A stretch of DNA of 64,000 nt, from NCBI GenBank assembly GCA_030835125.1, contig JAUQWM010000005.1, positions 1-64,000 on the forward strand, read 5' to 3'. Under the pieces are notes generated by a model. That model worked only from the letters and a program-made list of their open reading frames with translations. It did not search any database and was not told the origin of the DNA. Shown here in pieces: positions 1-64,000 of this stretch. Source of the stretch: Gemmatimonadaceae bacterium (GTDB lineage Bacteria > Gemmatimonadota > Gemmatimonadetes > Gemmatimonadales > Gemmatimonadaceae). A program made the translations under genes and the position numbers. The first letter of the stretch is position 1. Each line of letters starts with the position of its first letter.

Positions 1-16
1 TGAGAGACACCCCTTG

Positions 17-62
17 CAACTCTCAACTCTCAACTCTCAACTCTCAGTCTCAGTCTCAACTC
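17..62. repeat. Tandem heptamer tract (CAACTCT)
   Basis: Four perfect 7-base units (caactct, 17-44) are followed by two 6-base units (cagtct) and a last partial unit. The tract starts in the 3' flank of the minus-strand metallo-hydrolase gene and covers its stop codon (56-58). It belongs to the heptamer repeat family seen throughout this window; function unknown. Confidence 0.9.
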
Positions 63-973
63 GTCACTTCTTCATACGCACAGGTCAGCACGTCCCGCGG
101 GTTCGCCTGGCCGAACCGGCCGTAGGACTCGAATCCCTTGAGCGGGTCGCGCATCGCGAGCACTTCCTCGCGTGAGCGTCCCGCCTTCACCTGCGCTTCG
201 ACGAACGCGAGCACGGCGCCGAGGTAATTCCTGAAGCCGACGAGGTCGGCGCTCGAGCCGGTGACCGGCAGTCCGGTGTTGGCGTGACCGTAGATGTAGA
301 TCGTGTCGTTCGCGTGGTCGGCGACCGCGCGATCGAGCACCGTCATCCATCCGCGCAGCGTCGCGCCGGCGGCCCGGTCGACGACCGGGTGCCGCTGGTT
401 GAACATCAGGTCACCCATGTGGGCGACGTTCGCGCGCTCGAACGTGATCACGGCGTCGCCGCTGGTGTGCGCCCGCCCGTAGTGGCGCGCGCGAACGCGC
501 TCGCCACCCACCTCGGCGTTCCATGTCTCGGTGAACGTCGTGTCCGGGTACAGCTGGTCGGTGGGCGCCTGCGCGCCGGGCGGCTGGCGCATGTGTTCAT
601 CGGCCTTCACATGGGCGACGACCTTCTTCGCCGCTCCGCGGAACGAGATGTTGCCGCCGGTGTGGTCGCCGTGGTGGTGCGTGTTGATGAGGAAGTCGAC
701 CCCGCGACCCTTCGAGCGCTCGTTCAGGCCGTCGAGGCACGCCTTGCCCTCGGGGGGAAACTGGCTGTCGACGACCACCACGGCGGCCGGATCCATCAGG
801 TATCCGATCGTCCCCCCCCGCATCGTGAAGAACCCGACGTTCCGGCGGATGGGCGTGAAGACGGCCTGTGCCGGCTGGCCCTGCAGGATGCGGGCAAGTG
901 CCGGCCGGGCCAGCGTGCCACCAACGGCTGCCACCGCAGAAGTGGCGAGGAAATCGCGACGGGTGATCGACAT
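56..973 (-). CDS. Tat-exported metallo-beta-lactamase-fold hydrolase
   Basis: A 305-residue MBL-fold metal-dependent hydrolase, probably periplasmic. The N-terminus has a twin-arginine signal (TRRDFLATSAVAAVGG). The zinc signature THHHGDHTGG places H99, H101, D103 and H104 as metal ligands, and later GRAHTSGDAV, AHMGD and YGHANTG supply the remaining conserved positions. The start at 973 is chosen because a GGGAG ribosome-binding site lies five bases upstream and the Tat signal begins there; a longer frame to 1051 adds 26 unlikely residues. The substrate cannot be told from sequence; relatives include lactonases, quorum-quenching enzymes and beta-lactamases. The stop codon is embedded in a tandem heptamer repeat. 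Confidence 0.88.
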   Translation of the reverse strand: MSITRRDFLATSAVAAVGGTLARPALARILQGQPAQAVFTPIRRNVGFFTMRGGTIGYLMDPAAVVVVDSQFPPEGKACLDGLNERSKGRGVDFLINTHHHGDHTGGNISFRGAAKKVVAHVKADEHMRQPPGAQAPTDQLYPDTTFTETWNAEVGGERVRARHYGRAHTSGDAVITFERANVAHMGDLMFNQRHPVVDRAAGATLRGWMTVLDRAVADHANDTIYIYGHANTGLPVTGSSADLVGFRNYLGAVLAFVEAQVKAGRSREEVLAMRDPLKGFESYGRFGQANPRDVLTCAYEEVTS

Positions 974-1072
974 GACAACTCCCTGCAGCAAGGGAAACGA
1001 TGCGCTTCGAATCGCGCCCGAAACGGTACAACCGGTCGCTTCCGCCAGCAAGCAACCCGCGGGAAGGGGGAA

Positions 1073-1684
1073 TCAGCGCGGTGCGCGCAGCGAGTCGCCT
1101 CGCTCGAGTCGCAGCAGCAGGTGGCGCTGCACATCCGCCCATTCCTCGACGAGGACGCTGTACATGACCGAGTCGCGCACGGTGCCATCGCGCCGTGCCT
1201 GGTGACGGCGGATCACGCCGTCCTTCTTCGCGCCGAGGCGTTCGATCGCGCGCTGCGACGCGAAGTTGAAGTTGTCGGTCCGGAGGCCGACCACCCGGCA
1301 GCCGGCCACGTCGAAGGCGTGCTGGAAGAGCAGGAACTTGCAGGCGGTGTTGACGTGCGTGCGCTGCACGCGGCTCGCGTACCAGGTGTAGCCGATCTCG
1401 ACGCGGTCAATCGCCGGCACGATATCGTGGTACCGCGTCGAACCCACGACGTCACCGGTGGTGAGGTCACGCACCGCCCACGGCACCATGTGACCCTGCC
1501 CCAGTCCCTGGAGCGCGCCGCGGATGTACGCATCGACCTCATCGGGACCGGGGACCGACGTAAACCACAACTCCCAGAGGCGACCATCGGCGGCGGCGTG
1601 GGCGAGTCCCGCCGCGTGTTCCGGCGCGAGCGGTTCGAGGCGAACGCCGTGGCCTTCGAGCGTGATGGGCTGGACCGTGATCAT
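1073..1684 (-). CDS. GNAT family N-acetyltransferase (RimJ/RimL-like)
   Basis: A 203-residue cytoplasmic acetyl-CoA-dependent acyltransferase. It opens with the typical RimJ/RimL beta-strand (TLEGHGVRLEPLAPEHAAGL) and keeps the motifs of the family: VGSTRYHDI, then IEIGYTW-type VEIGYTWYASRVQRTHVN, and RTDNFNFASQRAIERLGAKKDGV near the C-terminus. Bacterial relatives acetylate protein N-termini or small molecules; the substrate here is unknown. The start at 1684 is the first methionine before the domain; no strong Shine-Dalgarno is visible. A long open frame runs on upstream antisense to the S9 peptidase gene and is judged spurious. The gene is divergent from the peptidase, with a 156-base promoter region between them. 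Confidence 0.85.
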   Translation of the reverse strand: MITVQPITLEGHGVRLEPLAPEHAAGLAHAAADGRLWELWFTSVPGPDEVDAYIRGALQGLGQGHMVPWAVRDLTTGDVVGSTRYHDIVPAIDRVEIGYTWYASRVQRTHVNTACKFLLFQHAFDVAGCRVVGLRTDNFNFASQRAIERLGAKKDGVIRRHQARRDGTVRDSVMYSVLVEEWADVQRHLLLRLERGDSLRAPR

Positions 1685-1840
1685 GGAGTGGCGGAGGGCG
1701 CACGGAATGATCCGCGGGGCGGCAGGGCGGCACAATGGGACGGCTCTGCACCCCCGGCCACCGGAGGCCCGAGCGGGCCCCGAACGGGCTAACGTCCTCC
1801 CGGCTGGGTCCGTAAACTGAACGCTGGCCAGAAACCCCTG

Positions 1841-4807
1841 ATGACCCGGACCGGACCTATGCGATCTACCCTTGGCACGTGTTTCCTCACCCTGCTGGTG
1901 TTCGCGACACCGGCGCTCGCCCAGAAGAAGGCGCTGACGCAAGCCGACTGGGACCGCTGGCAATCGATCCAGGGCGCGGCGCTTTCCAATGACGGCAAGT
2001 GGGTCGCGTACACCTTGGCGCCACAGGTGGGCGACGGCGAGTTCGTGGTCCGCTCGACCAGCGGTTCGACCGAGTACCGGGTGCCGGTCGGTTACATCAG
2101 CAGGCCCAACAATACGCCGGGGGGCGAGCGTGCCCGGGGCGGCGGCGCGGGAGGCGGTGGGCGCGCGGGTGGTGGCGGTCGCGCTGGCGGCGCGAATGGC
2201 CCCTTCACCGCCGACAGTCGTTATGCGTTCGTCACCGTCCAGCCGCCGAAGGAGGAGGTCGAGCGGCAGGAGCGCGCGGCCGCGGCGCGCGGCGGTCGTG
2301 GGGGCCGCGGTGGCGGCGGAGCCGCCGGGGCAAGCCAGAACAGCATCGCAATGGTCAGCCTGTCTGACGGCCGGATTACCCCGATGCCCTCGATGCGCTC
2401 GTTCCGGCTTCCGGCGGAAAGCGGGAAGTGGATGGTGTATACGTCGGCACCGGACTCCGCATCGGCGGACTCGGCGGGGCGGGCCGGTGGAGCGGCTCCC
2501 GGGCGTGGCGGCCGCGCTGGCGGGAACGGTGCCCCGGCGGCGCCGCGCCGCACCTATGGCAACCCGATCACCCTGCGGAACCTGGACACCGGTGCCGATG
2601 AGGTGATCGCTGACGTGGTGGCCTACCAGTTCGACGACTCCGCGAAGGTCCTGGCGTACACGGTGGCGTCGCGGACCGACAGCACGAAGGACGGCGTGTA
2701 CCTCCGGAACCTGGTGGCCGGGACGACCCAGCCCGTGTTGACGGGACCCGGCAACTACCGGGCGTTTGCCTTCGACCGGTTGCAGCAGCAGTTCGCCTTC
2801 ACGACCGACCGTGACGATTTCGGCAAGCCGGACGCCCGGCAGGTCCTCTACCATGGGTTGGTGAAGACGGGTACGGCCCAGCCGGTGGTTCGCACGGAGA
2901 TGCTGCCTGAGGGCATGCGCTTCCCCGCCAACCCTAACGTGTCCTTCACGAGGGCCGGCACCGCGCTGCAGGTCACGTTCGCGCCGCCGCCCGACGACTC
3001 CATCCCGGCGGACTCGCTGGTGGGGAAGGCGAAGTTCGACCTGTGGCACTGGAAGGACCCGGCACTCCAGCCGACGCAGCTCCTCCAGGTGAACCAGGCC
3101 CGGAATCGCACCTATACAGCGCTGTACACCCTGGCGACGAAGAAGCTGGTGCCGCTGACCACGGACACCTTCCCGTCGGTGCAGTTCTCCGATGACGCGA
3201 AGGTGGGACTCCAGACCACGGGCGTGCCGTACGACATCGAGCGGATGTGGGGAGATGGCGGCACCGACGTCTACATCGTCGACCCGGCCACGGGCACCCG
3301 CAAGCTGGTGGCGTTGAAGATCACCGGGAACGCCCAGCTGTCGCCGGGCGCGAAGTATGTCGCCTACTTCGACAACACGCAGTGGTACACCTACCACATT
3401 GCCACCGGGAAGGTCACGAACGTCACGGGGGCGGCCGACGGCGTGCACTTCGAGCAGGAAACGTGGAGCACGCCTGACGACCCGGGCGCGTGGGGCATCG
3501 CCGGCTGGACGAAGGACGACCGCACGATGCTGGTCAACGATCGCTTCGACCTCTGGGAGATTGACCCGACCGGGACGAAGCCCCCGGTCGTGCTCACCGA
3601 CTCGCTCGGGCGGCGCGAGAACATCACGTTCCGCCTGCTGGCGCTGGGTCGCGACGAGGACGAACGGTTCATCGACACCGCGCAGCCGCTCTGGCTGAGC
3701 GCGTTCGACGAGGACACGAAAGCCAGCGGGTTCTATCGCGCGCGGCTGGACGGGCGGCGCGCGCCGGAGCCCGTGGTGATGGCCGACGTGCGGTATGGCG
3801 TGCCCACGAAGGCGCGCAACGCCGACACCTACCTCGTCACCAAGGGCACGTTCGTCGAGTTCCCGAACCTGTACGTGGGTCCGAACCTCACGTCGCTCAC
3901 CCGCGTCTCCGATGCCAACGCGTTCCAGAAGGACTACAACTGGGGCACCGTCGAACTGGTGACGTGGACGAGCATGGACGGCGTGCCGCGGCAGGGACTC
4001 CTGTACAAGCCGGAGAACTTCGACCCGTCGAAGAAGTACCCGATGATCTCGTACTTCTATGAGGACCTCTCGGACGGGTTGCACAGCTACATCGCGCCGA
4101 CGGGGCGCAACGTCATCAACCCGACCCACTACGCGTCGAACGGCTACCTGGTCTTCGAGCCCGACATCCACTACGAGATGGGGCACCCGGGCGCGAGCGC
4201 GGTGAAGTCGGTGGTGCCGGGCGTGCAGAAGCTGCTCGAGCGCGGCTATGTCGACCCCAGGGGACTGGGCCTGCAGGGACAATCGTGGGGCGGCTACCAG
4301 GCGTCGTACATCATCACGCAGACGCAGATGTTCAGCGCGGCGATGGCGGGCGCGCCGGTGGCGAACATGACCAGCGCCTACGGCGGCATCCGGTGGGGCA
4401 CGGGCCTCAATCGATCGATGCAGTACGAGGCCGGACAGAGCCGGATCGGCAAGTCGCTCTGGGAGGCGCCCCAGCTCTACATCGAGAACTCCCCGCTGTT
4501 CGGGCTTGAGCGCGTCACCACGCCGCTGTTCATCATGGCCAACGACATGGACGATGCGGTGCCATGGTGGCAGGGGATCGAGTTGTTCGTCGGCATGCGC
4601 CGCCTGGGGAAGGAGGCGTACCTGATCAACTACAACAACGACGTCCACAACCCGGCGAGTCGCGCGAACCAGAAGGACATCGCGATGCGCATGCAGCAAT
4701 TCTTCGACGCAAAGCTCAGGGGCATGCCGGCACCCGACTGGATGGTCAAGGGCATCCCGGCGAAGGACAAGGGCAAGGACCAGGTGAAGAAGGTCATTCA
4801 ACCGTGA
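1841..4807 (+). CDS. Secreted S9 family prolyl-oligopeptidase-type serine peptidase
   Basis: A 988-residue exported serine peptidase. A Sec signal peptide ends near ATPALAQ; a start at 1859 would give a tighter signal. The N-terminal two thirds form a beta-propeller-like region; the C-terminal catalytic domain carries the nucleophile in GQSWGGYQ (S815), the acid in NDMDDAVPW (D904/D905) and the histidine in NNDVHNP (H936), so the triad is complete. Three Gly/Arg/Ala-rich low-complexity segments interrupt the propeller (about residues 97-123, 147-165 and 212-238), as is common in Gemmatimonadota exported proteins. Likely role: scavenging of peptides outside the cytoplasm. A strong hairpin follows the stop codon. 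Confidence 0.93.
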   Translation: MTRTGPMRSTLGTCFLTLLVFATPALAQKKALTQADWDRWQSIQGAALSNDGKWVAYTLAPQVGDGEFVVRSTSGSTEYRVPVGYISRPNNTPGGERARGGGAGGGGRAGGGGRAGGANGPFTADSRYAFVTVQPPKEEVERQERAAAARGGRGGRGGGGAAGASQNSIAMVSLSDGRITPMPSMRSFRLPAESGKWMVYTSAPDSASADSAGRAGGAAPGRGGRAGGNGAPAAPRRTYGNPITLRNLDTGADEVIADVVAYQFDDSAKVLAYTVASRTDSTKDGVYLRNLVAGTTQPVLTGPGNYRAFAFDRLQQQFAFTTDRDDFGKPDARQVLYHGLVKTGTAQPVVRTEMLPEGMRFPANPNVSFTRAGTALQVTFAPPPDDSIPADSLVGKAKFDLWHWKDPALQPTQLLQVNQARNRTYTALYTLATKKLVPLTTDTFPSVQFSDDAKVGLQTTGVPYDIERMWGDGGTDVYIVDPATGTRKLVALKITGNAQLSPGAKYVAYFDNTQWYTYHIATGKVTNVTGAADGVHFEQETWSTPDDPGAWGIAGWTKDDRTMLVNDRFDLWEIDPTGTKPPVVLTDSLGRRENITFRLLALGRDEDERFIDTAQPLWLSAFDEDTKASGFYRARLDGRRAPEPVVMADVRYGVPTKARNADTYLVTKGTFVEFPNLYVGPNLTSLTRVSDANAFQKDYNWGTVELVTWTSMDGVPRQGLLYKPENFDPSKKYPMISYFYEDLSDGLHSYIAPTGRNVINPTHYASNGYLVFEPDIHYEMGHPGASAVKSVVPGVQKLLERGYVDPRGLGLQGQSWGGYQASYIITQTQMFSAAMAGAPVANMTSAYGGIRWGTGLNRSMQYEAGQSRIGKSLWEAPQLYIENSPLFGLERVTTPLFIMANDMDDAVPWWQGIELFVGMRRLGKEAYLINYNNDVHNPASRANQKDIAMRMQQFFDAKLRGMPAPDWMVKGIPAKDKGKDQVKKVIQP

Positions 4808-4811
4808 GCGA

Positions 4812-4852
4812 CGGAGGTCGGGAACGGGTTCAGTCCCGTTCCCGACGCTCCG
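4812..4852 (+). terminator. Strong hairpin after the S9 peptidase gene
   Basis: A perfect 12-bp stem (gtcgggaacggg / cccgttcccgac, 4817-4846) with a six-base loop extends by five more pairs across a one-base bulge. A second 7-bp hairpin (gcccgca / tgcgggc, 4852-4870) follows. There is no T-run, so this may be a factor-dependent terminator or an mRNA-stabilising structure between the peptidase and the next gene. Confidence 0.55.
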
Positions 4853-4896
4853 CCCGCATGGGCTGCGGGCAACTCCCGGTGTCACCATCACCCGCC

Positions 4897-6243
4897 ATGA
4901 AGCCATCGCGCCATTGGACCGCTGTGTTCGCGCTGGCGCTCCTGGCCTGCGGCACGACCCCCGCCAGTGACGCCGTGGCGTATGTCGGCGCCACGGTCAT
5001 CGACGGCACCGGCCGCATCATCGCCAACGCCGTCATCGTCGAGTCGGGCGGCCATATCGTCGGCATCGGGCCTCGCGACGGGGTCGAGATCCCCCGCGGC
5101 GCGACGGTCGTCGCGGTCGACGGACGCTGGATCATCCCCGGCCTCATCGACGGCCACGCGCATGCCGGCGAGTCGACGGTCGCCCGGTACCTGTCGTACG
5201 GCGTCACGGCCATCCGGCACGTCGGTGGGAACCTCGACCGCCTGACGAGTCTGTCGGCGCGAATCGCGGCCGATTCGGTGCCGGGACCGCGGCTCTACCT
5301 CGCCGGAGAAACGCTCACCGGTCCACCCGCGGTCTGGCCGGGCCAGGTCGAGATACGCTCACCCGCCGACGCCGACTCGGTGGTGGCGCGATTGGCTCGC
5401 GCCGGCGTGAGCCAGGTCAAGCTCTACACCCACACCACGCGGGACCAGATGGAGGCGGTCGTCGCCCGCGCGCGCGCGTTCAACATCCCGGTCACGGCGC
5501 ACCTCGGCTTCGTGGATGCACTCACGGCTGCCACGCTCGGGGTGAATGCCCTGGAACACCTCTCGGGCGTCGTCGAAGCCACCGTCACCGACGCGGCGCC
5601 GTATTACGCCGCGCATGCGCGATTCCCCGAGGGATGGATGACGTTCCTCCGCGGGTGGGCCGGCCTCGATTCCAGTGCACTCGAGCGGACGGCTACGGCG
5701 CTGGCCGCGGCGGGCGTGGTGCTGGTTCCGACGCTGGTCCAGTCGGAAACGTACGCGCGCGTCCTGGACACGGCCTACGCCGGCGGGCTCGACCTCTCGG
5801 GCGTGACGCCGGAGGAACGCGAGGCGTGGAACCTTCCCGATCTCGTCAGGCGGTACGGCATCACGCGGGAGGACGCGCCGCGTCTGGCCGAGTCGCGACG
5901 GAAGCAGGACCTGTTCCTCCGCCGGTTCGTCGCGCACGGGGGCCGCGTGGTGGCCGGCAGCGATTCGCCGAACCAGTTGTTGGCCCCCGGCGCCTCGCTG
6001 CATGAGGAACTGGCGCTGCTGGTGCGCGCCGGCTTCACGCCGGCCGAGGCGTTGGCGTCGGCCACGTCGGGCGCGGCACAGCTGCTGCGGGCGGACTCGC
6101 TTGGCGTCCTCCGCGCGGGGGCCGTGGCGGATTTCGTCGTGCTCCGGGGAAACCCGCTCGAGGACATCAGGAATGTCGGGCGCGTCGAGACGATCGTCGC
6201 GCGCGGCCGGACGCACGATCCGGGCGCCTTACGAGTCCGGTGA
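4897..6243 (+). CDS. Amidohydrolase family lipoprotein
   Basis: A 448-residue metal-dependent amidohydrolase. The N-terminus has a lipobox (LALLAC), so it is probably anchored to a membrane. The TIM-barrel metal motif is DGHAHAG (H87, H89); later ligands are visible in TAHLGF, EHLSG and AGSDSPN (D356). The C-terminal RAGAVADFVVLRGNPLEDI segment is the usual beta-sandwich closing strand of imidazolonepropionase/prolidase-like enzymes. The start at 4897 begins exactly at the lipoprotein signal. It follows the S9 peptidase in the same direction, so a role in breaking down dipeptides or related amides is plausible, but the substrate is not determinable. Confidence 0.87.
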   Translation: MKPSRHWTAVFALALLACGTTPASDAVAYVGATVIDGTGRIIANAVIVESGGHIVGIGPRDGVEIPRGATVVAVDGRWIIPGLIDGHAHAGESTVARYLSYGVTAIRHVGGNLDRLTSLSARIAADSVPGPRLYLAGETLTGPPAVWPGQVEIRSPADADSVVARLARAGVSQVKLYTHTTRDQMEAVVARARAFNIPVTAHLGFVDALTAATLGVNALEHLSGVVEATVTDAAPYYAAHARFPEGWMTFLRGWAGLDSSALERTATALAAAGVVLVPTLVQSETYARVLDTAYAGGLDLSGVTPEEREAWNLPDLVRRYGITREDAPRLAESRRKQDLFLRRFVAHGGRVVAGSDSPNQLLAPGASLHEELALLVRAGFTPAEALASATSGAAQLLRADSLGVLRAGAVADFVVLRGNPLEDIRNVGRVETIVARGRTHDPGALRVR

Positions 6244-6261
6244 GCGGCGGATCGCCAACCC

Positions 6262-6276
6262 GGCGGGACGCCCGCC
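6262..6276. terminator. Short GC hairpin between convergent genes
   Basis: ggcggg-acg-cccgcc forms a 6-bp stem with a 3-base loop midway between the amidohydrolase stop (6243) and the DUF4342 stop (6279). No T-run is present on either strand. Confidence 0.3.
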
Positions 6277-6278
6277 CG

Positions 6279-6539
6279 TCAGGCACCTGGCGCCTTCTGC
6301 ACGGCGGTGCCCTTGTCCCGCTCGACGGCCACGGTGTAGTCGGTCGCCAGCACCGCGACCGCAGCCACCGCCGCCCAGAACGGGGCGAGCGCAAGACCGA
6401 CCACTCCGGCATTGAGCGGCATGTCGAGCAGCACCCGGCCGCTGGGGTTCTTGAGGATGATCCGCCGCACGTTGCCTTCGCGGACCAGCTCCTTCAGGCG
6501 CTCCTTGAGGTTTTCACCCTTGACCTTGAACTCTTCCAT
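6279..6539 (-). CDS. DUF4342 domain-containing small membrane protein
   Basis: An 86-residue protein that matches the DUF4342 family over its full length. It opens with a charged helix (MEEFKVKGENLKERLKELV), then the conserved VRRIILKNPSGRVLLDMPL strand pair, followed by one hydrophobic stretch (about residues 44-67) and a short charged tail. Family members are typically adjacent to stress or membrane genes but have no assigned reaction. It converges on the upstream amidohydrolase and is divergent from the hexosaminidase. No Shine-Dalgarno is evident before the ATG. Confidence 0.8.
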   Translation of the reverse strand: MEEFKVKGENLKERLKELVREGNVRRIILKNPSGRVLLDMPLNAGVVGLALAPFWAAVAAVAVLATDYTVAVERDKGTAVQKAPGA

Positions 6540-6728
6540 GGCGAGATGGGGAACGGGAGACAGCCTGACCTACGCGACCTGCACGAATTCTGTGACACGT
6601 CGCCGCTCCCGTCCATGTCCCGGCGCCCTCTCGCGAATTCGGCCCGCTCCAGCCTGCTGGCCTTCATGCCACCCGGTCCGCACATTCGGGTGATGACGAG
6701 TCCCGGTGGGCGCGACCTGCTCGCAGCC

Positions 6729-9095
6729 ATGCGACGAGTATCCGTCGTCCCGCTCCTCGCCGGCGCGGTCATGTCCGCATGGGCCTGTACGCCCGGCCCC
6801 GCGAGACCGCCGCGACCGGAACGGCTCGTGCCCGTCATTCCGGCGCCGCATATCGCGCGCCCCGGCACCGGCGCCTGGAACGTTCCGGACACCCTGGACG
6901 TCTGGATCGCGGACACGGCCAACGTGGAGTTGCGGGCCCTCGGCCGCCTGGCGACCGGGATTTCGGCCGCGGCCATCGGGCGGCCCGTCGCGCTCACGAC
7001 CGGACGGCAGCTCCGGGAGCGCGCGATCCAGGTCCGCCTCATCCAGCCCCTGGTGGCGGACAGGGAGGGGACGTACACGCTGACCGTGGCCCGGGAGGGG
7101 ATCGAGATCAACGCCTCGTCAGGCGCGGGCCTCTTCTACGGGCTCCAGTCCCTGCGCCAGCTCCTGGACGATGCGACGGCCGGGTGCGCGGGATCGCGCT
7201 GCCCGCACCCCGCGGCACGCATCCCGGCCATCACCATCGTCGACACCCCGCGCTTCCCGTATCGCGGCCTGCACCTCGACGTCGGGCGCCACTTCCAGCC
7301 GGTCGCCTTCGTCAAGAAGTACATCGACCTGATGGCGCGCTACAAGCTGAACCGCTTTCACTGGCACCTCACCGAGGACCAGGGCTGGCGGATCGAGATC
7401 CGGAAGTACCCGCGCCTGACGAGCGTCGGGGCATGCCGGAAGGAAACGATGCTCGAGAAGAACTTCCAGCCATACGTCGGTGATGGCCTGCCGCACTGCG
7501 GCTTCTACACGCAGGACGAGATCCGCGACGTGGTGCGCTACGCCGCCGAGCGTTACGTGACGATCGTCCCGGAAATCGAGATGCCGGGGCACGCGAAAGC
7601 GGCACTGGCGGCGTACCCGGAACTCGCCTGCACGCCGGGACCTTTCGAGGTACGCACCACGTGGGGCGTGGACGAGGACGTGTTCTGTCCGTCGGAGCAG
7701 ACGTTCGCCTTCCTCGAGGACGTGCTCTCCGAGGTGACCGAGCTCTTCCCGGGGCGCTACATCCATGTTGGCGGTGACGAAGTCCCCAAGGTGCGGTGGC
7801 GGGCCAGCGCAGTCGCCCGGGAGATCATCCAGCGTGAGCGCCTGGCGAATGAGGATGGGCTGCAAAGCTGGTTCATCCGGCGCATCGAGCGATTCCTGGC
7901 CTCGAAGGGCCGCCGCCTGATCGGCTGGGACGAGATCCTCGAGGGCGGGCTCGCGCCCGAGGCCACGGTGATGTCCTGGCGCGGGGTGAGCGGTGGGCGC
8001 GAGGCTGCCCGCCAGGGGCACGACGTGATCATGTCCCCCAATTCCCACCTCTACTTCGACTACTACCAGGGTGACGCCCGCTTCGAGCCGCTGGCGAACG
8101 GCGGGTCGATCTCCCTCGAGCGCGTGTATGGCTATGAGCCGGTCCCCGACTCGCTCACCGCCGCCGAGGCGCAGCACATCCTCGGGGCCCAGGCCAACCT
8201 CTGGACCGAGTACCTCAAGACGCCTGACGCCATCGAGTACATGGTGTGGCCGCGGGCGCTCGCCCTGGCCGAGGTGACCTGGTCGTCCCGGGAAGCGCGC
8301 GACTGGGGGAGCTTCAGCATGCGCCTGCCGGCGGCATTGCGCGCCCTGGGCACGGCGGGCGTGAACTACCGGATCCCGCACGTCGAGGGACTCCCCGGGG
8401 ACCGGTTGACGTTGTCGGACCGCGTGGAGATCCGCCTGCAGACCGCGATGCCAGACGCGGTGATCCGGTACACCGTCGATGGCAGCGACCCGACGGCTGC
8501 GAGCCCGAAGTACGAGCGTCCATTCCGGCTGGACGTGTCGGCGCAGGGCACACGCGTGGTGGCGCGGGCCTTCGGGCCGGATGGTCGCTCCAGCGCGCCT
8601 CGCGCGGCGACGTTCACGCGGACCACGTACCGTCCGGCCGACCGCCTGGTGGTGATGGAGGCCGGCCTGCGGTACCGCTACTTCGAAGCGTCGGTGCGCT
8701 CCACACGCGCCATCGACACGCTCCCGCCGACACGCGAAGGCAGCGTTCCCACGGTGGGGCGCCGCGGCGACGAGACGGCGGAGCGGTATGCGCTCAAGCT
8801 GACCGGGTACCTCCAGGTGCCCGCCGACGGGCTGTACGAGTTCGCCCTGTCCTCGGACGATGGCAGCAGCCTGGAGATCGGCGAGCGGATGGTGGTCGAC
8901 AACGATGGCCTGCACGGCGACGAGGAACGGACGGGGATGATCGCGCTCCGGAAGGGCCTCCACCCCGTGGTGGTGCGCTATTTCCAGGGCGGGGGCGGCG
9001 CAAGCCTCGCGTTGCGGTCGCGGCGCGGCGACGGTGAATGGACCCCGGTCCCCGCTGGCTGGTTCGTCCAGGCCGCCCTGCCGTCCAGCCGCTGA
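6729..9095 (+). CDS. Family 20 glycoside hydrolase (beta-N-acetylhexosaminidase) lipoprotein
   Basis: A 788-residue exo-acting hexosaminidase that would release N-acetylglucosamine or N-acetylgalactosamine from glycans or chitin fragments. A lipoprotein signal ends at SAWAC. A GH20b N-terminal domain (about residues 30-165) precedes the catalytic barrel, which has RGLHLDVGRHF, FHWHLTEDQGWR and the catalytic pair in HVGGDEVPK (D350, E351; the Asp orients the substrate acetamido group, the Glu is the acid/base). After the barrel come a chitobiase C-terminal-type segment (VIRYTVDGSDPTAASPKY) and a PA14-like carbohydrate-binding domain (GYLQVPADGLYEFALSSDDG). The start at 6729 matches the signal peptide; an in-frame ATG at 6693 is an alternative. 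Confidence 0.92.
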   Translation: MRRVSVVPLLAGAVMSAWACTPGPARPPRPERLVPVIPAPHIARPGTGAWNVPDTLDVWIADTANVELRALGRLATGISAAAIGRPVALTTGRQLRERAIQVRLIQPLVADREGTYTLTVAREGIEINASSGAGLFYGLQSLRQLLDDATAGCAGSRCPHPAARIPAITIVDTPRFPYRGLHLDVGRHFQPVAFVKKYIDLMARYKLNRFHWHLTEDQGWRIEIRKYPRLTSVGACRKETMLEKNFQPYVGDGLPHCGFYTQDEIRDVVRYAAERYVTIVPEIEMPGHAKAALAAYPELACTPGPFEVRTTWGVDEDVFCPSEQTFAFLEDVLSEVTELFPGRYIHVGGDEVPKVRWRASAVAREIIQRERLANEDGLQSWFIRRIERFLASKGRRLIGWDEILEGGLAPEATVMSWRGVSGGREAARQGHDVIMSPNSHLYFDYYQGDARFEPLANGGSISLERVYGYEPVPDSLTAAEAQHILGAQANLWTEYLKTPDAIEYMVWPRALALAEVTWSSREARDWGSFSMRLPAALRALGTAGVNYRIPHVEGLPGDRLTLSDRVEIRLQTAMPDAVIRYTVDGSDPTAASPKYERPFRLDVSAQGTRVVARAFGPDGRSSAPRAATFTRTTYRPADRLVVMEAGLRYRYFEASVRSTRAIDTLPPTREGSVPTVGRRGDETAERYALKLTGYLQVPADGLYEFALSSDDGSSLEIGERMVVDNDGLHGDEERTGMIALRKGLHPVVVRYFQGGGGASLALRSRRGDGEWTPVPAGWFVQAALPSSR

Positions 9096-9110
9096 CCGGA
9101 GCCTAACGCC

Positions 9111-9443
9111 TCAGGCCCGCTGCGCCTTGACGCGCTTCCAGGTGCGTCGCACCCAGCCCACTGCCCGCCGCCCCTGCACCTCGGCCGCGTCGAGGAACCG
9201 CGCCGCTGCCTCGAACTCCCTGGCGACCAGCGCCGCGCCCAGCGCCACGACGAGGACGCCGGGTCCCGGTGCCGGCAGGAGGAACACGCCGACCGGCAGC
9301 AGGACGAGCCCGGCGGCAATGCGGATGACCCGCGCGGCGCGGCTCGATCCCGCCGTGCGCTGGCGTTCGTACTGCTTCCGGAACCGGCTTCCCGGCCGGC
9401 CACGCCTGAAGGCGGACCACTCCCGCCGCTGTCGTTCAAGCAT
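9111..9443 (-). CDS. Small membrane protein of the PGPGW type
   Basis: A 110-residue protein with a basic N-terminus (RQRREWSAFRRGRPGSRFRKQYERQR), one hydrophobic hairpin centred on LLPAPGPGVLVVALGAALVA, and a basic amphipathic tail ending WVRRTWKRVKAQRA. The PxPGPG turn between two short membrane segments is the hallmark of the uncharacterised PGPGW transmembrane family. The start at 9443 is used because upstream codons are non-conserved in character. Its stop is 15 bases from that of the convergent hexosaminidase; the gap contains a CCTAACG word. Confidence 0.72.
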   Translation of the reverse strand: MLERQRREWSAFRRGRPGSRFRKQYERQRTAGSSRAARVIRIAAGLVLLPVGVFLLPAPGPGVLVVALGAALVAREFEAAARFLDAAEVQGRRAVGWVRRTWKRVKAQRA

Positions 9444-9580
9444 CGTGGGACGTACCCGTCGCCGGCCACGGTGTGCGGCGACCTTTACGAGTGGGTCGAC
9501 AGCGCGACCGGCCGGCGCGTGTCGGGCGGCGGATGCGGCCGGGACTGGAACAGCGCCGTCATCCGCGCCAGCTTCCACCC

Positions 9581-10819
9581 ATGATCACCCTCGATCCCAT
9601 TGCCCGCGCCCTCGTGGCCGCGGATTCGGCAGCCGCCGACCAGCTCGGTGCGCCTAACTACGACGAGTTCCAGAGCGACCGTGAAGTCTGGGAACTCCTT
9701 CGCGAACGCCCGTGGTCGGTCCTGCGGGTCACGATGCCGCACTGCGACGTGCGGGTGCCCGAGGACATCGGTGAGGAGGGGTCCAAGGCGACGCTCGCCC
9801 GCGCCGTCGCCAACATGGCGCGCCTCATGAACGATCCGATGGTGCGCAAGGCGATGAACATCGTCTGGGTCTACGAGATCACGCGCCCGGGACACGAGGG
9901 CACGCCGCAGATCGGGCTGGGAGGCCTCGCCCGCACCAGCGAGATCCGCACCCCGGAAAACCCCGGCGGGTCGGTCATCCGCAACGAGGGCATTCGCGAG
10001 GTGAAGGCGAAGGGGCGCGCGGTACTGACCCAGGTCACGCACACCGACATGGGAACGGTGAACCTCGCCGTCGACGACAGGGACGGGGGGTTCCTCGCGG
10101 CGCTGCGGGAATACGCAAACGGCCACGCGCCGACGTTCGAGACGGACGATGAGCAGGGCAATCGCCACCGCGTGTGGCTCGTCGAACAGGCCGGGGACCG
10201 CGAGCGGTTGCGGGCGCTGGTGGCGCGGGAACCGCACGCGTATGTCGCGGACGGCAACCACCGCAGCGCCGCCGCGGCCATGCTCGGCTACGAGCACTAC
10301 CTGGCGGTCGTCTTTCCGGCGTCCACGATGACAATCGCCCCGTACAACCGGCTGGTTGACCTCGCTCCCCACCAGAAGGCGGGGCTCCTCTCACAGGCCG
10401 GGATGAACTTCAGCGCCGAGCGCCACCAGGGCCCCGGCGCCCTCCAGCCGCGACGCGCGCATGAGATCGGGTTGTACGATGGCGCGTCGTGGTGGTTGCT
10501 CCGGCCGAAGCCAGGGTCGTTCGACGCGAGCGATGCCGCGCAGGATATCGACGCCGACATCGTCCAGCGACACCTGTTCGACCAGGGCTTCGGGATCACC
10601 GATCCGCGCGATGAGCGCATCACGTACGTCGGGGCCAACCGCGAGCCGGCGTGGCTGCAGGCGCAGGTGGATCAGGGACTCCACGCCTGCGCGATCACCC
10701 TCCCGCCGGTGACGATGGAGCAGTTCATCAGGGTGTGCCTGCAGGACAAGCTCATGCCGCCGAAGTCGACGTGGTTCGTCCCCAAGATCAGGTCGGGACT
10801 GGTGATGGCGATGGTTTGA
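9581..10819 (+). CDS. DUF1015 family protein
   Basis: A 412-residue cytoplasmic protein of the DUF1015 family, a widespread but functionally undefined family. Diagnostic features are the central YVADGNHRSAAAAMLGYEHY motif and the C-terminal LMPPKSTWFVPKIRSGLV. The N-terminus has the usual conserved opening (APNYDEFQSDREVWELLRERPWSVLRV). The start at 9581 agrees with this opening; the frame extends upstream without sense. Family members have been suspected to act on sugars or phospho-sugars, which is not provable here. It converges on a serine hydrolase across a 19-bp inverted repeat. Confidence 0.82.
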   Translation: MITLDPIARALVAADSAAADQLGAPNYDEFQSDREVWELLRERPWSVLRVTMPHCDVRVPEDIGEEGSKATLARAVANMARLMNDPMVRKAMNIVWVYEITRPGHEGTPQIGLGGLARTSEIRTPENPGGSVIRNEGIREVKAKGRAVLTQVTHTDMGTVNLAVDDRDGGFLAALREYANGHAPTFETDDEQGNRHRVWLVEQAGDRERLRALVAREPHAYVADGNHRSAAAAMLGYEHYLAVVFPASTMTIAPYNRLVDLAPHQKAGLLSQAGMNFSAERHQGPGALQPRRAHEIGLYDGASWWLLRPKPGSFDASDAAQDIDADIVQRHLFDQGFGITDPRDERITYVGANREPAWLQAQVDQGLHACAITLPPVTMEQFIRVCLQDKLMPPKSTWFVPKIRSGLVMAMV

Positions 10820-10824
10820 GTCAT

Positions 10825-10936
10825 GCTGCGTGCTGATTGCTGCGGGCTGCTGCTGCCGCTGCGGGCTCGAGCACCAGCACCAGCCCCAGCTCCAGCATGC
10901 GGCGGCAGGCCCAGCAGGCAGCAATCAGTACGCAGC
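10825..10936. repeat. Long inverted repeat of heptamers between convergent genes
   Basis: The left arm (10825-10843, reads gctgcgt gctgatt gctgc) and the right arm (10918-10936) are reverse complements over 19 bases with one G-T pair. The loop is filled by further 6- and 7-base repeats (ctgctgc, ccagcac, ccagccc). The structure fills the whole gap between two stop codons (10819 and 10939). It probably serves as a bidirectional terminator or 3'-end stabiliser. The same word recurs at 34689-34714 and 48178-48343. Confidence 0.85.
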
Positions 10937-10938
10937 CA

Positions 10939-12537
10939 TCAGTTCTCTCCACACGCCCCCCGCGGGTAAAGCGATTCCGCGCGTTCAGCCCTTCGCACGC
11001 TGAGGTACTGGACCCTGGCCGGCACCGTCGGCGCCAGGGTGATCGCCACCCGCAGCCTCCCACGCTCGCACTCGAGCATCCACTGTCCCCGAAGCGCGTT
11101 CTCCACCGCGAAGGGAACGCCGATTTCGCAGGACCCCATGCCGGCGACCAGTGCCGCCACCTCGCGCTGGCGCCGGTCCTTCGACTCGTCCAGGAACAGG
11201 TTCATCGCCGCGATGCTGTCGGCGAGCGCATCGTTCCAGTTCACGACCAGTCGTGACACCTGGTCGCGTGCGGTGACGAGCGCGTCGGAGGGCGACGCCT
11301 CGCGCGGTTGCAGGCCGCCGGTGCGCGCCAGCGCCTCGATGGCCTGCGTGATGACGCCGCCCCATCCGGTGTACGTCAGGTTGCCGAGGGCGATGATCCC
11401 GACGCCATAGTCAGGGAGCCACCGCATCTGCGAGCCGTACCCGGGGAGTCCACCGCTGTGGGCGACGACATGCCCGAACTGGCACGTCTCGGTGATCCCG
11501 AGCCCGAATCCATACCCACCCACATTGAGTTGTGTCGTGCTGTCCGCGCCCACGGTCACTCGCGAGCGGCGTGGCCGCCACAGTTCCTGCATCTCGCGCA
11601 GCGAAGACCGGCGCACCGGGCCCGTCTCCGGATCGCTGCGAGGCGGCCACGCCGACATCAGGTACCCGACCCAGACGCCGAGGTCGTGGAGTGACGTGAG
11701 CATGCCGCCCATCGACCCGAAGGCACCGTCAGGCAGCGGCGGCTCGTCCTTCCACTGGTCGTCTTCCCAGCGATACCCGTGGGCCAGGCGCCCCGGATCG
11801 ACCTCGGCGGCTTCCATCGTCGTCGACGTCATGCCCAGCGGTCGCAGGATGTTCTCCCGCAGGTACGTGGCGTACGGTTGTCCCGAGACGCGCGACACGA
11901 TCCGGCCGAGGATGGCGAAGCCGTAATTCGAGTACTCGTAGGCGAGGCCGGGAGGGTTCGAGAACGGGATGCCGCTCCGCATCATCGCGCCCATCGCATC
12001 GTCGGTCGCGTCGAGCTGGCGGTCTCCCCACGGGTTGTCCTCGGGGAACCCCGTGGCGTGCGACAGCAGGTGACGAATCGTCAGGCGCGGCGAGTCGGAC
12101 GTCGGATAAGCCAGGCCCGCCAGTTCGGGGACGTGCCGCTCGGCGGGATCGTCGAGCGACAGCCGGCCCTCGTCGCGCAGCTTCAGGATCGCCGCCGCGG
12201 TGAAGCTCTTGGTCATCGACGCGATCCGGAACACGCTCGCCGAATCCACCGGCGCGTTGGCGCCGATGTCCCTCAGTCCCGCCGTCCCGACGTGCACGAG
12301 CCGGCCGTCGATGAGCACGCCGAAGCCGATGCCGGGCACCCGGTTCGCCGTGGCGAAGGCGCGGAACAGCGAATCGATCGCGGGAAGCGCGGACTGGAGC
12401 TTCGCGACCCGCTCCGGATCGGTGAAGCGCGCCGGGGTGTAGTCGGCGAGGGAGGTGCTGCTGGCTGGTGGCTGCGCGCAGGCCACGACGGCGAGGAGCA
12501 GGGCCGTGCGTGCGCGAACCGTCGTGAGTTGCCGCAT
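10939..12537 (-). CDS. Serine hydrolase lipoprotein (beta-lactamase / class C penicillin-binding fold)
   Basis: A 532-residue exported serine hydrolase with a lipobox (LLAVVAC). The active-site tetrad S-x-x-K is in RIASMTKSF (S107, K110), the Y-x-N motif is in YEYSNYGF, and HSGGLPGYGS fills the third motif. The domain runs to about residue 400; the remaining 130 residues form a C-terminal domain of unknown type. This fold includes D-aminopeptidases, esterases and class C beta-lactamases; the reaction is not determinable. The start at 12537 begins the signal peptide. Its stop lies next to the heptamer inverted repeat shared with the convergent DUF1015 gene. Confidence 0.88.
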   Translation of the reverse strand: MRQLTTVRARTALLLAVVACAQPPASSTSLADYTPARFTDPERVAKLQSALPAIDSLFRAFATANRVPGIGFGVLIDGRLVHVGTAGLRDIGANAPVDSASVFRIASMTKSFTAAAILKLRDEGRLSLDDPAERHVPELAGLAYPTSDSPRLTIRHLLSHATGFPEDNPWGDRQLDATDDAMGAMMRSGIPFSNPPGLAYEYSNYGFAILGRIVSRVSGQPYATYLRENILRPLGMTSTTMEAAEVDPGRLAHGYRWEDDQWKDEPPLPDGAFGSMGGMLTSLHDLGVWVGYLMSAWPPRSDPETGPVRRSSLREMQELWRPRRSRVTVGADSTTQLNVGGYGFGLGITETCQFGHVVAHSGGLPGYGSQMRWLPDYGVGIIALGNLTYTGWGGVITQAIEALARTGGLQPREASPSDALVTARDQVSRLVVNWNDALADSIAAMNLFLDESKDRRQREVAALVAGMGSCEIGVPFAVENALRGQWMLECERGRLRVAITLAPTVPARVQYLSVRRAERAESLYPRGACGEN

Positions 12538-12677
12538 CGAGGGCTGGGTGGGAGTCGCAGCGAATGTAGGCCGGCGACCGGGGTGATGGCGAGAGTCCGC
12601 AGTCGCCTCTGGCGGTGGATGGTGCACCTCCTCAGCTTCGGGAGAGCCTTCCACGTCCCCGGACCCGGCCGCATCGC

Positions 12678-14492
12678 GTGGATCTTCTGGAGCACCTGAC
12701 CGCCAGCCTCGGCGGACGCTATCACGTCGAGCGCGAACTCGGTGTGGGCGGCATGGCGACCGTGTACCTCGCGCGCGACGTGAAGCATGACCGGCACGTC
12801 GCGATCAAGGTGCTCCGCGAGAACCTCGCGACCTCACTGGGAGCGGAGCGCTTCCTGCGCGAGATCCGGATCGTCGCCAGGCTCCAGCATCCTCACATCC
12901 TCGGACTGATCGACTCCGGCGAGGCCGAGGGCCTGCTGTACTACGTGATGCCGTACGTGACGGGCGAGTCGCTCCGCACGCGGCTGGCGCGCGAGGGGGA
13001 GCTGCCGCTGTCCGAGGGCGTCTGGATCCTGCGGGAGATCGCCGATGCGATCGCGTACGCGCACGCGCACCAGATCATCCACCGCGACATCAAGCCCGAG
13101 AACGTGCTCTTCTCGGCGCGGCACGCGCAGGTGGCGGATTTCGGGATTGCCCGCGCGGTGAGTGAAGCGGCGGCGGCCGGCCCCATCACGGCGACGGGCA
13201 TCGTCGTGGGCAGCCCCGCCTACATGGCGCCCGAGCAGGCGTCGAGCGATCCCGGCATGGACCACAGGGCGGACATCTACGCGTTCGGCGTGCTGGCGTA
13301 CGAGGTGCTGACGGGCGTGCCGCCATTCACGGCCCCCAGCGCGGTGCAGCTGGTGGCGGCGCACATGACCAGGGATCCCGACCCACTCACCCGGCATCGC
13401 CCCGGCATCCCGGAGACACTCGAGGACACGGTGCTGCGGTGCCTGAGGAAACGCCCCGCCGACCGCTTCCAGCGCGCCGACGAAATCGTCGAGCGACTCG
13501 ATGCGCTCCTCACTGGCCCGCTGAGCGCGGCCATGGGTACCACGCAGGAACATGCCGTCGCCCCCTCCAAGTTCCGCGTCTCCGAGGGGCTCGCCCGTCG
13601 CCTCGACCGGCAGGCCTTCGACCCGCGCATGGCCGGCGACTCCATGGAGTACCTCGACAACCACGCGCGCTCCGATACCCTCGCCTGCTTCGTGCCGCCG
13701 GTCGGCCTCGATGCCGGTGTCCTCGAGGAGCACCTGCGGCTGCTGCCGTGGCGGTGCGTCGCGGTCACCCCATTCTCGCACGAGCCGAACCGCAGCCGGC
13801 GGTACACGCTGTCGCTGGCCGACCACTTCACGCTCCTCCGCCACTTCCTCCGCCACATGGAGGAACGGACCGGCGCGCGCCGCGTGGTGCTGGCGGGCAT
13901 CTCGTCAGGCGCCGACGTGGCGCTTCGCTTCGTCGCGGCCCGGCCCGGCGGTGGCGCCCGGGTGGATGCGGTCCTCGCGTCAGGCGGCAACGTGTCGCTG
14001 GAATCGTGTCACGTCACCGCCATGCTGGCCCGGATGTCCTCGCGGCACCCCGAGCGCCTCCTGGCGGACCTTCGCGCTGTCGGCGAGACGGCCCAGGGGC
14101 TGGACGACTGGCTGACGGTGCACACGTACCTGGTGGAGATGCTCCGCAAGTTCCGCGGTGGCGTGGACCCGTTGCGCCAGCTTGCCCGGGAGATCGTGCG
14201 ACCGTTCGAGGCCGGCGGGACATCGCCGTTCGTCGGGTGGTTCCGCGAGGCCAGCGCGAACGTCCACGCGATCCGCTGTGTGTTCGAGGACGGTGAGCCG
14301 TACCAGACATTCGTGCGAACCCTGCTGGGTTCGTCGTCGGCGCGCGCCGAGTTGGGGGCGAAGTACCAGCCGGGGTCGATCGTCATCGAGCCCGGCGCCG
14401 GCCACTACGACCTGCAGCGGACCGAAGTCCTGGCGCGCCACCTCGACGCGCTGCTGGCCAGGGTCGAGGAACTGCGCCCCGCGCCCGCCTGA
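12678..14492 (+). CDS. Ser/Thr protein kinase fused to an alpha/beta hydrolase-like domain
   Basis: A 604-residue (GTG start) two-domain protein. Residues 1-280 are a Hanks-type kinase: glycine loop LGVGGMATVYLA, lysine in VAIKVLRE (K44), catalytic loop HRDIKPENV (D137), DFGIAR, and SPAYMAPEQ. There is no transmembrane helix after the kinase. Residues about 305-604 form an alpha/beta-hydrolase-like domain with a G-x-S-x-G elbow (VVLAGISSGADVA, S409) and a late histidine (GAGHYDLQ, H576), suggesting a catalytic triad. The GTG at 12678 places the kinase N-terminus where relatives begin; an ATG at 12615 would add 21 residues. Such a fusion suggests phosphorylation-coupled hydrolase control, an inference only. 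Confidence 0.87.
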   Translation: MDLLEHLTASLGGRYHVERELGVGGMATVYLARDVKHDRHVAIKVLRENLATSLGAERFLREIRIVARLQHPHILGLIDSGEAEGLLYYVMPYVTGESLRTRLAREGELPLSEGVWILREIADAIAYAHAHQIIHRDIKPENVLFSARHAQVADFGIARAVSEAAAAGPITATGIVVGSPAYMAPEQASSDPGMDHRADIYAFGVLAYEVLTGVPPFTAPSAVQLVAAHMTRDPDPLTRHRPGIPETLEDTVLRCLRKRPADRFQRADEIVERLDALLTGPLSAAMGTTQEHAVAPSKFRVSEGLARRLDRQAFDPRMAGDSMEYLDNHARSDTLACFVPPVGLDAGVLEEHLRLLPWRCVAVTPFSHEPNRSRRYTLSLADHFTLLRHFLRHMEERTGARRVVLAGISSGADVALRFVAARPGGGARVDAVLASGGNVSLESCHVTAMLARMSSRHPERLLADLRAVGETAQGLDDWLTVHTYLVEMLRKFRGGVDPLRQLAREIVRPFEAGGTSPFVGWFREASANVHAIRCVFEDGEPYQTFVRTLLGSSSARAELGAKYQPGSIVIEPGAGHYDLQRTEVLARHLDALLARVEELRPAPA

Positions 14493-14523
14493 TCAGTGCC
14501 GGTTGGTTCTGTGCTCTGGGCTC

Positions 14524-15939
14524 TCAGAGGATGTCTCCGAGGGAAGGCGCTCCCTCGGGGGCAGGCACCGATTCCACGATGTGGCGATGCTCCCCGCCCG
14601 GGCCCGCCAGGTCGACCTCTTCCATCACCGCCTCGCCGTCGTCGCGGAGGAGCATGATCACCGGCCGGAGCGGGTCCTCGCTGCTCGTTCGCACGACCAC
14701 GCCGACCTCGTCGCGACTGGTGCGCACGAACGAGCCGATCGGGAAGAAGGTGATCGTGCCGATGAACGCCTTCACGAGCGCCGCGTTCAGCTGCTCGCCC
14801 GCGATGCGCGCCAGGATGACGCAGGCCCGCTCGGGTGGCGTCGGCGGCTTGTAGGAACGCGCCCCCGTCAACGCCTCGTAGACGTCGGCTACCGACACGA
14901 TCTGGCTCATGGGATGCGGCAGCACACCGGCGCCCAGGTCGGGGTAGCCGCCGCCCGTCATCCAGCGATGGTGCTCGAGCGCGACCGTCGCGGTCAGCGG
15001 ACGCAGGCCGCCGGTCCCGGCGAGGATCTCGCCGCCGTACGTCGCGTGCGCCTCGATGAGCTTGCGCTCGCTCCGGTCGAGGGCTCCCGGCTTCTGCACG
15101 ACCTCCAGCGGAACGCGCGTCTTGCCGATGTCATGCAGAAGCGCCGCCTCGACCAGCGAGACGATCGACTCGGGGTCCAGCCGGACCTGGCGGCCGATGA
15201 GGAGGCTGAGCATGGCCACGTTGACCGAGTGACACCAGGTCAGGTTCTCGTAGTGCTTCACCGCCAGCACATGGCCGAGCGCGACGTGGCTGCCCGCCAC
15301 GCGTTGAATGAGCAGCTGCACCGTGTCGCGCACGGCGCCGGCATCGAGGTCCCCGCCTGACGAGACGCGATGGAAGGCCTCCTGCGCCATCCCCAGCGCC
15401 TCCTCGTACGCGGGATCCAGCGCGCCATCCGGCGCGTCCGGCCATTTGCGCGACGCCCACCTCGTGTCGAGCGGCACGATCCGGCCCAGCGAGACGTGGC
15501 GCACGCCCTCACGCTGCAGCCGCTCCTGCACCGACTCGCCACCCGGCTTGCCGTCGTATCGCCACAGGAACTCCGCCGTGGCGCGCAGCTCGTCGGCGCT
15601 GACACCGTGCCGGATACACACGCTCTGCACCCCAAGCTCGGTCAGTTCGGCGATGAGGTGGGCGTGCGCGCGGCTCTCCTGGCGGAACGGTTCCCCGTCG
15701 ACGTGCACGTCGCCGCGCACGATGTCCACCTGCAGCTCCGGCTGTTCGTCGAGCTGGCGCCGGACCGCCGCGTCGAGTTCTCGCAGCTTCTCGCCGATGA
15801 GCGGATGGTCCGCGGGATACAGACCGACGAGGCGCCGGAGGCTCACCAGTTCCCGCACGACCAGGAGCGGATCGATCGCGGGCTCGGCGACCGTCGCCAC
15901 GGAGCCGGGGGAATTCGACGGGAGGCGGGTGGCGGTCAT
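14524..15939 (-). CDS. HD-GYP domain protein (putative cyclic-di-GMP phosphodiesterase)
   Basis: A 471-residue cytoplasmic protein. Residues about 20-150 form a domain resembling the N-terminus of the neighbouring HEAT-like protein (LVSLRRLVGLYPADHPLIGEK...). The HD-GYP domain follows, with LLHDIGKTRVP (H269, D270), EHHRWMTGGGYPD (H323, H324, GYP) and VSVADVYEALTG. Canonical HHERxDGxGYP is altered to HHRWMTGGGYP, but the metal-binding histidines and GYP remain, so activity on c-di-GMP is plausible. The ATG overlaps the preceding gene's stop as ATGA (15936-15939), so the two are translationally coupled. Confidence 0.88.
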   Translation of the reverse strand: MTATRLPSNSPGSVATVAEPAIDPLLVVRELVSLRRLVGLYPADHPLIGEKLRELDAAVRRQLDEQPELQVDIVRGDVHVDGEPFRQESRAHAHLIAELTELGVQSVCIRHGVSADELRATAEFLWRYDGKPGGESVQERLQREGVRHVSLGRIVPLDTRWASRKWPDAPDGALDPAYEEALGMAQEAFHRVSSGGDLDAGAVRDTVQLLIQRVAGSHVALGHVLAVKHYENLTWCHSVNVAMLSLLIGRQVRLDPESIVSLVEAALLHDIGKTRVPLEVVQKPGALDRSERKLIEAHATYGGEILAGTGGLRPLTATVALEHHRWMTGGGYPDLGAGVLPHPMSQIVSVADVYEALTGARSYKPPTPPERACVILARIAGEQLNAALVKAFIGTITFFPIGSFVRTSRDEVGVVVRTSSEDPLRPVIMLLRDDGEAVMEEVDLAGPGGEHRHIVESVPAPEGAPSLGDIL

Positions 15940-18110
15940 CGGCTGACGAGCGCCCCTGCATTGCGTGCGGTCCGCACGAGCGCGCGGTTCCAGAACCGGA
16001 AGCGCAGGGCCCACACGTCACGAAGCACCGGCTCGAGGTTGGACACGCGTCCCTGGGCAACCCGGGCGATGACGCGCGATGCCGCCTCCGGGTTGGCGAG
16101 GACGAACGGCCGATGCGCCAGGAGGTCGCGGATCGCCGGGGCGCCGGCCTCGACGGGGAACCGGAGCAGCGCCTCGATGATCGCGGTGGTCATCCAGCCT
16201 CGCGCGTGGCGCGCGGCGTCCGCGACATGGACGGCGGCAGCGCCGGTCGCGATCCGGGAGAGCGCGCGCAGCGCCTCGCGCGTGGTGCGCTCGTCGGTCC
16301 GGTCCAGCATCGCCCCCAGGCAGTCTTCGTAACCGGCGCCGGCATGGCCGAGGACGCGCGCGACGTGATGCCGAAGATCCCGGGGAAGCGAGGCGAGGCT
16401 TCCCGCGAGCGCCGGCGCAAAAAGCGGTGCCCGCTCGCACATCAGTCCCACGGCGACGCTGCCCGCCGTGGCGTCGGATTGCACCAGCTCCAGCAGCGCG
16501 GGCGCGACCGCGGGGCCCATCGCGTCGATCACGCGGAGCGCGACCGCCTCGCCGCCGCTTCCTTGCCGGTGCTGGGCCATGAGCCCGGCGACGAAGTCCG
16601 GCGTGGCGAACGTCAGCAGCGCGGACTCCACCAGCGTCGCGACTTCGGGGCGTCGCTCGCGCAACAGGCCCGTCACGCGCGCGAACCCTTCCAGCGTCGT
16701 TGCCACGTCCGTCCAGCGCCCGGCCGCCACCAGCGCGGCGGCGTGCCGTGTTGCCGCCGTCACGAACGCCTCCGCCACCTCGGGGTTCGGCTGCAGGAGC
16801 ACCAGGTTCGTCATGCACACGATTTCCGCCATCGTGCCGTCGGTGTCGCGAATCCCGCTGCAGACGCTGGCGATCACCTCTTGCGCGGTGTCGTCCAGCC
16901 TGAGGTCGCAGCCGGCCAGCTCGATGAAACTGCGGCGCTCACCCGGCTCGATCCGCGTCAGGCGACGTGCCTGCTGGTCGAGCGCCAGCTCGGTCCCGCG
17001 GTCCAGGCCAAGCATCGGCGTGACGCGTGCCTCGATGATCTCCGCCACCAGGGGGAGCACGCTGGCGCGCCGTTCGGGTTCCAGCTTCAACTGGTCCATG
17101 GCCGAGGCGACCAGCGCCGGCGCCGCGGACTCCACCTTCAGGAGCAGGCACAACGCCTCGGCGAGTTCCGGGTCGGGGAACGCGCGCAACACCGACGCCT
17201 CGGACCGTCCGTCGAAGATCGCCGGCAATACGGTTCGCTTTAACAGCTCCTGCCGCCGCGCCGGGTCCAGCGCGAGGACGGCGCGTGCCAGCTTCGCGAA
17301 CATCATGCCACTGAGGCGCGGTTCCAGGCCTGCAAACAACGTGGAGACGTCGCTGAATCGCCGTTCCAGTGACCGATCGCCATCGGCAGGAGCCGAGTCA
17401 CCGACCAGGCGCTCGAGTATGCCCGCGAGGGCCGTGGGATCCTCGACGAGGATGGCCAGCTCGGCCAGGGTGATCGATTCCCAGGACTCGGCCGGGTCCA
17501 GGCGGATCCAGCCGCGATGGGGCGGAAACAGGTGGACGGTCCTGGTGTTCGCCGGGGGCGATTCCTCCCGGCGGCGACGCTCGTACGCGATGAGGTCGCG
17601 CTGCGAACTCCCGGAGGCGCCGACATCGAGGATCTCGCGGCGGAGCGTCACCTCGACGCCCACCGCTTCCACGCCATCCTCCGCCATCAGGACGGCGACC
17701 GACAGCGAGCGGTCGGCGCTTTCACTGACGCGGAGCAGGTTGACGCAGAGCCGCGTCAGGTCGCGGGCCGTGGCGTCGCGGTTGATCCTGACGTGGGCGA
17801 CGCGCGCCCGGCGAAAGCGTCGCGTGAGTTCATGCCTGACGAAGGGCGTCTCCCCCAGGGGGTGGTCGTGCAACAGGAGCGTGTCGGGCGAGACGCTCAA
17901 GCTGATCTCGTCGGGGCCGTCGGTGACGACGAGGTGCGAGACGCACGCATTCACCGCGTCGATGACGACCTGGCTCCGAAGCGGATAGGCATGCACCTGC
18001 CGCAACGCCTTGGCGAGGAGAAGGACGAAGGCCTCGGCCGCCTCCAATCTCCCCGTCCAGCCGGCGAGCGGTTCACGCTCGGGTTCGGGATTCGCCGCGA
18101 CGACAGTCAA
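15936..18110 (-). CDS. HEAT-repeat-like protein with an HD-GYP-neighbour N-terminal domain
   Basis: A 724-residue soluble protein of unknown function. The first about 140 residues (LLLAKALRQVHAYPLRSQVV... to DLTRLCVNLLRVSES) resemble the N-terminal domain of the downstream HD-GYP protein in order and spacing. The rest is alpha-helical, rich in Ala/Leu/Arg, and its C-terminal third reads as degenerate HEAT repeats (for example ALRALSRIATGAAAVHVADAARHARGW-type units, split here by function words only). Coupled ATGA overlap with the HD-GYP gene argues that the two products act together, perhaps as scaffold and phosphodiesterase. Divergent from an amidohydrolase; the 251-base gap between them shows no motif I can defend. 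Confidence 0.7.
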   Translation of the reverse strand: MTVVAANPEPEREPLAGWTGRLEAAEAFVLLLAKALRQVHAYPLRSQVVIDAVNACVSHLVVTDGPDEISLSVSPDTLLLHDHPLGETPFVRHELTRRFRRARVAHVRINRDATARDLTRLCVNLLRVSESADRSLSVAVLMAEDGVEAVGVEVTLRREILDVGASGSSQRDLIAYERRRREESPPANTRTVHLFPPHRGWIRLDPAESWESITLAELAILVEDPTALAGILERLVGDSAPADGDRSLERRFSDVSTLFAGLEPRLSGMMFAKLARAVLALDPARRQELLKRTVLPAIFDGRSEASVLRAFPDPELAEALCLLLKVESAAPALVASAMDQLKLEPERRASVLPLVAEIIEARVTPMLGLDRGTELALDQQARRLTRIEPGERRSFIELAGCDLRLDDTAQEVIASVCSGIRDTDGTMAEIVCMTNLVLLQPNPEVAEAFVTAATRHAAALVAAGRWTDVATTLEGFARVTGLLRERRPEVATLVESALLTFATPDFVAGLMAQHRQGSGGEAVALRVIDAMGPAVAPALLELVQSDATAGSVAVGLMCERAPLFAPALAGSLASLPRDLRHHVARVLGHAGAGYEDCLGAMLDRTDERTTREALRALSRIATGAAAVHVADAARHARGWMTTAIIEALLRFPVEAGAPAIRDLLAHRPFVLANPEAASRVIARVAQGRVSNLEPVLRDVWALRFRFWNRALVRTARNAGALVSR

Positions 18111-18361
18111 GCGAAGGTGGGTGCAGGTGATGGCGAAGCCGCCCGAATCCCCCCACCCGTTTCGCTCCGCCCGCTCGAGAACGCCCGTTCAGGCTCGTTC
18201 TAACTCACAGGGATTACACGATTTCCGAATGTTGCTCGTAACGCCTGTCTTTCGCCTGCCACAGGTGGCGCTGCGAGGCTCATTGGCCCTGCAGCGGGAG
18301 TGATCGTAGCTTGGGCACGGAACCTCTACCCGGCAAACCTCCAGCTCGAGTCTGCGAATCG

Positions 18362-19666
18362 ATGACAAACCAGCCTGCGAGATACACTTGCGCCTTGTTG
18401 GCACTCACCCTGGCAGCCGGCTCCAGCGCGGCCGCTCAGGGAGCGGCCCCCGTCGCCGCTACAGTGGTGGTACGCGCGGCCCGCATGCTCGACCCGGGCA
18501 GTGGCCAAGTGGTGCGCAATGCCTCGGTCGTGGTAACCGGGGATCGCATCACCGCGGTCAACCCGGCCAGCCTCCCAGCCGGTGCCCAGGTGCTCGACCT
18601 CGGTGACGTGACCCTGATGCCGGGGTTCATCGACCTCCACACGCACCTCTCGGGGGAGATTGGCGCGACCTCGTTCATCGAGCCGGTGCTCGAGACGAAC
18701 GTGGACGGCGCCTACAAGGCCGTCCGGCACGGACGGACGACCGTCATGGCCGGCTTCACCACCGTCCGCGACTTCGGCGGCCAGATCACCGTGGCGCTCG
18801 GCCGGGCGGTCGACCGGGGTGACGTCACGGGGCCACGGGTGATCCCCTCGCGCAACGCGTTAGGCATCACCGGCGGGCACTGCGACGTGACCGGCTTTGC
18901 GCCCGGCGTCCTCGAGCTCGGGCCGAAGGACGGCGTTGCCGACGGGCCGTGGGAAGTCGTGGAGGCCGTGCGGTACCAGATCAAGCACGGGGCGCAGGTG
19001 ATCAAGACGTGCGCGACCGCCGGCGTCCTGTCGCTCGAGGGACCGGTGGGCGCCCAGCAGTACACGTACGAGGAGCTGAAGGCGATGGTCGACGAGGCGG
19101 CGCGCCACGGCGTGCGGGTCGCCGCGCATGCCCACGGGGTCGAGGGGATCAAGGCGGCGGTGCGGGCCGGCGTCACGTCGATCGAGCATGGCTCGGTTCT
19201 CGACGACGAGGCCATCGCCCTGATGAAGCAGCACGGAACGTACCTCGTGCCGACCGCGTACCTCCGCGACCGCATCAACCTCGCCGTGCTGCCGCCACTC
19301 GTCAGGCGCAAGGCGGAGACCGTGCTCCCGCTCGCCGCCGAGAGCAACCGGAAGGCGATCGCCGCGGGCGTGAAGATCGCCTTCGGCACCGATGCGGCGG
19401 TCTATCCGCACGGCGAGAACGCGAAGGAGTTTGCGGTCTACGTGAAGCTCGGCATGACGCCACTGGCGGCGCTGCAGAGCGCGACCACCGTCGCGGCCGA
19501 GGTGCTGGGCAAGGACGACCGCGGCGCCATCGCGGTGGGCAAACTGGCGGACCTGATCGCGGTGCCCGGCGACCCGCTCCAGGATATCACCGCCACGGAA
19601 CGGGTGCTCTGGGTCATGCAGGGCGGCAAGGTGCTGAAGGACGAGCGGCCGCGGACGAGAACATGA
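18362..19666 (+). CDS. Secreted amidohydrolase (imidazolonepropionase/Xaa-Pro-dipeptidase-like)
   Basis: A 434-residue exported amidohydrolase with a Sec signal ending SSAAAQG. The full metal site is readable: DLHTHL (H93, H95), the probable carboxylated lysine in VIKTCATAG (K215), AAHAHG (H256), IEHGS (H276) and FGTDA (D344). The C-terminal GAIAVGKLADLIAVPGDPL strand is typical of the family. Such enzymes cleave dipeptides with proline or other cyclic amides. The start at 18362 is taken because the signal peptide begins there. The last two bases of its stop codon begin a 76-base inverted repeat shared with the convergent cyclophilin gene. It is a distant paralogue of the lipoprotein amidohydrolase at 4897. 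Confidence 0.88.
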   Translation: MTNQPARYTCALLALTLAAGSSAAAQGAAPVAATVVVRAARMLDPGSGQVVRNASVVVTGDRITAVNPASLPAGAQVLDLGDVTLMPGFIDLHTHLSGEIGATSFIEPVLETNVDGAYKAVRHGRTTVMAGFTTVRDFGGQITVALGRAVDRGDVTGPRVIPSRNALGITGGHCDVTGFAPGVLELGPKDGVADGPWEVVEAVRYQIKHGAQVIKTCATAGVLSLEGPVGAQQYTYEELKAMVDEAARHGVRVAAHAHGVEGIKAAVRAGVTSIEHGSVLDDEAIALMKQHGTYLVPTAYLRDRINLAVLPPLVRRKAETVLPLAAESNRKAIAAGVKIAFGTDAAVYPHGENAKEFAVYVKLGMTPLAALQSATTVAAEVLGKDDRGAIAVGKLADLIAVPGDPLQDITATERVLWVMQGGKVLKDERPRTRT

Positions 19667-19740
19667 AAGTCGAGGTCGGAGGTCCGAGGTCCGAGGGGAT
19701 GTCTCCGACCGCGGACCTCGAACCTCGGACCTCTGACTTC
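19665..19740. repeat. Inverted heptamer repeat joining two convergent stop codons
   Basis: The left arm (19672-19693, gaggtcg gaggtcc gaggtccg) and the right arm (19712-19733) pair at about 20 of 22 positions around an 18-base loop. The stop codon of the plus-strand amidohydrolase (19664-19666) and that of the minus-strand cyclophilin (19739-19741) touch the outer ends. A bidirectional terminator role is likely, but there is no T-run. Confidence 0.85.
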
Positions 19741-20440
19741 AAGGGCTGATCGTCACTCGAACGATCCGGTCGAGGAGTGGATAGGTGCGGTCCATGAACG
19801 CGTTCCCACCTTCCAGCAGCGGTCCCTGCTTTCCCTGTCGCATTCCTCCGCCTGACGACTCGCCATAGCCGGCATACAGCCGGTCCACCACGTCCATCCC
19901 CGCGACGACCGTCCCCAGGACCGTGAACGCCTCGGGGTCGCTGCGCGCGTTGTCGGTCTTGTTGATGTAGACCTGCGTGGTGCGTGAGTCGGGGCGCGCC
20001 GGGAACGCAAGCGCGAAGGTGCCGCGCCGGTTGGTCGAGCGCGGCGGATCGTCTGCCAGCTCGGCCCTTCCCCAGGCGGAATTCACGGCGGGGTCCCCGT
20101 GAATCCCGAAGTGCACGATGTCGGCCCGCACGCGATGGAGTCGGGTGTCGTCGAAGAAGCCAAGGCGGGCGAGGTTGTACACCCGGTCGGCGCCCAGCGG
20201 GCCCCAGTCCCGGTGCAGCTCGAGGACGAACGTCCCCTTCGTGGTCTCGAATCGCAGGCGCGAGACCGCCGGCGCCGGCCGGCGCCATTCCTCATGCGAC
20301 GGGTCGAGGAGCAGCGCGAGGGCGGGGGACGCTGCCGGCAGCGGTGCGCCGGGAGCGGGGCGGGACATTGCACCGCCGCACGCCAACGCCGGGAGCGCGG
20401 CCGCCAGGACGAGCCATGCCGCCGGTGTGGCCGTCCTCAT
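19739..20440 (-). CDS. Cyclophilin-type peptidylprolyl isomerase lipoprotein
   Basis: A 233-residue exported protein with a lipobox (ALPALACGG). Residues about 60-230 match the cyclophilin fold: FETTKGTFVLELHRDWGPLGADRVYNLARLGFFDD and later TQVYINKTDNAR, EAFTVLGTVVAGMDVVDRLYAGYG. The canonical F-H-R-V is LHRVRADIVHFG here, so catalysis may be weakened. It would assist protein folding outside the cytoplasm. Its ATG overlaps the stop of the degenerate histidine kinase gene (ATGA, 20437-20440), making it the last gene of a coupled minus-strand set behind the Kdp genes. Confidence 0.85.
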   Translation of the reverse strand: MRTATPAAWLVLAAALPALACGGAMSRPAPGAPLPAASPALALLLDPSHEEWRRPAPAVSRLRFETTKGTFVLELHRDWGPLGADRVYNLARLGFFDDTRLHRVRADIVHFGIHGDPAVNSAWGRAELADDPPRSTNRRGTFALAFPARPDSRTTQVYINKTDNARSDPEAFTVLGTVVAGMDVVDRLYAGYGESSGGGMRQGKQGPLLEGGNAFMDRTYPLLDRIVRVTISP

Positions 20441-21369
20441 GCCGACGCCAACGGCAACTCGACCACCGTCGACTGGTTCGTTTCCGTGATCGTGATCCCC
20501 ATCGCCTGGGAAAGCTGCCTGACGAGCGCCGCGGCCAGCAAGCCGGCTTCACCGGACCCATGGGTCGCCGCCAGCCGCAGCGCGCCTGGAACCAGGTCCA
20601 CGCTGATCCGGACCTCACCCTTGTTCTCCGTGCGTTCGACGGAATCCCGAAGGAGGAGGGACAGTGCCTCGTTCAGGTAGGTTCGGTCGGCGGGGACACG
20701 CGGCAGCGCGGGCGCCAGGTCGGCAACGACCCGCACCTCGCGACGCTCACCGAGACTCTCGAGGATCGGGAGCAGTCCACGCACGATGTCGTCCACGCGG
20801 ACGGGATCCCGCCGGAGCTCCACGATTCCGCGATCCAGGTCGGCGGCCAGCCGCAACCGGCGAAGCACCGCCGTCGCATCCTCGGCCGCGGCCTGTGCGG
20901 CGGCGAGCATCTCCTCCTGGTTCTCGTTCAGGTCGCCGAACCGGTTCTCGAGCAGGATGTGGAGCGGAAGCCGGATCTCGTCGACGGCGGTCGTCGCGGT
21001 ACCGGCGGCCGTGGCCAGGAGGGTCGACAGTTGCCTTCGTTCCTCTCCGGCCTCCCGCTCCCGTCGGGCGCCCTCCTCGCGTGCCGAGCTGGCCTCCGTC
21101 TGGAGGCGGATGACGGACTTCTCGATGGAATCGAGTTCGTCGACTGCCTGATCCGGTTCGGACCCGGCCAGCCGCTCGATGCGCTGTGCCAGGTACCGCG
21201 CGCTTCGCAGCGCCAGGACGACCGAGGCGCCAAGCGCCACCACGGCGGCGACGACAGCGAAGTGCGGTGCCTGTCGCTGGTATTGCCCCCAGTACGCCAG
21301 CCCGACCACCGTCAGCAACCCCACGAACGCGGGCATCAGCGTGAGCAGCAGGCGATGACTCACTTTCAT
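20437..21369 (-). CDS. Degenerate membrane histidine kinase-like protein
   Basis: A 310-residue protein with two N-terminal membrane helices (about residues 8-27 and 37-56), a charged coiled linker, a HisKA-like helix pair and a C-terminal remnant of a HATPase domain. The phospho-acceptor motif (usually SHELRTPL) reads VDEIRLPL: the histidine is replaced by aspartate. An N-box-like NEALSLLLRDSV is present, but no DxGxG is visible. It is probably not an active kinase. The gene is coupled by ATGA overlaps to the KdpD N-terminal half upstream and to the cyclophilin downstream, so it may act as a membrane partner of the KdpD fragment. Confidence 0.75.
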   Translation of the reverse strand: MKVSHRLLLTLMPAFVGLLTVVGLAYWGQYQRQAPHFAVVAAVVALGASVVLALRSARYLAQRIERLAGSEPDQAVDELDSIEKSVIRLQTEASSAREEGARREREAGEERRQLSTLLATAAGTATTAVDEIRLPLHILLENRFGDLNENQEEMLAAAQAAAEDATAVLRRLRLAADLDRGIVELRRDPVRVDDIVRGLLPILESLGERREVRVVADLAPALPRVPADRTYLNEALSLLLRDSVERTENKGEVRISVDLVPGALRLAATHGSGEAGLLAAALVRQLSQAMGITITETNQSTVVELPLASA

Positions 21370-22589
21370 GAGGCAGCCTCCCCATCCGACGCGACCACCA
21401 GGACGTCGAGCCCCGAGGACGCCTTCAGCAGGCGGTCAACCACCGAACCCTGTCGGAGGCGCTTCAACCACGTCCGGTGCGAGCGACCGACGAGGACGAG
21501 GGTGACTCCCTTCTGGGCGGCGAATCGCGTGAGCGCGCTGGCCACGTCGGCGTCCTGCAAGGTCACCACCTCCGCCCCCATGCTCTGCGCCAGCTGGATG
21601 TTCTCCACCAGCTTCCGCTGCAGCGCGGCATCGATCCGGTCCGGACTCTCGTCAGGCGTCTGGACATAGACGCAGTACCAGTCGGAGTTCAGGCGACCGG
21701 CGATCCGGCTGGCCTTGCGCAGGAGCTCCGCGGTCGGACCGGGGTCGCTCGACATAGCGACGAGGATGCGCTCGACGGCCGGCGCCACCGAGGGTGCCCC
21801 GGTTTCCTTCGCCGCCAGCCCCTCGCGCACGCGCTCGACGGAACTTGCGACCTCGCGCAAGGCCAGTTCCCGGAGCGTCGTCAGGTTCTCCGGCGTGAAG
21901 AAGTTCGACAGCGCGGCCTGCACCTTCTCCGGCGCGTAGATCTTTCCCTCCATCAGCCGCTGGCGCAGGTCCTCCGCCGAGATGTCGAGGTTCACCACCT
22001 GGTCGGCGCTGCCGACCACCCAGTCGGGGACGGTTTCGCGCACGGTCACGCCCAGGGTGCGCTGGATGACGTCATTGAGCGACTCGAGGTGCTGCACGTT
22101 CACGGCCGAGATCACGCTGATGCCCTCGTCGAGCAGCGACATCACGTCTTCCCAGCGCTTGCGATGCCCGGCGGTGGGGACGTTGGTGTGCGCCAGCTCG
22201 TCGACGACCACGACCTGCGGGTGACGGGCGATCACGGCGGCGAGGTCCATTTCCTCCAGCGTCACTCCGCGGTATGGGATGCTCCTCCGCGCAATGACTT
22301 CCAGGTCGCCAATGAGGGCGGCCGTCTCCTCCCGGCCGTGGGTTTCGACGAATCCGACCACGATGTCCACACCGCGCTTTCGCAAGGCGTGAGCCTCCTG
22401 CAGCATGCGATAGGTCTTGCCCGTGCCGGCCGAGGAGCCGATGTAGACCTTGAGCCGGCCTCGCTCGCGTCGCTTGAGCAGCGCGAGAAACTCCGACGTG
22501 GCCGCACCGCGCTCACGCGGACTGGAGCCGGGAGCGGTCGTCAGGCCGGACTCCCGCACGTCGGCGGGCCCCGCGCCTTCCCCGGTCAT
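21366..22589 (-). CDS. kdpD: KdpD N-terminal half (KdpD domain plus universal-stress-protein domain)
   Basis: A 407-residue cytoplasmic protein equal to the sensory N-terminal half of KdpD. Residues about 40-250 are the KdpD domain with a Walker A GSSAGTGKT (51-59) and VVVVDELAHTNVP; residues about 270-400 form a Usp-like domain (RILVAMSSDPGPTAELLRKASRIA ... LVGRSH). The four-helix membrane region, GAF domain and kinase core of full-length KdpD (about 890 residues) are absent; a separate gene at 30393-31934 has those domains. Truncated KdpD proteins are known from cyanobacteria and Deinococcus. Overlaps of ATGA type with both neighbours show tight coupling. Confidence 0.92.
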   Translation of the reverse strand: MTGEGAGPADVRESGLTTAPGSSPRERGAATSEFLALLKRRERGRLKVYIGSSAGTGKTYRMLQEAHALRKRGVDIVVGFVETHGREETAALIGDLEVIARRSIPYRGVTLEEMDLAAVIARHPQVVVVDELAHTNVPTAGHRKRWEDVMSLLDEGISVISAVNVQHLESLNDVIQRTLGVTVRETVPDWVVGSADQVVNLDISAEDLRQRLMEGKIYAPEKVQAALSNFFTPENLTTLRELALREVASSVERVREGLAAKETGAPSVAPAVERILVAMSSDPGPTAELLRKASRIAGRLNSDWYCVYVQTPDESPDRIDAALQRKLVENIQLAQSMGAEVVTLQDADVASALTRFAAQKGVTLVLVGRSHRTWLKRLRQGSVVDRLLKASSGLDVLVVASDGEAAS

Positions 22590-24169
22590 CGTCTCGAAGT
22601 CAGGCGCGCCGCGAGCCAGTCGGCCAGTGCGCCGAGGATCACGGGACTCACCCGGTTGCTGCGCAACCGGTCGTACGCGGTGAAGTCGCCGCTGGGATCC
22701 TCGAGGAAGAGGTGGTTGGTCGCCGGAAACACGCGGACCGTGACGTCGCGGTTGCCGCCGGCGCGGATCAGCGTCGCCAGTTTCCCGGCCTGGTCCGCGG
22801 GGACCTGGCGATCAGTCGCCCCCTGCAGGATGAGGACGGGTGCCTTCACCTGCCGTGCGACCGGCCCGGGATCGTACGACATCCAGAACTTCACCCACGG
22901 GATCGTCTGCCGCTCCGGATCGAGCGAAATGCGCGCCGCACGCAGGATCGAGTCGCGCTGGACCGGAGACAACGTGGTGTCCTTGTCGACCAGGAACCGG
23001 TTCTGCGCCATGCTGATCTCGATGCCGCGTTCGCCCGGCGCGCCCATCGTGACCACTGCACCCAGCTTCGGGTCGGTGGCGGCGATCATGGGAGCAATGG
23101 CTCCTCCCTCGCTGTGGCCGATCACGCCAATGCGGCCGGCGTCAATGTCGCGGCGCGCGCGGAGAAATGCGATGGCGGCGCGGATGTCGTCGGCGAAGTC
23201 CGAGCTCGTGGCGGTCGCAGCCGATCCGCCCGACGCGCCAACGCCGCGATCGTCGAGGCGCAACACGGCAATGCCGCGACGGCTCAGCGTGTCGGCGACC
23301 TGGGCGAAGAGCCTGATCCCGCCGGCCAGCGGGATATAGGCGTCGCGATCCTGCTGTCCCGAGCCCGTGATCGTCACGACCGCGGGGAAGGGTGGGCGCG
23401 CGTTGGTCGGGACCGTGAGCGTTCCGCCCAGCGTAATGGTCCCGGACGCGACGCGGACCTCCTGCGCGGCGTATGGAGCACCCGCCGGCGCCGCATAGTC
23501 CGGCTTCGGCGCGATGGCGGTATCGCGGATGGAGATGACCAACCCGGCCGCGGCCTCGGGTCCCAGCCGGAGATACTCGAGATTCGGCCCGGCGATCACG
23601 CCGCCGAGGATTCTTCCGGCGGGGTCGACCTTCAGCCGCGACACCTGCGGCCCGATGGCGACGGTCATGGAGTCGGTGCCCACGGGCCTCACCCGCGTGT
23701 CGATCGTCGTGCCGCCGTTGATGGCGAAATAGGGGACGTCCGCCACGCCACCACTGGCCCGGGCGCGGCGGGTGAACAACTCACTGATCGCAAGGGCGTT
23801 GTTGAACGACGGAACGGCGCCCGCCCGCGTGCCGACACGCTGGGTACCGGCCGGCGTCTCGACGATCGCCGAATCTCCGCGCATCGCGACGCGAACCTGC
23901 TGCAGCGGCTGCGCCGCCGGCGCGGCGCCGGGGGCATACACGGCGAGGACGAGAGACCGTACGGATTCGTCCGCACCGAGCCTGACGAGATAGTCGATGC
24001 GCGGTTGTCCCTTGACCTGGACGGAACCCTTGAGGGTGTCGGCGACGCGGATGAAGCGATCCACGACCAGCGTGTCCGTGCCGCGACGGATCACGAGGGC
24101 GCCTCGCTCGTCGCCGGTCTGCGCGAACGCGGGAATGCCGAGGGCCAGCACAAGCATCATGAAACGCAT
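22586..24169 (-). CDS. Secreted alpha/beta hydrolase
   Basis: A 527-residue exported hydrolase with a Sec signal ending PAFAQ. An N-terminal beta-rich region (about residues 20-225) is followed by an alpha/beta-hydrolase domain with the nucleophile in GVIGHSEGGAIAPM (S353), acid in LQGATDRQVPADQ and histidine in PATNHLFLEDP. The oxyanion-side TGSGQQDRD and RLDDRGVGAS motifs match bacterial esterases/peptidases of the dienelactone hydrolase or S9-like type. The gene's stop overlaps the kdpD-N start by four bases, an odd partner for a potassium sensor. It lies 141 bases behind the porin gene. Confidence 0.85.
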   Translation of the reverse strand: MRFMMLVLALGIPAFAQTGDERGALVIRRGTDTLVVDRFIRVADTLKGSVQVKGQPRIDYLVRLGADESVRSLVLAVYAPGAAPAAQPLQQVRVAMRGDSAIVETPAGTQRVGTRAGAVPSFNNALAISELFTRRARASGGVADVPYFAINGGTTIDTRVRPVGTDSMTVAIGPQVSRLKVDPAGRILGGVIAGPNLEYLRLGPEAAAGLVISIRDTAIAPKPDYAAPAGAPYAAQEVRVASGTITLGGTLTVPTNARPPFPAVVTITGSGQQDRDAYIPLAGGIRLFAQVADTLSRRGIAVLRLDDRGVGASGGSAATATSSDFADDIRAAIAFLRARRDIDAGRIGVIGHSEGGAIAPMIAATDPKLGAVVTMGAPGERGIEISMAQNRFLVDKDTTLSPVQRDSILRAARISLDPERQTIPWVKFWMSYDPGPVARQVKAPVLILQGATDRQVPADQAGKLATLIRAGGNRDVTVRVFPATNHLFLEDPSGDFTAYDRLRSNRVSPVILGALADWLAARLTSRR

Positions 24170-24309
24170 CGGATCACCGGAGTCGCTGGTTGTTCACCCG
24201 TGCCGTTGGCAAACCTCGCCGGTCTCGAAGAAGCTAATCTCGACCAGTGACGGCCACACCTCGAGAGCGGCCTCGATCTCCGGCCTCGTCGTCCACCAGC
24301 CGGTCGTCG

Positions 24310-25422
24310 CTAGAAGATCAGCGAGAACGATGACACCACGAACACGCTGCGAGACGAGACGGTGCCCGGTCCGTCCGCATTCGGGAAGATCGAGTCCTCG
24401 TTGGAGAAGCCCCGCAGCTCGGTGCGCCACAGGAACTTCGCGTGCGGTGCCACGTCGAATCCAATCGACAGGCCGTTGCCACGGAAGGGATCACTGAGTC
24501 CGGTCGCGATGTTGACCTGGTCCTCGTCGTCGAAGCGCTCGACGCGCCCGACGAGCGCGACCTGGTCGGTCAGCGCCCTGCGCCCCATCACCGTGAAGCC
24601 ATACCAGTTGGAGGCGTCCCCGCCGCCGGGGGCCGCTTCCAGCGACCCCACGTCGAACTGGGCGACCAGCGTCGTCTTCGCGTCGGGTGTGAGCTTCATC
24701 CCGACGCCGTTGAACATCCGCTGCCGCCCGCCCGCCTCACCATTGAAGAAGTTGTAGTACGTAAGGGCAATGGTCGAGGTGGCGGTGTAGTCCAGGCGGA
24801 GCCCCACGCCCTTGTCCGTGTTGGTCTCGGAGATGTTCTGCCAGCCGTTCACGACGTCGACGCGTGCCGTCAGCTTCGGCGACGCAGCCCACGTCGCGCG
24901 GACGCCGCTCGAGTAGTAGGGCGAGTACTCGGCCGTCAGGGAGCGCGTGTAGGCGAGGTTGTCCTTCGACGCCCAGCTCTCCATGCCCATGTGCGAGTAG
25001 AAGATCCCGCCGTCGATCCAGAGGGACGGGGTCACCTGGTACCCGGCGAACGCTTCCTGGATGTGCCGTGAGAGCGTGCCGCCGCTGAGGACGCCGACCG
25101 ACGGCTCGCCGGAGTAGTTGGAGTGCACCGCCGTCCCAGCCTGCAACGCGAGGCGGCCACGGACGCGGTCGCCCGAAAGATTCGCCTCGACGTACGCGAG
25201 GTTGACGTTGAACTCGTTATGGCGCGCCGGCTGGGTCGTGAACGTGCTTCCGCCAGCAAACGACCGGTCCATCGACGCCGGCTTGCCGAAATCGTACGCG
25301 TAGTACGTGTCGACGAATCCGCCGAACGTGACCTTGAGTGACGTATCGGCCGGGACGCCCTGGGCCAGCGCCAGTGACGGCGCGGCAAGCAGCGCGAGAC
25401 CGAGAACGGAAAAGCGCTTCAT
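24310..25422 (-). CDS. Outer-membrane beta-barrel porin associated with the kdp operon
   Basis: A 370-residue outer-membrane protein. A Sec signal ends SLALAQ; the mature part alternates polar and aromatic residues in barrel strands (FGGFVDTYYAYDFG, FNVNLAYVEANLSG, LWIDGGIFYSHMG, IALTYYNFFNG) and ends with a C-terminal phenylalanine (SSFSLIF). It resembles the beta-barrel porin-2 type often found next to kdpABC in Bacteroidota and related phyla, where it may let potassium reach the pump. It starts 22 bases after kdpC, so it is probably co-transcribed. Confidence 0.85.
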   Translation of the reverse strand: MKRFSVLGLALLAAPSLALAQGVPADTSLKVTFGGFVDTYYAYDFGKPASMDRSFAGGSTFTTQPARHNEFNVNLAYVEANLSGDRVRGRLALQAGTAVHSNYSGEPSVGVLSGGTLSRHIQEAFAGYQVTPSLWIDGGIFYSHMGMESWASKDNLAYTRSLTAEYSPYYSSGVRATWAASPKLTARVDVVNGWQNISETNTDKGVGLRLDYTATSTIALTYYNFFNGEAGGRQRMFNGVGMKLTPDAKTTLVAQFDVGSLEAAPGGGDASNWYGFTVMGRRALTDQVALVGRVERFDDEDQVNIATGLSDPFRGNGLSIGFDVAPHAKFLWRTELRGFSNEDSIFPNADGPGTVSSRSVFVVSSFSLIF

Positions 25423-25444
25423 GAGAGCACCTGTGTCGTGAGGG

Positions 25445-26065
25445 TTACGGCTGCGTCGCGGGCGGAGTGGCGCCCGCGCCGGCAGGCCGCGGAAAGAGGC
25501 TGTCGAGCGCGATGTTGAGCATCAGCACGTTCACGCGCGGCTCGCCGAAGAACCCGAACTGGCGTCCTTCTGTGCGGGCGTCGACGAGTTGCTGGACTGC
25601 CGCGGGGTCGGCATTGCGTGCCTGCGCGACGCGCGTGACCTGCAGGCGCGCGTTCGCCGGCGAGATGTGCGGATCGAGTCCGGAAGCAGAGGCCGTGACC
25701 ATGTCCGCGGGTACCTGCCCCTTGGTGACGACGCCCGCGGCGACGAGGCTGTCGACCCGGCCGGCGATCAGCGTGTCGGCGAGCTTCGTGTCCGTGGGCC
25801 CCTTGTTCGTGCCGGCGGATGCGGTGGCGTCATACCCGGCACCGGCAGCGGACGGACGCGGATGGAAGTACCACGCCTGGGTGAACGGCTGCCCGATGAT
25901 CTCGCTGCCCACCACCCGGCCGCCGACTTCAACCAGCGAGCCGTTGGCCTGGCGGGGGAAGAGCACCTGCGCGATGCCGGTGACGAGGCCGGGATAGGCG
26001 AGCCCGGTGATGACGCACAGCAACAGGGTCATCACGATGGCGGGGCGAAGCTGCTTGCGAAGCAT
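25445..26065 (-). CDS. kdpC: Potassium-transporting ATPase subunit C
   Basis: A 206-residue inner-membrane protein, one N-terminal helix ([24 protein letters not shown]) then a periplasmic domain. Family motifs are [38 protein letters not shown] and [29 protein letters not shown]. KdpC stabilises the KdpFABC complex and aids potassium binding. The length is close to the usual 190-200 residues. The start is two bases behind the kdpB stop. Confidence 0.97.
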
Positions 26066-26067
26066 GG

Positions 26068-28209
26068 TCAGACGAGCCTCAGGGCGGTGAGAAGGACGTC
26101 GATGATCTTGATGCCCACGAACGGGATCAGGATGCCGCCGAGTCCGTAGACGATCAGGTTGCGGCGCAGGATGGTCCCGGCCGGCGCGGGACGGTACTTC
26201 ACGCCGCGCAACGCCAGCGGGATCAGCGCGATGATGATGATCGCGTTGAAGACGACCGCGCTCAGGATGGCCGACTCCGGCGACGCGAGCCGCATCACGT
26301 TGAGCGCGTCCAGCTCCGGATACGTTGCGACGAACATCGCGGGGATGATCGCGAAGTACTTCGCCACGTCGTTCGCCACCGAGAAGGTGGTGAGCGAGCC
26401 GCGCGTCATGAGGAGCTGCTTCCCGATCTCGACGACTTCAATGAGTTTCGTCGGGTTCGAGTCGAGGTCGACCATGTTGCCGGCCTCGCGGGCCGCCTGC
26501 GTGCCGGTGTTCATGGCCACGCCGACGTCGGCCTGGGCCAGGGCCGGCGCGTCGTTCGTGCCGTCGCCGGTCATCGCCACCAGACGTCCGCCCTCCTGTT
26601 CGCGCCGAATGAGCGCGAGCTTCTCCTCCGGCGTCGCCTCGGCCAGGAAGTCGTCGACGCCGGCTTCCTGCGCGATCGCCGCCGCGGTGAGCGGGTTGTC
26701 GCCCGTGATCATCACGGTGCGGATGCCCATCGCGCGCAGCCGGTCGAACCGTTCGCGAATACCGCCCTTGATGACGTCCTTGAGATGGACGGCTCCCAGC
26801 ACGCGCGCCTTCCCCTGCGCCTTCTCGGCAACCATCAGCGGCGTGCCGCCGCCATGGGCGATGCGTTGCACGACGGCCTGGATGTCGTCCGGCACCGTGC
26901 CGTTCCCTTCCTTCACCCACTTCGCGATGGCGTCGGCCGCTCCCTTCCGGATCTGCCGGTCCCGCAGGTTGACCCCGCTCATGCGCGTGGACGCGGAGAA
27001 CGGGACGAACTCCGCTTCCTTGTGGCCATGCTCGTCGTACACGGCGCCGCCCTCGGCCAGGGAGCGCCCCCGGAGGCCGAACTTCTCCTTGGCCAGCACG
27101 ACGATCGAGCGCCCTTCGGGCGTCTCGTCAGGCAGCGACGCCAGCTGGGCGGCGTCGGCCAGCTCCTGGCCGGTCACCCCGCTGACGGGGATGAACTCCG
27201 CCGCCTGCCGGTTGCCCAGCGTGATGGTGCCGGTCTTGTCGAGCAGCAGCGTGTTGACGTCGCCCGCCGCCTCGACCGCGCGACCGCTCATCGCGATCAC
27301 GTTGTGCTGGATCAGGCGATCCATGCCGGCAATGCCGATCGCCGACAGCAGGCCACCGATGGTCGTCGGGATCAGGCAGACGAGCAGGGCAATGAGGACC
27401 GGCACCGGGACGGGGCCGCCGGAGTAGATCGCGAACGGCTGCAGCGTGGCGACCGCCAGCAGGAACACGACCGTCAGCCCCGAGAGCAGGATCGTCAGGG
27501 CGACCTCGTTCGGGGTCTTCTGGCGCGTCGCGCTCTCGACCAGCGACACCATGCGGTCGATGAACGTCTCACCAGGGTTCTTCGTGATGCGGATGACGAG
27601 CCAGTCGGACAGCACCTTCGTGCCACCGGTAACGGCCGAACGCTCGCCGCCTGACTCGCGAATGACGGGCGCCGACTCACCGGTGATCGCCGATTCGTCG
27701 ACCGACGCCACGCCGTCGACGACTTCGCCGTCGCCCGGTATGACGTTGCCCGCGGTGCAGATCACGTGATCGCCGGCGCGCAGGAACGGCGCCCGCACCA
27801 CCTCGAACCGCAGGTGGTCCTTGACGTCCTCGAGGCGCTTGGCCTGGGTCATCTCGCGCGTGGCGCGGAGACTGTCGGCCTGCGCCTTGCCACGCCCTTC
27901 GGCCATGGCCTCGGCGAAGTTCGCGAACAGCACGGTGAACCAGAGCCACAGCGCCAGCTGGAAGGTGAAGCCTGGTGTGCCGCTGCCGCGGGTCAGGTCA
28001 ATGACCAGCGAGACGGTCGTCCACACGCTGCCCACCAGCACCACGAACATGACCGGGTTCCGGAGCATGTGCCGCGGGTGCAGCTTGGCGAACGCGTCAC
28101 GCAGCGCCCGCTTCACGATCGGAGGATCGAACAGTGGACGGTTGCGCGTGAGGGGCTGGCGGGACTTCGCGACCGGCGCCCCAAGGCGGGGAGGAACGGT
28201 AGTGGCCAT
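26068..28209 (-). CDS. kdpB: Potassium-transporting P-type ATPase subunit B
   Basis: A 713-residue P-type ATPase (E. coli KdpB is 682), the energising subunit of the high-affinity KdpFABC potassium pump. The phosphorylated aspartate lies in [12 protein letters not shown] (D324); the TGES loop (ITGESAPV), [19 protein letters not shown] hinge and [14 protein letters not shown] are intact. About 30 extra residues at the N-terminus are basic and cytoplasmic. The ATG shares one base with the kdpA stop codon (TAATG), so the two genes are coupled. Confidence 0.98.
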
Positions 28210-29933
28210 TAGAAAAGCCTCCCCGCACCCATCTGCAGGTGCTCGACGATCGGCCCGAGCGACAAGGCGGGGAAGAAGGTGAGCGCGCCGACGATGATGA
28301 CCACGCCGACGAGCAAGGTGATGAACAGCGGACCCGACACGGGGAAGCTGCCCGCGTTCTCGGTGCCCGGGTTCTTCTCGGCGAGGAAGCCCGCGAGCGC
28401 CAGCATCGGAACGATCAGCATGAACCGGCCAATGAGCGTCGCGAGGCCGAGCTGCGTGTTGTACCAGTAGGTGGATCCCGTCAGGCCGGCGAAGGCGCTG
28501 CCGTTGTTACCGGTCGTGGAGCTGAACGCGTACAGGATCTCCGACAGGCCATGCGGGCCGGCATTGTTGCGACCGGCCAGGCCCAGGGGATGCACGCTCG
28601 AGATTGCCGTGAAGACGAGGATCGAGGCAGCCGCCGCCAGGACGTAGAGCATGGTCATCTGGACTTCGCGCGCCTGGATCTTCTTGCCCAGGTACTCCGG
28701 CGTCCGACCGACCATGAGGCCGGCGATGAACACCGTGAGCACCACCATGACCAGCATGCCGTACAGCCCCGCGCCCACGCCACCGAAGATCACTTCACCC
28801 AGTTGCATGTTGATCAGGGGCACCATGCCGCCGAGCGCCGTGAAGGAATCGTGCATGGAGTTCACCGCGCCGCAGCTCGCGTCGGTCGTCACGACGGCGT
28901 AGAGCGCGGAGTTGGCGATGCCGTAGCGGACCTCCTTGCCCTCCATGTTGCCACCGGGATTGGCGTCGGTCGTGACGACGTCGATCCCGCGCGCGACGTG
29001 GATCGGGTTGCCACGGGCTTCGGCCCAGTAGGCTGTCGTGACACCCGCGGCGAACAGCACGAACATCGCGGTCCACACCGCCCAGCCGTGACGCTGGTTC
29101 CCGACCATCCGGCCGAGCATCCACGTCAGCGCCGATGGTATGGCGAAGATGAGGAACATCGACAGGAAGTTCGACCACGGGGTCGGGTTCTCGAACGGAT
29201 GGGCCGCGTTGGCGTTGAAGAAGCCGCCGCCATTCGTGCCCAGCTGCTTGATCGCCTCCTGGCTGGCGACCGGACCCATCGCCAGGGTTTGCGTTCCGCC
29301 CTCGAGGGTGGTGACCTGCAGGTACGGGTCGAAGTTCTGGATCACGCCCTGTTGCACCATCAGCAACGCGGCGATGAACGAGATCGGCAGCAGCACGTAG
29401 AGCGTACCGCGCACCAGGTCCGCCCAGAAGTTGCCGAGCCGGCCGCGCGCTTCATTGCCGCGGCGCGCGATACCACGCACCAGGGCGACCGCCAGCGCAA
29501 TGCCGACCGCCGCCGAGATGAAGTTGTGGAAGGCGAGCTGCATCATCTGCGACAGGTACGACATCGTCGACTCGCCGCCGTAGCTCTGCCAGTTGGTGTT
29601 TGTCGTGAAGCTCGCCGCCGTCTCGAACGCCTGGCGATCGGGAACGGCCGCGAACTCCTGCGGATTCAACGGGAGCACGTGCTGCAGCCGCAGCGCGACG
29701 TAGGTCAGGAGCATCGACGCGGCACTGAAGAGCAGCATCCCGGCGGCATACCGCTTCCAGTGCTGGTCCTCGGCGGGATCAACGCCAGCGGCGCGATAGA
29801 GCAGGCGTTCGACCGGCGCCAGCCAGCGCACGGAACCGTCGAACACGCGCACCAGGTAGATCCCCAGTGGCTTCGCGACGAGCAGGAAGCAGAGCGAGAA
29901 GAAGGCGATCTGCAGCCATCCGTTGGTAGTCAT
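28209..29933 (-). CDS. kdpA: Potassium-transporting ATPase potassium-binding subunit A
   Basis: A 574-residue, about ten-helix membrane protein that forms the potassium channel-like path of KdpFABC. Recognisable filter and signature segments are [58 protein letters not shown] and [15 protein letters not shown]. The length is near that of E. coli KdpA (557). It begins one base after the kdpF stop codon and runs into kdpB, as in classical kdpFABC operons. Confidence 0.98.
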
Positions 29934-29934
29934 G

Positions 29935-30024
29935 TCAGAAGCGCTCCGGACGCAGGAGGCTGTACATCAGGTAAACGAGCAGGGCCACCGCGAGCACGAT
30001 GGCAATCACGGACTCGGCGTTCAT
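29935..30024 (-). CDS. kdpF: KdpF, small subunit of the potassium pump
   Basis: A 29-residue single-helix protein (NAESVIAIVLAVALLVYLMY then SLLRPERF). The ending L-x-RPERF and position directly before kdpA are diagnostic for KdpF, which acts as a lipid-like stabiliser of the complex. A GGAGG ribosome-binding site lies seven bases before the ATG. The gene is short enough to be missed by automated calling. Confidence 0.93.
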   Translation of the reverse strand: MNAESVIAIVLAVALLVYLMYSLLRPERF

Positions 30025-30025
30025 G

Positions 30026-30184
30026 TCAGTTGCCTCCGTCGTGGCGCCGGCCGTTTAACTTGCCGCGCGACCCGGATTCGTCGTCGTGGGCGGACCCGCC
30101 CCCGAGGGACTCGCAGCCCTGGACAAACCACAGCATGGCCGCGAAGAAGAGGATGGTGATCAGGAGATAGGCGACGTCCCACAT
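30026..30184 (-). CDS. Small membrane protein upstream of kdpF
   Basis: A 52-residue protein with one membrane helix (MWDVAYLLITILFFAAMLWF) followed by VQGCESLGG and a charged tail. Small proteins of this form (helix, then a Cys-Glu-x-Leu motif) are often found just before kdpF, but I know of no function. The start at 30184 is preferred to 30214 because GAGGGA precedes it at good spacing. It ends one base before kdpF, so it belongs to the operon. The 208 bases upstream (30185-30392) hold GC-rich stems but no motif I can name. Confidence 0.72.
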   Translation of the reverse strand: MWDVAYLLITILFFAAMLWFVQGCESLGGGSAHDDESGSRGKLNGRRHDGGN

Positions 30185-30392
30185 GCGGAATCCCTCGGTA
30201 GCGAGATCGGGCACCGTCCAGGCCGGACCGGCGACGTCCTCACGAAGGGCCGGCGGTCATTAAGGCCGCGCAAGCCGTCAGGTCGTCCGCATGGAGATTC
30301 CACAAAGACCGGCCATCCCGTGGTCGGGGGAATGCCGCCTTTCTGTGCGGGGATTTGGGCAGGCGGTGCCGGTGGCCGGCGCCGCCGCCAGG

Positions 30393-31934
30393 TCAGTCGG
30401 CGCCGGACCCGGCGACGAGGTCGACGGCGGGAAACCGCAGCGTGAAGACGCTGCCGCCGCCGTCGCGCGGGGCATACGCGACCGTTCCGCCCTGCGCTTC
30501 GGCGAACTGGCGCGCGATGGCGAGTCCGAGGCCGGCACTGCCCACATCCGGCGGCGCATTCGACGGACGATACAGCGGCTCGAAGATCCGCTCGACCTCG
30601 TCAGGCGCGACGCCGGGCCCGCGGTCCGCCACCGTCACCTCGATCCAGCGGCCGCGTCGCGTCACGTCAACCGCGATCGGGGTGTCCACCGGCGCGTACT
30701 TCACCGCATTCTCGATGAGGTTGACGAGGATGCGGATCGAGTGCGCCAGGTCGAACCGACCAACGAGCAGCGATCCTTCCGCGCCCAGCGAGACCTCGAG
30801 ACGCCTCGCCCCGAGGGTGCCCTCGATGCGCTGCACCGCCGCGCCGATCAGGTCGTCAACCGGGACCGCTTCGATGTCCGGCCTCACGCCACCCGCCGAG
30901 ATCCGGGACAATTCGAGCAGGTCGCCGACGAGCCGGTTGAGGCGATCCGCCTCCTGTTCGATGATCTCTGACCGCTCGTCGCCATACGATTGCATCCCGC
31001 GTGCGAGCGCCTTGATGGTGGTCAACGGGGTCCGCAGGTCGTGGGAGACCGAGGCAATGAGGATGTCCTTGAGACGGTCCGCCTCCTCGAGCGCCGCCAC
31101 GTGTTTCACCTCGGCCTCCACCCGGCCGCGCTCCACACCCAGCGCAGCGTAGAAGGTCATCGCGTCCAGCATGCGCTGCTGTGCCGGGTCCAGCGCGAAC
31201 CCGCTCCGCCCCGCCAGCTCCAGGGCGCCGACCGTCGTCCCGCGAACCCGCAACGGCAGCAACAGGCGGGTGACTCGCCCCGGGGCGCCGACCCACCACT
31301 CCCCGGTCTGGCCGGTGTCGCTGCGCAGCGCGTGCGTGGTGCCGTCCGTCAGTTCGCTGAAGGCGACGCCGCGCTGCAGGACGGCGGTGACCAGGTCGTC
31401 GCTCGCGCGATCCGGGTCCGCCGCATGGATCACGCACCGCTCGACCGGCAGCGTCGCCCGGATCACGTCCGCCACCCCCGACACCGCCAGGTCGGCGCGG
31501 GGGGCATTGAGCGCCTCCGCGCCTAACGTTGCGAGCTGCGCGATCTCCGCGCTGCGGTCCCGGGCCTCGCTGGCCTTCCGCTGCGCCTGGTCCAGCAGCT
31601 GCGCCGCCACCACCGCGGTCACCAGGAACGACGCCAGGACGAGCCAGTCGAGCGGGTTCTCCAGGGTCAGCCGGGAGTACGGAGGCAGGAACAGGAGATC
31701 GAAGAGCACGAACGCGGCGAGCGAAACGCCGATGCCCACGCGCTTGCCCGTCGTCGCGCTCGCCGCCAGGACCAGCAGCAGGAAGGCGAGCGCGATGTGG
31801 GTCTTCTCGAGCCACGTGCGCACGGGGACCAGGAGCGCCGCGACGCCCGCCAGCGCCCCGAACCAGGCGAGGCCGGCGCGCCATTCCGCCCGGCGTCCCG
31901 ACCCGCCCTCAGAGCGAGAAGCGATACCCAACAC
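30393..31934 (-). CDS. Sensor histidine kinase equivalent to the C-terminal half of KdpD
   Basis: A 513-residue sensor kinase. Residues about 20-115 form the four-helix DUF4118 membrane region of KdpD (LALLLVLAASATTGKRVGIG-like, FDLLFLPPYSRLTLENPLDWL). A GAF-like domain (about 140-270) follows, then HisKA with SVSHDLRTPLTTI (H298) and HATPase with NLIENAVKYAP, VADRGPGVAPDE and GSAGLGLAIARQFAEAQGG. It lacks the KdpD ATP-binding/Usp half, which is encoded alone at 21366-22589. It starts inside the last codons of kdpE (26-base overlap), so regulator and kinase are coupled and should form the potassium-limitation two-component system. Confidence 0.93.
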   Translation of the reverse strand: MLGIASRSEGGSGRRAEWRAGLAWFGALAGVAALLVPVRTWLEKTHIALAFLLLVLAASATTGKRVGIGVSLAAFVLFDLLFLPPYSRLTLENPLDWLVLASFLVTAVVAAQLLDQAQRKASEARDRSAEIAQLATLGAEALNAPRADLAVSGVADVIRATLPVERCVIHAADPDRASDDLVTAVLQRGVAFSELTDGTTHALRSDTGQTGEWWVGAPGRVTRLLLPLRVRGTTVGALELAGRSGFALDPAQQRMLDAMTFYAALGVERGRVEAEVKHVAALEEADRLKDILIASVSHDLRTPLTTIKALARGMQSYGDERSEIIEQEADRLNRLVGDLLELSRISAGGVRPDIEAVPVDDLIGAAVQRIEGTLGARRLEVSLGAEGSLLVGRFDLAHSIRILVNLIENAVKYAPVDTPIAVDVTRRGRWIEVTVADRGPGVAPDEVERIFEPLYRPSNAPPDVGSAGLGLAIARQFAEAQGGTVAYAPRDGGGSVFTLRFPAVDLVAGSGAD

Positions 31935-32598
31935 CCGGCTCCGTCAGGATGTGTCGCGGTCGCACCGGGTCCGGCTCGATCTTGCGGCGCAGGTGGGCGA
32001 TGTGGACGCGGAGGTAGGCCTGGGCGTCGCCGTGCGAACGGCCTTGCCAGACGGCGCTGAAGAGCTGCTGGTGGGTCAGCGTGCGCTCCGGATGCGCGGA
32101 CAACGCGACCAGCAGGTCCCACTCGATCGGCGTCAGGTGGACGCGCTCACCGCGGATCGTGACCGAGCGCTGGATGAGGTCGATCACCAGGTCGCCGGCG
32201 GCGACGCGCCGTGACCGCTCGGCCGCCCCCACCGACCGGCGCAGCAGGGCGCGGGCGCGCGCCAGCAACTCCACCGGGTCGAACGGCTTCGTCAGGTAGT
32301 CGTCGGCGCCGGCGTCGAGGAGCGCTGCCTTCTCGCGCGCATCCTCACGCGCCGACAGCACCAGGATCGGCACGCCGCTCCACGTGCGCAGCTCCCGGCA
32401 TACGTCGATCCCCTCGCGGTCAGGCAGGCCGAGGTCGAGAATCACCAGCGCCGGGCGCTCAGACGCCGCGAGGTCGAGTCCCTCGCGGCCGGTGGCCGCC
32501 TCGCTCATCGTCCCCTCCAGCGCCAACAACGCGCCCCGTACGGCGCGTCGAATCTGCTTCTCGTCGTCGATCACGAGGAACCGCGGCGCGGCAGGCAT
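31909..32598 (-). CDS. kdpE: KdpE-type response regulator
   Basis: A 229-residue OmpR-family regulator. The receiver has FLVIDDEKQIRR (D11, D12), the phospho-acceptor in LVILDLGLPD (D55) and LTKPFDPVELL; the C-terminal winged helix has LTPIEWDLLVAL, RTLTHQQLFSAVWQ and YLRVHIAHLRRKIEPDP. These match KdpE, which switches on kdpFABC when potassium is scarce. The start at 32598 matches family length; ATG 32610 is an alternative and neither has a clear Shine-Dalgarno. It is the first gene of the Kdp locus; the 251-base gap to the divergent cytochrome gene should hold both promoters. Confidence 0.92.
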   Translation of the reverse strand: MPAAPRFLVIDDEKQIRRAVRGALLALEGTMSEAATGREGLDLAASERPALVILDLGLPDREGIDVCRELRTWSGVPILVLSAREDAREKAALLDAGADDYLTKPFDPVELLARARALLRRSVGAAERSRRVAAGDLVIDLIQRSVTIRGERVHLTPIEWDLLVALSAHPERTLTHQQLFSAVWQGRSHGDAQAYLRVHIAHLRRKIEPDPVRPRHILTEPGVGYRFSL

Positions 32599-32849
32599 GC
32601 GATGGAACATCGTCTGGACGTTCGCGCGGCGGAAGGCGCGCTGACCATCGCTGCACCACGTGATGCTGTTGCCGTCCTCAGACGCGCCGCGCATCGTCGC
32701 CGCGCCTTGACCCTCCGGACAACCCATGTTCGGCCATCATCAACCGAACCGGTCGAGACGCATGGCCCTCGACGCCGAAGGAGAAGCCTCTGGCCTCGCG
32801 ACGGCACAGGGCCCAGAATACGGGCTGACCCTCTGTGAGGCCCGTTTCG

Positions 32850-33662
32850 ATGCGCCAGTTCCGTCCGACCCTCCTTGCGCTCACCCTCGTCGCGACCGCG
32901 CCAGCCGCGCTCCTCGCCCAGGGTGGCCGTGGCGGCGGTGAGCCCCCGAAGAACCTCCAGGTCCTGCCCAAGGACATGCCGCGGAACCAGGTGACGGCAC
33001 TGATGCGCCAGTTCACCATGGCGCTCGGCGTTCGCTGTGAGCATTGCCACACCGAGGATCCGGCCGCGGCGGCAGCGGCCGCGTCGGCGCCCGCCGGGGG
33101 TCGCGGTGGCCGGGGTGGCGGACCGCAGCTCGACTACGCGCTCGACGACAAGGAGAACAAGAAGGTCGCGCGCGATATGCTGAAGATGGTCATGGACATC
33201 AACGGCAAGTACCTGCCGACGACCGGTCGCACGCTCAACGACCTGAATCGCGTCACCTGCGAGACATGCCATCATGGACTCGCGAAGCCCAGGACGCTGC
33301 GCGCCGCCATGACCGAGGCGGTCACGGCGAAGGGCGCCGATTCGGCGATCGCGCTCTACCGCGCGCTTCGGCTGCGCTACTATGGCGCCGCGGCGTACGA
33401 TTTCAGCGAGATGTCGCTCAGCGAGACCGGCAACCAGCTCGCGACCGTGCCGGACAACCGGAAGGCCGCCATCGCGATCCTCAAGCTGAACCTCGAGTTC
33501 TTCCCCCAGTCGATCCCCACGCTGCAGAACCTGGCCAATGTGTCGATCCAGGCCGGGGACACCGCCGGCGCGGTGGATGCGCTGAACAAGGCCCTCGCCA
33601 TCCAGCCGGACAACAACCAGCTGCGGAACCTGCTGCAGCGGATCAAGCCGCCGGGATCGTGA
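32850..33662 (+). CDS. Di-haem c-type cytochrome, reaction-centre cytochrome subunit family, with TPR
   Basis: A 270-residue periplasmic cytochrome. A Sec signal ends ALLAQG and is followed by a Gly/Arg stretch. Two haem-binding motifs are present: CEHCH (C63-H67) and CETCH (C137-H141), separated by an Ala/Gly-rich insert. The fold around them (LPKDMPRNQVTALMRQFTMALGV, MVMDINGKYL, LNRVTCETCHHG) matches the photosynthetic reaction-centre cytochrome family, which is widespread in non-phototrophs of this kind. The C-terminal third holds one or two TPR-like units (AILKLNLEFFPQSIPTLQNL). No photosynthesis gene is in the window, so general electron transfer is more likely. Confidence 0.88.
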   Translation: MRQFRPTLLALTLVATAPAALLAQGGRGGGEPPKNLQVLPKDMPRNQVTALMRQFTMALGVRCEHCHTEDPAAAAAAASAPAGGRGGRGGGPQLDYALDDKENKKVARDMLKMVMDINGKYLPTTGRTLNDLNRVTCETCHHGLAKPRTLRAAMTEAVTAKGADSAIALYRALRLRYYGAAAYDFSEMSLSETGNQLATVPDNRKAAIAILKLNLEFFPQSIPTLQNLANVSIQAGDTAGAVDALNKALAIQPDNNQLRNLLQRIKPPGS

Positions 33663-33664
33663 CG

Positions 33665-33688
33665 CGTGATTCGTGAGTCGTGACTCGG
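33665..33688. repeat. Tandem heptamers (CGTGANT) before a start codon
   Basis: Three 7-base units (cgtgatt, cgtgagt, cgtgact) sit between the cytochrome stop (33662) and the isomerase start (33709). The same word in the other orientation (gagtcac) is found inside the isomerase gene and at 56384-56411. Confidence 0.75.
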
Positions 33689-33708
33689 CCAACCCGGTAA
33701 CTCAGCCC

Positions 33709-34572
33709 ATGATTGACCGTCGCGGTTTTCTCGTGCGTGCCGGCGGGGCACTGGGGGCAACGGCGCTCCTGCATCGTGACGCCCCGGCGATGTCTCGCCT
33801 TGTCGAGTCACGAGTCACGAGTCACGAGTCACTCGAGCGGATCGGCGTCCAGCTCTACACCGTCCGCCGGGAGATGCAGGCGAACGTCGAGCGGACCATC
33901 GAGCAGGTGGCACGCATCGGCTACAAGGAAGTCGAGTTCGCCGGGTACTTCGGTCGCAGCGCCAGGGACATTCGCACCCTGCTGGACGCGAACGGGCTGA
34001 CGGCGCCCTCCGCGCACTCCGCGGACCTGCCGTCCATCCGCACCCGATTCACGCGGGTACTCGAGGATGCCACCACCATCGGCCATCGCTATGTCGTGTG
34101 CGCCTCGCTGCCCCGCTCGGAGCAGGGCGCCGATGGCTACAAGCGCGTCGCCGCGGAGTTCAATGTCGCCGGTGAACAGGCCGCGAAGGCCGGGGTCACG
34201 CTCGGGTACCACAACCACGACGGCGAGTTCACGCGGTTAGGCACCACCAACGGCTACGACATCCTGCTGGCCGAGTGCGACCCGAAGCTCGTTACCATGC
34301 AGATGGACCTGTTCTGGACCCGGAAGGCCGGGAAGGATCCGCTCGCGTACTTCGCGAAGTACCCCGGCCGCTTCGCCAGCGTCCACGTCAAGGACATGGA
34401 TGCCTCGGGTGCGATGGTGGACGTCGGCGCCGGCCAGATGCCGTTCGCCGAGTACTTCGCCCGGTCCGAGCAGGCGGGAATCAGGCACTACTTCGTCGAG
34501 CACGACAGCCCCGCCGACCCCATGGCGAGCATCACGGCAAGCTACCGGCACCTCAGCACGCTCAAGTACTGA
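33709..34572 (+). CDS. Tat-exported sugar phosphate isomerase/epimerase-like protein
   Basis: A 287-residue TIM-barrel protein of the AP-endonuclease-2/xylose-isomerase-like family. It has a twin-arginine leader (IDRRGFLVRAGGALGATALL). Metal-site residues typical of the family are visible: VEFAGYFG (Glu), GYHNHDGEF (His), MDLFWTRKAG (Asp), SVHVKDMD (His) and YFVEHDSP (Glu). Substrates are likely sugars or inositols outside the cytoplasm. Between leader and barrel the coding sequence contains four tandem gagtcac heptamers (33805-33832), read as VESRVTSHESL. The start at 33709 is the one that yields the Tat motif. Confidence 0.85.
   Translation: MIDRRGFLVRAGGALGATALLHRDAPAMSRLVESRVTSHESLERIGVQLYTVRREMQANVERTIEQVARIGYKEVEFAGYFGRSARDIRTLLDANGLTAPSAHSADLPSIRTRFTRVLEDATTIGHRYVVCASLPRSEQGADGYKRVAAEFNVAGEQAAKAGVTLGYHNHDGEFTRLGTTNGYDILLAECDPKLVTMQMDLFWTRKAGKDPLAYFAKYPGRFASVHVKDMDASGAMVDVGAGQMPFAEYFARSEQAGIRHYFVEHDSPADPMASITASYRHLSTLKY
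33805..33832. repeat. Heptamer tract (GAGTCAC x4) inside a coding sequence
   Basis: Four perfect 7-base copies lie inside the isomerase gene, in the linker between the Tat signal and the barrel. Twenty-eight bases are translated, and the reading frame stays open. This is the only copy of the heptamer family found within a gene here. Confidence 0.9.
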
Positions 34573-34635
34573 CGTCCCGTGCGGAGGGCGATGGGGCCAC
34601 CATGTCGCGCAGGCAGTGAAGGGACCGTCCCATCC

Positions 34636-34714
34636 CCCAGCCCCCAGCCTCCAGCCCCAGCCCGAGCACGCTGCCGCAGCAGCAGCCCGCAGCAATCAGC
34701 ACGCAGCAATCAGC
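34636..34714. repeat. C-rich and CAGCAATCAG repeats between convergent genes
   Basis: A stretch of ccagccc-type units (34636-34668) is followed by two copies of gcagcaatcagc exactly 14 bases apart (34689-34700 and 34703-34714). The stop codon of the minus-strand fusion gene (34710-34712) lies inside the second copy. No clear opposite arm is present, so this is a half-element of the type seen at 10825-10936. Confidence 0.8.
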
Positions 34715-37700
34715 TGCCTTCTCGAACCCCCCGCTCCAGGGCCTGCGCGAGGAAGTCCGCGTCACGCTCGTCGAAGCAGAGCGGCGGCTTGATCTTCAGC
34801 ACGTTGTGGTGCGGTCCATCGGTGCTCACCAGCACGCCGAGCTCACGCATCCGGTTGGCCACCCAGCCCGCGGCGCGCCCAGCGGGCGTGCGGGCTCCGC
34901 GGTCCTCCACCAGCTCGACGCCGATGAACAGGCCCGCGCCACGCACGTCCCCGACCAGGTCGTGCCGCGCGCCCAGTTCCGCCAGCCGCGCGGTGAGGTA
35001 CTGGCCCGTCGTCGCTGCCCGCTCGCGCAGGCCCTCCCGCCGCATGACCGCCAGCACCTCACGGCCGATCGCGCACGAGACCGGATTCCCGCCGAAGGTG
35101 TTGAAGTACTCCATGCCGTTGGCGAACCGGGCCGCCACCTCGGGCGTCGTCACCACCGCACCTAACGGGTGCCCGTTACCCAGGGGCTTGCCCATCGTGA
35201 CGATGTCCGGCACCACGCCGTGCGCCTCGAAGGCCCACCAGTGCGTGCCGACCCGCCCGAGCCCCACCTGCACTTCGTCGGCGATGCAGACCCCGCCGGC
35301 CGCGCGGACGTGACGGTAGGCCTCCACGAGGTACCCTGCCGGCAGCGGGACCTGCCCGCCGCAGGACAGGATCGACTCGCACAGGAACGCCGCCGGTCGA
35401 CGGCCCGCCTGTCTGATCCGTCCCACCGCGTCGCGCACCGCCTGCGCGTACTTCATGCCCGCGTGCGCATCGTCCTCGCGGAACGCCCCGCGATACGTGT
35501 CGGGCATCGGCACGGTGTGTACCCACGGCGGTGCACCGGCCCCGCCGGCGCCGGCAAACTTGTAATGGCTCACGTCCACCAGCGTGGTGGTGTTGCCGTG
35601 GTACCCCGACTCGACCACGATCATGTCGCGCTCGCCCGAGTACGCGCGCGCCAGGCGGATGGCCAGCTCGTTGGCCTCGCTGCCCGAGTTGGTGAAGAAG
35701 CACACCCCCAGGGGATCGGGGAGCGTCGCGACCAGTTCCTCGGCGTACGCCGGCAACGCCTCGTGGAGGTAGCGCGTGTTCGTGTTCAGCACCGCCATCT
35801 GGCGCTGCCCCGCGCGCACGACGTCCGGGTGCGCATGCCCCACGTGCGCCACGTTGTTGACCGCATCCAGGTAGCGACGGCCATCGGCATCGACGAGGTG
35901 CTGCATCACGCCGCGGACGATGTGCAGCGGCTGGCGGTACGACACGCTCAACGACGGGCCGATGTGCCATGACCGTCGTGCCAGCAGTGTCGCCGATTCC
36001 GGTCCACGCGGCGCCCGCGAGGCCGCCGGCAGGCCGAGCAGCACCGATGGATCGGGCGAGACGCTGAGCATGACCTCGCGCTCGGCGGGACGCGCCACGC
36101 CGGGAAACTCGCCCGACCGGTCGAGCAGGTCGCAGATCACCTGGACGTGAACGTGCGGCCACCACCCGCCATTCACCGTCACGTCCCCGAGCCATCCCAG
36201 CAGGTCGCCCGCCGCGACCCGCTGGCCGATCTCCAGTCGCGCCAGCGATTCCCGATTCAGGTGTCCATAGAGCGTCCAGAACGTGGGGTGCTCCTCCCCC
36301 GCGTGCTCCAGGATGATCGTTGGTCCGTAGTCGCCCGGCGCCGTATTGTCTCGCAGGCCGTGGACGACGCCGTCGAGCGGAGCGTGGATCGGCGTCCCTG
36401 GCGACGCACCCACGTCGATGCCGAGGTGCACGGTACGCCACTCGGGCCCGTCGTTGCCCTCGAGCCGGAACAGGTCCGTGGTGTAGATGGCGCGCACCTC
36501 ATCGTACCGGCCAACGCCGATGCGGGCCCCGGACCCGGCGAGTTCCTCGTCGACGAGCCGCGAGAAACGTCGCTGGTCGCGCCAGGTGTCGATGGTCCCG
36601 ATATCCCCGCTCGTGACCGAGAAGTCGTGGACGTGCACGGCGCTCGCGGCCACGGGGTGGCCGAGCAGCGGCGCGAAGGACTCCTGGGTATCGATCCACG
36701 CGGTGACGCCGTCACTCGACCGGCAGGGCGTGAGCCCGCATGCCTCGCGAAGCCGATAGCAGGCCAGCCGGTCGTTGACCTGGTCCAGTCGATCCAGGAG
36801 GTCACCGGCCGCGGAGGCGCTCACCTGAAGGTACTCGTTTCCGGGTGAGACTTCGGCCTGCAGCGCCGCATTGGTCACGCTCACGGCAAGGCGCATGCGC
36901 GCCAGCGGCAGGAGGAGCTCGACTTCATCCTCGGTGAAGGGGCAGGCGGCATGATAGCCGGCGACGACGTGGCAGGCCGCCGAGACCGGGTCGGGTTTCC
37001 CCATCATCGCATAGGCGATGGCGATCGCGGCATCGCACGCGGGGTGCGAACACAGCACGTCGCCGAAGTCGATGATGCCCGTCACGGCCATCGTGCCGTC
37101 GGGGCGGGTGTCGACCAGGATGTTGTGGTCGTTGCCGTCGTTGTGGATGACCGACTGCCGCGTGCGCGTAAGCGCCGGGAGCGTACGATCGACGAACCGG
37201 CGGGCGATGTCCTCGACCTGCGCGCGCCGTCCCTCGGGCAGCCGGTGAACGTGCTCGAGGATCCACCCGGAAGCCGCCAGGTCCCACTTGAGCACCCGCC
37301 GCGCCGCCCGATGGTCGAAGCTGGACAGGGCCCGGGTGAGGGCACCTAACGCACGCCCCACGTCGCGCAGGAGCCCGGGGGAGTGAGGTGCGGACCTGGC
37401 CAGCGGCCGGCCCGGGAGCCATGTGAGGAGTCGGACCGCGCACGGTTCTCCGCCCACCGTGGTGTGGACGATGCGGGATCCCTCTTGGGACGCGACCGAC
37501 CGGGGAACGGGTGGCCCGCCGCCATCCTGGGCCACGTGCGCCAGGGCTGCCTCCTGGAGCTCCAAGGCCGCGGCGTCATCAAACGGGGAAGCGAACTTGA
37601 GGACGAACTCCCGGCCGTCACCTGTGTACACGTGAAAATTGCGGTCCCGCTCGCCGGGGAGCGGCCGGAGGGTGCCATGCAGTCCCCAGGCAGACGCCAG

Positions 37701-37757
37701 GATCCGGGTGGCGTCGCCTGGCGACACCTCGGGAAGTGAATGGGTCAGCTGCGGCAT
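34710..37757 (-). CDS. Three-domain fusion: APH-type kinase, M23 peptidase domain, class III aminotransferase-fold enzyme
   Basis: A 1015-residue protein. Residues about 15-320 are an aminoglycoside-phosphotransferase-like small-molecule kinase (VIHNDGNDHNILVD, IIDFGDVL). Residues about 425-550 are an M23/LytM-like domain with intact zinc motifs HLGID (H444, D448) and HVHV (H535, H537). Residues about 600-1010 are a PLP enzyme of the class III aminotransferase fold with the lysine in MGKPLGNGHPLG (K857). The kinase plus PLP pair resembles hydroxylysine kinase and the phospho-amine phospholyases (ethanolamine-phosphate or phosphohydroxylysine lyase), suggesting phosphorylation and then elimination of an amino alcohol or amino acid. 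No signal peptide is seen. Confidence 0.88.
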   Translation of the reverse strand: MPQLTHSLPEVSPGDATRILASAWGLHGTLRPLPGERDRNFHVYTGDGREFVLKFASPFDDAAALELQEAALAHVAQDGGGPPVPRSVASQEGSRIVHTTVGGEPCAVRLLTWLPGRPLARSAPHSPGLLRDVGRALGALTRALSSFDHRAARRVLKWDLAASGWILEHVHRLPEGRRAQVEDIARRFVDRTLPALTRTRQSVIHNDGNDHNILVDTRPDGTMAVTGIIDFGDVLCSHPACDAAIAIAYAMMGKPDPVSAACHVVAGYHAACPFTEDEVELLLPLARMRLAVSVTNAALQAEVSPGNEYLQVSASAAGDLLDRLDQVNDRLACYRLREACGLTPCRSSDGVTAWIDTQESFAPLLGHPVAASAVHVHDFSVTSGDIGTIDTWRDQRRFSRLVDEELAGSGARIGVGRYDEVRAIYTTDLFRLEGNDGPEWRTVHLGIDVGASPGTPIHAPLDGVVHGLRDNTAPGDYGPTIILEHAGEEHPTFWTLYGHLNRESLARLEIGQRVAAGDLLGWLGDVTVNGGWWPHVHVQVICDLLDRSGEFPGVARPAEREVMLSVSPDPSVLLGLPAASRAPRGPESATLLARRSWHIGPSLSVSYRQPLHIVRGVMQHLVDADGRRYLDAVNNVAHVGHAHPDVVRAGQRQMAVLNTNTRYLHEALPAYAEELVATLPDPLGVCFFTNSGSEANELAIRLARAYSGERDMIVVESGYHGNTTTLVDVSHYKFAGAGGAGAPPWVHTVPMPDTYRGAFREDDAHAGMKYAQAVRDAVGRIRQAGRRPAAFLCESILSCGGQVPLPAGYLVEAYRHVRAAGGVCIADEVQVGLGRVGTHWWAFEAHGVVPDIVTMGKPLGNGHPLGAVVTTPEVAARFANGMEYFNTFGGNPVSCAIGREVLAVMRREGLRERAATTGQYLTARLAELGARHDLVGDVRGAGLFIGVELVEDRGARTPAGRAAGWVANRMRELGVLVSTDGPHHNVLKIKPPLCFDERDADFLAQALERGVREGS

Positions 37758-37865
37758 GCAGGGAAAATTACCGCCTGGCCGGCGGGTGGCAGCAGTGCTT
37801 GCGACGGTGCGGAATTCGCGGGATCATCACGTGGCGCCGTCGGCGCCCCCTACCGGAGATTGCGA

Positions 37866-38222
37866 ATGCACGGATGGAAGGCTCTCGTCGCCGTGACGTC
37901 CCTGGCCATGATGCCGGGCTGCATGCGGTGGAAGCAGGTGCCGATCCCCACGCCACCCGCCCCACCGAACGTGGTGTCGGACAAGTCCCGCGTTCGACTC
38001 ACCTCCGGGCAGAACGTCGAGTTCCTCACGCTGGTGGTGGCGACGGACTCGATCTTCGGCGTGCGCAACAACGATGCGCGGACGCGCCTGACGATCTCGT
38101 TCGACCAGGTCCGGCGCGTGGAGGTCCGGCAGAAGGATGCGCCCCGGACGATGGCCCTCCTCGGCGCCATCGTCTTCGGGATCTACTACTCCGGCGCCGC
38201 GGGGCTCGGGCCGAACCGCTAG
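37866..38222 (+). CDS. Small putative lipoprotein
   Basis: A 118-residue protein with an N-terminal hydrophobic segment ending MMPGC, a possible lipobox. The rest is a compact beta-rich domain (KSRVRLTSGQNVEFLTLVVATDSIFG ... SFDQVRRVEVRQ), followed by a hydrophobic C-terminal segment (TMALLGAIVFGIYYSG). I do not recognise a family. GGAG lies eight bases before the ATG. Its stop codon overlaps that of the convergent phosphatase on the four bases ctag. Confidence 0.65.
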   Translation: MHGWKALVAVTSLAMMPGCMRWKQVPIPTPPAPPNVVSDKSRVRLTSGQNVEFLTLVVATDSIFGVRNNDARTRLTISFDQVRRVEVRQKDAPRTMALLGAIVFGIYYSGAAGLGPNR

Positions 38223-39049
38223 GCGGCCGGCTCGGCCTTCTGGCGGACCTTGCCGACGACCGCGGTGACGTTGTCCGACCCGCCCCGCGCCAGGGCGAGG
38301 TCGATCAGGGCACGCACCGTGTCCTCGGACGGCTCATCCCGGGACATCCGCTCCCGGATCTCGTCGTCGGTCACGTGCTTGGTGAGCCCGTCGCTGCACA
38401 CCAGGATCACGTCACGTCTCGTGAGGTCGGTGGAGACGATCTGCGGCACCACCTCGTCGTTCCCCACCGCGCTCCACAGGACGTTCTTGAGCCGCCTGGC
38501 TTCGGGGCTGTCCGGCTTGATCGCGCCGGATTCGAGCATCAGCTGCTCGTAGGTCTGGTCCGAGGTAAAGCGCGTGAGTTCCCCGTCGCGGAAGCGGTAC
38601 ATGCGGCTGTCGCCGACATGCACGATGAAGGCGCGCGGCCAGAAGGCGGCGTACATCGTGAGCGTCGTCGCCGGTTTGCCCCCTTCCTGCTTCCCCATGT
38701 CGACCAGCGCGGCATGGGCCTTCATCACCGCCTCGCGCAGCTCGACGCTGGACTTCTCCTGCTGCGTCAGCACCAGCTCGGAACAGAGTTCGGTCGCGTG
38801 CAGCAGGTGCTGCGCCAGCGTGGACAGGGCGAGCGCGCTCCCTTCGCCCGCGCTCGACAGGCCGCCGACGCCGTCCGCCACCAGGAACAGGAACCCGCGC
38901 GACTCCGTCTCGTGGTGATCGATCCCGCCCGGAATGGAGGTGAAGTGGACCCGCAGGTTCCGGTGGAAGCTCGCGATCAGGAAGTGATCGTTGTTGGTGG
39001 GGCGCACGCGACCCTGGTGCGTCAGTCCGAAGGTGTCGATCTCGGACAT
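38219..39049 (-). CDS. PP2C-type Ser/Thr protein phosphatase
   Basis: A 276-residue cytoplasmic metal-dependent phosphatase. Motifs are THQGRVRPTNNDHF (metal Asp), FLVADGVGGLSSAGEGSALA, HVGDSRMYRFRDGELTRFTSDQTY, VILVCSDGLTKHVTDDEI and GGSDNVTAVV. It would reverse Hanks-kinase phosphorylation; a kinase is present in the window at 12678. The start at 39049 gives the usual opening; a GTG about 41 bases upstream would add a short tail. It is convergent with and overlaps the small lipoprotein gene by four bases. Confidence 0.9.
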   Translation of the reverse strand: MSEIDTFGLTHQGRVRPTNNDHFLIASFHRNLRVHFTSIPGGIDHHETESRGFLFLVADGVGGLSSAGEGSALALSTLAQHLLHATELCSELVLTQQEKSSVELREAVMKAHAALVDMGKQEGGKPATTLTMYAAFWPRAFIVHVGDSRMYRFRDGELTRFTSDQTYEQLMLESGAIKPDSPEARRLKNVLWSAVGNDEVVPQIVSTDLTRRDVILVCSDGLTKHVTDDEIRERMSRDEPSEDTVRALIDLALARGGSDNVTAVVGKVRQKAEPAA

Positions 39050-39208
39050 CGCAGGTCTGGGCAGGGTGTCTGTTTTCTGGAGTGTGGTCACGGTCGCGTC
39101 CCCGGTACCGGCTTCCTCAATTCGAACGCCCGCCGCCGGTCGTGGCAAGGGGCGGTCGGCCGACAGCGCGTCCGTCGGGTGACCACACCGGTCGCAACCA
39201 TCCCGGCC

Positions 39209-39231
39209 CATATGTTGTCACACCACATATG
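39209..39231 (+). promoter_or_regulatory. Putative PadR operator overlapping the padR start codon
   Basis: A near-perfect dyad, catatg-ttg-tcacacc-a-catatg in outline, with ATGT (39212-39215) and ACAT (39225-39228) half-sites as in known PadR operators. The ATG of the PadR gene (39229) is the end of the right arm. Auto-repression is therefore likely. No Shine-Dalgarno is visible, so the mRNA may be leaderless. Confidence 0.65.
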
Positions 39232-39573
39232 GCCAGGACGACACTGACTCCGGAAATGAAGAAGGGGAGCGCCGAGCTCCTCATTCTTGCGATCCTCGAG
39301 GACGGCCAGCGCCACGGCTACGAGGTCGCCCGCCAGATCGAGCGCCGGTCGCGCGGCGCGATCTCCTTCCACGTCGCATCGCTCTACCCGATGCTCTACC
39401 GGCTCGAAGGACGGGGGCTGATCGAGGGGCGCTGGGTGGAAAAGGCCGGACAGCGGCGCCGGCGATACTACCGACTCACCACGGACGGGGCCGGTGTGCT
39501 CGCGGCGCAACGCAGCCTCTGGCAGGAGTTCTTCACCGGCATCAACCGCGTCGCCCGCCTCCGGAACGCATGA
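39229..39573 (+). CDS. PadR family transcriptional regulator
   Basis: A 114-residue winged-helix regulator. It matches the family over its full length: LTPEMKKGSAELLILAILEDGQRHGYEVARQIE, then SFHVASLYPMLYRLEGRGLIEGRW and RRRRYYRLTTDGAGVL. PadR genes of this kind usually sit directly before ADOP-type ABC permeases and control them. Its stop overlaps the permease start as ATGA (39570-39573). A palindromic operator covers the start codon. Confidence 0.92.
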   Translation: MARTTLTPEMKKGSAELLILAILEDGQRHGYEVARQIERRSRGAISFHVASLYPMLYRLEGRGLIEGRWVEKAGQRRRRYYRLTTDGAGVLAAQRSLWQEFFTGINRVARLRNA

Positions 39574-42326
39574 CGACCCCGGACTGGCGCGCGCTGGTGC
39601 GCGCCATGCTCGATCGCATCACCGGCGACCCCGCGCACGACGCGGACATCGTCGAGGAGCTGGCGCAGCACCTCGCCCTGCGATACGACGACCTGGTGGC
39701 GCAAGGTGCCGGCCGCGACCGCGCGTTGCGCACCGCCCTCGACGAGATGGAAGAGCCGGCCAGGCTGGCCCAATCCCTTCGTGACTCAACGCGGCCGCGC
39801 CGCAAGGCGCCGACGCCGCCACCCACCGGAGGACAACCCTCGATGTGGAACGACTTCGTGCAGGACCTGAAGTACGGCGCGCGCGTCCTCCTGCGGAGCC
39901 GCGGCTTCGCGCTCACGGCAATCGTCACCTTGGCCATCGGCATCGGTGCCACCACCGCGATCTTCAGCGTCGTGAACTCGGTGCTCCTGCGCGACGTCCC
40001 CTTCACCGGGCTCGATCGCCTGGTCATGGTCTGGGAAACGGATCGCAACACCGGCACGGTCCGCGAACCGTCATCGCTCCCCGACCTCATCGACCTGCGC
40101 TCCCGCAGTCGGCAGGTGAGCGGGTTCGCGGCGCTCGCGCCCATCGAACGGACCATCACTCCTCGCGACGGCGAGCCGACACGAATCGCCGCCGTGGTCG
40201 CGACCCATGAACTCCTCCCGCTGCTTGGCATCCGGCCTACGCACGGTCGCGCGTTCACCGCCGGGGAGGATGTACCCGGAGGTCCCAACGTCGCCCTCAT
40301 CAGCGAGCGATTGTGGGAGCGGCAATTCCAGCGGGCCGGCGACATCGTCGGGCGGACCATCCGCCTGAACGACGTCGAGACCACCATCGTTGGGGTCGTG
40401 CCTACCGAAGCGGACTTCGGCACGATGCAGGTGCTGCGCTCCGCCGACTATGGTCGCGGCTTCGCGGATCGCGACGTTCGCTCGCGCGTCGACGCCTGGC
40501 TTCCGCTGCGTGGAGATCCGGCGGTACTCGTGCGGGACACCCATCCACTGCTCGTCCTCGGACGGCTGGCGCCGAGCGCGATGATCGCGACCGCCCAGGC
40601 GGAACTGGCCAGCATCATGGCGGATCTCGAAGCGACCTACCCCTCGAACGTCGCTCGCGGGGCGTTCATCGAACCACTCGCCGACGTCATCTTCTCGCGG
40701 GTCCGCAGCTCGCTCTGGGTGCTCCTGGCCGCGGTGGGATTCGTCCTGCTCATCGCCTGCGTGAATGTCGCCAACCTGCTCCTGGCCCGCGGCACCTCGC
40801 GACTCCGTGAAGTCGCGGTGCGCACCGCGATGGGCGCTCCGCTGCCGCGCCTCGTCCGCCAGTTTGCGGCCGAGAACCTGGTGCTGACGGCCGTCGCGAC
40901 GGTGCTGGGGGTGGCCCTGGCCGCGCTCGCGCTCCGCGGGCTCGTCATCACGGCGCCGGCCGACATCCCGCGCATCACCGAGGTCCGCGTGGACGGCCTC
41001 GTCCTGGCCATCGCGATTGGCGTGGCGGCGGTTACCGGGCTCGCCTTCGGCATGGTGCCGGCGCTTCAGGCGCGGCGCGTGGACCTGCAAGGGGCGCTCA
41101 AGTCCGATGATTCGCGCGGCGCAACCGCTGGTCGTGAACGCGGGTTGTTGCGCTCCACGCTGGTGGTCTCCGAGGTCGCCCTGGCCGCGGTCCTCGTGAT
41201 CGGCGCCGGGCTGCTGATCAAGAGCGCGTGGAAGCTGTCGGTCGTGGACACGGGATTCCGCTCCGACGACGTGGTGAAAGCCGAATTCCAGTTGCCGGCC
41301 AGTCGATACCCTACGACGGGTCAGTGGCCGAACTGGGTCGAGGTGCACCGCTTCAATGACGAGATTCTGCGACGCGTCGCGAGCATCCCGGGCGTGCGCG
41401 CGGCGGCGATTGTCGGGAACCACCCGGTCGACCCGGGATCGCAGAACTCGTGGCGCGTGGTCGGACGTGAGGCGGAGGGGGCCGACTGGCCGGAGGTGCC
41501 GATTCGCCGGGTCGGCGTCGGCTACTTCGAAACCGTGCAGCTCGGGGTGAGCAAGGGTCGCGCCTTCGAGGATCGTGACGGCCCCACCGATCCCCCGGTG
41601 TCCGTCATCAACGAAACCCTCGCCCGCCGCTTCTTCGACGGGCGCGAGCCGATCGGCCAGCAGGTGCGGCTCTGGGGGGCGGCGCGGACAATCGTCGGCG
41701 TGGTGCGGGATGAGCGCATCAACGGCCTGACGAGGGAACCGCCCCCGGCGATCTACCTCCCCTATCGCCAGGCGCCGTCGTTCAACGGGGGCGAGGCGCT
41801 GCTGGTACGCGCCGGCGCCCCGCCGACGGCGATCGCCCGGGCGGTGCGCGCCGCGGTTCGCGAGGTCGATCCGCAACTCGCGGTCTTCGGGGTGCAGCCC
41901 CTCGCCGAGGCCGTCGGCGACTCCGTGGCCCAGCAGCGCTTTCTCCTGCGGTTGCTGCTCGCGTTCGCCGGGGTGGCGCTGGTGCTGGCGGCGATCGGCA
42001 TCCACGGCGTGCTCAGTTACACCGTCGCGCAGCGGCGGCACGAACTGGGGATCCGCATGGCGTTAGGCGCGACGCCGGACCGGGTCACGGGCCTGGTCCT
42101 CGGGCAGGGGGCCCGGCTCACCGCCGCCGGCCTGGCCGCAGGCGTCGTGGCGGCGGTGGCCCTCACCCGTGTCCTGTCGACCCAGTTGTTCGGGGTGTCG
42201 GCGACCGACCTGGCCGCGTTCCTGGCGGTGGTACCGGTCCTGGGGGTGGTCGCGCTGGTGGCCACCTGGCTCCCGGCGCGTCGCGCCGTCCGGCTGGATC
42301 CGGTCGAGGCGATGCGGGACCACTAA
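39570..42326 (+). CDS. ADOP-type ABC transporter permease (MacB/FtsX)
   Basis: A 918-residue inner-membrane permease. A soluble N-terminal helix region of about 80 residues (DIVEELAQHLALRYDDLVAQG), characteristic of the ADOP family, precedes the first membrane segment. Two MacB-type periplasmic domains and two FtsX blocks follow (VLLIACVNVANLLLARGTSRLREVAVRTAMGAPLPRLV and LAAIGIHGVLSYTVAQRRHELGIRMALGATPDRV). The duplicated layout lets one chain act as both permease halves. No ATPase gene is next to it; in this family the ATPase is often elsewhere. Expression is probably PadR-controlled. Confidence 0.93.
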   Translation: MTTPDWRALVRAMLDRITGDPAHDADIVEELAQHLALRYDDLVAQGAGRDRALRTALDEMEEPARLAQSLRDSTRPRRKAPTPPPTGGQPSMWNDFVQDLKYGARVLLRSRGFALTAIVTLAIGIGATTAIFSVVNSVLLRDVPFTGLDRLVMVWETDRNTGTVREPSSLPDLIDLRSRSRQVSGFAALAPIERTITPRDGEPTRIAAVVATHELLPLLGIRPTHGRAFTAGEDVPGGPNVALISERLWERQFQRAGDIVGRTIRLNDVETTIVGVVPTEADFGTMQVLRSADYGRGFADRDVRSRVDAWLPLRGDPAVLVRDTHPLLVLGRLAPSAMIATAQAELASIMADLEATYPSNVARGAFIEPLADVIFSRVRSSLWVLLAAVGFVLLIACVNVANLLLARGTSRLREVAVRTAMGAPLPRLVRQFAAENLVLTAVATVLGVALAALALRGLVITAPADIPRITEVRVDGLVLAIAIGVAAVTGLAFGMVPALQARRVDLQGALKSDDSRGATAGRERGLLRSTLVVSEVALAAVLVIGAGLLIKSAWKLSVVDTGFRSDDVVKAEFQLPASRYPTTGQWPNWVEVHRFNDEILRRVASIPGVRAAAIVGNHPVDPGSQNSWRVVGREAEGADWPEVPIRRVGVGYFETVQLGVSKGRAFEDRDGPTDPPVSVINETLARRFFDGREPIGQQVRLWGAARTIVGVVRDERINGLTREPPPAIYLPYRQAPSFNGGEALLVRAGAPPTAIARAVRAAVREVDPQLAVFGVQPLAEAVGDSVAQQRFLLRLLLAFAGVALVLAAIGIHGVLSYTVAQRRHELGIRMALGATPDRVTGLVLGQGARLTAAGLAAGVVAAVALTRVLSTQLFGVSATDLAAFLAVVPVLGVVALVATWLPARRAVRLDPVEAMRDH

Positions 42327-42397
42327 ACGCCAGCGGCCGGGGGCCAGAGGCACGGGTACCGAAACAGTGGCCCGGTGGCGAGCGTACTCAAGCCACC

Positions 42398-43639
42398 ATG
42401 CCGCTCTACGAAGCCGTCCGCCTCGCCCTGGCCACCATCCGCGTCCAGAAGCTCAAGAGCTTCTTCACGCTGATCGGCGTGGCCATCGGGGTCATGTTCC
42501 TCATTGCCGTGGTCTCCATCGTCGAGGGGATGGGCCGGTACATGGAGGAAGACCTGGTCGGCAAGATCATCGCCAAGGGGAGCTTCGAGGTCCGCGACCG
42601 TCCCAACATCCAGATCGGCGACGTCGACGAGGCCGAATGGCGGTCCTGGCGCAATCGGCCGCGCATCACCGAGGACGACGTCCCGGCGGTCGGCGCCGTC
42701 CTGGCCCCATCCACCCGCTGGGCCATCCTCGCTTACGGCCAGCTTGGCGCCGAGTCTCGTTATGCAAGGCCCCGCCGGCTCGAGGTCAACTGCGTCAGCG
42801 AGGACTGGTTCGCCATCAAGAACATGGGCCTCCAGTCCGGCCGCTTTCCCACCGCCCAGGAGTACGCGCTGGGAACGCCCGTGATCGTGATCGGCGACGA
42901 CGTGAAGGAGCACTACTTCCCGGGACTCGACCCGGTGGGTCGTGAGCTGCGCATCGCCGGCCTGCCGTACGAGGTCATCGGGGTGGCCGAGAAGCAGGGC
43001 AGCATCTTCGGCATCTCGGCCGACAAGTTCGTGGTCGTGCCGTACGAGGCCCCGGCGCACCGCCTGGTCAACCGCTTCAAGGTCATCGACGCGATCATCG
43101 TGAAGTCCGACAACGAGACCGCGATGCAGGCCGACATGGAGGAGGTGCGCCAGCTCCTGCGGACGCGCCACCACCTCCGGCCCGCCCAGCGCGACGACTT
43201 CAGCCTGCAGACGTCCGACTCGGCCCTCGCCTTCTGGAAGAAGATCCAGGGCTACCTCGTCATCGCCGGCGTCGCGCTGCCCGCCATCGGCCTCGTGGTC
43301 GGCGCCATCGTCATCATGAACATCATGCTCGTCGCCGTCGCCGAGCGCACCCACGAGATCGGGATCCGGAAGGCCCTGGGCGCCCGGCGCACCGACATCC
43401 TCCGCCAGTTCCTGGTGGAATCGACCACCCTCAGCGTCGTCGGCGCGATCTTCGGCATCCTCAGCGGGGTCGGCCTGGCCAAGGTGGTCGCCGCGGTGTC
43501 GCCCCTCCCGGCGGCCGTCGCCCTGTGGTCCGTCTTCGTCGCGGTCGGTGTCGGCATCGGCGTCGGCGTCGTGGCCGGCGTGTACCCGGCGAGTCGCGCC
43601 GCGCGGCTCGATCCCGTCGTCGCCCTGAGGAACGAATAG
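42398..43639 (+). CDS. MacB/FtsX-type ABC transporter permease
   Basis: A 413-residue permease with one N-terminal membrane helix (FFTLIGVAIGVMFLIAVVS), a periplasmic MacB core (about residues 45-270) and three C-terminal helices with the FtsX signature (AVAERTHEIGIRKALGARRTDILRQFLVE) and RAARLDPVVALRNE end. MacB-type permeases work with a cytoplasmic ATPase in mechanotransmission, not substrate translocation through the membrane. It is coupled to the next permease: TAG and GTG share a base at 43639. No ATPase gene is present in the window. Confidence 0.9.
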   Translation: MPLYEAVRLALATIRVQKLKSFFTLIGVAIGVMFLIAVVSIVEGMGRYMEEDLVGKIIAKGSFEVRDRPNIQIGDVDEAEWRSWRNRPRITEDDVPAVGAVLAPSTRWAILAYGQLGAESRYARPRRLEVNCVSEDWFAIKNMGLQSGRFPTAQEYALGTPVIVIGDDVKEHYFPGLDPVGRELRIAGLPYEVIGVAEKQGSIFGISADKFVVVPYEAPAHRLVNRFKVIDAIIVKSDNETAMQADMEEVRQLLRTRHHLRPAQRDDFSLQTSDSALAFWKKIQGYLVIAGVALPAIGLVVGAIVIMNIMLVAVAERTHEIGIRKALGARRTDILRQFLVESTTLSVVGAIFGILSGVGLAKVVAAVSPLPAAVALWSVFVAVGVGIGVGVVAGVYPASRAARLDPVVALRNE

Positions 43640-44880
43640 TGTTCACGCGACTGAGGCCCCTGGGCGAGGGCGTGATGATCGCCATCGATGCGTTGCGCGC
43701 GAACCGGGTGCGCGCCGCGCTCACGATCCTCGGCATCGCCATCGGCGTCTTCGTGGTCGTGATCATCTCGGCCGCCATCCACGGCATCAACACCAGCATC
43801 GCCGCCGAGTTCGAGCGCGCCGGGCCCACCACGTTCTTCGTCAACCGGTTCCCGATCACGTTCGAGGCCTGTGACGGCTCGGAAGACACGTGCAAGTGGC
43901 GCAACAACCCGCCGTTCACCATCGCCGAGTCCGAGGCCATCCGGCAACTCCCGTCCATCCGCACGGTGAGCCTCCGGACCGGGATCGGGGCTTCCGTGAA
44001 GTACCACGATCGGCAGCTCTCGAGCACCGGCGTGAACGCGTATTCGTCCGGGTGGCTGGAGGTGGACGGGGGGGACATCATCCGGGGGCGGGACTTCACC
44101 CATGCCGAGGAAACCGGCGGCAGCCGCGTCGTCATCATCAACGCCACGATGTCCGAGCGGTTGTTCGGTGGGAGTGAGCCGCTGGGGAAGGTGATCGCGA
44201 TCCGCGACATCCCGTTCGAGGTGATCGGACTCTACGAGGCCGGCGGCTCGTTCATGGGTGAGGGCGAGCGTCCGCGCGCGATCGTGCCCCTGACGACCGG
44301 GCGCCGGAGCCTGAACGCGAACATCGACTGGGCCGACCTGACCGTGAAGCCGACCGGGGACGACCGCGACGGCGCGATCGACGACGTCACCGCGGTGCTG
44401 CGCGGCATGCGCGGCCTCCGTCCCGGCCAGGAGAACGACTTCGCGATCATCACCCAGGACAAGCTGTTCGAGACCTGGGGGAAGATGACCGGCGTGTTCT
44501 TCCTGGTAATGTTCGTGCTGTCCGCCGTCGGGTTGATCGTGGGCGGGGTCGGCGTCGTGGCGATCATGATGATCTCCGTCACCGAGCGCACGCGCGAGAT
44601 CGGCGTGCGCAAGGCGTTAGGCGCCACCCGGCGGGTGATCCTCTGGCAGTTCCTCGTCGAGGCGGCGACGCTGACGGCGATCGGCGCGGTCTGCGGGCTG
44701 GCGTTCGGCTGGGCCGTGTCGCTGGTGATCCGGAGCGCCACGCCGGTGGCGGCGTCGGTCCCCGTTGGCGCGGTCGTGGCCGCCCTCGGCGCGTCGTGCC
44801 TGACGGGCATCCTGTTCGGGATGCTCCCGGCGACCAAGGCCTCGCGCCTGGACCCGATCGAGGCCCTCCGCTACGAGTAG
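43639..44880 (+). CDS. MacB/FtsX-type ABC transporter permease, second of pair
   Basis: A 413-residue paralogue of the preceding permease, equal in length. It has LTILGIAIGVFVVVIISA as first helix, a periplasmic core with an inserted cysteine pair (EACDGSEDTCKW), and the signature SVTERTREIGVRKALGATRRVILWQFLVEA, ending ASRLDPIEALRYE. The GTG start at 43639 overlaps the TAG of the first permease, so the pair is translated in tandem and probably forms a heterodimer. The frame is open further upstream but overlaps the first gene. Confidence 0.9.
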   Translation: MFTRLRPLGEGVMIAIDALRANRVRAALTILGIAIGVFVVVIISAAIHGINTSIAAEFERAGPTTFFVNRFPITFEACDGSEDTCKWRNNPPFTIAESEAIRQLPSIRTVSLRTGIGASVKYHDRQLSSTGVNAYSSGWLEVDGGDIIRGRDFTHAEETGGSRVVIINATMSERLFGGSEPLGKVIAIRDIPFEVIGLYEAGGSFMGEGERPRAIVPLTTGRRSLNANIDWADLTVKPTGDDRDGAIDDVTAVLRGMRGLRPGQENDFAIITQDKLFETWGKMTGVFFLVMFVLSAVGLIVGGVGVVAIMMISVTERTREIGVRKALGATRRVILWQFLVEAATLTAIGAVCGLAFGWAVSLVIRSATPVAASVPVGAVVAALGASCLTGILFGMLPATKASRLDPIEALRYE

Positions 44881-45015
44881 GCGGGTCCCGTCGGTGTGAC
44901 GGGGCTCACCGCGTGTCGTGTCGCGCGGATGCCGCACCCTGGTGTGGCGCGCGATCCTGTCGGGGAACGGTGAGACGTTAGGCGTCGTTCGGGCGTACCC
45001 TGTCCCGGAACGATC

Positions 45016-46158
45016 ATGCCACGTCCCCTGACGCTCCCGGCCCTCGTCCTGGCCGCCGCCTGCGGCACCGGTTCCCCGTCGCCCGTCGCGCCCAACGACC
45101 AGGCTCGGGCGCCGGTGGACACGAGTTCCGGCCCGCCCATCACCTGGGAGTTCGGCGCGAAGTTCGAGCCTCCCGTGGGCAGGGTCGTGCACGGCATGGG
45201 ACAGTGGGCGTCCGGCAATGCGCAGTACCTGGCCATGCTTCCGGCGTCGAGCCAGCCCGCCTCCGAACTCGTGTTCATCGACCTGGGGGACACGCCACGC
45301 CCCTGGAATCCACCGGAGATCGCCGCCCGCATCGCGTCCATCGGCGCGGCCGGCCGCATGCCGTCGATGGACCTCGCGCTGCGCGGGCTGCAGCCGACGC
45401 CGGCCGCGCTCGCCCAGCTCGCCGACAAGACCTATGGCATCGACAGCCTCGTCGCCTATACGACGCAGTACGATGCGCGCATCCAGAGCTTCATCGACGT
45501 CGTCCGCGCCTACGGCCAGCCGGTCCTGTTGCGCATCGGCGGCGAGTTCAGCGGGTGGTGGAACGGATACCACCCCTGGGCCTATCCCGTCGCGTTCCGG
45601 AAAATCGTGAACATGTTCCGCGCCAGTGGCGTCACCAACGTGGCCTTCGTGTGGTGCTACGAGCCCGCCGTCGCGGACGACTTCGATGCCGTCGACGACG
45701 GCGGAGTCGCGAAGTGGTACCCGGGTGATGACGTCGTCGACTGGTTCGGGATCGACCTCTTTGCCGCGCAGGATGTCGGCGGCGCGACGACCGGCCATGG
45801 CGGCGCCCTCACCAGCTTCGCCCGGACGACGCGGTTCCTCGACATGGCGGTGGCGCGCCATCGCCCGGTCATCATCGCCGAGAGTTCGCCCAGTCACTTC
45901 GACCTGGCGAACCTGGCCGAAGCAGCGAGTGCGTGGGATCAGTGGTTCAACCCGTACTTCGCGCTCATCGAGTCGCGGAGTGAGATCAAGTGGTTCACGT
46001 ACATCAACTACGACTGGACGAAGGCGTCGTACTACGCGTCGTCAGGCTGGAAGAACAACGACCTGACCGCCAGCGGGACGATCGCTGCGCAGTACCGGGC
46101 CGAGCTGGCCAGGCCGAAGTACCTGCACGCGCACGAGCTGGGATTGCTGAAGAAGTAG
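45016..46158 (+). CDS. GH26-like glycoside hydrolase lipoprotein
   Basis: A 380-residue lipoprotein (lipobox LAAAC) with a TIM-barrel catalytic domain like GH26 beta-mannanases. The acid/base is in LLRIGGEFSGWWNGY (E177); FVWCYEP and YPGDDVVDWFGIDLF follow; the nucleophile is in VIIAESSPSHF (E289), and WFTYINYDW closes the barrel. Substrates would be mannan or related beta-1,4 or beta-1,3 glycans. A Pro/Ser linker follows the lipobox. A TCGAGGG heptamer repeat begins right after its TAG stop. Confidence 0.85.
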   Translation: MPRPLTLPALVLAAACGTGSPSPVAPNDQARAPVDTSSGPPITWEFGAKFEPPVGRVVHGMGQWASGNAQYLAMLPASSQPASELVFIDLGDTPRPWNPPEIAARIASIGAAGRMPSMDLALRGLQPTPAALAQLADKTYGIDSLVAYTTQYDARIQSFIDVVRAYGQPVLLRIGGEFSGWWNGYHPWAYPVAFRKIVNMFRASGVTNVAFVWCYEPAVADDFDAVDDGGVAKWYPGDDVVDWFGIDLFAAQDVGGATTGHGGALTSFARTTRFLDMAVARHRPVIIAESSPSHFDLANLAEAASAWDQWFNPYFALIESRSEIKWFTYINYDWTKASYYASSGWKNNDLTASGTIAAQYRAELARPKYLHAHELGLLKK

Positions 46159-46159
46159 G

Positions 46160-46186
46160 CTCGAGGGTCGAGGGTCGAGGCTCGAG
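46160..46186. repeat. Tandem heptamers (TCGAGGG) directly after a TAG stop
   Basis: Three 7-base units plus a partial one (ctcgaggg tcgaggg tcgagg ctcgag) start two bases after the GH26 stop codon. The element is almost identical to the one after the TPR gene at 50512-50543, which also follows aagTAGg. Confidence 0.85.
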
Positions 46187-46245
46187 TGGGGTCGCACAGC
46201 CGGGAAGGTCTTCACGCGGAGCCCGTGAGGCTTTAGCGTGAGGAC

Positions 46246-48150
46246 GTGAACCTGACCTTGCTGGTCTTCGCGGCCCTCACCCTGTCGGCATCGACGCTGG
46301 CCGGACAGGACCGCTCCCTGCACTGGGACTCGATCGCGGTGGACGCCGTGCTTGGACCAGGCGGACGGCTTCACGTTCGCGAACGGCAGACCATCGTCTT
46401 CACCGGCGACTGGAATGGCGGCGAACGCCGGTTCGACTACGGGCCCCGCGAGCGGTTCGAGTTCCTCGGCATGCGACGCCTGAACGCCGACGGATCCGTG
46501 GCGACGCCGATGCCGGAGGGCGATCTCTCGGCCGTCGATGGCTGGGCATTCACCGATGCACGGACGCTCCGATGGCGCAGCCGGCAGCCTGGCGACCCGC
46601 CGTTCGATTCGACGGCGATCACGTATGAACTCGAGTACGCGTACGAGAACGTCGTGCGGCCGCAGCAGGATGCCTTCGTCCTTCGCCACAACTTCGCGTT
46701 TGCGGACCGGTCGGGGAACATCAAGCGCTTCACACTGCGGCTCTCGCTCGATTCGGCGTGGCAGCCGTCGGCGACGTTCGCCGGGGCGTGGGAAGCTCGA
46801 GACCTGTCGCCTGGTGAGGGATTCGTGGTGGAAACACCCCTGCAGTGGGCGGGACAGGGTGCTCCCGAGGTGGATGTCGGGGCGGGCCCGGTCGAGCGCG
46901 CGTTGCTCGCCCTCGTCCCCCTGCTGATCATCGGGAGCCTGGCCCGACGCCTCCTGACCCGCGAACGGAGCCTCGGTCGCCTTGACGGCCTTCCGGTCGT
47001 CGACGTGAACGACGCCTGGCTGTCGGAGCATGTATTCGTCCACCTGCCCGAGGTCGTCGGTGCCGCCTGGGACAACAGCACCAACGCTACCGAGGTTGCC
47101 GCGGTGCTGGCCCGGTTCGTCTCCGAGGGTCGGATGCGCAGCGAAGTGCAACCGGCAGGCCGGTTCGGCTCCCCGGTCCTGTCCCTCGAGTTGCTGGTGG
47201 ACCGCGATCGGTTCCACGGCTATGAACGGCACCTCGTCGACGCCCTCTTCGCCAGTGGTGATCGCGAAACGGACACCGGGAAGATCCGCAAGCGATACAA
47301 GGCGACCGGCTTCGACCCGGCCGACAAGATCAACAAGCAACTCAAGGAAATGGTGGCGGCCCTCGCGCCAGGCACGAAAGCGTCGAAGCCGTCCGCCCTG
47401 CCCACGTTCCTTGGTCTTGTCGGCGCGTTGCTCCTGATCGGCGTGGGTATCTCGCACGAGCCGGCCGACGCACCGGTCGCCATCATCCTCGGCGGCCTGA
47501 CCTTCGTTTGCTATCTCATCTCGCTGGGCGGCGCCGCGGCCTGGCGAAACCGCGTGCATCGGGTCCGGGGGACGGTGTGGTTCTTCATCGTGCCGCTCGG
47601 GATCGCGATCGCCGCCTTCCTGGGCGTCCTCGGATCCGGCCTGCCCGTGGGAACCCACGCCCTCGCCGGCATTGCGCTCATGATCGTGGCGCTGGCCAAC
47701 AGCGTGCTCCACCAGGCCCGGTCGCGCGAGACGCCGGACCGCATCGCGTTCCGCCGCCGACTGGCCGCGGCGCGCGAGTATTTCGCCGCCGAACTGCAAC
47801 GTCCCCAGCCGCGAATGAAGGACGAGTGGTTCCCCTACCTCATCGCGTTCGGGCTCGGCCAGAACATGGACAAGTGGTTCCGCGCATTCGCCGGCGAATC
47901 CGTGGCGTCATCGGTCGGGACGATCGCCAGCTACTCGTCAGGCAGCGGGACCGGCAACAGTGGAGCCGGAGGCTGGAGCGGATTCGGAGGCGGCGGCGGG
48001 TTCAGCGGGGGTGGCGCCAGCGCCTCGTGGGCGGCAGCCGCCGGCTCGATGGCAGCCGGCATCTCGGCGCCGAGTTCGAGCGGGAGCAGCTCCGGTGGAG
48101 GAGGCGGGGGAGGAGGGAGTTCGGGGGGAGGGGGAGGGGGTGGGTGGTGA
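46246..48150 (+). CDS. DUF2207 domain-containing membrane protein
   Basis: A 634-residue membrane protein with GTG start. A Sec signal (LLVFAALTLSASTLAG) is followed by a DUF2207 beta-rich extracytoplasmic domain (about 25-215: ERQTIVFTGDWNGGERRFDYG), one helix near residue 225, a cytoplasmic segment, and further helices (about 385-490). The last 70 residues are Gly/Ser-rich and end in a poly-glycine tail with a final Trp, as in YciQ-like proteins. The function of the family is unknown. The gene converges on the Ig-like lipoprotein across a long heptamer inverted repeat. Confidence 0.83.
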   Translation: MNLTLLVFAALTLSASTLAGQDRSLHWDSIAVDAVLGPGGRLHVRERQTIVFTGDWNGGERRFDYGPRERFEFLGMRRLNADGSVATPMPEGDLSAVDGWAFTDARTLRWRSRQPGDPPFDSTAITYELEYAYENVVRPQQDAFVLRHNFAFADRSGNIKRFTLRLSLDSAWQPSATFAGAWEARDLSPGEGFVVETPLQWAGQGAPEVDVGAGPVERALLALVPLLIIGSLARRLLTRERSLGRLDGLPVVDVNDAWLSEHVFVHLPEVVGAAWDNSTNATEVAAVLARFVSEGRMRSEVQPAGRFGSPVLSLELLVDRDRFHGYERHLVDALFASGDRETDTGKIRKRYKATGFDPADKINKQLKEMVAALAPGTKASKPSALPTFLGLVGALLLIGVGISHEPADAPVAIILGGLTFVCYLISLGGAAAWRNRVHRVRGTVWFFIVPLGIAIAAFLGVLGSGLPVGTHALAGIALMIVALANSVLHQARSRETPDRIAFRRRLAAAREYFAAELQRPQPRMKDEWFPYLIAFGLGQNMDKWFRAFAGESVASSVGTIASYSSGSGTGNSGAGGWSGFGGGGGFSGGGASASWAAAAGSMAAGISAPSSSGSSSGGGGGGGGSSGGGGGGGW

Positions 48151-48177
48151 TTCCAGCTCCGGCCACCAGCCCAGGCA

Positions 48178-48343
48178 CGCTGATTCAGGCTGCGTACTGA
48201 TTGCTGGCTGCTGAGGGCTGCCCCAGCTTGCTGGGGCTAGGAGCCCCAGCCCCCCAGCCCCAGCCCCAGCCCCAGCCCCAGCCACCAGCCCCAGCACGCA
48301 GGACCAGCAGCAGTAAGCAGCAATCAGCACGCAACATGATTCA
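48178..48343. repeat. Long inverted repeat with a CAGCCC-repeat loop between convergent genes
   Basis: The left arm has tgcgtactgattgctg (48191-48206) and the right arm its reverse complement (48318-48333, one mismatch); flanking tgattca/tgaatca words extend the pairing imperfectly. The loop carries about eight cagccc units (48243-48295). The right end covers the stop codon of the minus-strand lipoprotein gene (48341-48343). It is the same word family as at 10825-10936. Confidence 0.85.
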
Positions 48344-50335
48344 AGGCGTGCTATTCCCCGTCACCCTCGCCGAGTAGTACGTCGCCGCATCCGCCGGCAG
48401 GGTGATCCCGGTCCCGATCCCCGTCCAACGCGATCGCGTCGTGTTGAACAGGTATCGTCCATCGAACAGGTCCAGCACCGGGCCTCCACCGTTCACCCAC
48501 CAGTTGGTCGGCACACCGGGCGTGACTCCGAACCGCGTGTCCCACCCGATCGCCGCCGTCAGGTCGGGGAACTGGATGTCGTAGGTACTGCCCGCCCCGA
48601 GGAAGCCGCGCGAGGTGTGAATCGTCGCGAATGTGGCCGTCGTGGTCTGGGTGATGTCGAAGGTCACGCCCGTGTTGTATTGCGTGGGGAGTGTCCCCTG
48701 CGCGCGCAGCCGGCCTGGCGCGGCGATCGAGACCGTTGGCGCCGGCATCGCCGGGCCGAAATCCAGGTTCCTGTTGGCCAGCGTGCGCGAGTAGGCAATC
48801 ACCTGTCGGGAGGCGCGCAGCACGCTGCCCACGGTCGGCCCCGTGGTCGAGACCGTGGCGATCACCTGGTGCAGATCGCCCGCGATCGTCTGCGCAAGCG
48901 GGACGCCGTAGAGCGTCCGGGCCGGCAGGGTCCCATCGACCATCGGGACGAGGGAGAAATGTCCCGTGCTCCCGGTCGCAGTCGTGAAGAGCTGGCTCAC
49001 TCCGAAGGTCTCGCCATTGGTGTTCCCGAACGTCCAAGTCGCCGTCGCCGGCGCGAACGATTCGGCGGCGTTGAAATCGAGCGCCGGGATCGTCCCGCCA
49101 GGGGTGGGGTTGATGCCGCGCCGGAGGATCATGCGGTCGATCGGGATCGCCGACGCATCGACGACTTCACCAGCCCGGGCCGCGATGAGGTCGAGCGGCC
49201 CCGCCGGGAGGTTGAGCAACTGGTAGCTGCCGTTCCCGTTCGCCGAGCCGAACCACCATCCCATGCCCACGTACGAGACCCGGAACCCCGTCACGCCGCC
49301 GAAGTTGCCGGTTGCCATGCGCGTGGAGGCGTTATTCACGAGCGCGCACTGTGACGCGGCGCGCGCCGCCATTTCCTGCGCCGTGTACTGGTAGACGGTG
49401 GTGCGGAAGCCGCCGGAGTCGTTGGTGACCTCCGCGACCTGCCCGGCACCCGAAGCGATGCTGAAGTTGAAGGACGTGTCGTTGGCCGGCATGATGCGGG
49501 TCCATGGGCCGTTGCCGTCCTTCACCGCGAGGAAGTACCGGGGCAGGGAGGCGGAGCACCATTTCCACTTGATGTTGCCGGTCGAGACCGGCGCCACCAC
49601 CACCTGGATGGTGACGGTCTGGTCCCCCTGCGCCGAGGAGCCCCTGATCGTCGCGGTGTAGGTCCCGTTAGGCGCGGCGAGGCTGAGGATGACGGTATTG
49701 ACCGTATTGCCGGTCGTGGAGGTCGGGGTCATTCCCAGGAACAGCGTGGGCGGGAGGCCGCTGACGGACAGAGCCACCGCGCCCGTGAAGCCCGCGTTGC
49801 GGTTGATCGTGATGACCGGGAAGGCCGGCAACTGGCCGGACGGATAGACCAGGAACGACTGCGCGCTGACCGAGAGCGTGAAGGGACCGGTCTGGACCGG
49901 CGGCGCCGTGACCGTGAGTTGCACGTTCACCGTCTGCATCGACTGGCCCGTGGCCGTTCCCCGCACGGTGAAGGTCGACGGGCCCGTGGCGGCCGCGCCG
50001 CCCACGGTCACGGTCATCGTGCTCGAGGTGACCCCGTCGTCGACCTGTGGCGGTGCGAACGCGACCGTGACGCCAGTGGGAAGGCCGGTCGTGGAGAGGG
50101 AGACCGACCCGGTGAACCCACCGGAGCGCGCAATGGTGACCGTCAGGGAAGCGTTGGCGTTCCGGGCGATCGTCAGCGCTGCGCCCGAGGCCGACATGGC
50201 GAAGCCACCGGGCGGCGGGTTGGTCGTCCCGCCATTGTCGCCCCCGCCGCATCCCGGCAGGAGCGTGACGGCAAGGATCGCCAGCGCGGTGACGAACCCG
50301 CGGGCGCGTATCGTTGGGACGGGAGACGGGCGCAT
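48341..50335 (-). CDS. Secreted lipoprotein with Ig-like (BACON-type) repeats
   Basis: A 664-residue lipoprotein; the signal ends TLLPGCGGG. Two beta-sandwich repeats of the BACON/Ig kind occupy about residues 40-125 and 135-225 (GFTGSVSLSTTGLPTGVTVAF and GFTGAVALSVSGLPPTLFL). The remaining 430 residues form a Thr/Ala-rich extracellular domain with many small beta motifs that I do not recognise. No catalytic motif is visible; adhesion or scaffold function is possible. The start at 50335 matches the signal peptide. Confidence 0.72.
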   Translation of the reverse strand: MRPSPVPTIRARGFVTALAILAVTLLPGCGGGDNGGTTNPPPGGFAMSASGAALTIARNANASLTVTIARSGGFTGSVSLSTTGLPTGVTVAFAPPQVDDGVTSSTMTVTVGGAAATGPSTFTVRGTATGQSMQTVNVQLTVTAPPVQTGPFTLSVSAQSFLVYPSGQLPAFPVITINRNAGFTGAVALSVSGLPPTLFLGMTPTSTTGNTVNTVILSLAAPNGTYTATIRGSSAQGDQTVTIQVVVAPVSTGNIKWKWCSASLPRYFLAVKDGNGPWTRIMPANDTSFNFSIASGAGQVAEVTNDSGGFRTTVYQYTAQEMAARAASQCALVNNASTRMATGNFGGVTGFRVSYVGMGWWFGSANGNGSYQLLNLPAGPLDLIAARAGEVVDASAIPIDRMILRRGINPTPGGTIPALDFNAAESFAPATATWTFGNTNGETFGVSQLFTTATGSTGHFSLVPMVDGTLPARTLYGVPLAQTIAGDLHQVIATVSTTGPTVGSVLRASRQVIAYSRTLANRNLDFGPAMPAPTVSIAAPGRLRAQGTLPTQYNTGVTFDITQTTTATFATIHTSRGFLGAGSTYDIQFPDLTAAIGWDTRFGVTPGVPTNWWVNGGGPVLDLFDGRYLFNTTRSRWTGIGTGITLPADAATYYSARVTGNSTP

Positions 50336-50511
50336 GTGAGGCAGGGCAAGGGTGGGGCCGCGGACCCGACGGTCCTGCACCTGCAATGCGCACCCGGCCC
50401 GGCAAAACCGTCATGCCCGGCCCGAACGACCCGTCCGCGCCCCCAGGAAGCCCCCCCATTCTCCGCCAGGGGGAAGGACGGCGAGTCGCCGCCCCCGGAT
50501 CGCGGGGTCCG

Positions 50512-50543
50512 CCTCGAGCCTCGACCCTCGACCCTCGACCCTA
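50512..50543. repeat. Tandem heptamers (TCGACCC) at the end of the TPR gene
   Basis: On the minus strand the TPR gene's TAG stop (50541-50543) is followed by gtcgagg-type units (three full plus ctcgagg). Read in that direction it is a near copy of the tract after the GH26 gene (46160-46186). Confidence 0.85.
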
Positions 50544-51443
50544 CTTCCCCAGCTTTTTCTTCGTGAACGCCCGTGAATGCACGTTAGGCGGGTTGCTCCC
50601 CGTCGCCATCTCGTACGCCTTCTCGTACAGCTCGCGCGCCTTCGCCTGGTCGCCCTTCTTCTCGTACGTCATCCCCAGCAGGACCACCTGGAACGGGTCG
50701 TTCGCCATGAGCTGCATCGACTTCGTCAGCTCAGCCTCCGCGGTCACGAGGTCATTCGTATAGAGCGCGACGTAGCCCAGCAGGTACGGGAAGTACTGCT
50801 CCTGGGCCTCGGCCATCTTCGGGTCACCGTCGAGGATGCGACGTGCCTCGGCGACCTGCCGCTTCGCCTCGGTCGCGTTTCCGCGCTGCGCCGCCAGGCG
50901 CGCGAGCGCATGCGCCAATCGGTAGTCCCAGAGGCTCTTCGGGTGCGTGCGCGGCTCGGGCTCCATGTTCCCGAGGTCGCTGCCGCGACGGTACATCCGT
51001 TCCGCCTCGTCGAGCGCGCCCGCATCGATGCAGATGCGCGCGGCCTCGTTCGCCATCTCGCCTTCCTGGTAGTGCGCGTTCTGCGGTTCCGCCTCACGCC
51101 GCGTCACCCAGTAGGCGATGACCTGCTCCTCGAGCTCGATCGACTTCGCGCAGTTCATGTCGTACGCGTACGAGAGGGCGAGGCGCCGCTGCGCCGCCGC
51201 GCGTTCCGCCGGCGTGGGCGCGTGGTCGATCAGCGCCTGGAAGATGGCGCGTGACTCCTGGTGCCTGCCCTCGACGTCGAGGCGCTGTGCCTGTCGCAGG
51301 CTGTCCGCGCGCGGCGTGCTGGCGCCACGGCCCCGACCGCCCTGGGCATCGGCGTCGACGGGCACGAGGAACAGCGACGTGGCAAGCAACGAGACGAGGC
51401 GGGCCGAAACGGCGGGGCGTGGTAGCGAGGCGACGTGGCTCAT
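50541..51443 (-). CDS. Exported TPR-repeat protein
   Basis: A 300-residue periplasmic or outer-membrane-associated protein. A signal peptide ends VDADAQGG and is followed by a GGRGRG stretch. The remaining part is helical with TPR units (ESRAIFQALIDHAPTPAERAAAQRRLALSYAYD; NPFQVVLLGMTYEKKGDQAKARELYEKAYEMA). The likely role is protein-protein scaffolding. AGGAG lies seven bases before the ATG at 51443. A nested hairpin (51479-51510) lies in the leader. A heptamer tract covers the stop codon. Confidence 0.8.
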   Translation of the reverse strand: MSHVASLPRPAVSARLVSLLATSLFLVPVDADAQGGRGRGASTPRADSLRQAQRLDVEGRHQESRAIFQALIDHAPTPAERAAAQRRLALSYAYDMNCAKSIELEEQVIAYWVTRREAEPQNAHYQEGEMANEAARICIDAGALDEAERMYRRGSDLGNMEPEPRTHPKSLWDYRLAHALARLAAQRGNATEAKRQVAEARRILDGDPKMAEAQEQYFPYLLGYVALYTNDLVTAEAELTKSMQLMANDPFQVVLLGMTYEKKGDQAKARELYEKAYEMATGSNPPNVHSRAFTKKKLGK

Positions 51444-51551
51444 GACATGGCTCCTGGATCGGTCGAGCGCTCGAGCGAGGCGAGGGAGACCCTGGGTCCG
51501 GGCCCTCGCCGAATCCCGTTCTTCTCTACGGATGCGCCCCGTTCGCTGCTG

Positions 51552-51590
51552 AAAAAAACGAAGGCCGGCGCGGGGAAACCCCGGCCGGCC
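51552..51590 (-). terminator. Intrinsic terminator after the cold-shock gene
   Basis: Read on the minus strand, ggccggccgggg-ttt-ccccgcgccggcc forms a stem of about 12 bp with a 3-base loop and is followed by ttcg and seven Ts. This is a textbook rho-independent terminator, placed 21 bases after the cold-shock stop codon. Confidence 0.92.
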
Positions 51591-51611
51591 ATCGTCGTGC
51601 ACTGCGAAACG

Positions 51612-51824
51612 TTACGCCGACACGCGCGACACGTTCTCAGCGGCGGGACCCTTCTGGCCCTGCACCATGTCGAACTCCACGCTCTCGCCATCGTTGAGCG
51701 TCTTGTAGCCCGAACCCTGGATCGCCGAGTGATGGACGAAGCAGTCCTTCTCGCCGCCGGCCGGCGTGATGAAGCCGAAGCCCTTGTCAGCGTTGAACCA
51801 CTTCACGGTTCCTTTCATGCGCAT
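51612..51824 (-). CDS. Cold-shock protein (CspA family)
   Basis: A 70-residue single-stranded nucleic-acid-binding protein of the CspA family ([19 protein letters not shown]). RNP1 is KGFGFI and RNP2 is DCFVHHSAI; the family's usual VFVHFS is altered to CFVHHS. Such proteins act as RNA chaperones. GGAGGAG lies seven bases before the ATG at 51824. A strong terminator follows the gene and a second one lies inside its upstream region (51954-51982), suggesting leader-based control. Confidence 0.95.
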
Positions 51825-52168
51825 ACGAAACTCCTCCAAAAAATGTCCTGCTGAGGTCGGAGCTCCATACGGGCGTGCCCATCGACGACAACTGAGACTG
51901 GTCGCGTGATTGCCCTTCACGCAGGGTCGCCGGAATGGCGAAGAACAGCAAACAAAAAGGGACTCGCGACAACGCGAGCCCCGGCAGCATTGTGGTCGTG
52001 TCTTGCGCGCACCAGCGCGCATCGCTGAAGACAATCTCGCTGGTCAGGGCTGGTTGCACAAGGTCCAAAACCGAAATTCCACGTCCCGGTCCGCCGGACC
52101 GACTACCTTACAATGATGCCCCTGCCGAGTCCGCGGGCGCATCCGTCCCGAAGCCTCCTGGAGCCACG
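51825..52168. other. Non-coding region between the cold-shock gene and a divergent gene
   Basis: The 344-base region contains the leader of the minus-strand cold-shock gene with an internal intrinsic terminator (51954-51982), and the promoter of the plus-strand hypothetical gene (a TACAAT box at 52109-52114 is a candidate -10). No convincing open frame is present. Confidence 0.6.
51954..51982 (-). terminator. Intrinsic terminator inside the cold-shock gene leader
   Basis: On the minus strand ggggctcgcg-ttgt-cgcgagtccc gives a 10-bp stem with a 4-base loop, followed by ttttt. It lies about 130 bases before the cold-shock start codon, with no gene of its own upstream on that strand. It may be an attenuator of the cold-shock mRNA or the end of a small RNA. 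Confidence 0.75.
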
Positions 52169-52633
52169 ATGCCGCCGACCCTGTCCACCGCTCGCGAAGA
52201 GTTCATCCGTCAAATGTACCGCGACAATGTGGTGGCCGAGCGCCCCCGGATGCTGGCGGTCCTCGATGCCATGATTGCGTGGAGCGCGGCGCATCCCGGA
52301 CTGGTCAGGTTCCGGCCTGACGAGAACACCAAGGGTGCCATCAAGTTCGAGGATGTCGCCACGAGCATGGTGTTCTGGGCCGCGACGCCGCGCCGCGCCA
52401 ATGCGCCGCTGTTGCAGCTCCTGCCCGGTGCGTCGCGCCTCCTGAGCGACGACGTGAAGAACGACGCCGTCAACCGGCTCAACGCGCACACGCGCGAGCC
52501 GAATCCCGCCGGCCGGATGCACATCGGATTTGCGGCGCTCAAGAATCCCGCCGGTCGCACCGCGGTCCTCGAGCTCATGGACGAGCTGCTCGACAAGGTG
52601 CAGCCCGCCGCCCGCGCCACCGTAGGCGCCTGA
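52169..52633 (+). CDS. Hypothetical protein
   Basis: A 154-residue soluble, mostly helical protein that I do not recognise. It starts with TAREEFIRQMYRDNVVAERPRML and has no signal peptide or membrane segment. A conserved-looking stretch is KFEDVATSMVFWAATPRRANAP. GGAG five bases before the ATG supports the start at 52169. It is divergent from the cold-shock gene. Codon use fits the host, so it is probably a real gene. Confidence 0.6.
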   Translation: MPPTLSTAREEFIRQMYRDNVVAERPRMLAVLDAMIAWSAAHPGLVRFRPDENTKGAIKFEDVATSMVFWAATPRRANAPLLQLLPGASRLLSDDVKNDAVNRLNAHTREPNPAGRMHIGFAALKNPAGRTAVLELMDELLDKVQPAARATVGA

Positions 52634-52746
52634 ACCGGGGGGAAGGCCCCGCCGGCCTTCGTCCCCGCCATCACGGCCTGTCATGGCCCAGCGCGACTCG
52701 CGTCACCAGTGTGGCGCAGTCCGCCGGGCCATTGTTGTTTCCGGGC

Positions 52747-53640
52747 ATGAAACGCTTGATCGCGAAGACCGCCTTGGTCACGACGCTCGCGGTGGTCGTG
52801 ATGCCGGCTCATGCCCAGTCGGCCGCGAGGCGCGCGGTCGACGACCTGATTGCCGCCGATCGCGGCTATGCCGCACGGGCCGGAACGCTGAATGTGGTGG
52901 AAGCGACCGACGCGATGCTCTCCACCGGCGTCGTGATGTCCGCCGCCGGCACGTTCCACGTCGGTCGCGAAGCGGTAATGGCGCAGCTGCGCGCCGTGCC
53001 CGAGAACCTGACCGGGCGCCTGGAGTGGGCTCCGGTGCGCGGCGCGATCTCCGCCGACGGCACCCATGGCTTCACCTTCGGATTCATGACGCTGGTGCGC
53101 GCCGACTCCACGCGCGTTCCCCTCAAGTACCTCGCGTACTGGGTGAAGGGTGCCGACGGCTGGAAGGTGGCGGTCTATCGGCGCGTGAGGCGGCCCGATG
53201 GGGACGCGTCCACGGCGGAGCGCGAACCCCTCGTCCCGGAACGGCTGGTCGCCCCGTCCCCCGATCCTTCCGTGGCTGCTCGTTATGCGCGCGAGATCGG
53301 GGACGCCGAGCGTGCGTTCTCGGACCTGGCCGGAAAGATCGGCCTGGGCCCCGCGTTCACGAGGAACGCCGCACCGGATGCCATGAACATGGGCGGGCCC
53401 GGGAGCGCGGACTTCCTCTACGGCCCCGAGGCGATCGGCGCCGGTGTCGGCGGCGGACAGACCGGGCCTTCGACGCTGACCTGGGGACCGGACACCGTCC
53501 TCGCCGCGTCGAGCGGCGACCTCGGCGTCACCATCGGCCACATCACCGCCCCCGGCGAGGCGGGCGCGCCTCCCCGCCGATTCCCGTTCTTCACCGTGTG
53601 GCGGAAGGTCGGTGCCACCTGGAAGTTTGTGGCGGAATGA
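52747..53640 (+). CDS. Secreted NTF2-like (DUF4440/SnoaL-type) protein, tandem domains
   Basis: A 297-residue exported protein with signal ending MPAHAQ. Residues about 25-155 and 180-297 each resemble the NTF2-like fold of DUF4440/SnoaL proteins (AVDDLIAADRGYAARAGTL ... YLAYWVKGADGWKVAVYRR; AEIGDAERAFSDLAGKIG-like ... FFTVWRKVGATWKFVAE). The two halves seem to be a duplication. Function of the family outside the cytoplasm is unknown. It converges on a TPR lipoprotein across a heptamer inverted repeat. Confidence 0.78.
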   Translation: MKRLIAKTALVTTLAVVVMPAHAQSAARRAVDDLIAADRGYAARAGTLNVVEATDAMLSTGVVMSAAGTFHVGREAVMAQLRAVPENLTGRLEWAPVRGAISADGTHGFTFGFMTLVRADSTRVPLKYLAYWVKGADGWKVAVYRRVRRPDGDASTAEREPLVPERLVAPSPDPSVAARYAREIGDAERAFSDLAGKIGLGPAFTRNAAPDAMNMGGPGSADFLYGPEAIGAGVGGGQTGPSTLTWGPDTVLAASSGDLGVTIGHITAPGEAGAPPRRFPFFTVWRKVGATWKFVAE

Positions 53641-53709
53641 GGTCTGAGGCCCGAGGTCGGAGGTCCGAGATCGGCTCTACCTCCGACCTCCGACCTCCAA
53701 CCTCGGCCT
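53641..53709. repeat. Inverted heptamer repeat between convergent genes
   Basis: Left arm 53647-53669 (aggcccgaggtcggaggtcc in its main part) and right arm 53688-53709 are reverse complements at about 20 of 22 positions with one insertion. The element fills the space between the stops at 53640 and 53711. It uses the same gaggtcc/gacctcc heptamer as 19665-19740 and 54793-54855. Confidence 0.82.
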
Positions 53710-53710
53710 G

Positions 53711-54670
53711 TTATTTCATCCTCGCCAGCTCCGCCTCAGCCGCGATGTATCCGAACGCTCCCCACTGGCCGCCGCCCATGATCCGGCGGAACACTGCTTC
53801 CGCTTCCGCCGGTCGGCCGCTGTAGAGGTGCCAGTTGCCGACGCCATACGCACCGGTCGCGTCGGTCACCGACATCTCACCGCCGGGACCCTGCGTCAGC
53901 ACCGAGTCGACCGGTAGTTCGCCCTTGTAGAGCAGCATCAGCCGGTGGTACGTGCCGTTCTCGATGACCTCCATGTCTTTCCGGAACGCCGCCAGCATCG
54001 CCCGTGCCTCGGCATCCTTCCCCAGCCGGCGCAGGCTCATGTACTGCCAGTGCCCCGCCGACACCCGCCGATCGTCATTCTGTGCCGCGGCGACTTCCTT
54101 CCCGAACACCTCGGCCGACTTCGCGAAGTCGCCCTTCAGGTAATACGCCAGCCCCAGGTGATAGGCGATGTTCGAGTGGAGCGTGCCGATCGGCCGGTTC
54201 TGCGCGTTAGGCTGACCGTCCGGCTCGACCTCGTCGGGCTTGCCGGCGACCAGTTGCGTGGCCTTCTCCAGGTCGGCGATGGCGTTGTCCAGTTCGCGGA
54301 CCGAGATGTACCGGTGACCGCGGTGCCGATACATCCACGGGTTCTCAGGGTGCTGGGCGATGCCCGCCGTGTACGCGTCGATGCTCTCGCGGAACCGTCC
54401 CAGGTATCCCAGGCGGCGCGCATACCAGATGATCGAATCAGGATCGGAGGGCGCCCGGTCGAACGACGCCTTCGCCTCGGTCAGTTGCGAGTCGTACCGC
54501 GCACGAACCTCGGCGCTGAGCGGCAATTCCCGCAACGAGTCCCCGAGGAACGAGACGGCCTGGACTACGACGGGAGCCGGCGCGGCCAGGGAATCGGCGG
54601 CAGGTTCGCCACCACGGGTGCAGCCGGCGACGAGGACGATGCCGAGAATCGGAAGAATGAGTTTTCGCAT
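53711..54670 (-). CDS. TPR-repeat lipoprotein
   Basis: A 319-residue lipoprotein with lipobox LVAGC. The body consists of TPR-like helices (DSIIWYARRLGYLGRFRESIDAYTAGIAQHPENPWMYRHRGHRYI; NIAYHLGLAYYLKGDFAKSAEVFGKEV; AEAEAVFRRIMGG). It probably serves as a periplasmic scaffold. The start at 54670 opens the signal peptide; the frame is open for another 1.3 kb antisense to the M16 gene, which is spurious. It is divergent from the M16 peptidase gene, with REP-like and heptamer repeats between them. Confidence 0.8.
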   Translation of the reverse strand: MRKLILPILGIVLVAGCTRGGEPAADSLAAPAPVVVQAVSFLGDSLRELPLSAEVRARYDSQLTEAKASFDRAPSDPDSIIWYARRLGYLGRFRESIDAYTAGIAQHPENPWMYRHRGHRYISVRELDNAIADLEKATQLVAGKPDEVEPDGQPNAQNRPIGTLHSNIAYHLGLAYYLKGDFAKSAEVFGKEVAAAQNDDRRVSAGHWQYMSLRRLGKDAEARAMLAAFRKDMEVIENGTYHRLMLLYKGELPVDSVLTQGPGGEMSVTDATGAYGVGNWHLYSGRPAEAEAVFRRIMGGGQWGAFGYIAAEAELARMK

Positions 54671-54766
54671 GGATGGGACGGGGCAGGTGGCAGGCACGTC
54701 GTACGGTCCCGCCAATATCCCCCCCCGCCGGACCCGCGGCCAGTCGCAATGGCGTAAAGTCGCAAA

Positions 54767-54779
54767 GGGGTCTGACCCC
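54767..54779. repeat. REP-like palindrome GGGGTC-T-GACCCC
   Basis: A perfect 6-bp dyad around one central base, flanked by caaa and attg (reading aatggggtcagacccctttg on the other strand). This word is common as a scattered palindrome in many bacterial genomes. Single copy here, in the divergent gap before the M16 gene. Confidence 0.6.
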
Positions 54780-54792
54780 ATTGCCGACGTCG

Positions 54793-54855
54793 GACCTCCG
54801 ACCTCGGACCTCCGACCTCCGACCTCCGACCTCCGACCTCGGACCTCCAACCTCC
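54793..54855. repeat. Nine tandem heptamers (GACCTCC)
   Basis: Nine contiguous 7-base units: six gacctcc, two gacctcg and a final aacctcc. They lie between the divergent TPR lipoprotein and M16 genes, about 77 bases before the M16 start. Confidence 0.92.
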
Positions 54856-54931
54856 CCAGAAACGTCCCGTCCCAAGCCGGTTGACGATCCGCTGAATGGA
54901 CGAGAGGATAAGGCTCACTCAACGCCTCCCC

Positions 54932-56314
54932 ATGCACTTCCCTGTTCGAGCGCTGGCGCCCCTCGTGTTCGCTACCGCCGCTGGCCTGGCGGCCTGCGCC
55001 GGCGGATCCGAGTCGGACGCGCCCACCACGCTGACCGTCGAGTCGGACTACTACTCCCTCCCGAACGGCCTGAAGGTCGTCCTTTCGCGGGACACCACCG
55101 TGCCGACGGTCGGCGTGGGCGTCTACTACCACGTGGGGTTCCGCAACGAACCACGCGGCCGGACGGGATTCGCGCACCTGTTCGAGCACCTGATGTTCCA
55201 GGGGTCCGCGAACCTCGGCAAGATGGAGTTCATCAAGCTGATCGAGAACAACGGCGGCCTGTTGAACGGCTCCACCCGCTTCGACTTCACGAACTACTAC
55301 CAGGTCGTTCCCTCGCACACGCTCGAGACCGTGCTGTGGGCCGAGGCGGACCGGATGAAGGGCCTCGCGATCGACACGACGAGCCTGAAGAACCAGCAGG
55401 ATGTGGTGAAGAACGAGGTCCGGGTGAACGTGCTCAACCAGCCGTACGGAACGTTCCCGTGGATCGACCTGCCCATGACGGCAAACGAGAACTGGTACAA
55501 CGCGCACAACTTCTACGGCGAGTTGTCCGAGCTGGAGGCGGCCACGCTCGAGGATGCGTCGGCATTCTTCAGGACGTACTACGCGCCGAACAATGCGGTC
55601 CTGGCCATCGTCGGCGATTTCGAGCCGGCGGCGGCGAGGCAGTGGGTGGAGAAGTACTTCGCCGCGATCCCGAAAGTGGACCAGCCGGCGCCGCCCGACC
55701 TCACCGAGCCGCGGCAGGAAAAGGAAAAGCGCGCCAGCCGGGTGGACAAGCTGGCGACGCGTCCCGCGCTGGGGATCGCGTATCATGTGCCGCCGCGGTG
55801 GTCCGCCGACTGGTACGCGATGGGGCTGATCGACCAGATCCTGGGTCAGGGACGCGATTCGCGGCTTTACGACGCGCTCGTCCAGCGGACGGGGCTCACG
55901 AGCGATGTCGGGGCCGGGATCAACTGGGGCCTCGGGAACATGTTCAACTACGAGGGGCCGATGCTGTGGATGGTCGCGGTGTACCACGACCGCGACAAGT
56001 CGGCGGACTCGCTGCTGACGGTCATCGACTCCGAGATCGAGTCGCTCCGGACCACGCCGGTGGATTCGGCCACGATCGAGCGGGCGCGGACCAAGATGCG
56101 GTCGTCGCTGTACTCGATCGTCGAGGAGTTCTCCGGACTCGGGAAGCTCGACCTCCTGGCGTCGTTCGCGTTGTTCGACAACGACCCGTCGAAGTTCAAC
56201 GCCCTCGAGGAAGGCTTCGCCCAGGTGACGCCCGAGCAGATCATGAAGACGGCGTCGGAGTGGCTCCGCCGTGAGAACCGCACGGTGTATACGGTGGTTC
56301 CGGGAGCGGGGTGA
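54932..56314 (+). CDS. M16 family zinc peptidase lipoprotein, active subunit
   Basis: A 460-residue exported peptidase with lipobox GLAAC. The inverted zinc motif HxxEH is present in HLFEHLMFQGS (H82, E85, H86), and the third ligand is likely in VVKNEVRVNV. The pattern YYSLPNGLKVVLSRD ... GVYYHVGFRNEP is the usual M16 opening. The C-terminal domain (from about residue 240) is the non-catalytic half. It forms a pair with the next gene, whose product lacks the zinc site, like mitochondrial processing peptidase subunits. An in-frame ATG at 54896 is less likely. Confidence 0.93.
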   Translation: MHFPVRALAPLVFATAAGLAACAGGSESDAPTTLTVESDYYSLPNGLKVVLSRDTTVPTVGVGVYYHVGFRNEPRGRTGFAHLFEHLMFQGSANLGKMEFIKLIENNGGLLNGSTRFDFTNYYQVVPSHTLETVLWAEADRMKGLAIDTTSLKNQQDVVKNEVRVNVLNQPYGTFPWIDLPMTANENWYNAHNFYGELSELEAATLEDASAFFRTYYAPNNAVLAIVGDFEPAAARQWVEKYFAAIPKVDQPAPPDLTEPRQEKEKRASRVDKLATRPALGIAYHVPPRWSADWYAMGLIDQILGQGRDSRLYDALVQRTGLTSDVGAGINWGLGNMFNYEGPMLWMVAVYHDRDKSADSLLTVIDSEIESLRTTPVDSATIERARTKMRSSLYSIVEEFSGLGKLDLLASFALFDNDPSKFNALEEGFAQVTPEQIMKTASEWLRRENRTVYTVVPGAG

Positions 56315-56319
56315 GGCAG

Positions 56320-56361
56320 GCTCGAGGCTCGAGGCTCGAGGCTCGAGGCTTGAGGCTTGAG
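56320..56361. repeat. Six tandem heptamers (CTCGAGG/CTTGAGG)
   Basis: Four ctcgagg units and two cttgagg units directly follow the first M16 gene (stop 56312-56314). Confidence 0.9.
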
Positions 56362-56383
56362 TGAAGTAAGGTTCCGGGGTGCC

Positions 56384-56411
56384 GAGTCACCAGTCACGAA
56401 TCACGAGTCAC
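56384..56411. repeat. Four heptamers (GAGTCAC) at the second M16 start
   Basis: Units gagtcac, cagtcac, gaatcac and gagtcac end three bases before the ATG at 56415, where a ribosome-binding site would be expected. The same heptamer is found at 33665-33688, 33805-33832 and 63590-63603. Confidence 0.88.
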
Positions 56412-56414
56412 AAC

Positions 56415-57806
56415 ATGACGAAGCCATTTCGAGCGTTCGCGATCCTTGTGCTACTCACGGCTCCTCTGGCCGCGCAGGACTCGACGCGGCGTGAAACGCC
56501 GCCGGCGCCCGGGACGCCAAAGGACTTCCGCGTCCCCCCACGACGCACCTTCACGCTGCCTAACGGCTTGCAGGTCAACCTGGTGCCGTTCGGCCGGGTC
56601 CCCAAGGTCGCCATCGAGCTGGAGATGCGGACCGGCATCATCGACCAGGGACCTAACGACGTTTCCCTGGCCTCGGTCGTCAGCGACATGCTCCTCGAGG
56701 GAACCACCACCCGGTCGGCGCAGGACATCTCTCGGCAGGCCGCCGAGATGGGCGGGTCACTCAATGCCAGCGCCGGGTCGGAGGTGTTCTCGGCAGGTGG
56801 CGAAGTCCTCAGCGATCGCGCCACGGCGTTCATTGCCCTGCTCGCAGACGTGCTGATGAACCCACGCTTCGACGAGGCCGACCTCAAGCGCACCCTCGAC
56901 AAGCATTCACGCGACAACGCCATCGCGCTCTCCTCGCCGGGCACGCTCGCCCAGAAGCGGTTCCGCGAGATCATGTATGGCAGCCACCCCTTCGCCAACG
57001 TGTTCCCCAGCGAGGAAATGCTGCGCGGGTTCACGGTGCAGCGCGTGCGCGACTTCCACACCGCAAACTTCGGGGCGAAGCGTTCCCGACTCTACATCAG
57101 CGGCGTGTTCAACGCCCGCGACGTCGAGAAGGCGATCCGTGATGCCTTCGGCACCTGGGTCGCCGGGGCGGAGGCGACCGAGAACGCGCCGGTGATCACC
57201 GCGAAGCGGCAGGTCGACGTCATCGACCGCGCCAACTCGGTGCAGAGCAGCATCTGGATGGGCCTCCCCGTCGCCGATCCGTCGCACGCCGACTGGGTGA
57301 AGATGAACGTCACCGACGCGCTGCTCGGCGGCGCGTTCGGATCGCGCATCACCGCCAACATCCGCGAGGACAAGGGCTACACCTACTCACCCGGCTCCTT
57401 CATCTGGACGCGCAAGAAGGCGTCGATGTGGGTCGAGACGGCGGACGTCACGTCGAACGTCACCGGGGCGTCGCTCACCGAGATCTTCAAGGAGATCGAC
57501 CGGCTTCGCACCGAGGCCCCACCGCAGGCGGAACTCGACGGGATCAAGAACAACCTGGCCGGCATCTTCACCGTGCAGAACAGCTCACGCTTCGGGCTGA
57601 TCAACCAGCTGCAGTTCGTCGACCTCCACGGCCTCGGCGACAGCTACGTGTCCGGGTATGTGAAGAACATCCTGGCGGTGACGCCCGAGGACGTGCGCGC
57701 GACGGCGGAGCGGCACCTCGATCCACAGAAGATCTCGATCGCGATCGTGGGCGACAAGAAGGCGATCGAGAAGCAGCTGGGGACGGTGAAGGTGATCAGA
57801 CCTTAG
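56415..57806 (+). CDS. M16 family peptidase-like protein, inactive subunit
   Basis: A 463-residue exported protein with Sec signal ending PLAAQ. It has the M16 fold opening (RTFTLPNGLQVNLVPFG) but the zinc motif is lost: where HxxEH should be it reads SLASVVSDMLLEGT. The C-terminal half keeps the R/Y substrate-binding pair (GSRITANIREDKGYTYSPGS). It is therefore the non-catalytic partner of the upstream M16 protein. No Shine-Dalgarno is visible because heptamer repeats occupy the region before the ATG. Confidence 0.92.
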   Translation: MTKPFRAFAILVLLTAPLAAQDSTRRETPPAPGTPKDFRVPPRRTFTLPNGLQVNLVPFGRVPKVAIELEMRTGIIDQGPNDVSLASVVSDMLLEGTTTRSAQDISRQAAEMGGSLNASAGSEVFSAGGEVLSDRATAFIALLADVLMNPRFDEADLKRTLDKHSRDNAIALSSPGTLAQKRFREIMYGSHPFANVFPSEEMLRGFTVQRVRDFHTANFGAKRSRLYISGVFNARDVEKAIRDAFGTWVAGAEATENAPVITAKRQVDVIDRANSVQSSIWMGLPVADPSHADWVKMNVTDALLGGAFGSRITANIREDKGYTYSPGSFIWTRKKASMWVETADVTSNVTGASLTEIFKEIDRLRTEAPPQAELDGIKNNLAGIFTVQNSSRFGLINQLQFVDLHGLGDSYVSGYVKNILAVTPEDVRATAERHLDPQKISIAIVGDKKAIEKQLGTVKVIRP

Positions 57807-58001
57807 GAATAGCGGCTGGCAGTGGCATAGAGGAACGGAACGCTCTGCCATTTCGGCGCTTGCGCGTCGTTGTCCGTCAAACCCGTGCTCAAGACTATGC
57901 GCTCGACTGTCCAGGGCTTATGAGGCCGCACAGCTGACGGACGGATTGTGGGTTGCGGACGCGTCGGTGGAGACGCATCGGCGTCTTCGAGTGGGTTCGT
58001 C

Positions 58002-58451
58002 TTAGGCCGGACTCAGTTGAAGTCTCAAAGTGTCCCCGCGAGAGAAAGTCGCAGGACAATTGCCCACCCGTCCGTCATAGCGTGGACTCAGGCTCACGGT
58101 GGTATCGCGGAAGCCAACTGCCCCTACCGTCATAGTGAAAGCACCCTCCTCAGTTCCAAAACCACACGCCACGTTGCAATGAAGGATGCCGCCTTCGATC
58201 GTCACACCATGCGCTGGTCCCGACACCAGCAACGAAAGATCTGGCACCGATCGATTGTCGAATAGAATTGAACTGACTTTGACAAGCGACAAATCTGCTC
58301 CCGTCGTAGCATTCTGGACTCGATCGATGGTGATGAGCGGATCGAGAAAAGTGATGTGACATGTGCCCAGAGAATTGTGGCGACAACCCATCAGCACGAT
58401 CGCCGCTAATGCGATCGGCACGGCTTGCATGAGATCAACTCGTCGCCTCAT
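58002..58451 (-). CDS. Small lipoprotein in a low-GC island
   Basis: A 149-residue lipoprotein with lipobox IVLMGC. The mature part is a beta-rich domain containing four cysteines (GTCHITFL, LHCNVACGFG, GNCPATFS). I do not recognise a family. GGAG six bases before the ATG supports the start at 58451. The base composition is lower in GC than in the flanking genes, like that of the subtilase gene 129 bases upstream on the same strand; the two may be one transferred unit. Confidence 0.62.
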   Translation of the reverse strand: MRRRVDLMQAVPIALAAIVLMGCRHNSLGTCHITFLDPLITIDRVQNATTGADLSLVKVSSILFDNRSVPDLSLLVSGPAHGVTIEGGILHCNVACGFGTEEGAFTMTVGAVGFRDTTVSLSPRYDGRVGNCPATFSRGDTLRLQLSPA

Positions 58452-58580
58452 CGATACTCCACTGAAGGGGGAAGGCCGTGCGGGAGGGCTCTCGAGCACC
58501 CAAAGTACTCTGAGCTGATGCGCGCGTTCTGCTAGGCCGAATTGGAAGGCATCCGCCGCGAACAACCAGTGGGGCCACGC

Positions 58581-60242
58581 CTAGAATACATCGCACGCGC
58601 CGCTTGGAGCGCCACCCGAGACCACGATCGATCGTGAATCAAAGCCACTCGAATAGCCAGTGGCCGACACGGTAAGCTCAAGGACAAAGTCGGCACCGCC
58701 AGTCGAAATTGAGAGGTCAGGGGAATTGCTGCCGACGGTCGATCCATCTTTCTTCCACACATAGTTGTAGCCACCGCTGCCGCCGCTCACGGTTGAACTG
58801 AAGAAACAAGATGGTGTACTAGGCGGAACCGTGCTGGATCCTAGGATTGTCACACTGAGCGACGGAGGCGGCGGGGAAGGCATGGACATATTCGAGAATA
58901 GCACCAAGTTGGCGACTGAATTGCCATTCGTGATTGTCACGGCGCTGGAATTCGCAACCAGCCAGTTCTTGAGGTCAATCACGCTCATTCCCGGATATCC
59001 TTGCAGCAGCGTTGCCGCAACTCCTGCTGCAAGTGGGCTGGCGAACGAGGTTCCGTACCAAGTGGAGGTATCGGAGTCCGCTCCGCTATTCGCAAGGAAC
59101 ATAGCAGCGCCTGGTGCCATCATCCCGACAGTGGAGCCAGAATTGCTAAACGACGACCGCGTATCGTTCCAGCCTATTGCGCCTGTTATAACTGAGCGGG
59201 ACGCCCTGTTCGAACGGTCGTTCCAGGCATCTTCGCCGAAGTTGCCAGCGGATTTGAAGACGAGTATGCCTTGGTCCAGGACGTCGTCGATGGCATCTCG
59301 CACGGCAAAGCTGCCCGCGTCGGCAGAGTCAGCTTTGCCGAGGCTGATGTTTACCACAGCAGGGAACGTTGCGTTGGCAGCTACCCACTCCAGTGCGTCA
59401 ATAACGTCATCTTCCGCGATGTCGCCGCCCGAATTCGCCACACGTACGGGATGGATGATCGCGTCCTTCGCGACACCATAGGTCGTTCCGGCAGCCGCAG
59501 AGGCCACGGCGGTCCCATGACCAACGGGATCGATTGTCTCGCTGCATGAAACATGGTACTGGAATACTCCCAAGATGTAATAGGATACAATGCATGTGCC
59601 TGCTCCAATGCGGCCGCTGAACTCAGTGTGGCCTCCGCGGACACCAGTGTCGATGATGTAGATGTGAACGTCATCTCCTGTGTTCGCGTAGGTGAAAGTC
59701 GTGTCGTAGCCATAGCCTCCACTTTTGTCGATCCGATCCAGCGCCCAGAGCTTTCCGTATTGCGGCCCAGCACCGTCATTGGGCAATGACTGTGTCCCGT
59801 TGACACGAAACCGACGGAGAGGCTCAACCGACAACACGCCCTCGCGATGTCGCAGTTGTTCGGCCGCCACTGGGCCAATGTTGTGGACGGAGAAGCCTCG
59901 AACTCGCCGACTCCACACGCGCCCCTGACGACCAGCCAACTCTTGTACGAGGTCGCGGGCTCGCCCAGGAACGTCAGCGACACTTGGCGCGAGCCTAACG
60001 ATGTAGGACCCCACATATGCATCAGGCGCACTGACGATACTCGCATTGGGTGGTAGCGGAGCAATGGTTCGTTCTGCGCACGCGAAGCTTGTCAATAGCA
60101 CAAGGCTGGCCGCAAGCATACTCCAGCATCGACTCAACGTTGGGCGACCATGTTCAACGCGGAGTGCGGGATGAGTGAATCGTCGACTGAACGCCTGACT
60201 GGTCCGGGCCACAAGGACCGGATGACGAGATGCCGATGTCAT
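58581..60242 (-). CDS. Subtilisin-like serine protease (S8) lipoprotein
   Basis: A 553-residue exported protease. A signal/lipobox is seen at LLTSFAC (about residue 48), preceded by a long basic N-terminus. An I9-type propeptide (GSYIVRLAPSVADVPGRARDLV ... GVLSVEPL) precedes the S8 domain with D198 (IIDTGV), H242 (GHGTAVAS) and S399 (GTSFASPLAAG). A C-terminal Ig-like domain follows a Pro-rich linker (PSPPPPS). The start at 60242 has GAGGG seven bases upstream; 60119 is an alternative. GC content is clearly lower than that of the flanks (52% in 58921-58980), suggesting transfer. Confidence 0.88.
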   Translation of the reverse strand: MTSASRHPVLVARTSQAFSRRFTHPALRVEHGRPTLSRCWSMLAASLVLLTSFACAERTIAPLPPNASIVSAPDAYVGSYIVRLAPSVADVPGRARDLVQELAGRQGRVWSRRVRGFSVHNIGPVAAEQLRHREGVLSVEPLRRFRVNGTQSLPNDGAGPQYGKLWALDRIDKSGGYGYDTTFTYANTGDDVHIYIIDTGVRGGHTEFSGRIGAGTCIVSYYILGVFQYHVSCSETIDPVGHGTAVASAAAGTTYGVAKDAIIHPVRVANSGGDIAEDDVIDALEWVAANATFPAVVNISLGKADSADAGSFAVRDAIDDVLDQGILVFKSAGNFGEDAWNDRSNRASRSVITGAIGWNDTRSSFSNSGSTVGMMAPGAAMFLANSGADSDTSTWYGTSFASPLAAGVAATLLQGYPGMSVIDLKNWLVANSSAVTITNGNSVANLVLFSNMSMPSPPPPSLSVTILGSSTVPPSTPSCFFSSTVSGGSGGYNYVWKKDGSTVGSNSPDLSISTGGADFVLELTVSATGYSSGFDSRSIVVSGGAPSGACDVF

Positions 60243-60790
60243 GAGCAAACCCTCGGTAAATGAGGCCAATGCAGGCTCGGTCACTGTGCGCACCGCGCCA
60301 ATCAGGCTGCAGCATGCCCCCCCCCCCAACGCCAAGTCAAGGCCCGGTGCTGGTCCCTTACGTCGTCTCACGGAAATGCGAAGGGCCAAGTGGGACGATT
60401 ATGGCAACGAGCTGTGCTTCCTGTTGAGCACCGATAAGCAGAGTGGCGTTGAAGAAGGGAGTTGAACTCCGCACCTAACGCTTGCTTGGAGTAGCCCTCG
60501 GAAGGGGCCGCTACTTCGTCCAGCGCACGGCATGACAGAGACTCAAATGCGGGCACTCGCAATCTGGACCATTGGAGTCTCGTGCAACCTCGCGGACTCC
60601 TCCTGAGCACGGGGAGCGTTTGCCCCACCCCGGCGCTCCGTGCACCTCGGTGCGAAGCAAGCAGCCGCTCGCTTCATCGCACGACGCCGCTGGTGAGCTC
60701 GGCCGTCACGAACGGAATACCCTACGAAGCGTGCGCGGCTCTCTTCAGGGAGGACCGACTGGGCGCGAAGGACGCGCCGTGGGACTGCCG
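60243..60790. other. Gap without a convincing gene at the edge of the low-GC island
   Basis: The 548 bases hold the upstream region of the subtilase gene, a run of 11 Cs (60317-60327), a CCTAACG word (60474-60480) and a hairpin (gtagccc / gggctac type, 60493-60516). Short open frames occur on both strands but none has plausible protein character. No tRNA or integration site was found. Confidence 0.6.
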
Positions 60791-61375
60791 CTAAGCCCGA
60801 CGTTCCCACGTCGCCGCGCTGTGCATCGCGGTCGCCGCCGTGCCGCCATTCAACCCGCCCCGCATCCGGAAGTACCCGCGAATCTCCACGCAGGGCTGGC
60901 CTAACGTTTCCTGCACATGGCGCGCTACCAGCATCGTCCCCAGGTCGGATGGCACCGAGTCATACCCGCAGCCGGGAACGATGCGCGTCCCGCCTGACGC
61001 GGCACAGTCATGGTATCGCCGCACGAGTTCCGCGACCCACGCCCCATCCCCCGTGATGTCCACGTAGTGCGTGCCGAACCGCACGCACGCATCGACCAGC
61101 GGCGTGCCGTACAAGGCGAAGGGTCCGGCCGTCGACAATCCGACTCGCGTGCGCCCCACGATGCCGTCGACGGCATGCACGTCGGCGCTGTCCGCGACGA
61201 GCACGTCGATGGTGAGGCCGAGCGCATCGCGAACCCGCTCGAGTCGCTCCCGGTTTCGCCCCGCAATCGCCCATCGCAGGTCCGCCGGAGCGTGCGTCGC
61301 GAAGTACGTCACGGTCTGGCGCCCCGTGAACCCGCTGGCGCCATACAGCACGACATCGAAGTCGCGTTCGCTCAT
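60791..61375 (-). pseudogene. Truncated saccharopine dehydrogenase / trans-acting enoyl reductase family protein
   Basis: A 194-residue N-terminal fragment of a family whose members are about 390-410 residues long. The NAD(P)-binding Rossmann motif (VVLYGASGFTGRQTVTYFA), the AGRNRERLERV turn, YVDITGDGAWVAELVRRYH, PGCGYDSVPSDLG and the RGGLNGGTAATAMHS segment are well preserved; then translation ends within about ten unrelated residues. The catalytic/C-terminal half is missing. The break lies at the boundary with the low-GC island, so the insertion or a linked deletion probably destroyed the gene. It might still make a stable fragment. Confidence 0.78.
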
Positions 61376-61430
61376 CGGCTATCCCGGGCTCCCGACCCTG
61401 ACCACGCCGCCGGACCGCGAAGGATAGCCG
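61376..61430. repeat. Inverted repeat upstream of the truncated reductase gene
   Basis: cggctatcc (61376-61384) and ggatagccg (61422-61430) are perfect 9-base reverse complements, 37 bases apart, starting at the base before the minus-strand start codon. It may be a leader hairpin or an operator. Confidence 0.5.
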
Positions 61431-61451
61431 GTTGCCTCAACAGGCGACCGG

Positions 61452-61862
61452 TCAGCGACGTTTCGCGGCCTTCGCGCGGGCGCCGGGCTTCACCGGCGCA
61501 GCTTCTTCGGCAGCACGGAGCACGCGCTTCGGAGCGATCATCCGCCAACCGTCGCGCAACAACTCCGCGACCTCACCCCAATCCGGAGACTTGTCCAGGT
61601 ACACCCCCACCCAACCGCTCGGCCCGACATAGGGCGGCTTGAAGAAGCGACCGGGCTGCGTGCGGATCATCAGCGCCTGGTTCTCCTTGTCGGCCTTGAT
61701 CCAGACCGAATCCCTACCGCCGCCATGATGGTTCGATGCATGGGCGTACATCGCGAACAGCTTGCCCTTCACGCGGAACGTAGGCTCGCCCCAGGCCTCG
61801 ACTTCATGCGCCTCGGGCAGTGCGAGGCAGAGCTTGCGGAGACGCGGCAGCGGTGACGGCAT
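61452..61862 (-). CDS. MmcQ/YjbR family protein
   Basis: A 136-residue cytoplasmic protein of the MmcQ/YjbR (DUF419) family. It matches from LRKLCLALPEAHEVEAWGEPTFRVKGKLFAMY through DSVWIKADKENQALMI to the GWVGVYLDKSPDWGEVAELLRDGWRMIAPKR motif. The fold resembles a DNA-binding or CyaY-like domain, and the molecular role is unknown. A basic tail (KPGARAKAAKRR) follows. The start at 61862 is ATG; a TTG at 61883 is the alternative. Confidence 0.87.
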   Translation of the reverse strand: MPSPLPRLRKLCLALPEAHEVEAWGEPTFRVKGKLFAMYAHASNHHGGGRDSVWIKADKENQALMIRTQPGRFFKPPYVGPSGWVGVYLDKSPDWGEVAELLRDGWRMIAPKRVLRAAEEAAPVKPGARAKAAKRR

Positions 61863-61900
61863 GGGGAGGGAGCGCCAGTGCAAGGCGCAAGGGATGGTGG

Positions 61901-62101
61901 TCAGTCGGGTTTCTGGCGCGCGAAGGGACCCTGACTCTTGAGCATGTACCGCAGGGCGACTACGACCAGGCCGCCGGTCAGGGCACCGCGGACGCCGGCT
62001 GGAAGTCCCAGCCAGGCGCCTACCGCGCCAACCACCACGCCAACCACGATCCCCACGGCTATGCCGCCGAGGACCACGCGCTGCAGGTTGCTGAGGGCCA
62101 T
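61901..62101 (-). CDS. Small two-helix membrane protein
   Basis: A 66-residue protein with two Gly/Val-rich hydrophobic segments (about residues 9-33 and 37-52) and a basic tail. GGAG five bases before the ATG supports the call. No family is recognised. It lies between the propeller-like gene and the MmcQ gene, all on the same strand. Confidence 0.6.
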   Translation of the reverse strand: MALSNLQRVVLGGIAVGIVVGVVVGAVGAWLGLPAGVRGALTGGLVVVALRYMLKSQGPFARQKPD

Positions 62102-62247
62102 GCGGACTCCGGCTTCGAATGCCGGAGTATGGAGTTCAGGTCAACCGGTTGCCACCCCTGCTATCGCACCGGACGCGCGCGACCGCAAAGCGGGCGCATC
62201 AGGCCGGAGCAGTGGCACCGTGGTGCCGCTACCCCGGCGGCCCGCAC

Positions 62248-63579
62248 TCACCGCAACCTGGCTCGCTCGATCCGCGCATTTCCCTCGGCGTCACGCACCG
62301 CCAGGAAGACGTCACCGTTCTGCCCGAAGCCGACCAGTACCCGCCCCTCCGGCAACTGCACGCGATCGATGACCTGCCCCTGCTTGTTGATGACGAAATA
62401 GATGGAACCCGAATTCCCCACCGGGCTGGTCGTGCGCACCCAGAGGTTTCCGGCGAGGTCCCCGCGCGAGGATCCGCTCGTGAAGGGCGGCCGATAGTCG
62501 GGCAACTGGTCCGCCGAGACCATGTTGATCGGCGGCAGCTCTATTCGTGTGGCGGCGCCCGGGGCTCCGCCGCCGCGCGCCGGTGGTCCGCCGCCACGCG
62601 CGGCACCTTCGGCACCCATCCGGAAAATCATCTCCGGCGCCGCGCCGCCGCCGCCGGCGGGATTCACTGCGATCGGTCCGCCGCCCGCCAGGCGCGCCTG
62701 CGCCATCTCCCGCTGCTTTTCCAGTTCCTGTCGCGCCGAATCGAGCAGGGCCGCCTTGCCGTCGTCGTCGAGCCGCTGCCATTCGTACGGCAGCTTGCCT
62801 GACGAGGTGCGTGACCCGTCCGGGTTGATCCAGTCGATCGAGTAGTCCGCGCCGCGCACGAGCGCAATCGTGCCGTCGGAGAGGAGCGCCCAGTCATCGA
62901 CCGTCGGGATCGGGTTGATCGTCGAGGTCATCGAGAACCCGCCACTGGCCGTCTGGGTGACGGTGATGTTCGGCCGGTTGATCTTGTAGAAGCCGGCCGT
63001 ATCGAGCGTGCGCGACGCGAGGTCGAACCGGACGATCGCCATGGAGTCGGGAAACTCCGGCATGACCGGGCCGCCGCCACTGCCGCGCGGGGCCGCCATG
63101 CGCAACGCCGGTGTGGCCCGGTACACGAGTTTCCCCCTGGCGTCGAATCCGGGGAACCCGTTAGGCCCGCCGATCAGGTTGTTCACATCCTGCGGCCGCG
63201 GAGCCGACATCACCCGGGTGATCGCGCCGGCCGGGTCGATGACCAGCATGGACATCGAGGCGGGGTCGACGAAGAGCGCCGAATCGCCCCGATACTGCAG
63301 CAACCCGCCGGCCCGGTTGCCGTACGCGTTCGCCGTGCTGCTGGTCGAGTCGGCGACGACGGTGACCTGGGAGAACGTCGAGTCGAGCAGCAGGACCCGT
63401 CGCTTGAGGATGTCGTTGACGAGCACCCTGCCACCCGGCAGGGCAATCGCCGTCGCGACGCCGCCCATGACCTCCGTCGAACGCGCCACCGTGGCCCCGA
63501 TGGGCCTCACCGGCGGCAACGACTGGCCGAAGACGGGCATCGCACCGACCACCAAAGCAAGAAGGATGTACCTACGCAT
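62248..63579 (-). CDS. Secreted beta-propeller-like protein
   Basis: A 443-residue exported protein with Sec signal ending GAMPVFGQ. Repeated strand patterns (GGRVLVNDILKRRVLLLDSTFSQV; MSMLVIDPAGAITRVMS; GNLWVRTTSPVGNSGSIYFVINKQGQVIDRVQLPEG) suggest a six- or seven-bladed propeller of the NHL/6-bladed type. A Gly/Ala/Arg-rich insert (about residues 300-345) resembles those in other exported proteins here. Function unknown. AGAGG lies before the ATG at 63579; the frame is open further upstream only because a heptamer repeat is translated as SAECRVQ units. Confidence 0.77.
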   Translation of the reverse strand: MRRYILLALVVGAMPVFGQSLPPVRPIGATVARSTEVMGGVATAIALPGGRVLVNDILKRRVLLLDSTFSQVTVVADSTSSTANAYGNRAGGLLQYRGDSALFVDPASMSMLVIDPAGAITRVMSAPRPQDVNNLIGGPNGFPGFDARGKLVYRATPALRMAAPRGSGGGPVMPEFPDSMAIVRFDLASRTLDTAGFYKINRPNITVTQTASGGFSMTSTINPIPTVDDWALLSDGTIALVRGADYSIDWINPDGSRTSSGKLPYEWQRLDDDGKAALLDSARQELEKQREMAQARLAGGGPIAVNPAGGGGAAPEMIFRMGAEGAARGGGPPARGGGAPGAATRIELPPINMVSADQLPDYRPPFTSGSSRGDLAGNLWVRTTSPVGNSGSIYFVINKQGQVIDRVQLPEGRVLVGFGQNGDVFLAVRDAEGNARIERARLR

Positions 63580-63589
63580 GGTTCCTCTG

Positions 63590-63704
63590 TCGTGACTCGT
63601 GAAATCTGCAATCCGCACTCTGCACTCTGCACTCTGCACTCTGCACTCTGCACTCTGCACTCTGCACTCTGCACTCTGCACTCTGCACTCTGCACTCTGC
63701 ACTT
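63590..63704. repeat. Heptamer tract, twelve GCACTCT copies with graded variants
   Basis: Twelve perfect gcactct units (63615-63698) are preceded by cgtgact, cgtgaaa, tctgcaa and tccgcac in the same 7-base phase. The tract fills the gap between the propeller gene (start 63579) and the next minus-strand gene (stop 63706). Confidence 0.95.
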
Positions 63705-63705
63705 T

Positions 63706-64000
63706 CTACCTCACAATCACCGTCGCCCCGCCTCCGCCCACCATCCCCGGCACGAACTCGCCGCCGCCCGGGAACCCGAACGGTGCGCTCGCGCCCTGCG
63801 TCCCCGACCGGATCATGGCCAGGTAGCGCGGATCGAGATAGCTCGCGATGAACGTCGGCAGCTTGCGCAGCTGGTCCTGCGTGAGGAGCTGCTTGATCAC
63901 CGGGGACAGCCGGAGCAGCAGGTCCACCGATGCCTTGCGGGCATTCACGTAGCGATCCTGCACGTTGCGCTTGTCGTACGTATCCGGCAGCGCCGCCCAT
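63706..64000 (-). CDS. C-terminal fragment of a protein that continues past the window
   Basis: The last about 97 residues of a minus-strand gene whose start is beyond 64000. The visible part reads RNVQDRYVNARKASVDLL, then LLTQDQLRKLPTFIASYLDPR and a Gly/Phe-rich end (GFPGGGEFVPGMVGGGGATVIVR). The helical part and the glycine tail resemble ends of exported proteins in this phylum. No family can be assigned. Its stop codon is two bases from the heptamer tract. Confidence 0.6.
   Translation of the reverse strand, partial: WAALPDTYDKRNVQDRYVNARKASVDLLLRLSPVIKQLLTQDQLRKLPTFIASYLDPRYLAMIRSGTQGASAPFGFPGGGEFVPGMVGGGGATVIVR

Follow-up and report, generated by a model that had tools for sequence, protein, structure and literature searches.

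How do long hairpins with arms made of tandem heptamers arise between converging genes, and do they serve these genes? The question is raised by the gap between an amidohydrolase gene and a cyclophilin gene of a Gemmatimonadaceae bacterium (19665-19740). The gap belongs to a stretch of 64,000 nucleotides, hereafter the window, which is contig 26 in a draft genome of 4.48 Mb with a G+C content of 68%. Gap statistics were determined in 864 kb (19% of the genome), composed of the window and stretches of five further contigs; these stretches amount to 800 kb and were selected blind to repeats. Sample genes were called with a codon-model finder, which missed some genes or misplaced their start (e.g. 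near 33790). Heptamer arrays were found with Tandem Repeats Finder and a period scan. The relatives compared include a genus-mate (G001), whose assembly of 570 contigs is 72% complete and may have lost part of its repeats, and Gemmatirosa kalamazoonensis (G016) of the same family, with a sample of 500 kb. The third contig of G016 is 100% identical across 20 kb to a plasmid record of G. kalamazoonensis.

Results

Hairpins in the convergent gaps of the window

Inverted arms are present in all four convergent gaps for which a sequence-only reading had described them: 10825-10872 with 10889-10936, 19672-19696 with 19709-19733, 48181-48206 with 48318-48343, and 53651-53674 with 53683-53706. They are not all of one kind: the gaps at 19665 and 53641 are built from GAGGTCN and those at 10825 and 48178 from a composite element, here named family B. 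The predicted RNA folds of the gaps are highly stable with −81.2 kcal/mol (z −6.3) for 10825-10936, −50.6 kcal/mol (z −6.1) for 19665-19740, −77.3 kcal/mol (z −5.1) for 48178-48343 and −44.4 kcal/mol (z −5.4) for 53641-53709, and none of the shuffled sequences reached the native stability. A fifth convergent gap (34573-34709) indeed has a single arm (z 0.15). The count of four hairpins in five convergent gaps has to be corrected, because at least one further convergent gap of 31 bp, 14493-14523, is without a hairpin.

At 19665-19740 the stem is abutted by both stop codons, as described before. The left arm, GAGGTCN x3.6 in the F orientation defined below (19672-19696, plus strand), starts 5 nt past the stop codon of the amidohydrolase gene (18485-19666, plus strand). 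The right arm, an NGACCTC array in R orientation, spans 19707-19740 (plus strand) with its paired core at 19709-19733, and overlaps with the stop codon that ends the cyclophilin gene (19739-20368, minus strand). Likewise, a GAGGTCN F arm (53638-53674, plus strand) overlaps the stop codon of a DUF4440 gene (52801-53640, plus strand), and its R arm, a GACCTCC array (53679-53706, plus strand), adjoins the stop codon of a TPR gene (53711-54670, minus strand). The flanking genes are ordinary and encode, among others, a Xaa-Pro dipeptidase-like amidohydrolase, cyclophilin, DUF1015, beta-lactamase-like and TPR proteins. No Rfam RNAs were found in the window.

A stable hairpin downstream of the stop codon is what an intrinsic terminator would have; the U-tract after the stem is missing. 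The reported absence of T-runs was confirmed at all four hairpins of the window, and five or more T within 8 nt followed 1 of 54 hairpin sides in the sample. For comparison, the cold-shock gene (51612-51824, minus strand; Pfam CSD) has the normal intrinsic terminator ascribed to it, a GC stem with TTCGTTTTTTT directly downstream (51550-51595, minus strand). A second T-tailed hairpin upstream of this gene (51959-51982, minus strand; GGGGCTCGCG TTGT CGCGAGTCCC TTTTTG) might be an attenuator in the leader, or mark where an upstream unit ends. As a separate observation, the segment 12685-13445, part of gene 12678-14492, matches about 20 paralogous DNA stretches of the genus-mate at 66-72% identity, which points to an expanded gene family of large size.

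Family B combines AGCAATC/AGCACGC arms with AGCCCC or AGCACC hexamers and occurs at 10825, 48178 and 34573. It forms a composite inverted repeat with the arms GCTGCGTGCTGATTGCTGC and GCAGCAATCAGTACGCAGC and hexamers inside at 10825-10936, another one with an AGCCCC run (48242-48295) at 48181-48343, and a single right half lacking its partner arm at 34629-34714. The 864 kb contain 36 matches, 34 of them noncoding, and a few are found in the genus-mate. This behavior is REP-like, in a genome without RAYT. A separate dispersed palindrome, AATGGGGTCTGACCCCATTG, occurs singly or paired in intergenic positions (C45:197647-197788, C59:56265-56415, C22:78456-78690 and near 54760 of the window).

Heptamer arrays and their polarity

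At a stricter score the 864-kb sample contains 127 period-7 arrays, 112 of them noncoding, no period-8 array and two of period 5. At least 11 heptamers are used: GAGGTCN, GCAGAGT, GAGGGTC, GAGAGTT, GGCATCA, CTCGTGA, GCGCAAA, AGATGGG, GAGGCCA, AATCGGG and GCTGATT/GCTGCTT. Three successive GAGGTCN units match 125 times in the genome versus once for the reversed control.

Nearly all heptamers share one polarity. On the left, a gap is bordered by the F form, which is usually purine-rich, and on the right by R, its reverse complement, regardless of gene orientation. Neighboring arrays follow the order F-then-R in 50 cases and R-then-F in 2, a count that is partly circular, since the majority within a family decides which form is called F. 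A leave-one-out test gave 100 agreeing and 23 disagreeing arrays, many of the latter in mid-gap. Measured blind to family, the purine content at array edges is 0.63 on the left versus 0.36 on the right (P = 7e-13); the corresponding values are 0.64 and 0.42 in the genus-mate and 0.69 and 0.38 in Gemmatirosa (periods 7-9). A general compositional polarity of gap edges was rejected as the cause, with edges that lack arrays being nearly neutral (0.53 versus 0.47). The polarity is also seen at single arrays, mixed arrays and 5′ edges. Termination alone does not explain this. We also rejected the idea that arrays supply stop codons, for which a 7-nt period would be suited by running through all frames (7 mod 3 = 1): each of the stop codons is found with most families, and there are several heptamers without any stop.

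The hairpins had been presented as a property of convergent gaps, which did not hold: arrays of the window also occupy tandem gaps (33658, 46157, 50511, 56318 and 63600) and the divergent gap at 54786-54855. A CTCGTGA F array follows a stop codon in a tandem gap (33657-33687, plus strand), and a TCACGAG R array of the same heptamer (33804-33832, plus strand) probably precedes the true start of the gene that follows. In two further tandem gaps, F arrays overlap the stop codon, namely GGGTCGA/GGCTCGA at 46157-46186 (plus strand) and GGGTCGA at 50511-50542, where both array and stop codon are on the minus strand. Ten GACCTCC units in R orientation fill the divergent gap (54784-54855, plus strand) upstream of the plus-strand gene 54965-56314. 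A tandem gap with mixed heptamers contains GGCTCGA x6 in F orientation after a stop codon (56318-56361, plus strand) and a TCACGAG R array (56383-56411, plus strand) that is unable to pair with it, and GTGCAGA x14 in F orientation follows a minus-strand stop codon at 63605-63703 (minus strand).

Association with 3′ ends in three genera

Period-7 arrays are found in 27 of 60 convergent, 82 of 230 tandem and 12 of 78 divergent gaps of the 864 kb, leaving 33 convergent gaps without an array and 24 with neither array nor stem. Of the convergent gaps, 15/57 contain an inverted repeat scoring at least 14, compared with 20/217 of the tandem and 3/76 of the divergent ones (P = 2e-4 for convergent against divergent gaps); such repeats are almost missing from dinucleotide shuffles. 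Arrays in the expected orientation were counted at a distance of up to 25 nt from 36 of 120 convergent 3′ ends, 48 of 230 tandem 3′ ends, 30 of 230 tandem 5′ ends and 10 of 156 divergent 5′ ends.

In Gemmatirosa, 22/44 convergent gaps have a stem scoring at least 16, as do 47/196 tandem and 4/57 divergent ones (convergent versus divergent, P = 1e-6). Roughly every second convergent gap has a near-perfect stem, with arms that often consist of tandemly repeated units of 7, 8, 9 or more bases, including GAGCGTG, AGGGCAGG, GGCTGCGT and AGAGGACGC, and almost none of these stems has a T-tail. In a further relative (G015), stems scoring at least 14 are found in 7 of 10 convergent, 11 of 34 tandem and none of 8 divergent gaps, again without T-tails; the array-poor relatives G011 and G014 yielded too few gaps for such counts. 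Since the pattern is the same in these three organisms, U-less 3′-end hairpins seem to be shared by at least three genera of the family, many of them being built from heptamers in the species studied here.

Inverted arms are therefore not equally frequent in divergent gaps, neither here nor in Gemmatirosa. The proposed role as bidirectional terminators or 3′-end protectors gains from this, as hairpins that track 3′ ends fit either function. A restriction to convergent gaps is not supported, nor, as described below, is any conservation of the hairpins from site to site.

Pairing of the same heptamer across a gap

If gap edges acquired arrays independently, 2.4 gaps with F and R arrays of the same heptamer would be expected, and 26 were observed; gaps with mixed heptamers are at chance (23 observed, 21.2 expected). 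The excess of pairs thus resides wholly in gaps that can form a hairpin. Under label shuffling, adjacent arrays share their heptamer in 5.6 ± 2.2 of 50 pairs, versus 27 observed. Regional clustering of heptamer families, considered as a cause, was not seen: neighboring gaps share a heptamer in 15 cases versus 11.6 ± 3.2 by chance, so that the pairing has no regional basis.

The arms of one hairpin are no more complementary to each other (0.915) than to arms of the same family from different gaps (0.921), which speaks against recent copying from arm to arm and also against fine compensatory selection; arm-to-arm copying was rejected on this ground. Arm lengths vary freely without correlation, and the spacer between the arms is unrelated sequence of 6-95 nt. 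Single arms are as common as pairs and carry a weak trace of a former partner (P = 0.02).

Turnover between species

The array of three GAGGTCN units with its 125 matches has none in the genus-mate and is present in 3 of 59 genomes of the family including its own. The genus-mate has 38 arrays in 251 kb, in the same kind of place and with other heptamers such as GCGATGA, GGGTACA and GGGAGTT; those of a further relative (G003) differ again (e.g. GGAACCA, GGGAATC and GGCTGAT). Among 20 gaps orthologous between the species and its genus-mate, arrays are present in 10 here, in 6 of the genus-mate and in 5 of both, almost always with a different heptamer, and no conservation of hairpins was found at these 20 gaps. 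The gap orthologous to 19665-19740 contains ACCGCAGACCGCAGATCGCAG, another heptamer, and lacks a hairpin. The differing heptamers at orthologous gaps support the earlier suggestion that such hairpins grow and decay, for which slippage would be the probable mechanism. Outside the family, GAGGTCN arrays are present in many phyla, with an inverted partner in 6 of 80. Arrays of four units of this one heptamer occur in such unrelated groups as Verrucomicrobia, Kiritimatiellae, Lentisphaerae, Acidobacteria, Deltaproteobacteria, Planctomycetes, Bacteroidetes, Chloroflexi and Streptomyces.

Discussion

We hypothesize that the arrays are heptameric simple-sequence repeats grown by slippage with a fixed polarity at gap edges, and that pairs of the same heptamer are kept as U-tract-less terminators or 3′ protectors. 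Judged from sequence comparison, we give this reading about an even chance. Slippage by 7 nt would create and lengthen the arrays, and the same heptamer on both edges of a gap would yield a long hairpin without a U-tract, mostly at the 3′ ends of transcripts. When transcribed, such a hairpin may cause RNA polymerase to pause or to be released (in convergent gaps from either side), block 3′-5′ exonucleases, or do both; either effect could cause paired arrays to be kept. A purine-rich 5′ arm followed by a pyrimidine-rich 3′ arm would place a weak rPy:dPu hybrid under the polymerase at stem closure. If complementarity matters merely at the level of the family, the heptamer would be free to turn over. 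The dominance of period 7, the excess of same-heptamer pairs, the lack of regional clustering, the tie to 3′ ends in three genera, the T-rich tail after a single one of 54 sides, the other heptamers at orthologous gaps of the genus-mate and the frequent transcript starts or stops at comparable repeats of Xanthomonas (PMC4692102; see below) argue for this reading. Against it stand the hairpins unconserved at orthologous gaps, the ordinary T-tailed terminators of the same genome, the 33 of 60 convergent gaps without arrays, the frequency of single arms and the lack of extra complementarity within hairpins.

Several of these points would be expected if the repeats were neutral, with slippage acting everywhere, selection clearing genes and promoters so that arrays pile up at 3′ ends, and pairs arising by template switching in the gap, so that the hairpins have no particular role. 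Quick replacement between species, unconserved hairpins, freely varying arm lengths and GAGGTCN arrays that mostly lack a partner in other phyla are consistent with this possibility. We consider it less likely than the first reading, because three genera share the polarity at gap edges and the association with 3′ ends, and because template switching predicts arms that match their own partner better than arms of other gaps. Family B, being dispersed, mostly noncoding and missing from the gap of the genus-mate orthologous to 10820-10938, could suggest that a transposase mobilizes the inverted repeats as units, in the manner of REP or MITE elements. Such mobility was already weakened by the failure to find a Y1 transposase (PF01797) in the genome with positive controls, and heptamer arrays vary freely in copy number without fixed boundaries. 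Mobile palindromes are a very improbable source. The polarity, set by the gap edge and not by transcription and similar to that reported in Xanthomonas and Nostoc (PMC4692102), would also follow from an end-related DNA process that deposits heptamers rich in purines from the gene edges outward, for example by 3′-end extension at breaks in the gap and subsequent joining. Both sides would then receive the same heptamer in F...R order whatever the gene direction, with the hairpin as a by-product. Ku is encoded here and in the sampled array-rich relatives G001, G003, G006, G015 and G016; it was rejected as a predictor of arrays, as the array-poor relatives G011, G013 and G014 also have it. Telomerase-like reading of a template is contradicted by the absence of a reverse transcriptase (PF00078) here and in Gemmatirosa, and joining would leave the arms adjacent instead of separated by an unrelated spacer of 6-95 nt. 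We regard this process as very improbable. A broader variant is doubtful, though less so: an undescribed process in Gemmatimonadota, apparently also in Xanthomonas and Nostoc, might lay purine-rich arrays outward from gene edges regardless of transcription direction, pair the same heptamer across the gap and keep making U-less 3′-end hairpins of free sequence.

If paired arrays end or protect transcripts, as slippage-grown repeats kept for this purpose may do, 3′-end hairpins would be built from whichever heptamer currently spreads. Their anatomy would be conserved and their sequence not, so that homology-based annotation would miss them. The split between a pair excess confined to hairpin-capable pairs and a polarity of all arrays offers a testable handle on why heptamers dominate the longer simple repeats of bacteria.

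Comparison with known systems

The papers searched contained none on such repeats in Gemmatimonadota. The stems resemble intrinsic terminators in being GC-rich, past stop codons and common to convergent genes, and differ from them by the near-absence of T-runs, by arms of tandem heptamers and by their position directly at the stop codon. Like REP/REPIN elements they are extragenic palindromes that are dispersed and close to 3′ ends. Family B is similar to an intergenic palindrome that has a fixed sequence and a high copy number. This is not the case for GAGGTCN and the other heptamers, whose arms are without fixed length or boundary and whose sequences are many and unrelated, and a RAYT gene is absent. 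The TAACTGA direct repeats of Beggiatoaceae, Cyanobacteria and Bacteroidetes (MacGregor 2015, PMC4679880) are likewise dispersed intergenic heptamer arrays with a patchy distribution across phyla. They differ in consisting of one motif, located mostly just upstream of start codons, and the main genome was reported to contain a single indirect (inverted) repeat (PMC4679880).

The closest counterparts are the GGGNATC heptamer repeats of Xanthomonas and Nostoc, intergenic arrays that lie closer to the 5′ neighboring ORF whatever its orientation (Rehm et al. 2015, PMC4692102). Inverted pairs number 70 in Xcc and 75 in Xac, with few between divergent genes, and in Xanthomonas, starts or stops of transcripts are more frequent at G4-capable repeats than at control sites (PMC4692102). 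Our arrays agree with them in the head-to-tail intergenic units of 7 nt, the edge polarity independent of ORFs, the inverted pairs and their scarcity in divergent gaps. In contrast to a single G-rich, quadruplex-capable heptamer, at least 11 heptamers are used here, several of them not G-rich and many without GGG. Moreover, 83% of the Xanthomonas sites are conserved between two species, usually with their pair type (PMC4692102), whereas heptamers are replaced within the genus studied here. The best reading of the sequences is that these repeats are of the kind known from Xanthomonas and may have been recruited here as fast-turning, U-tract-less 3′-end hairpins.
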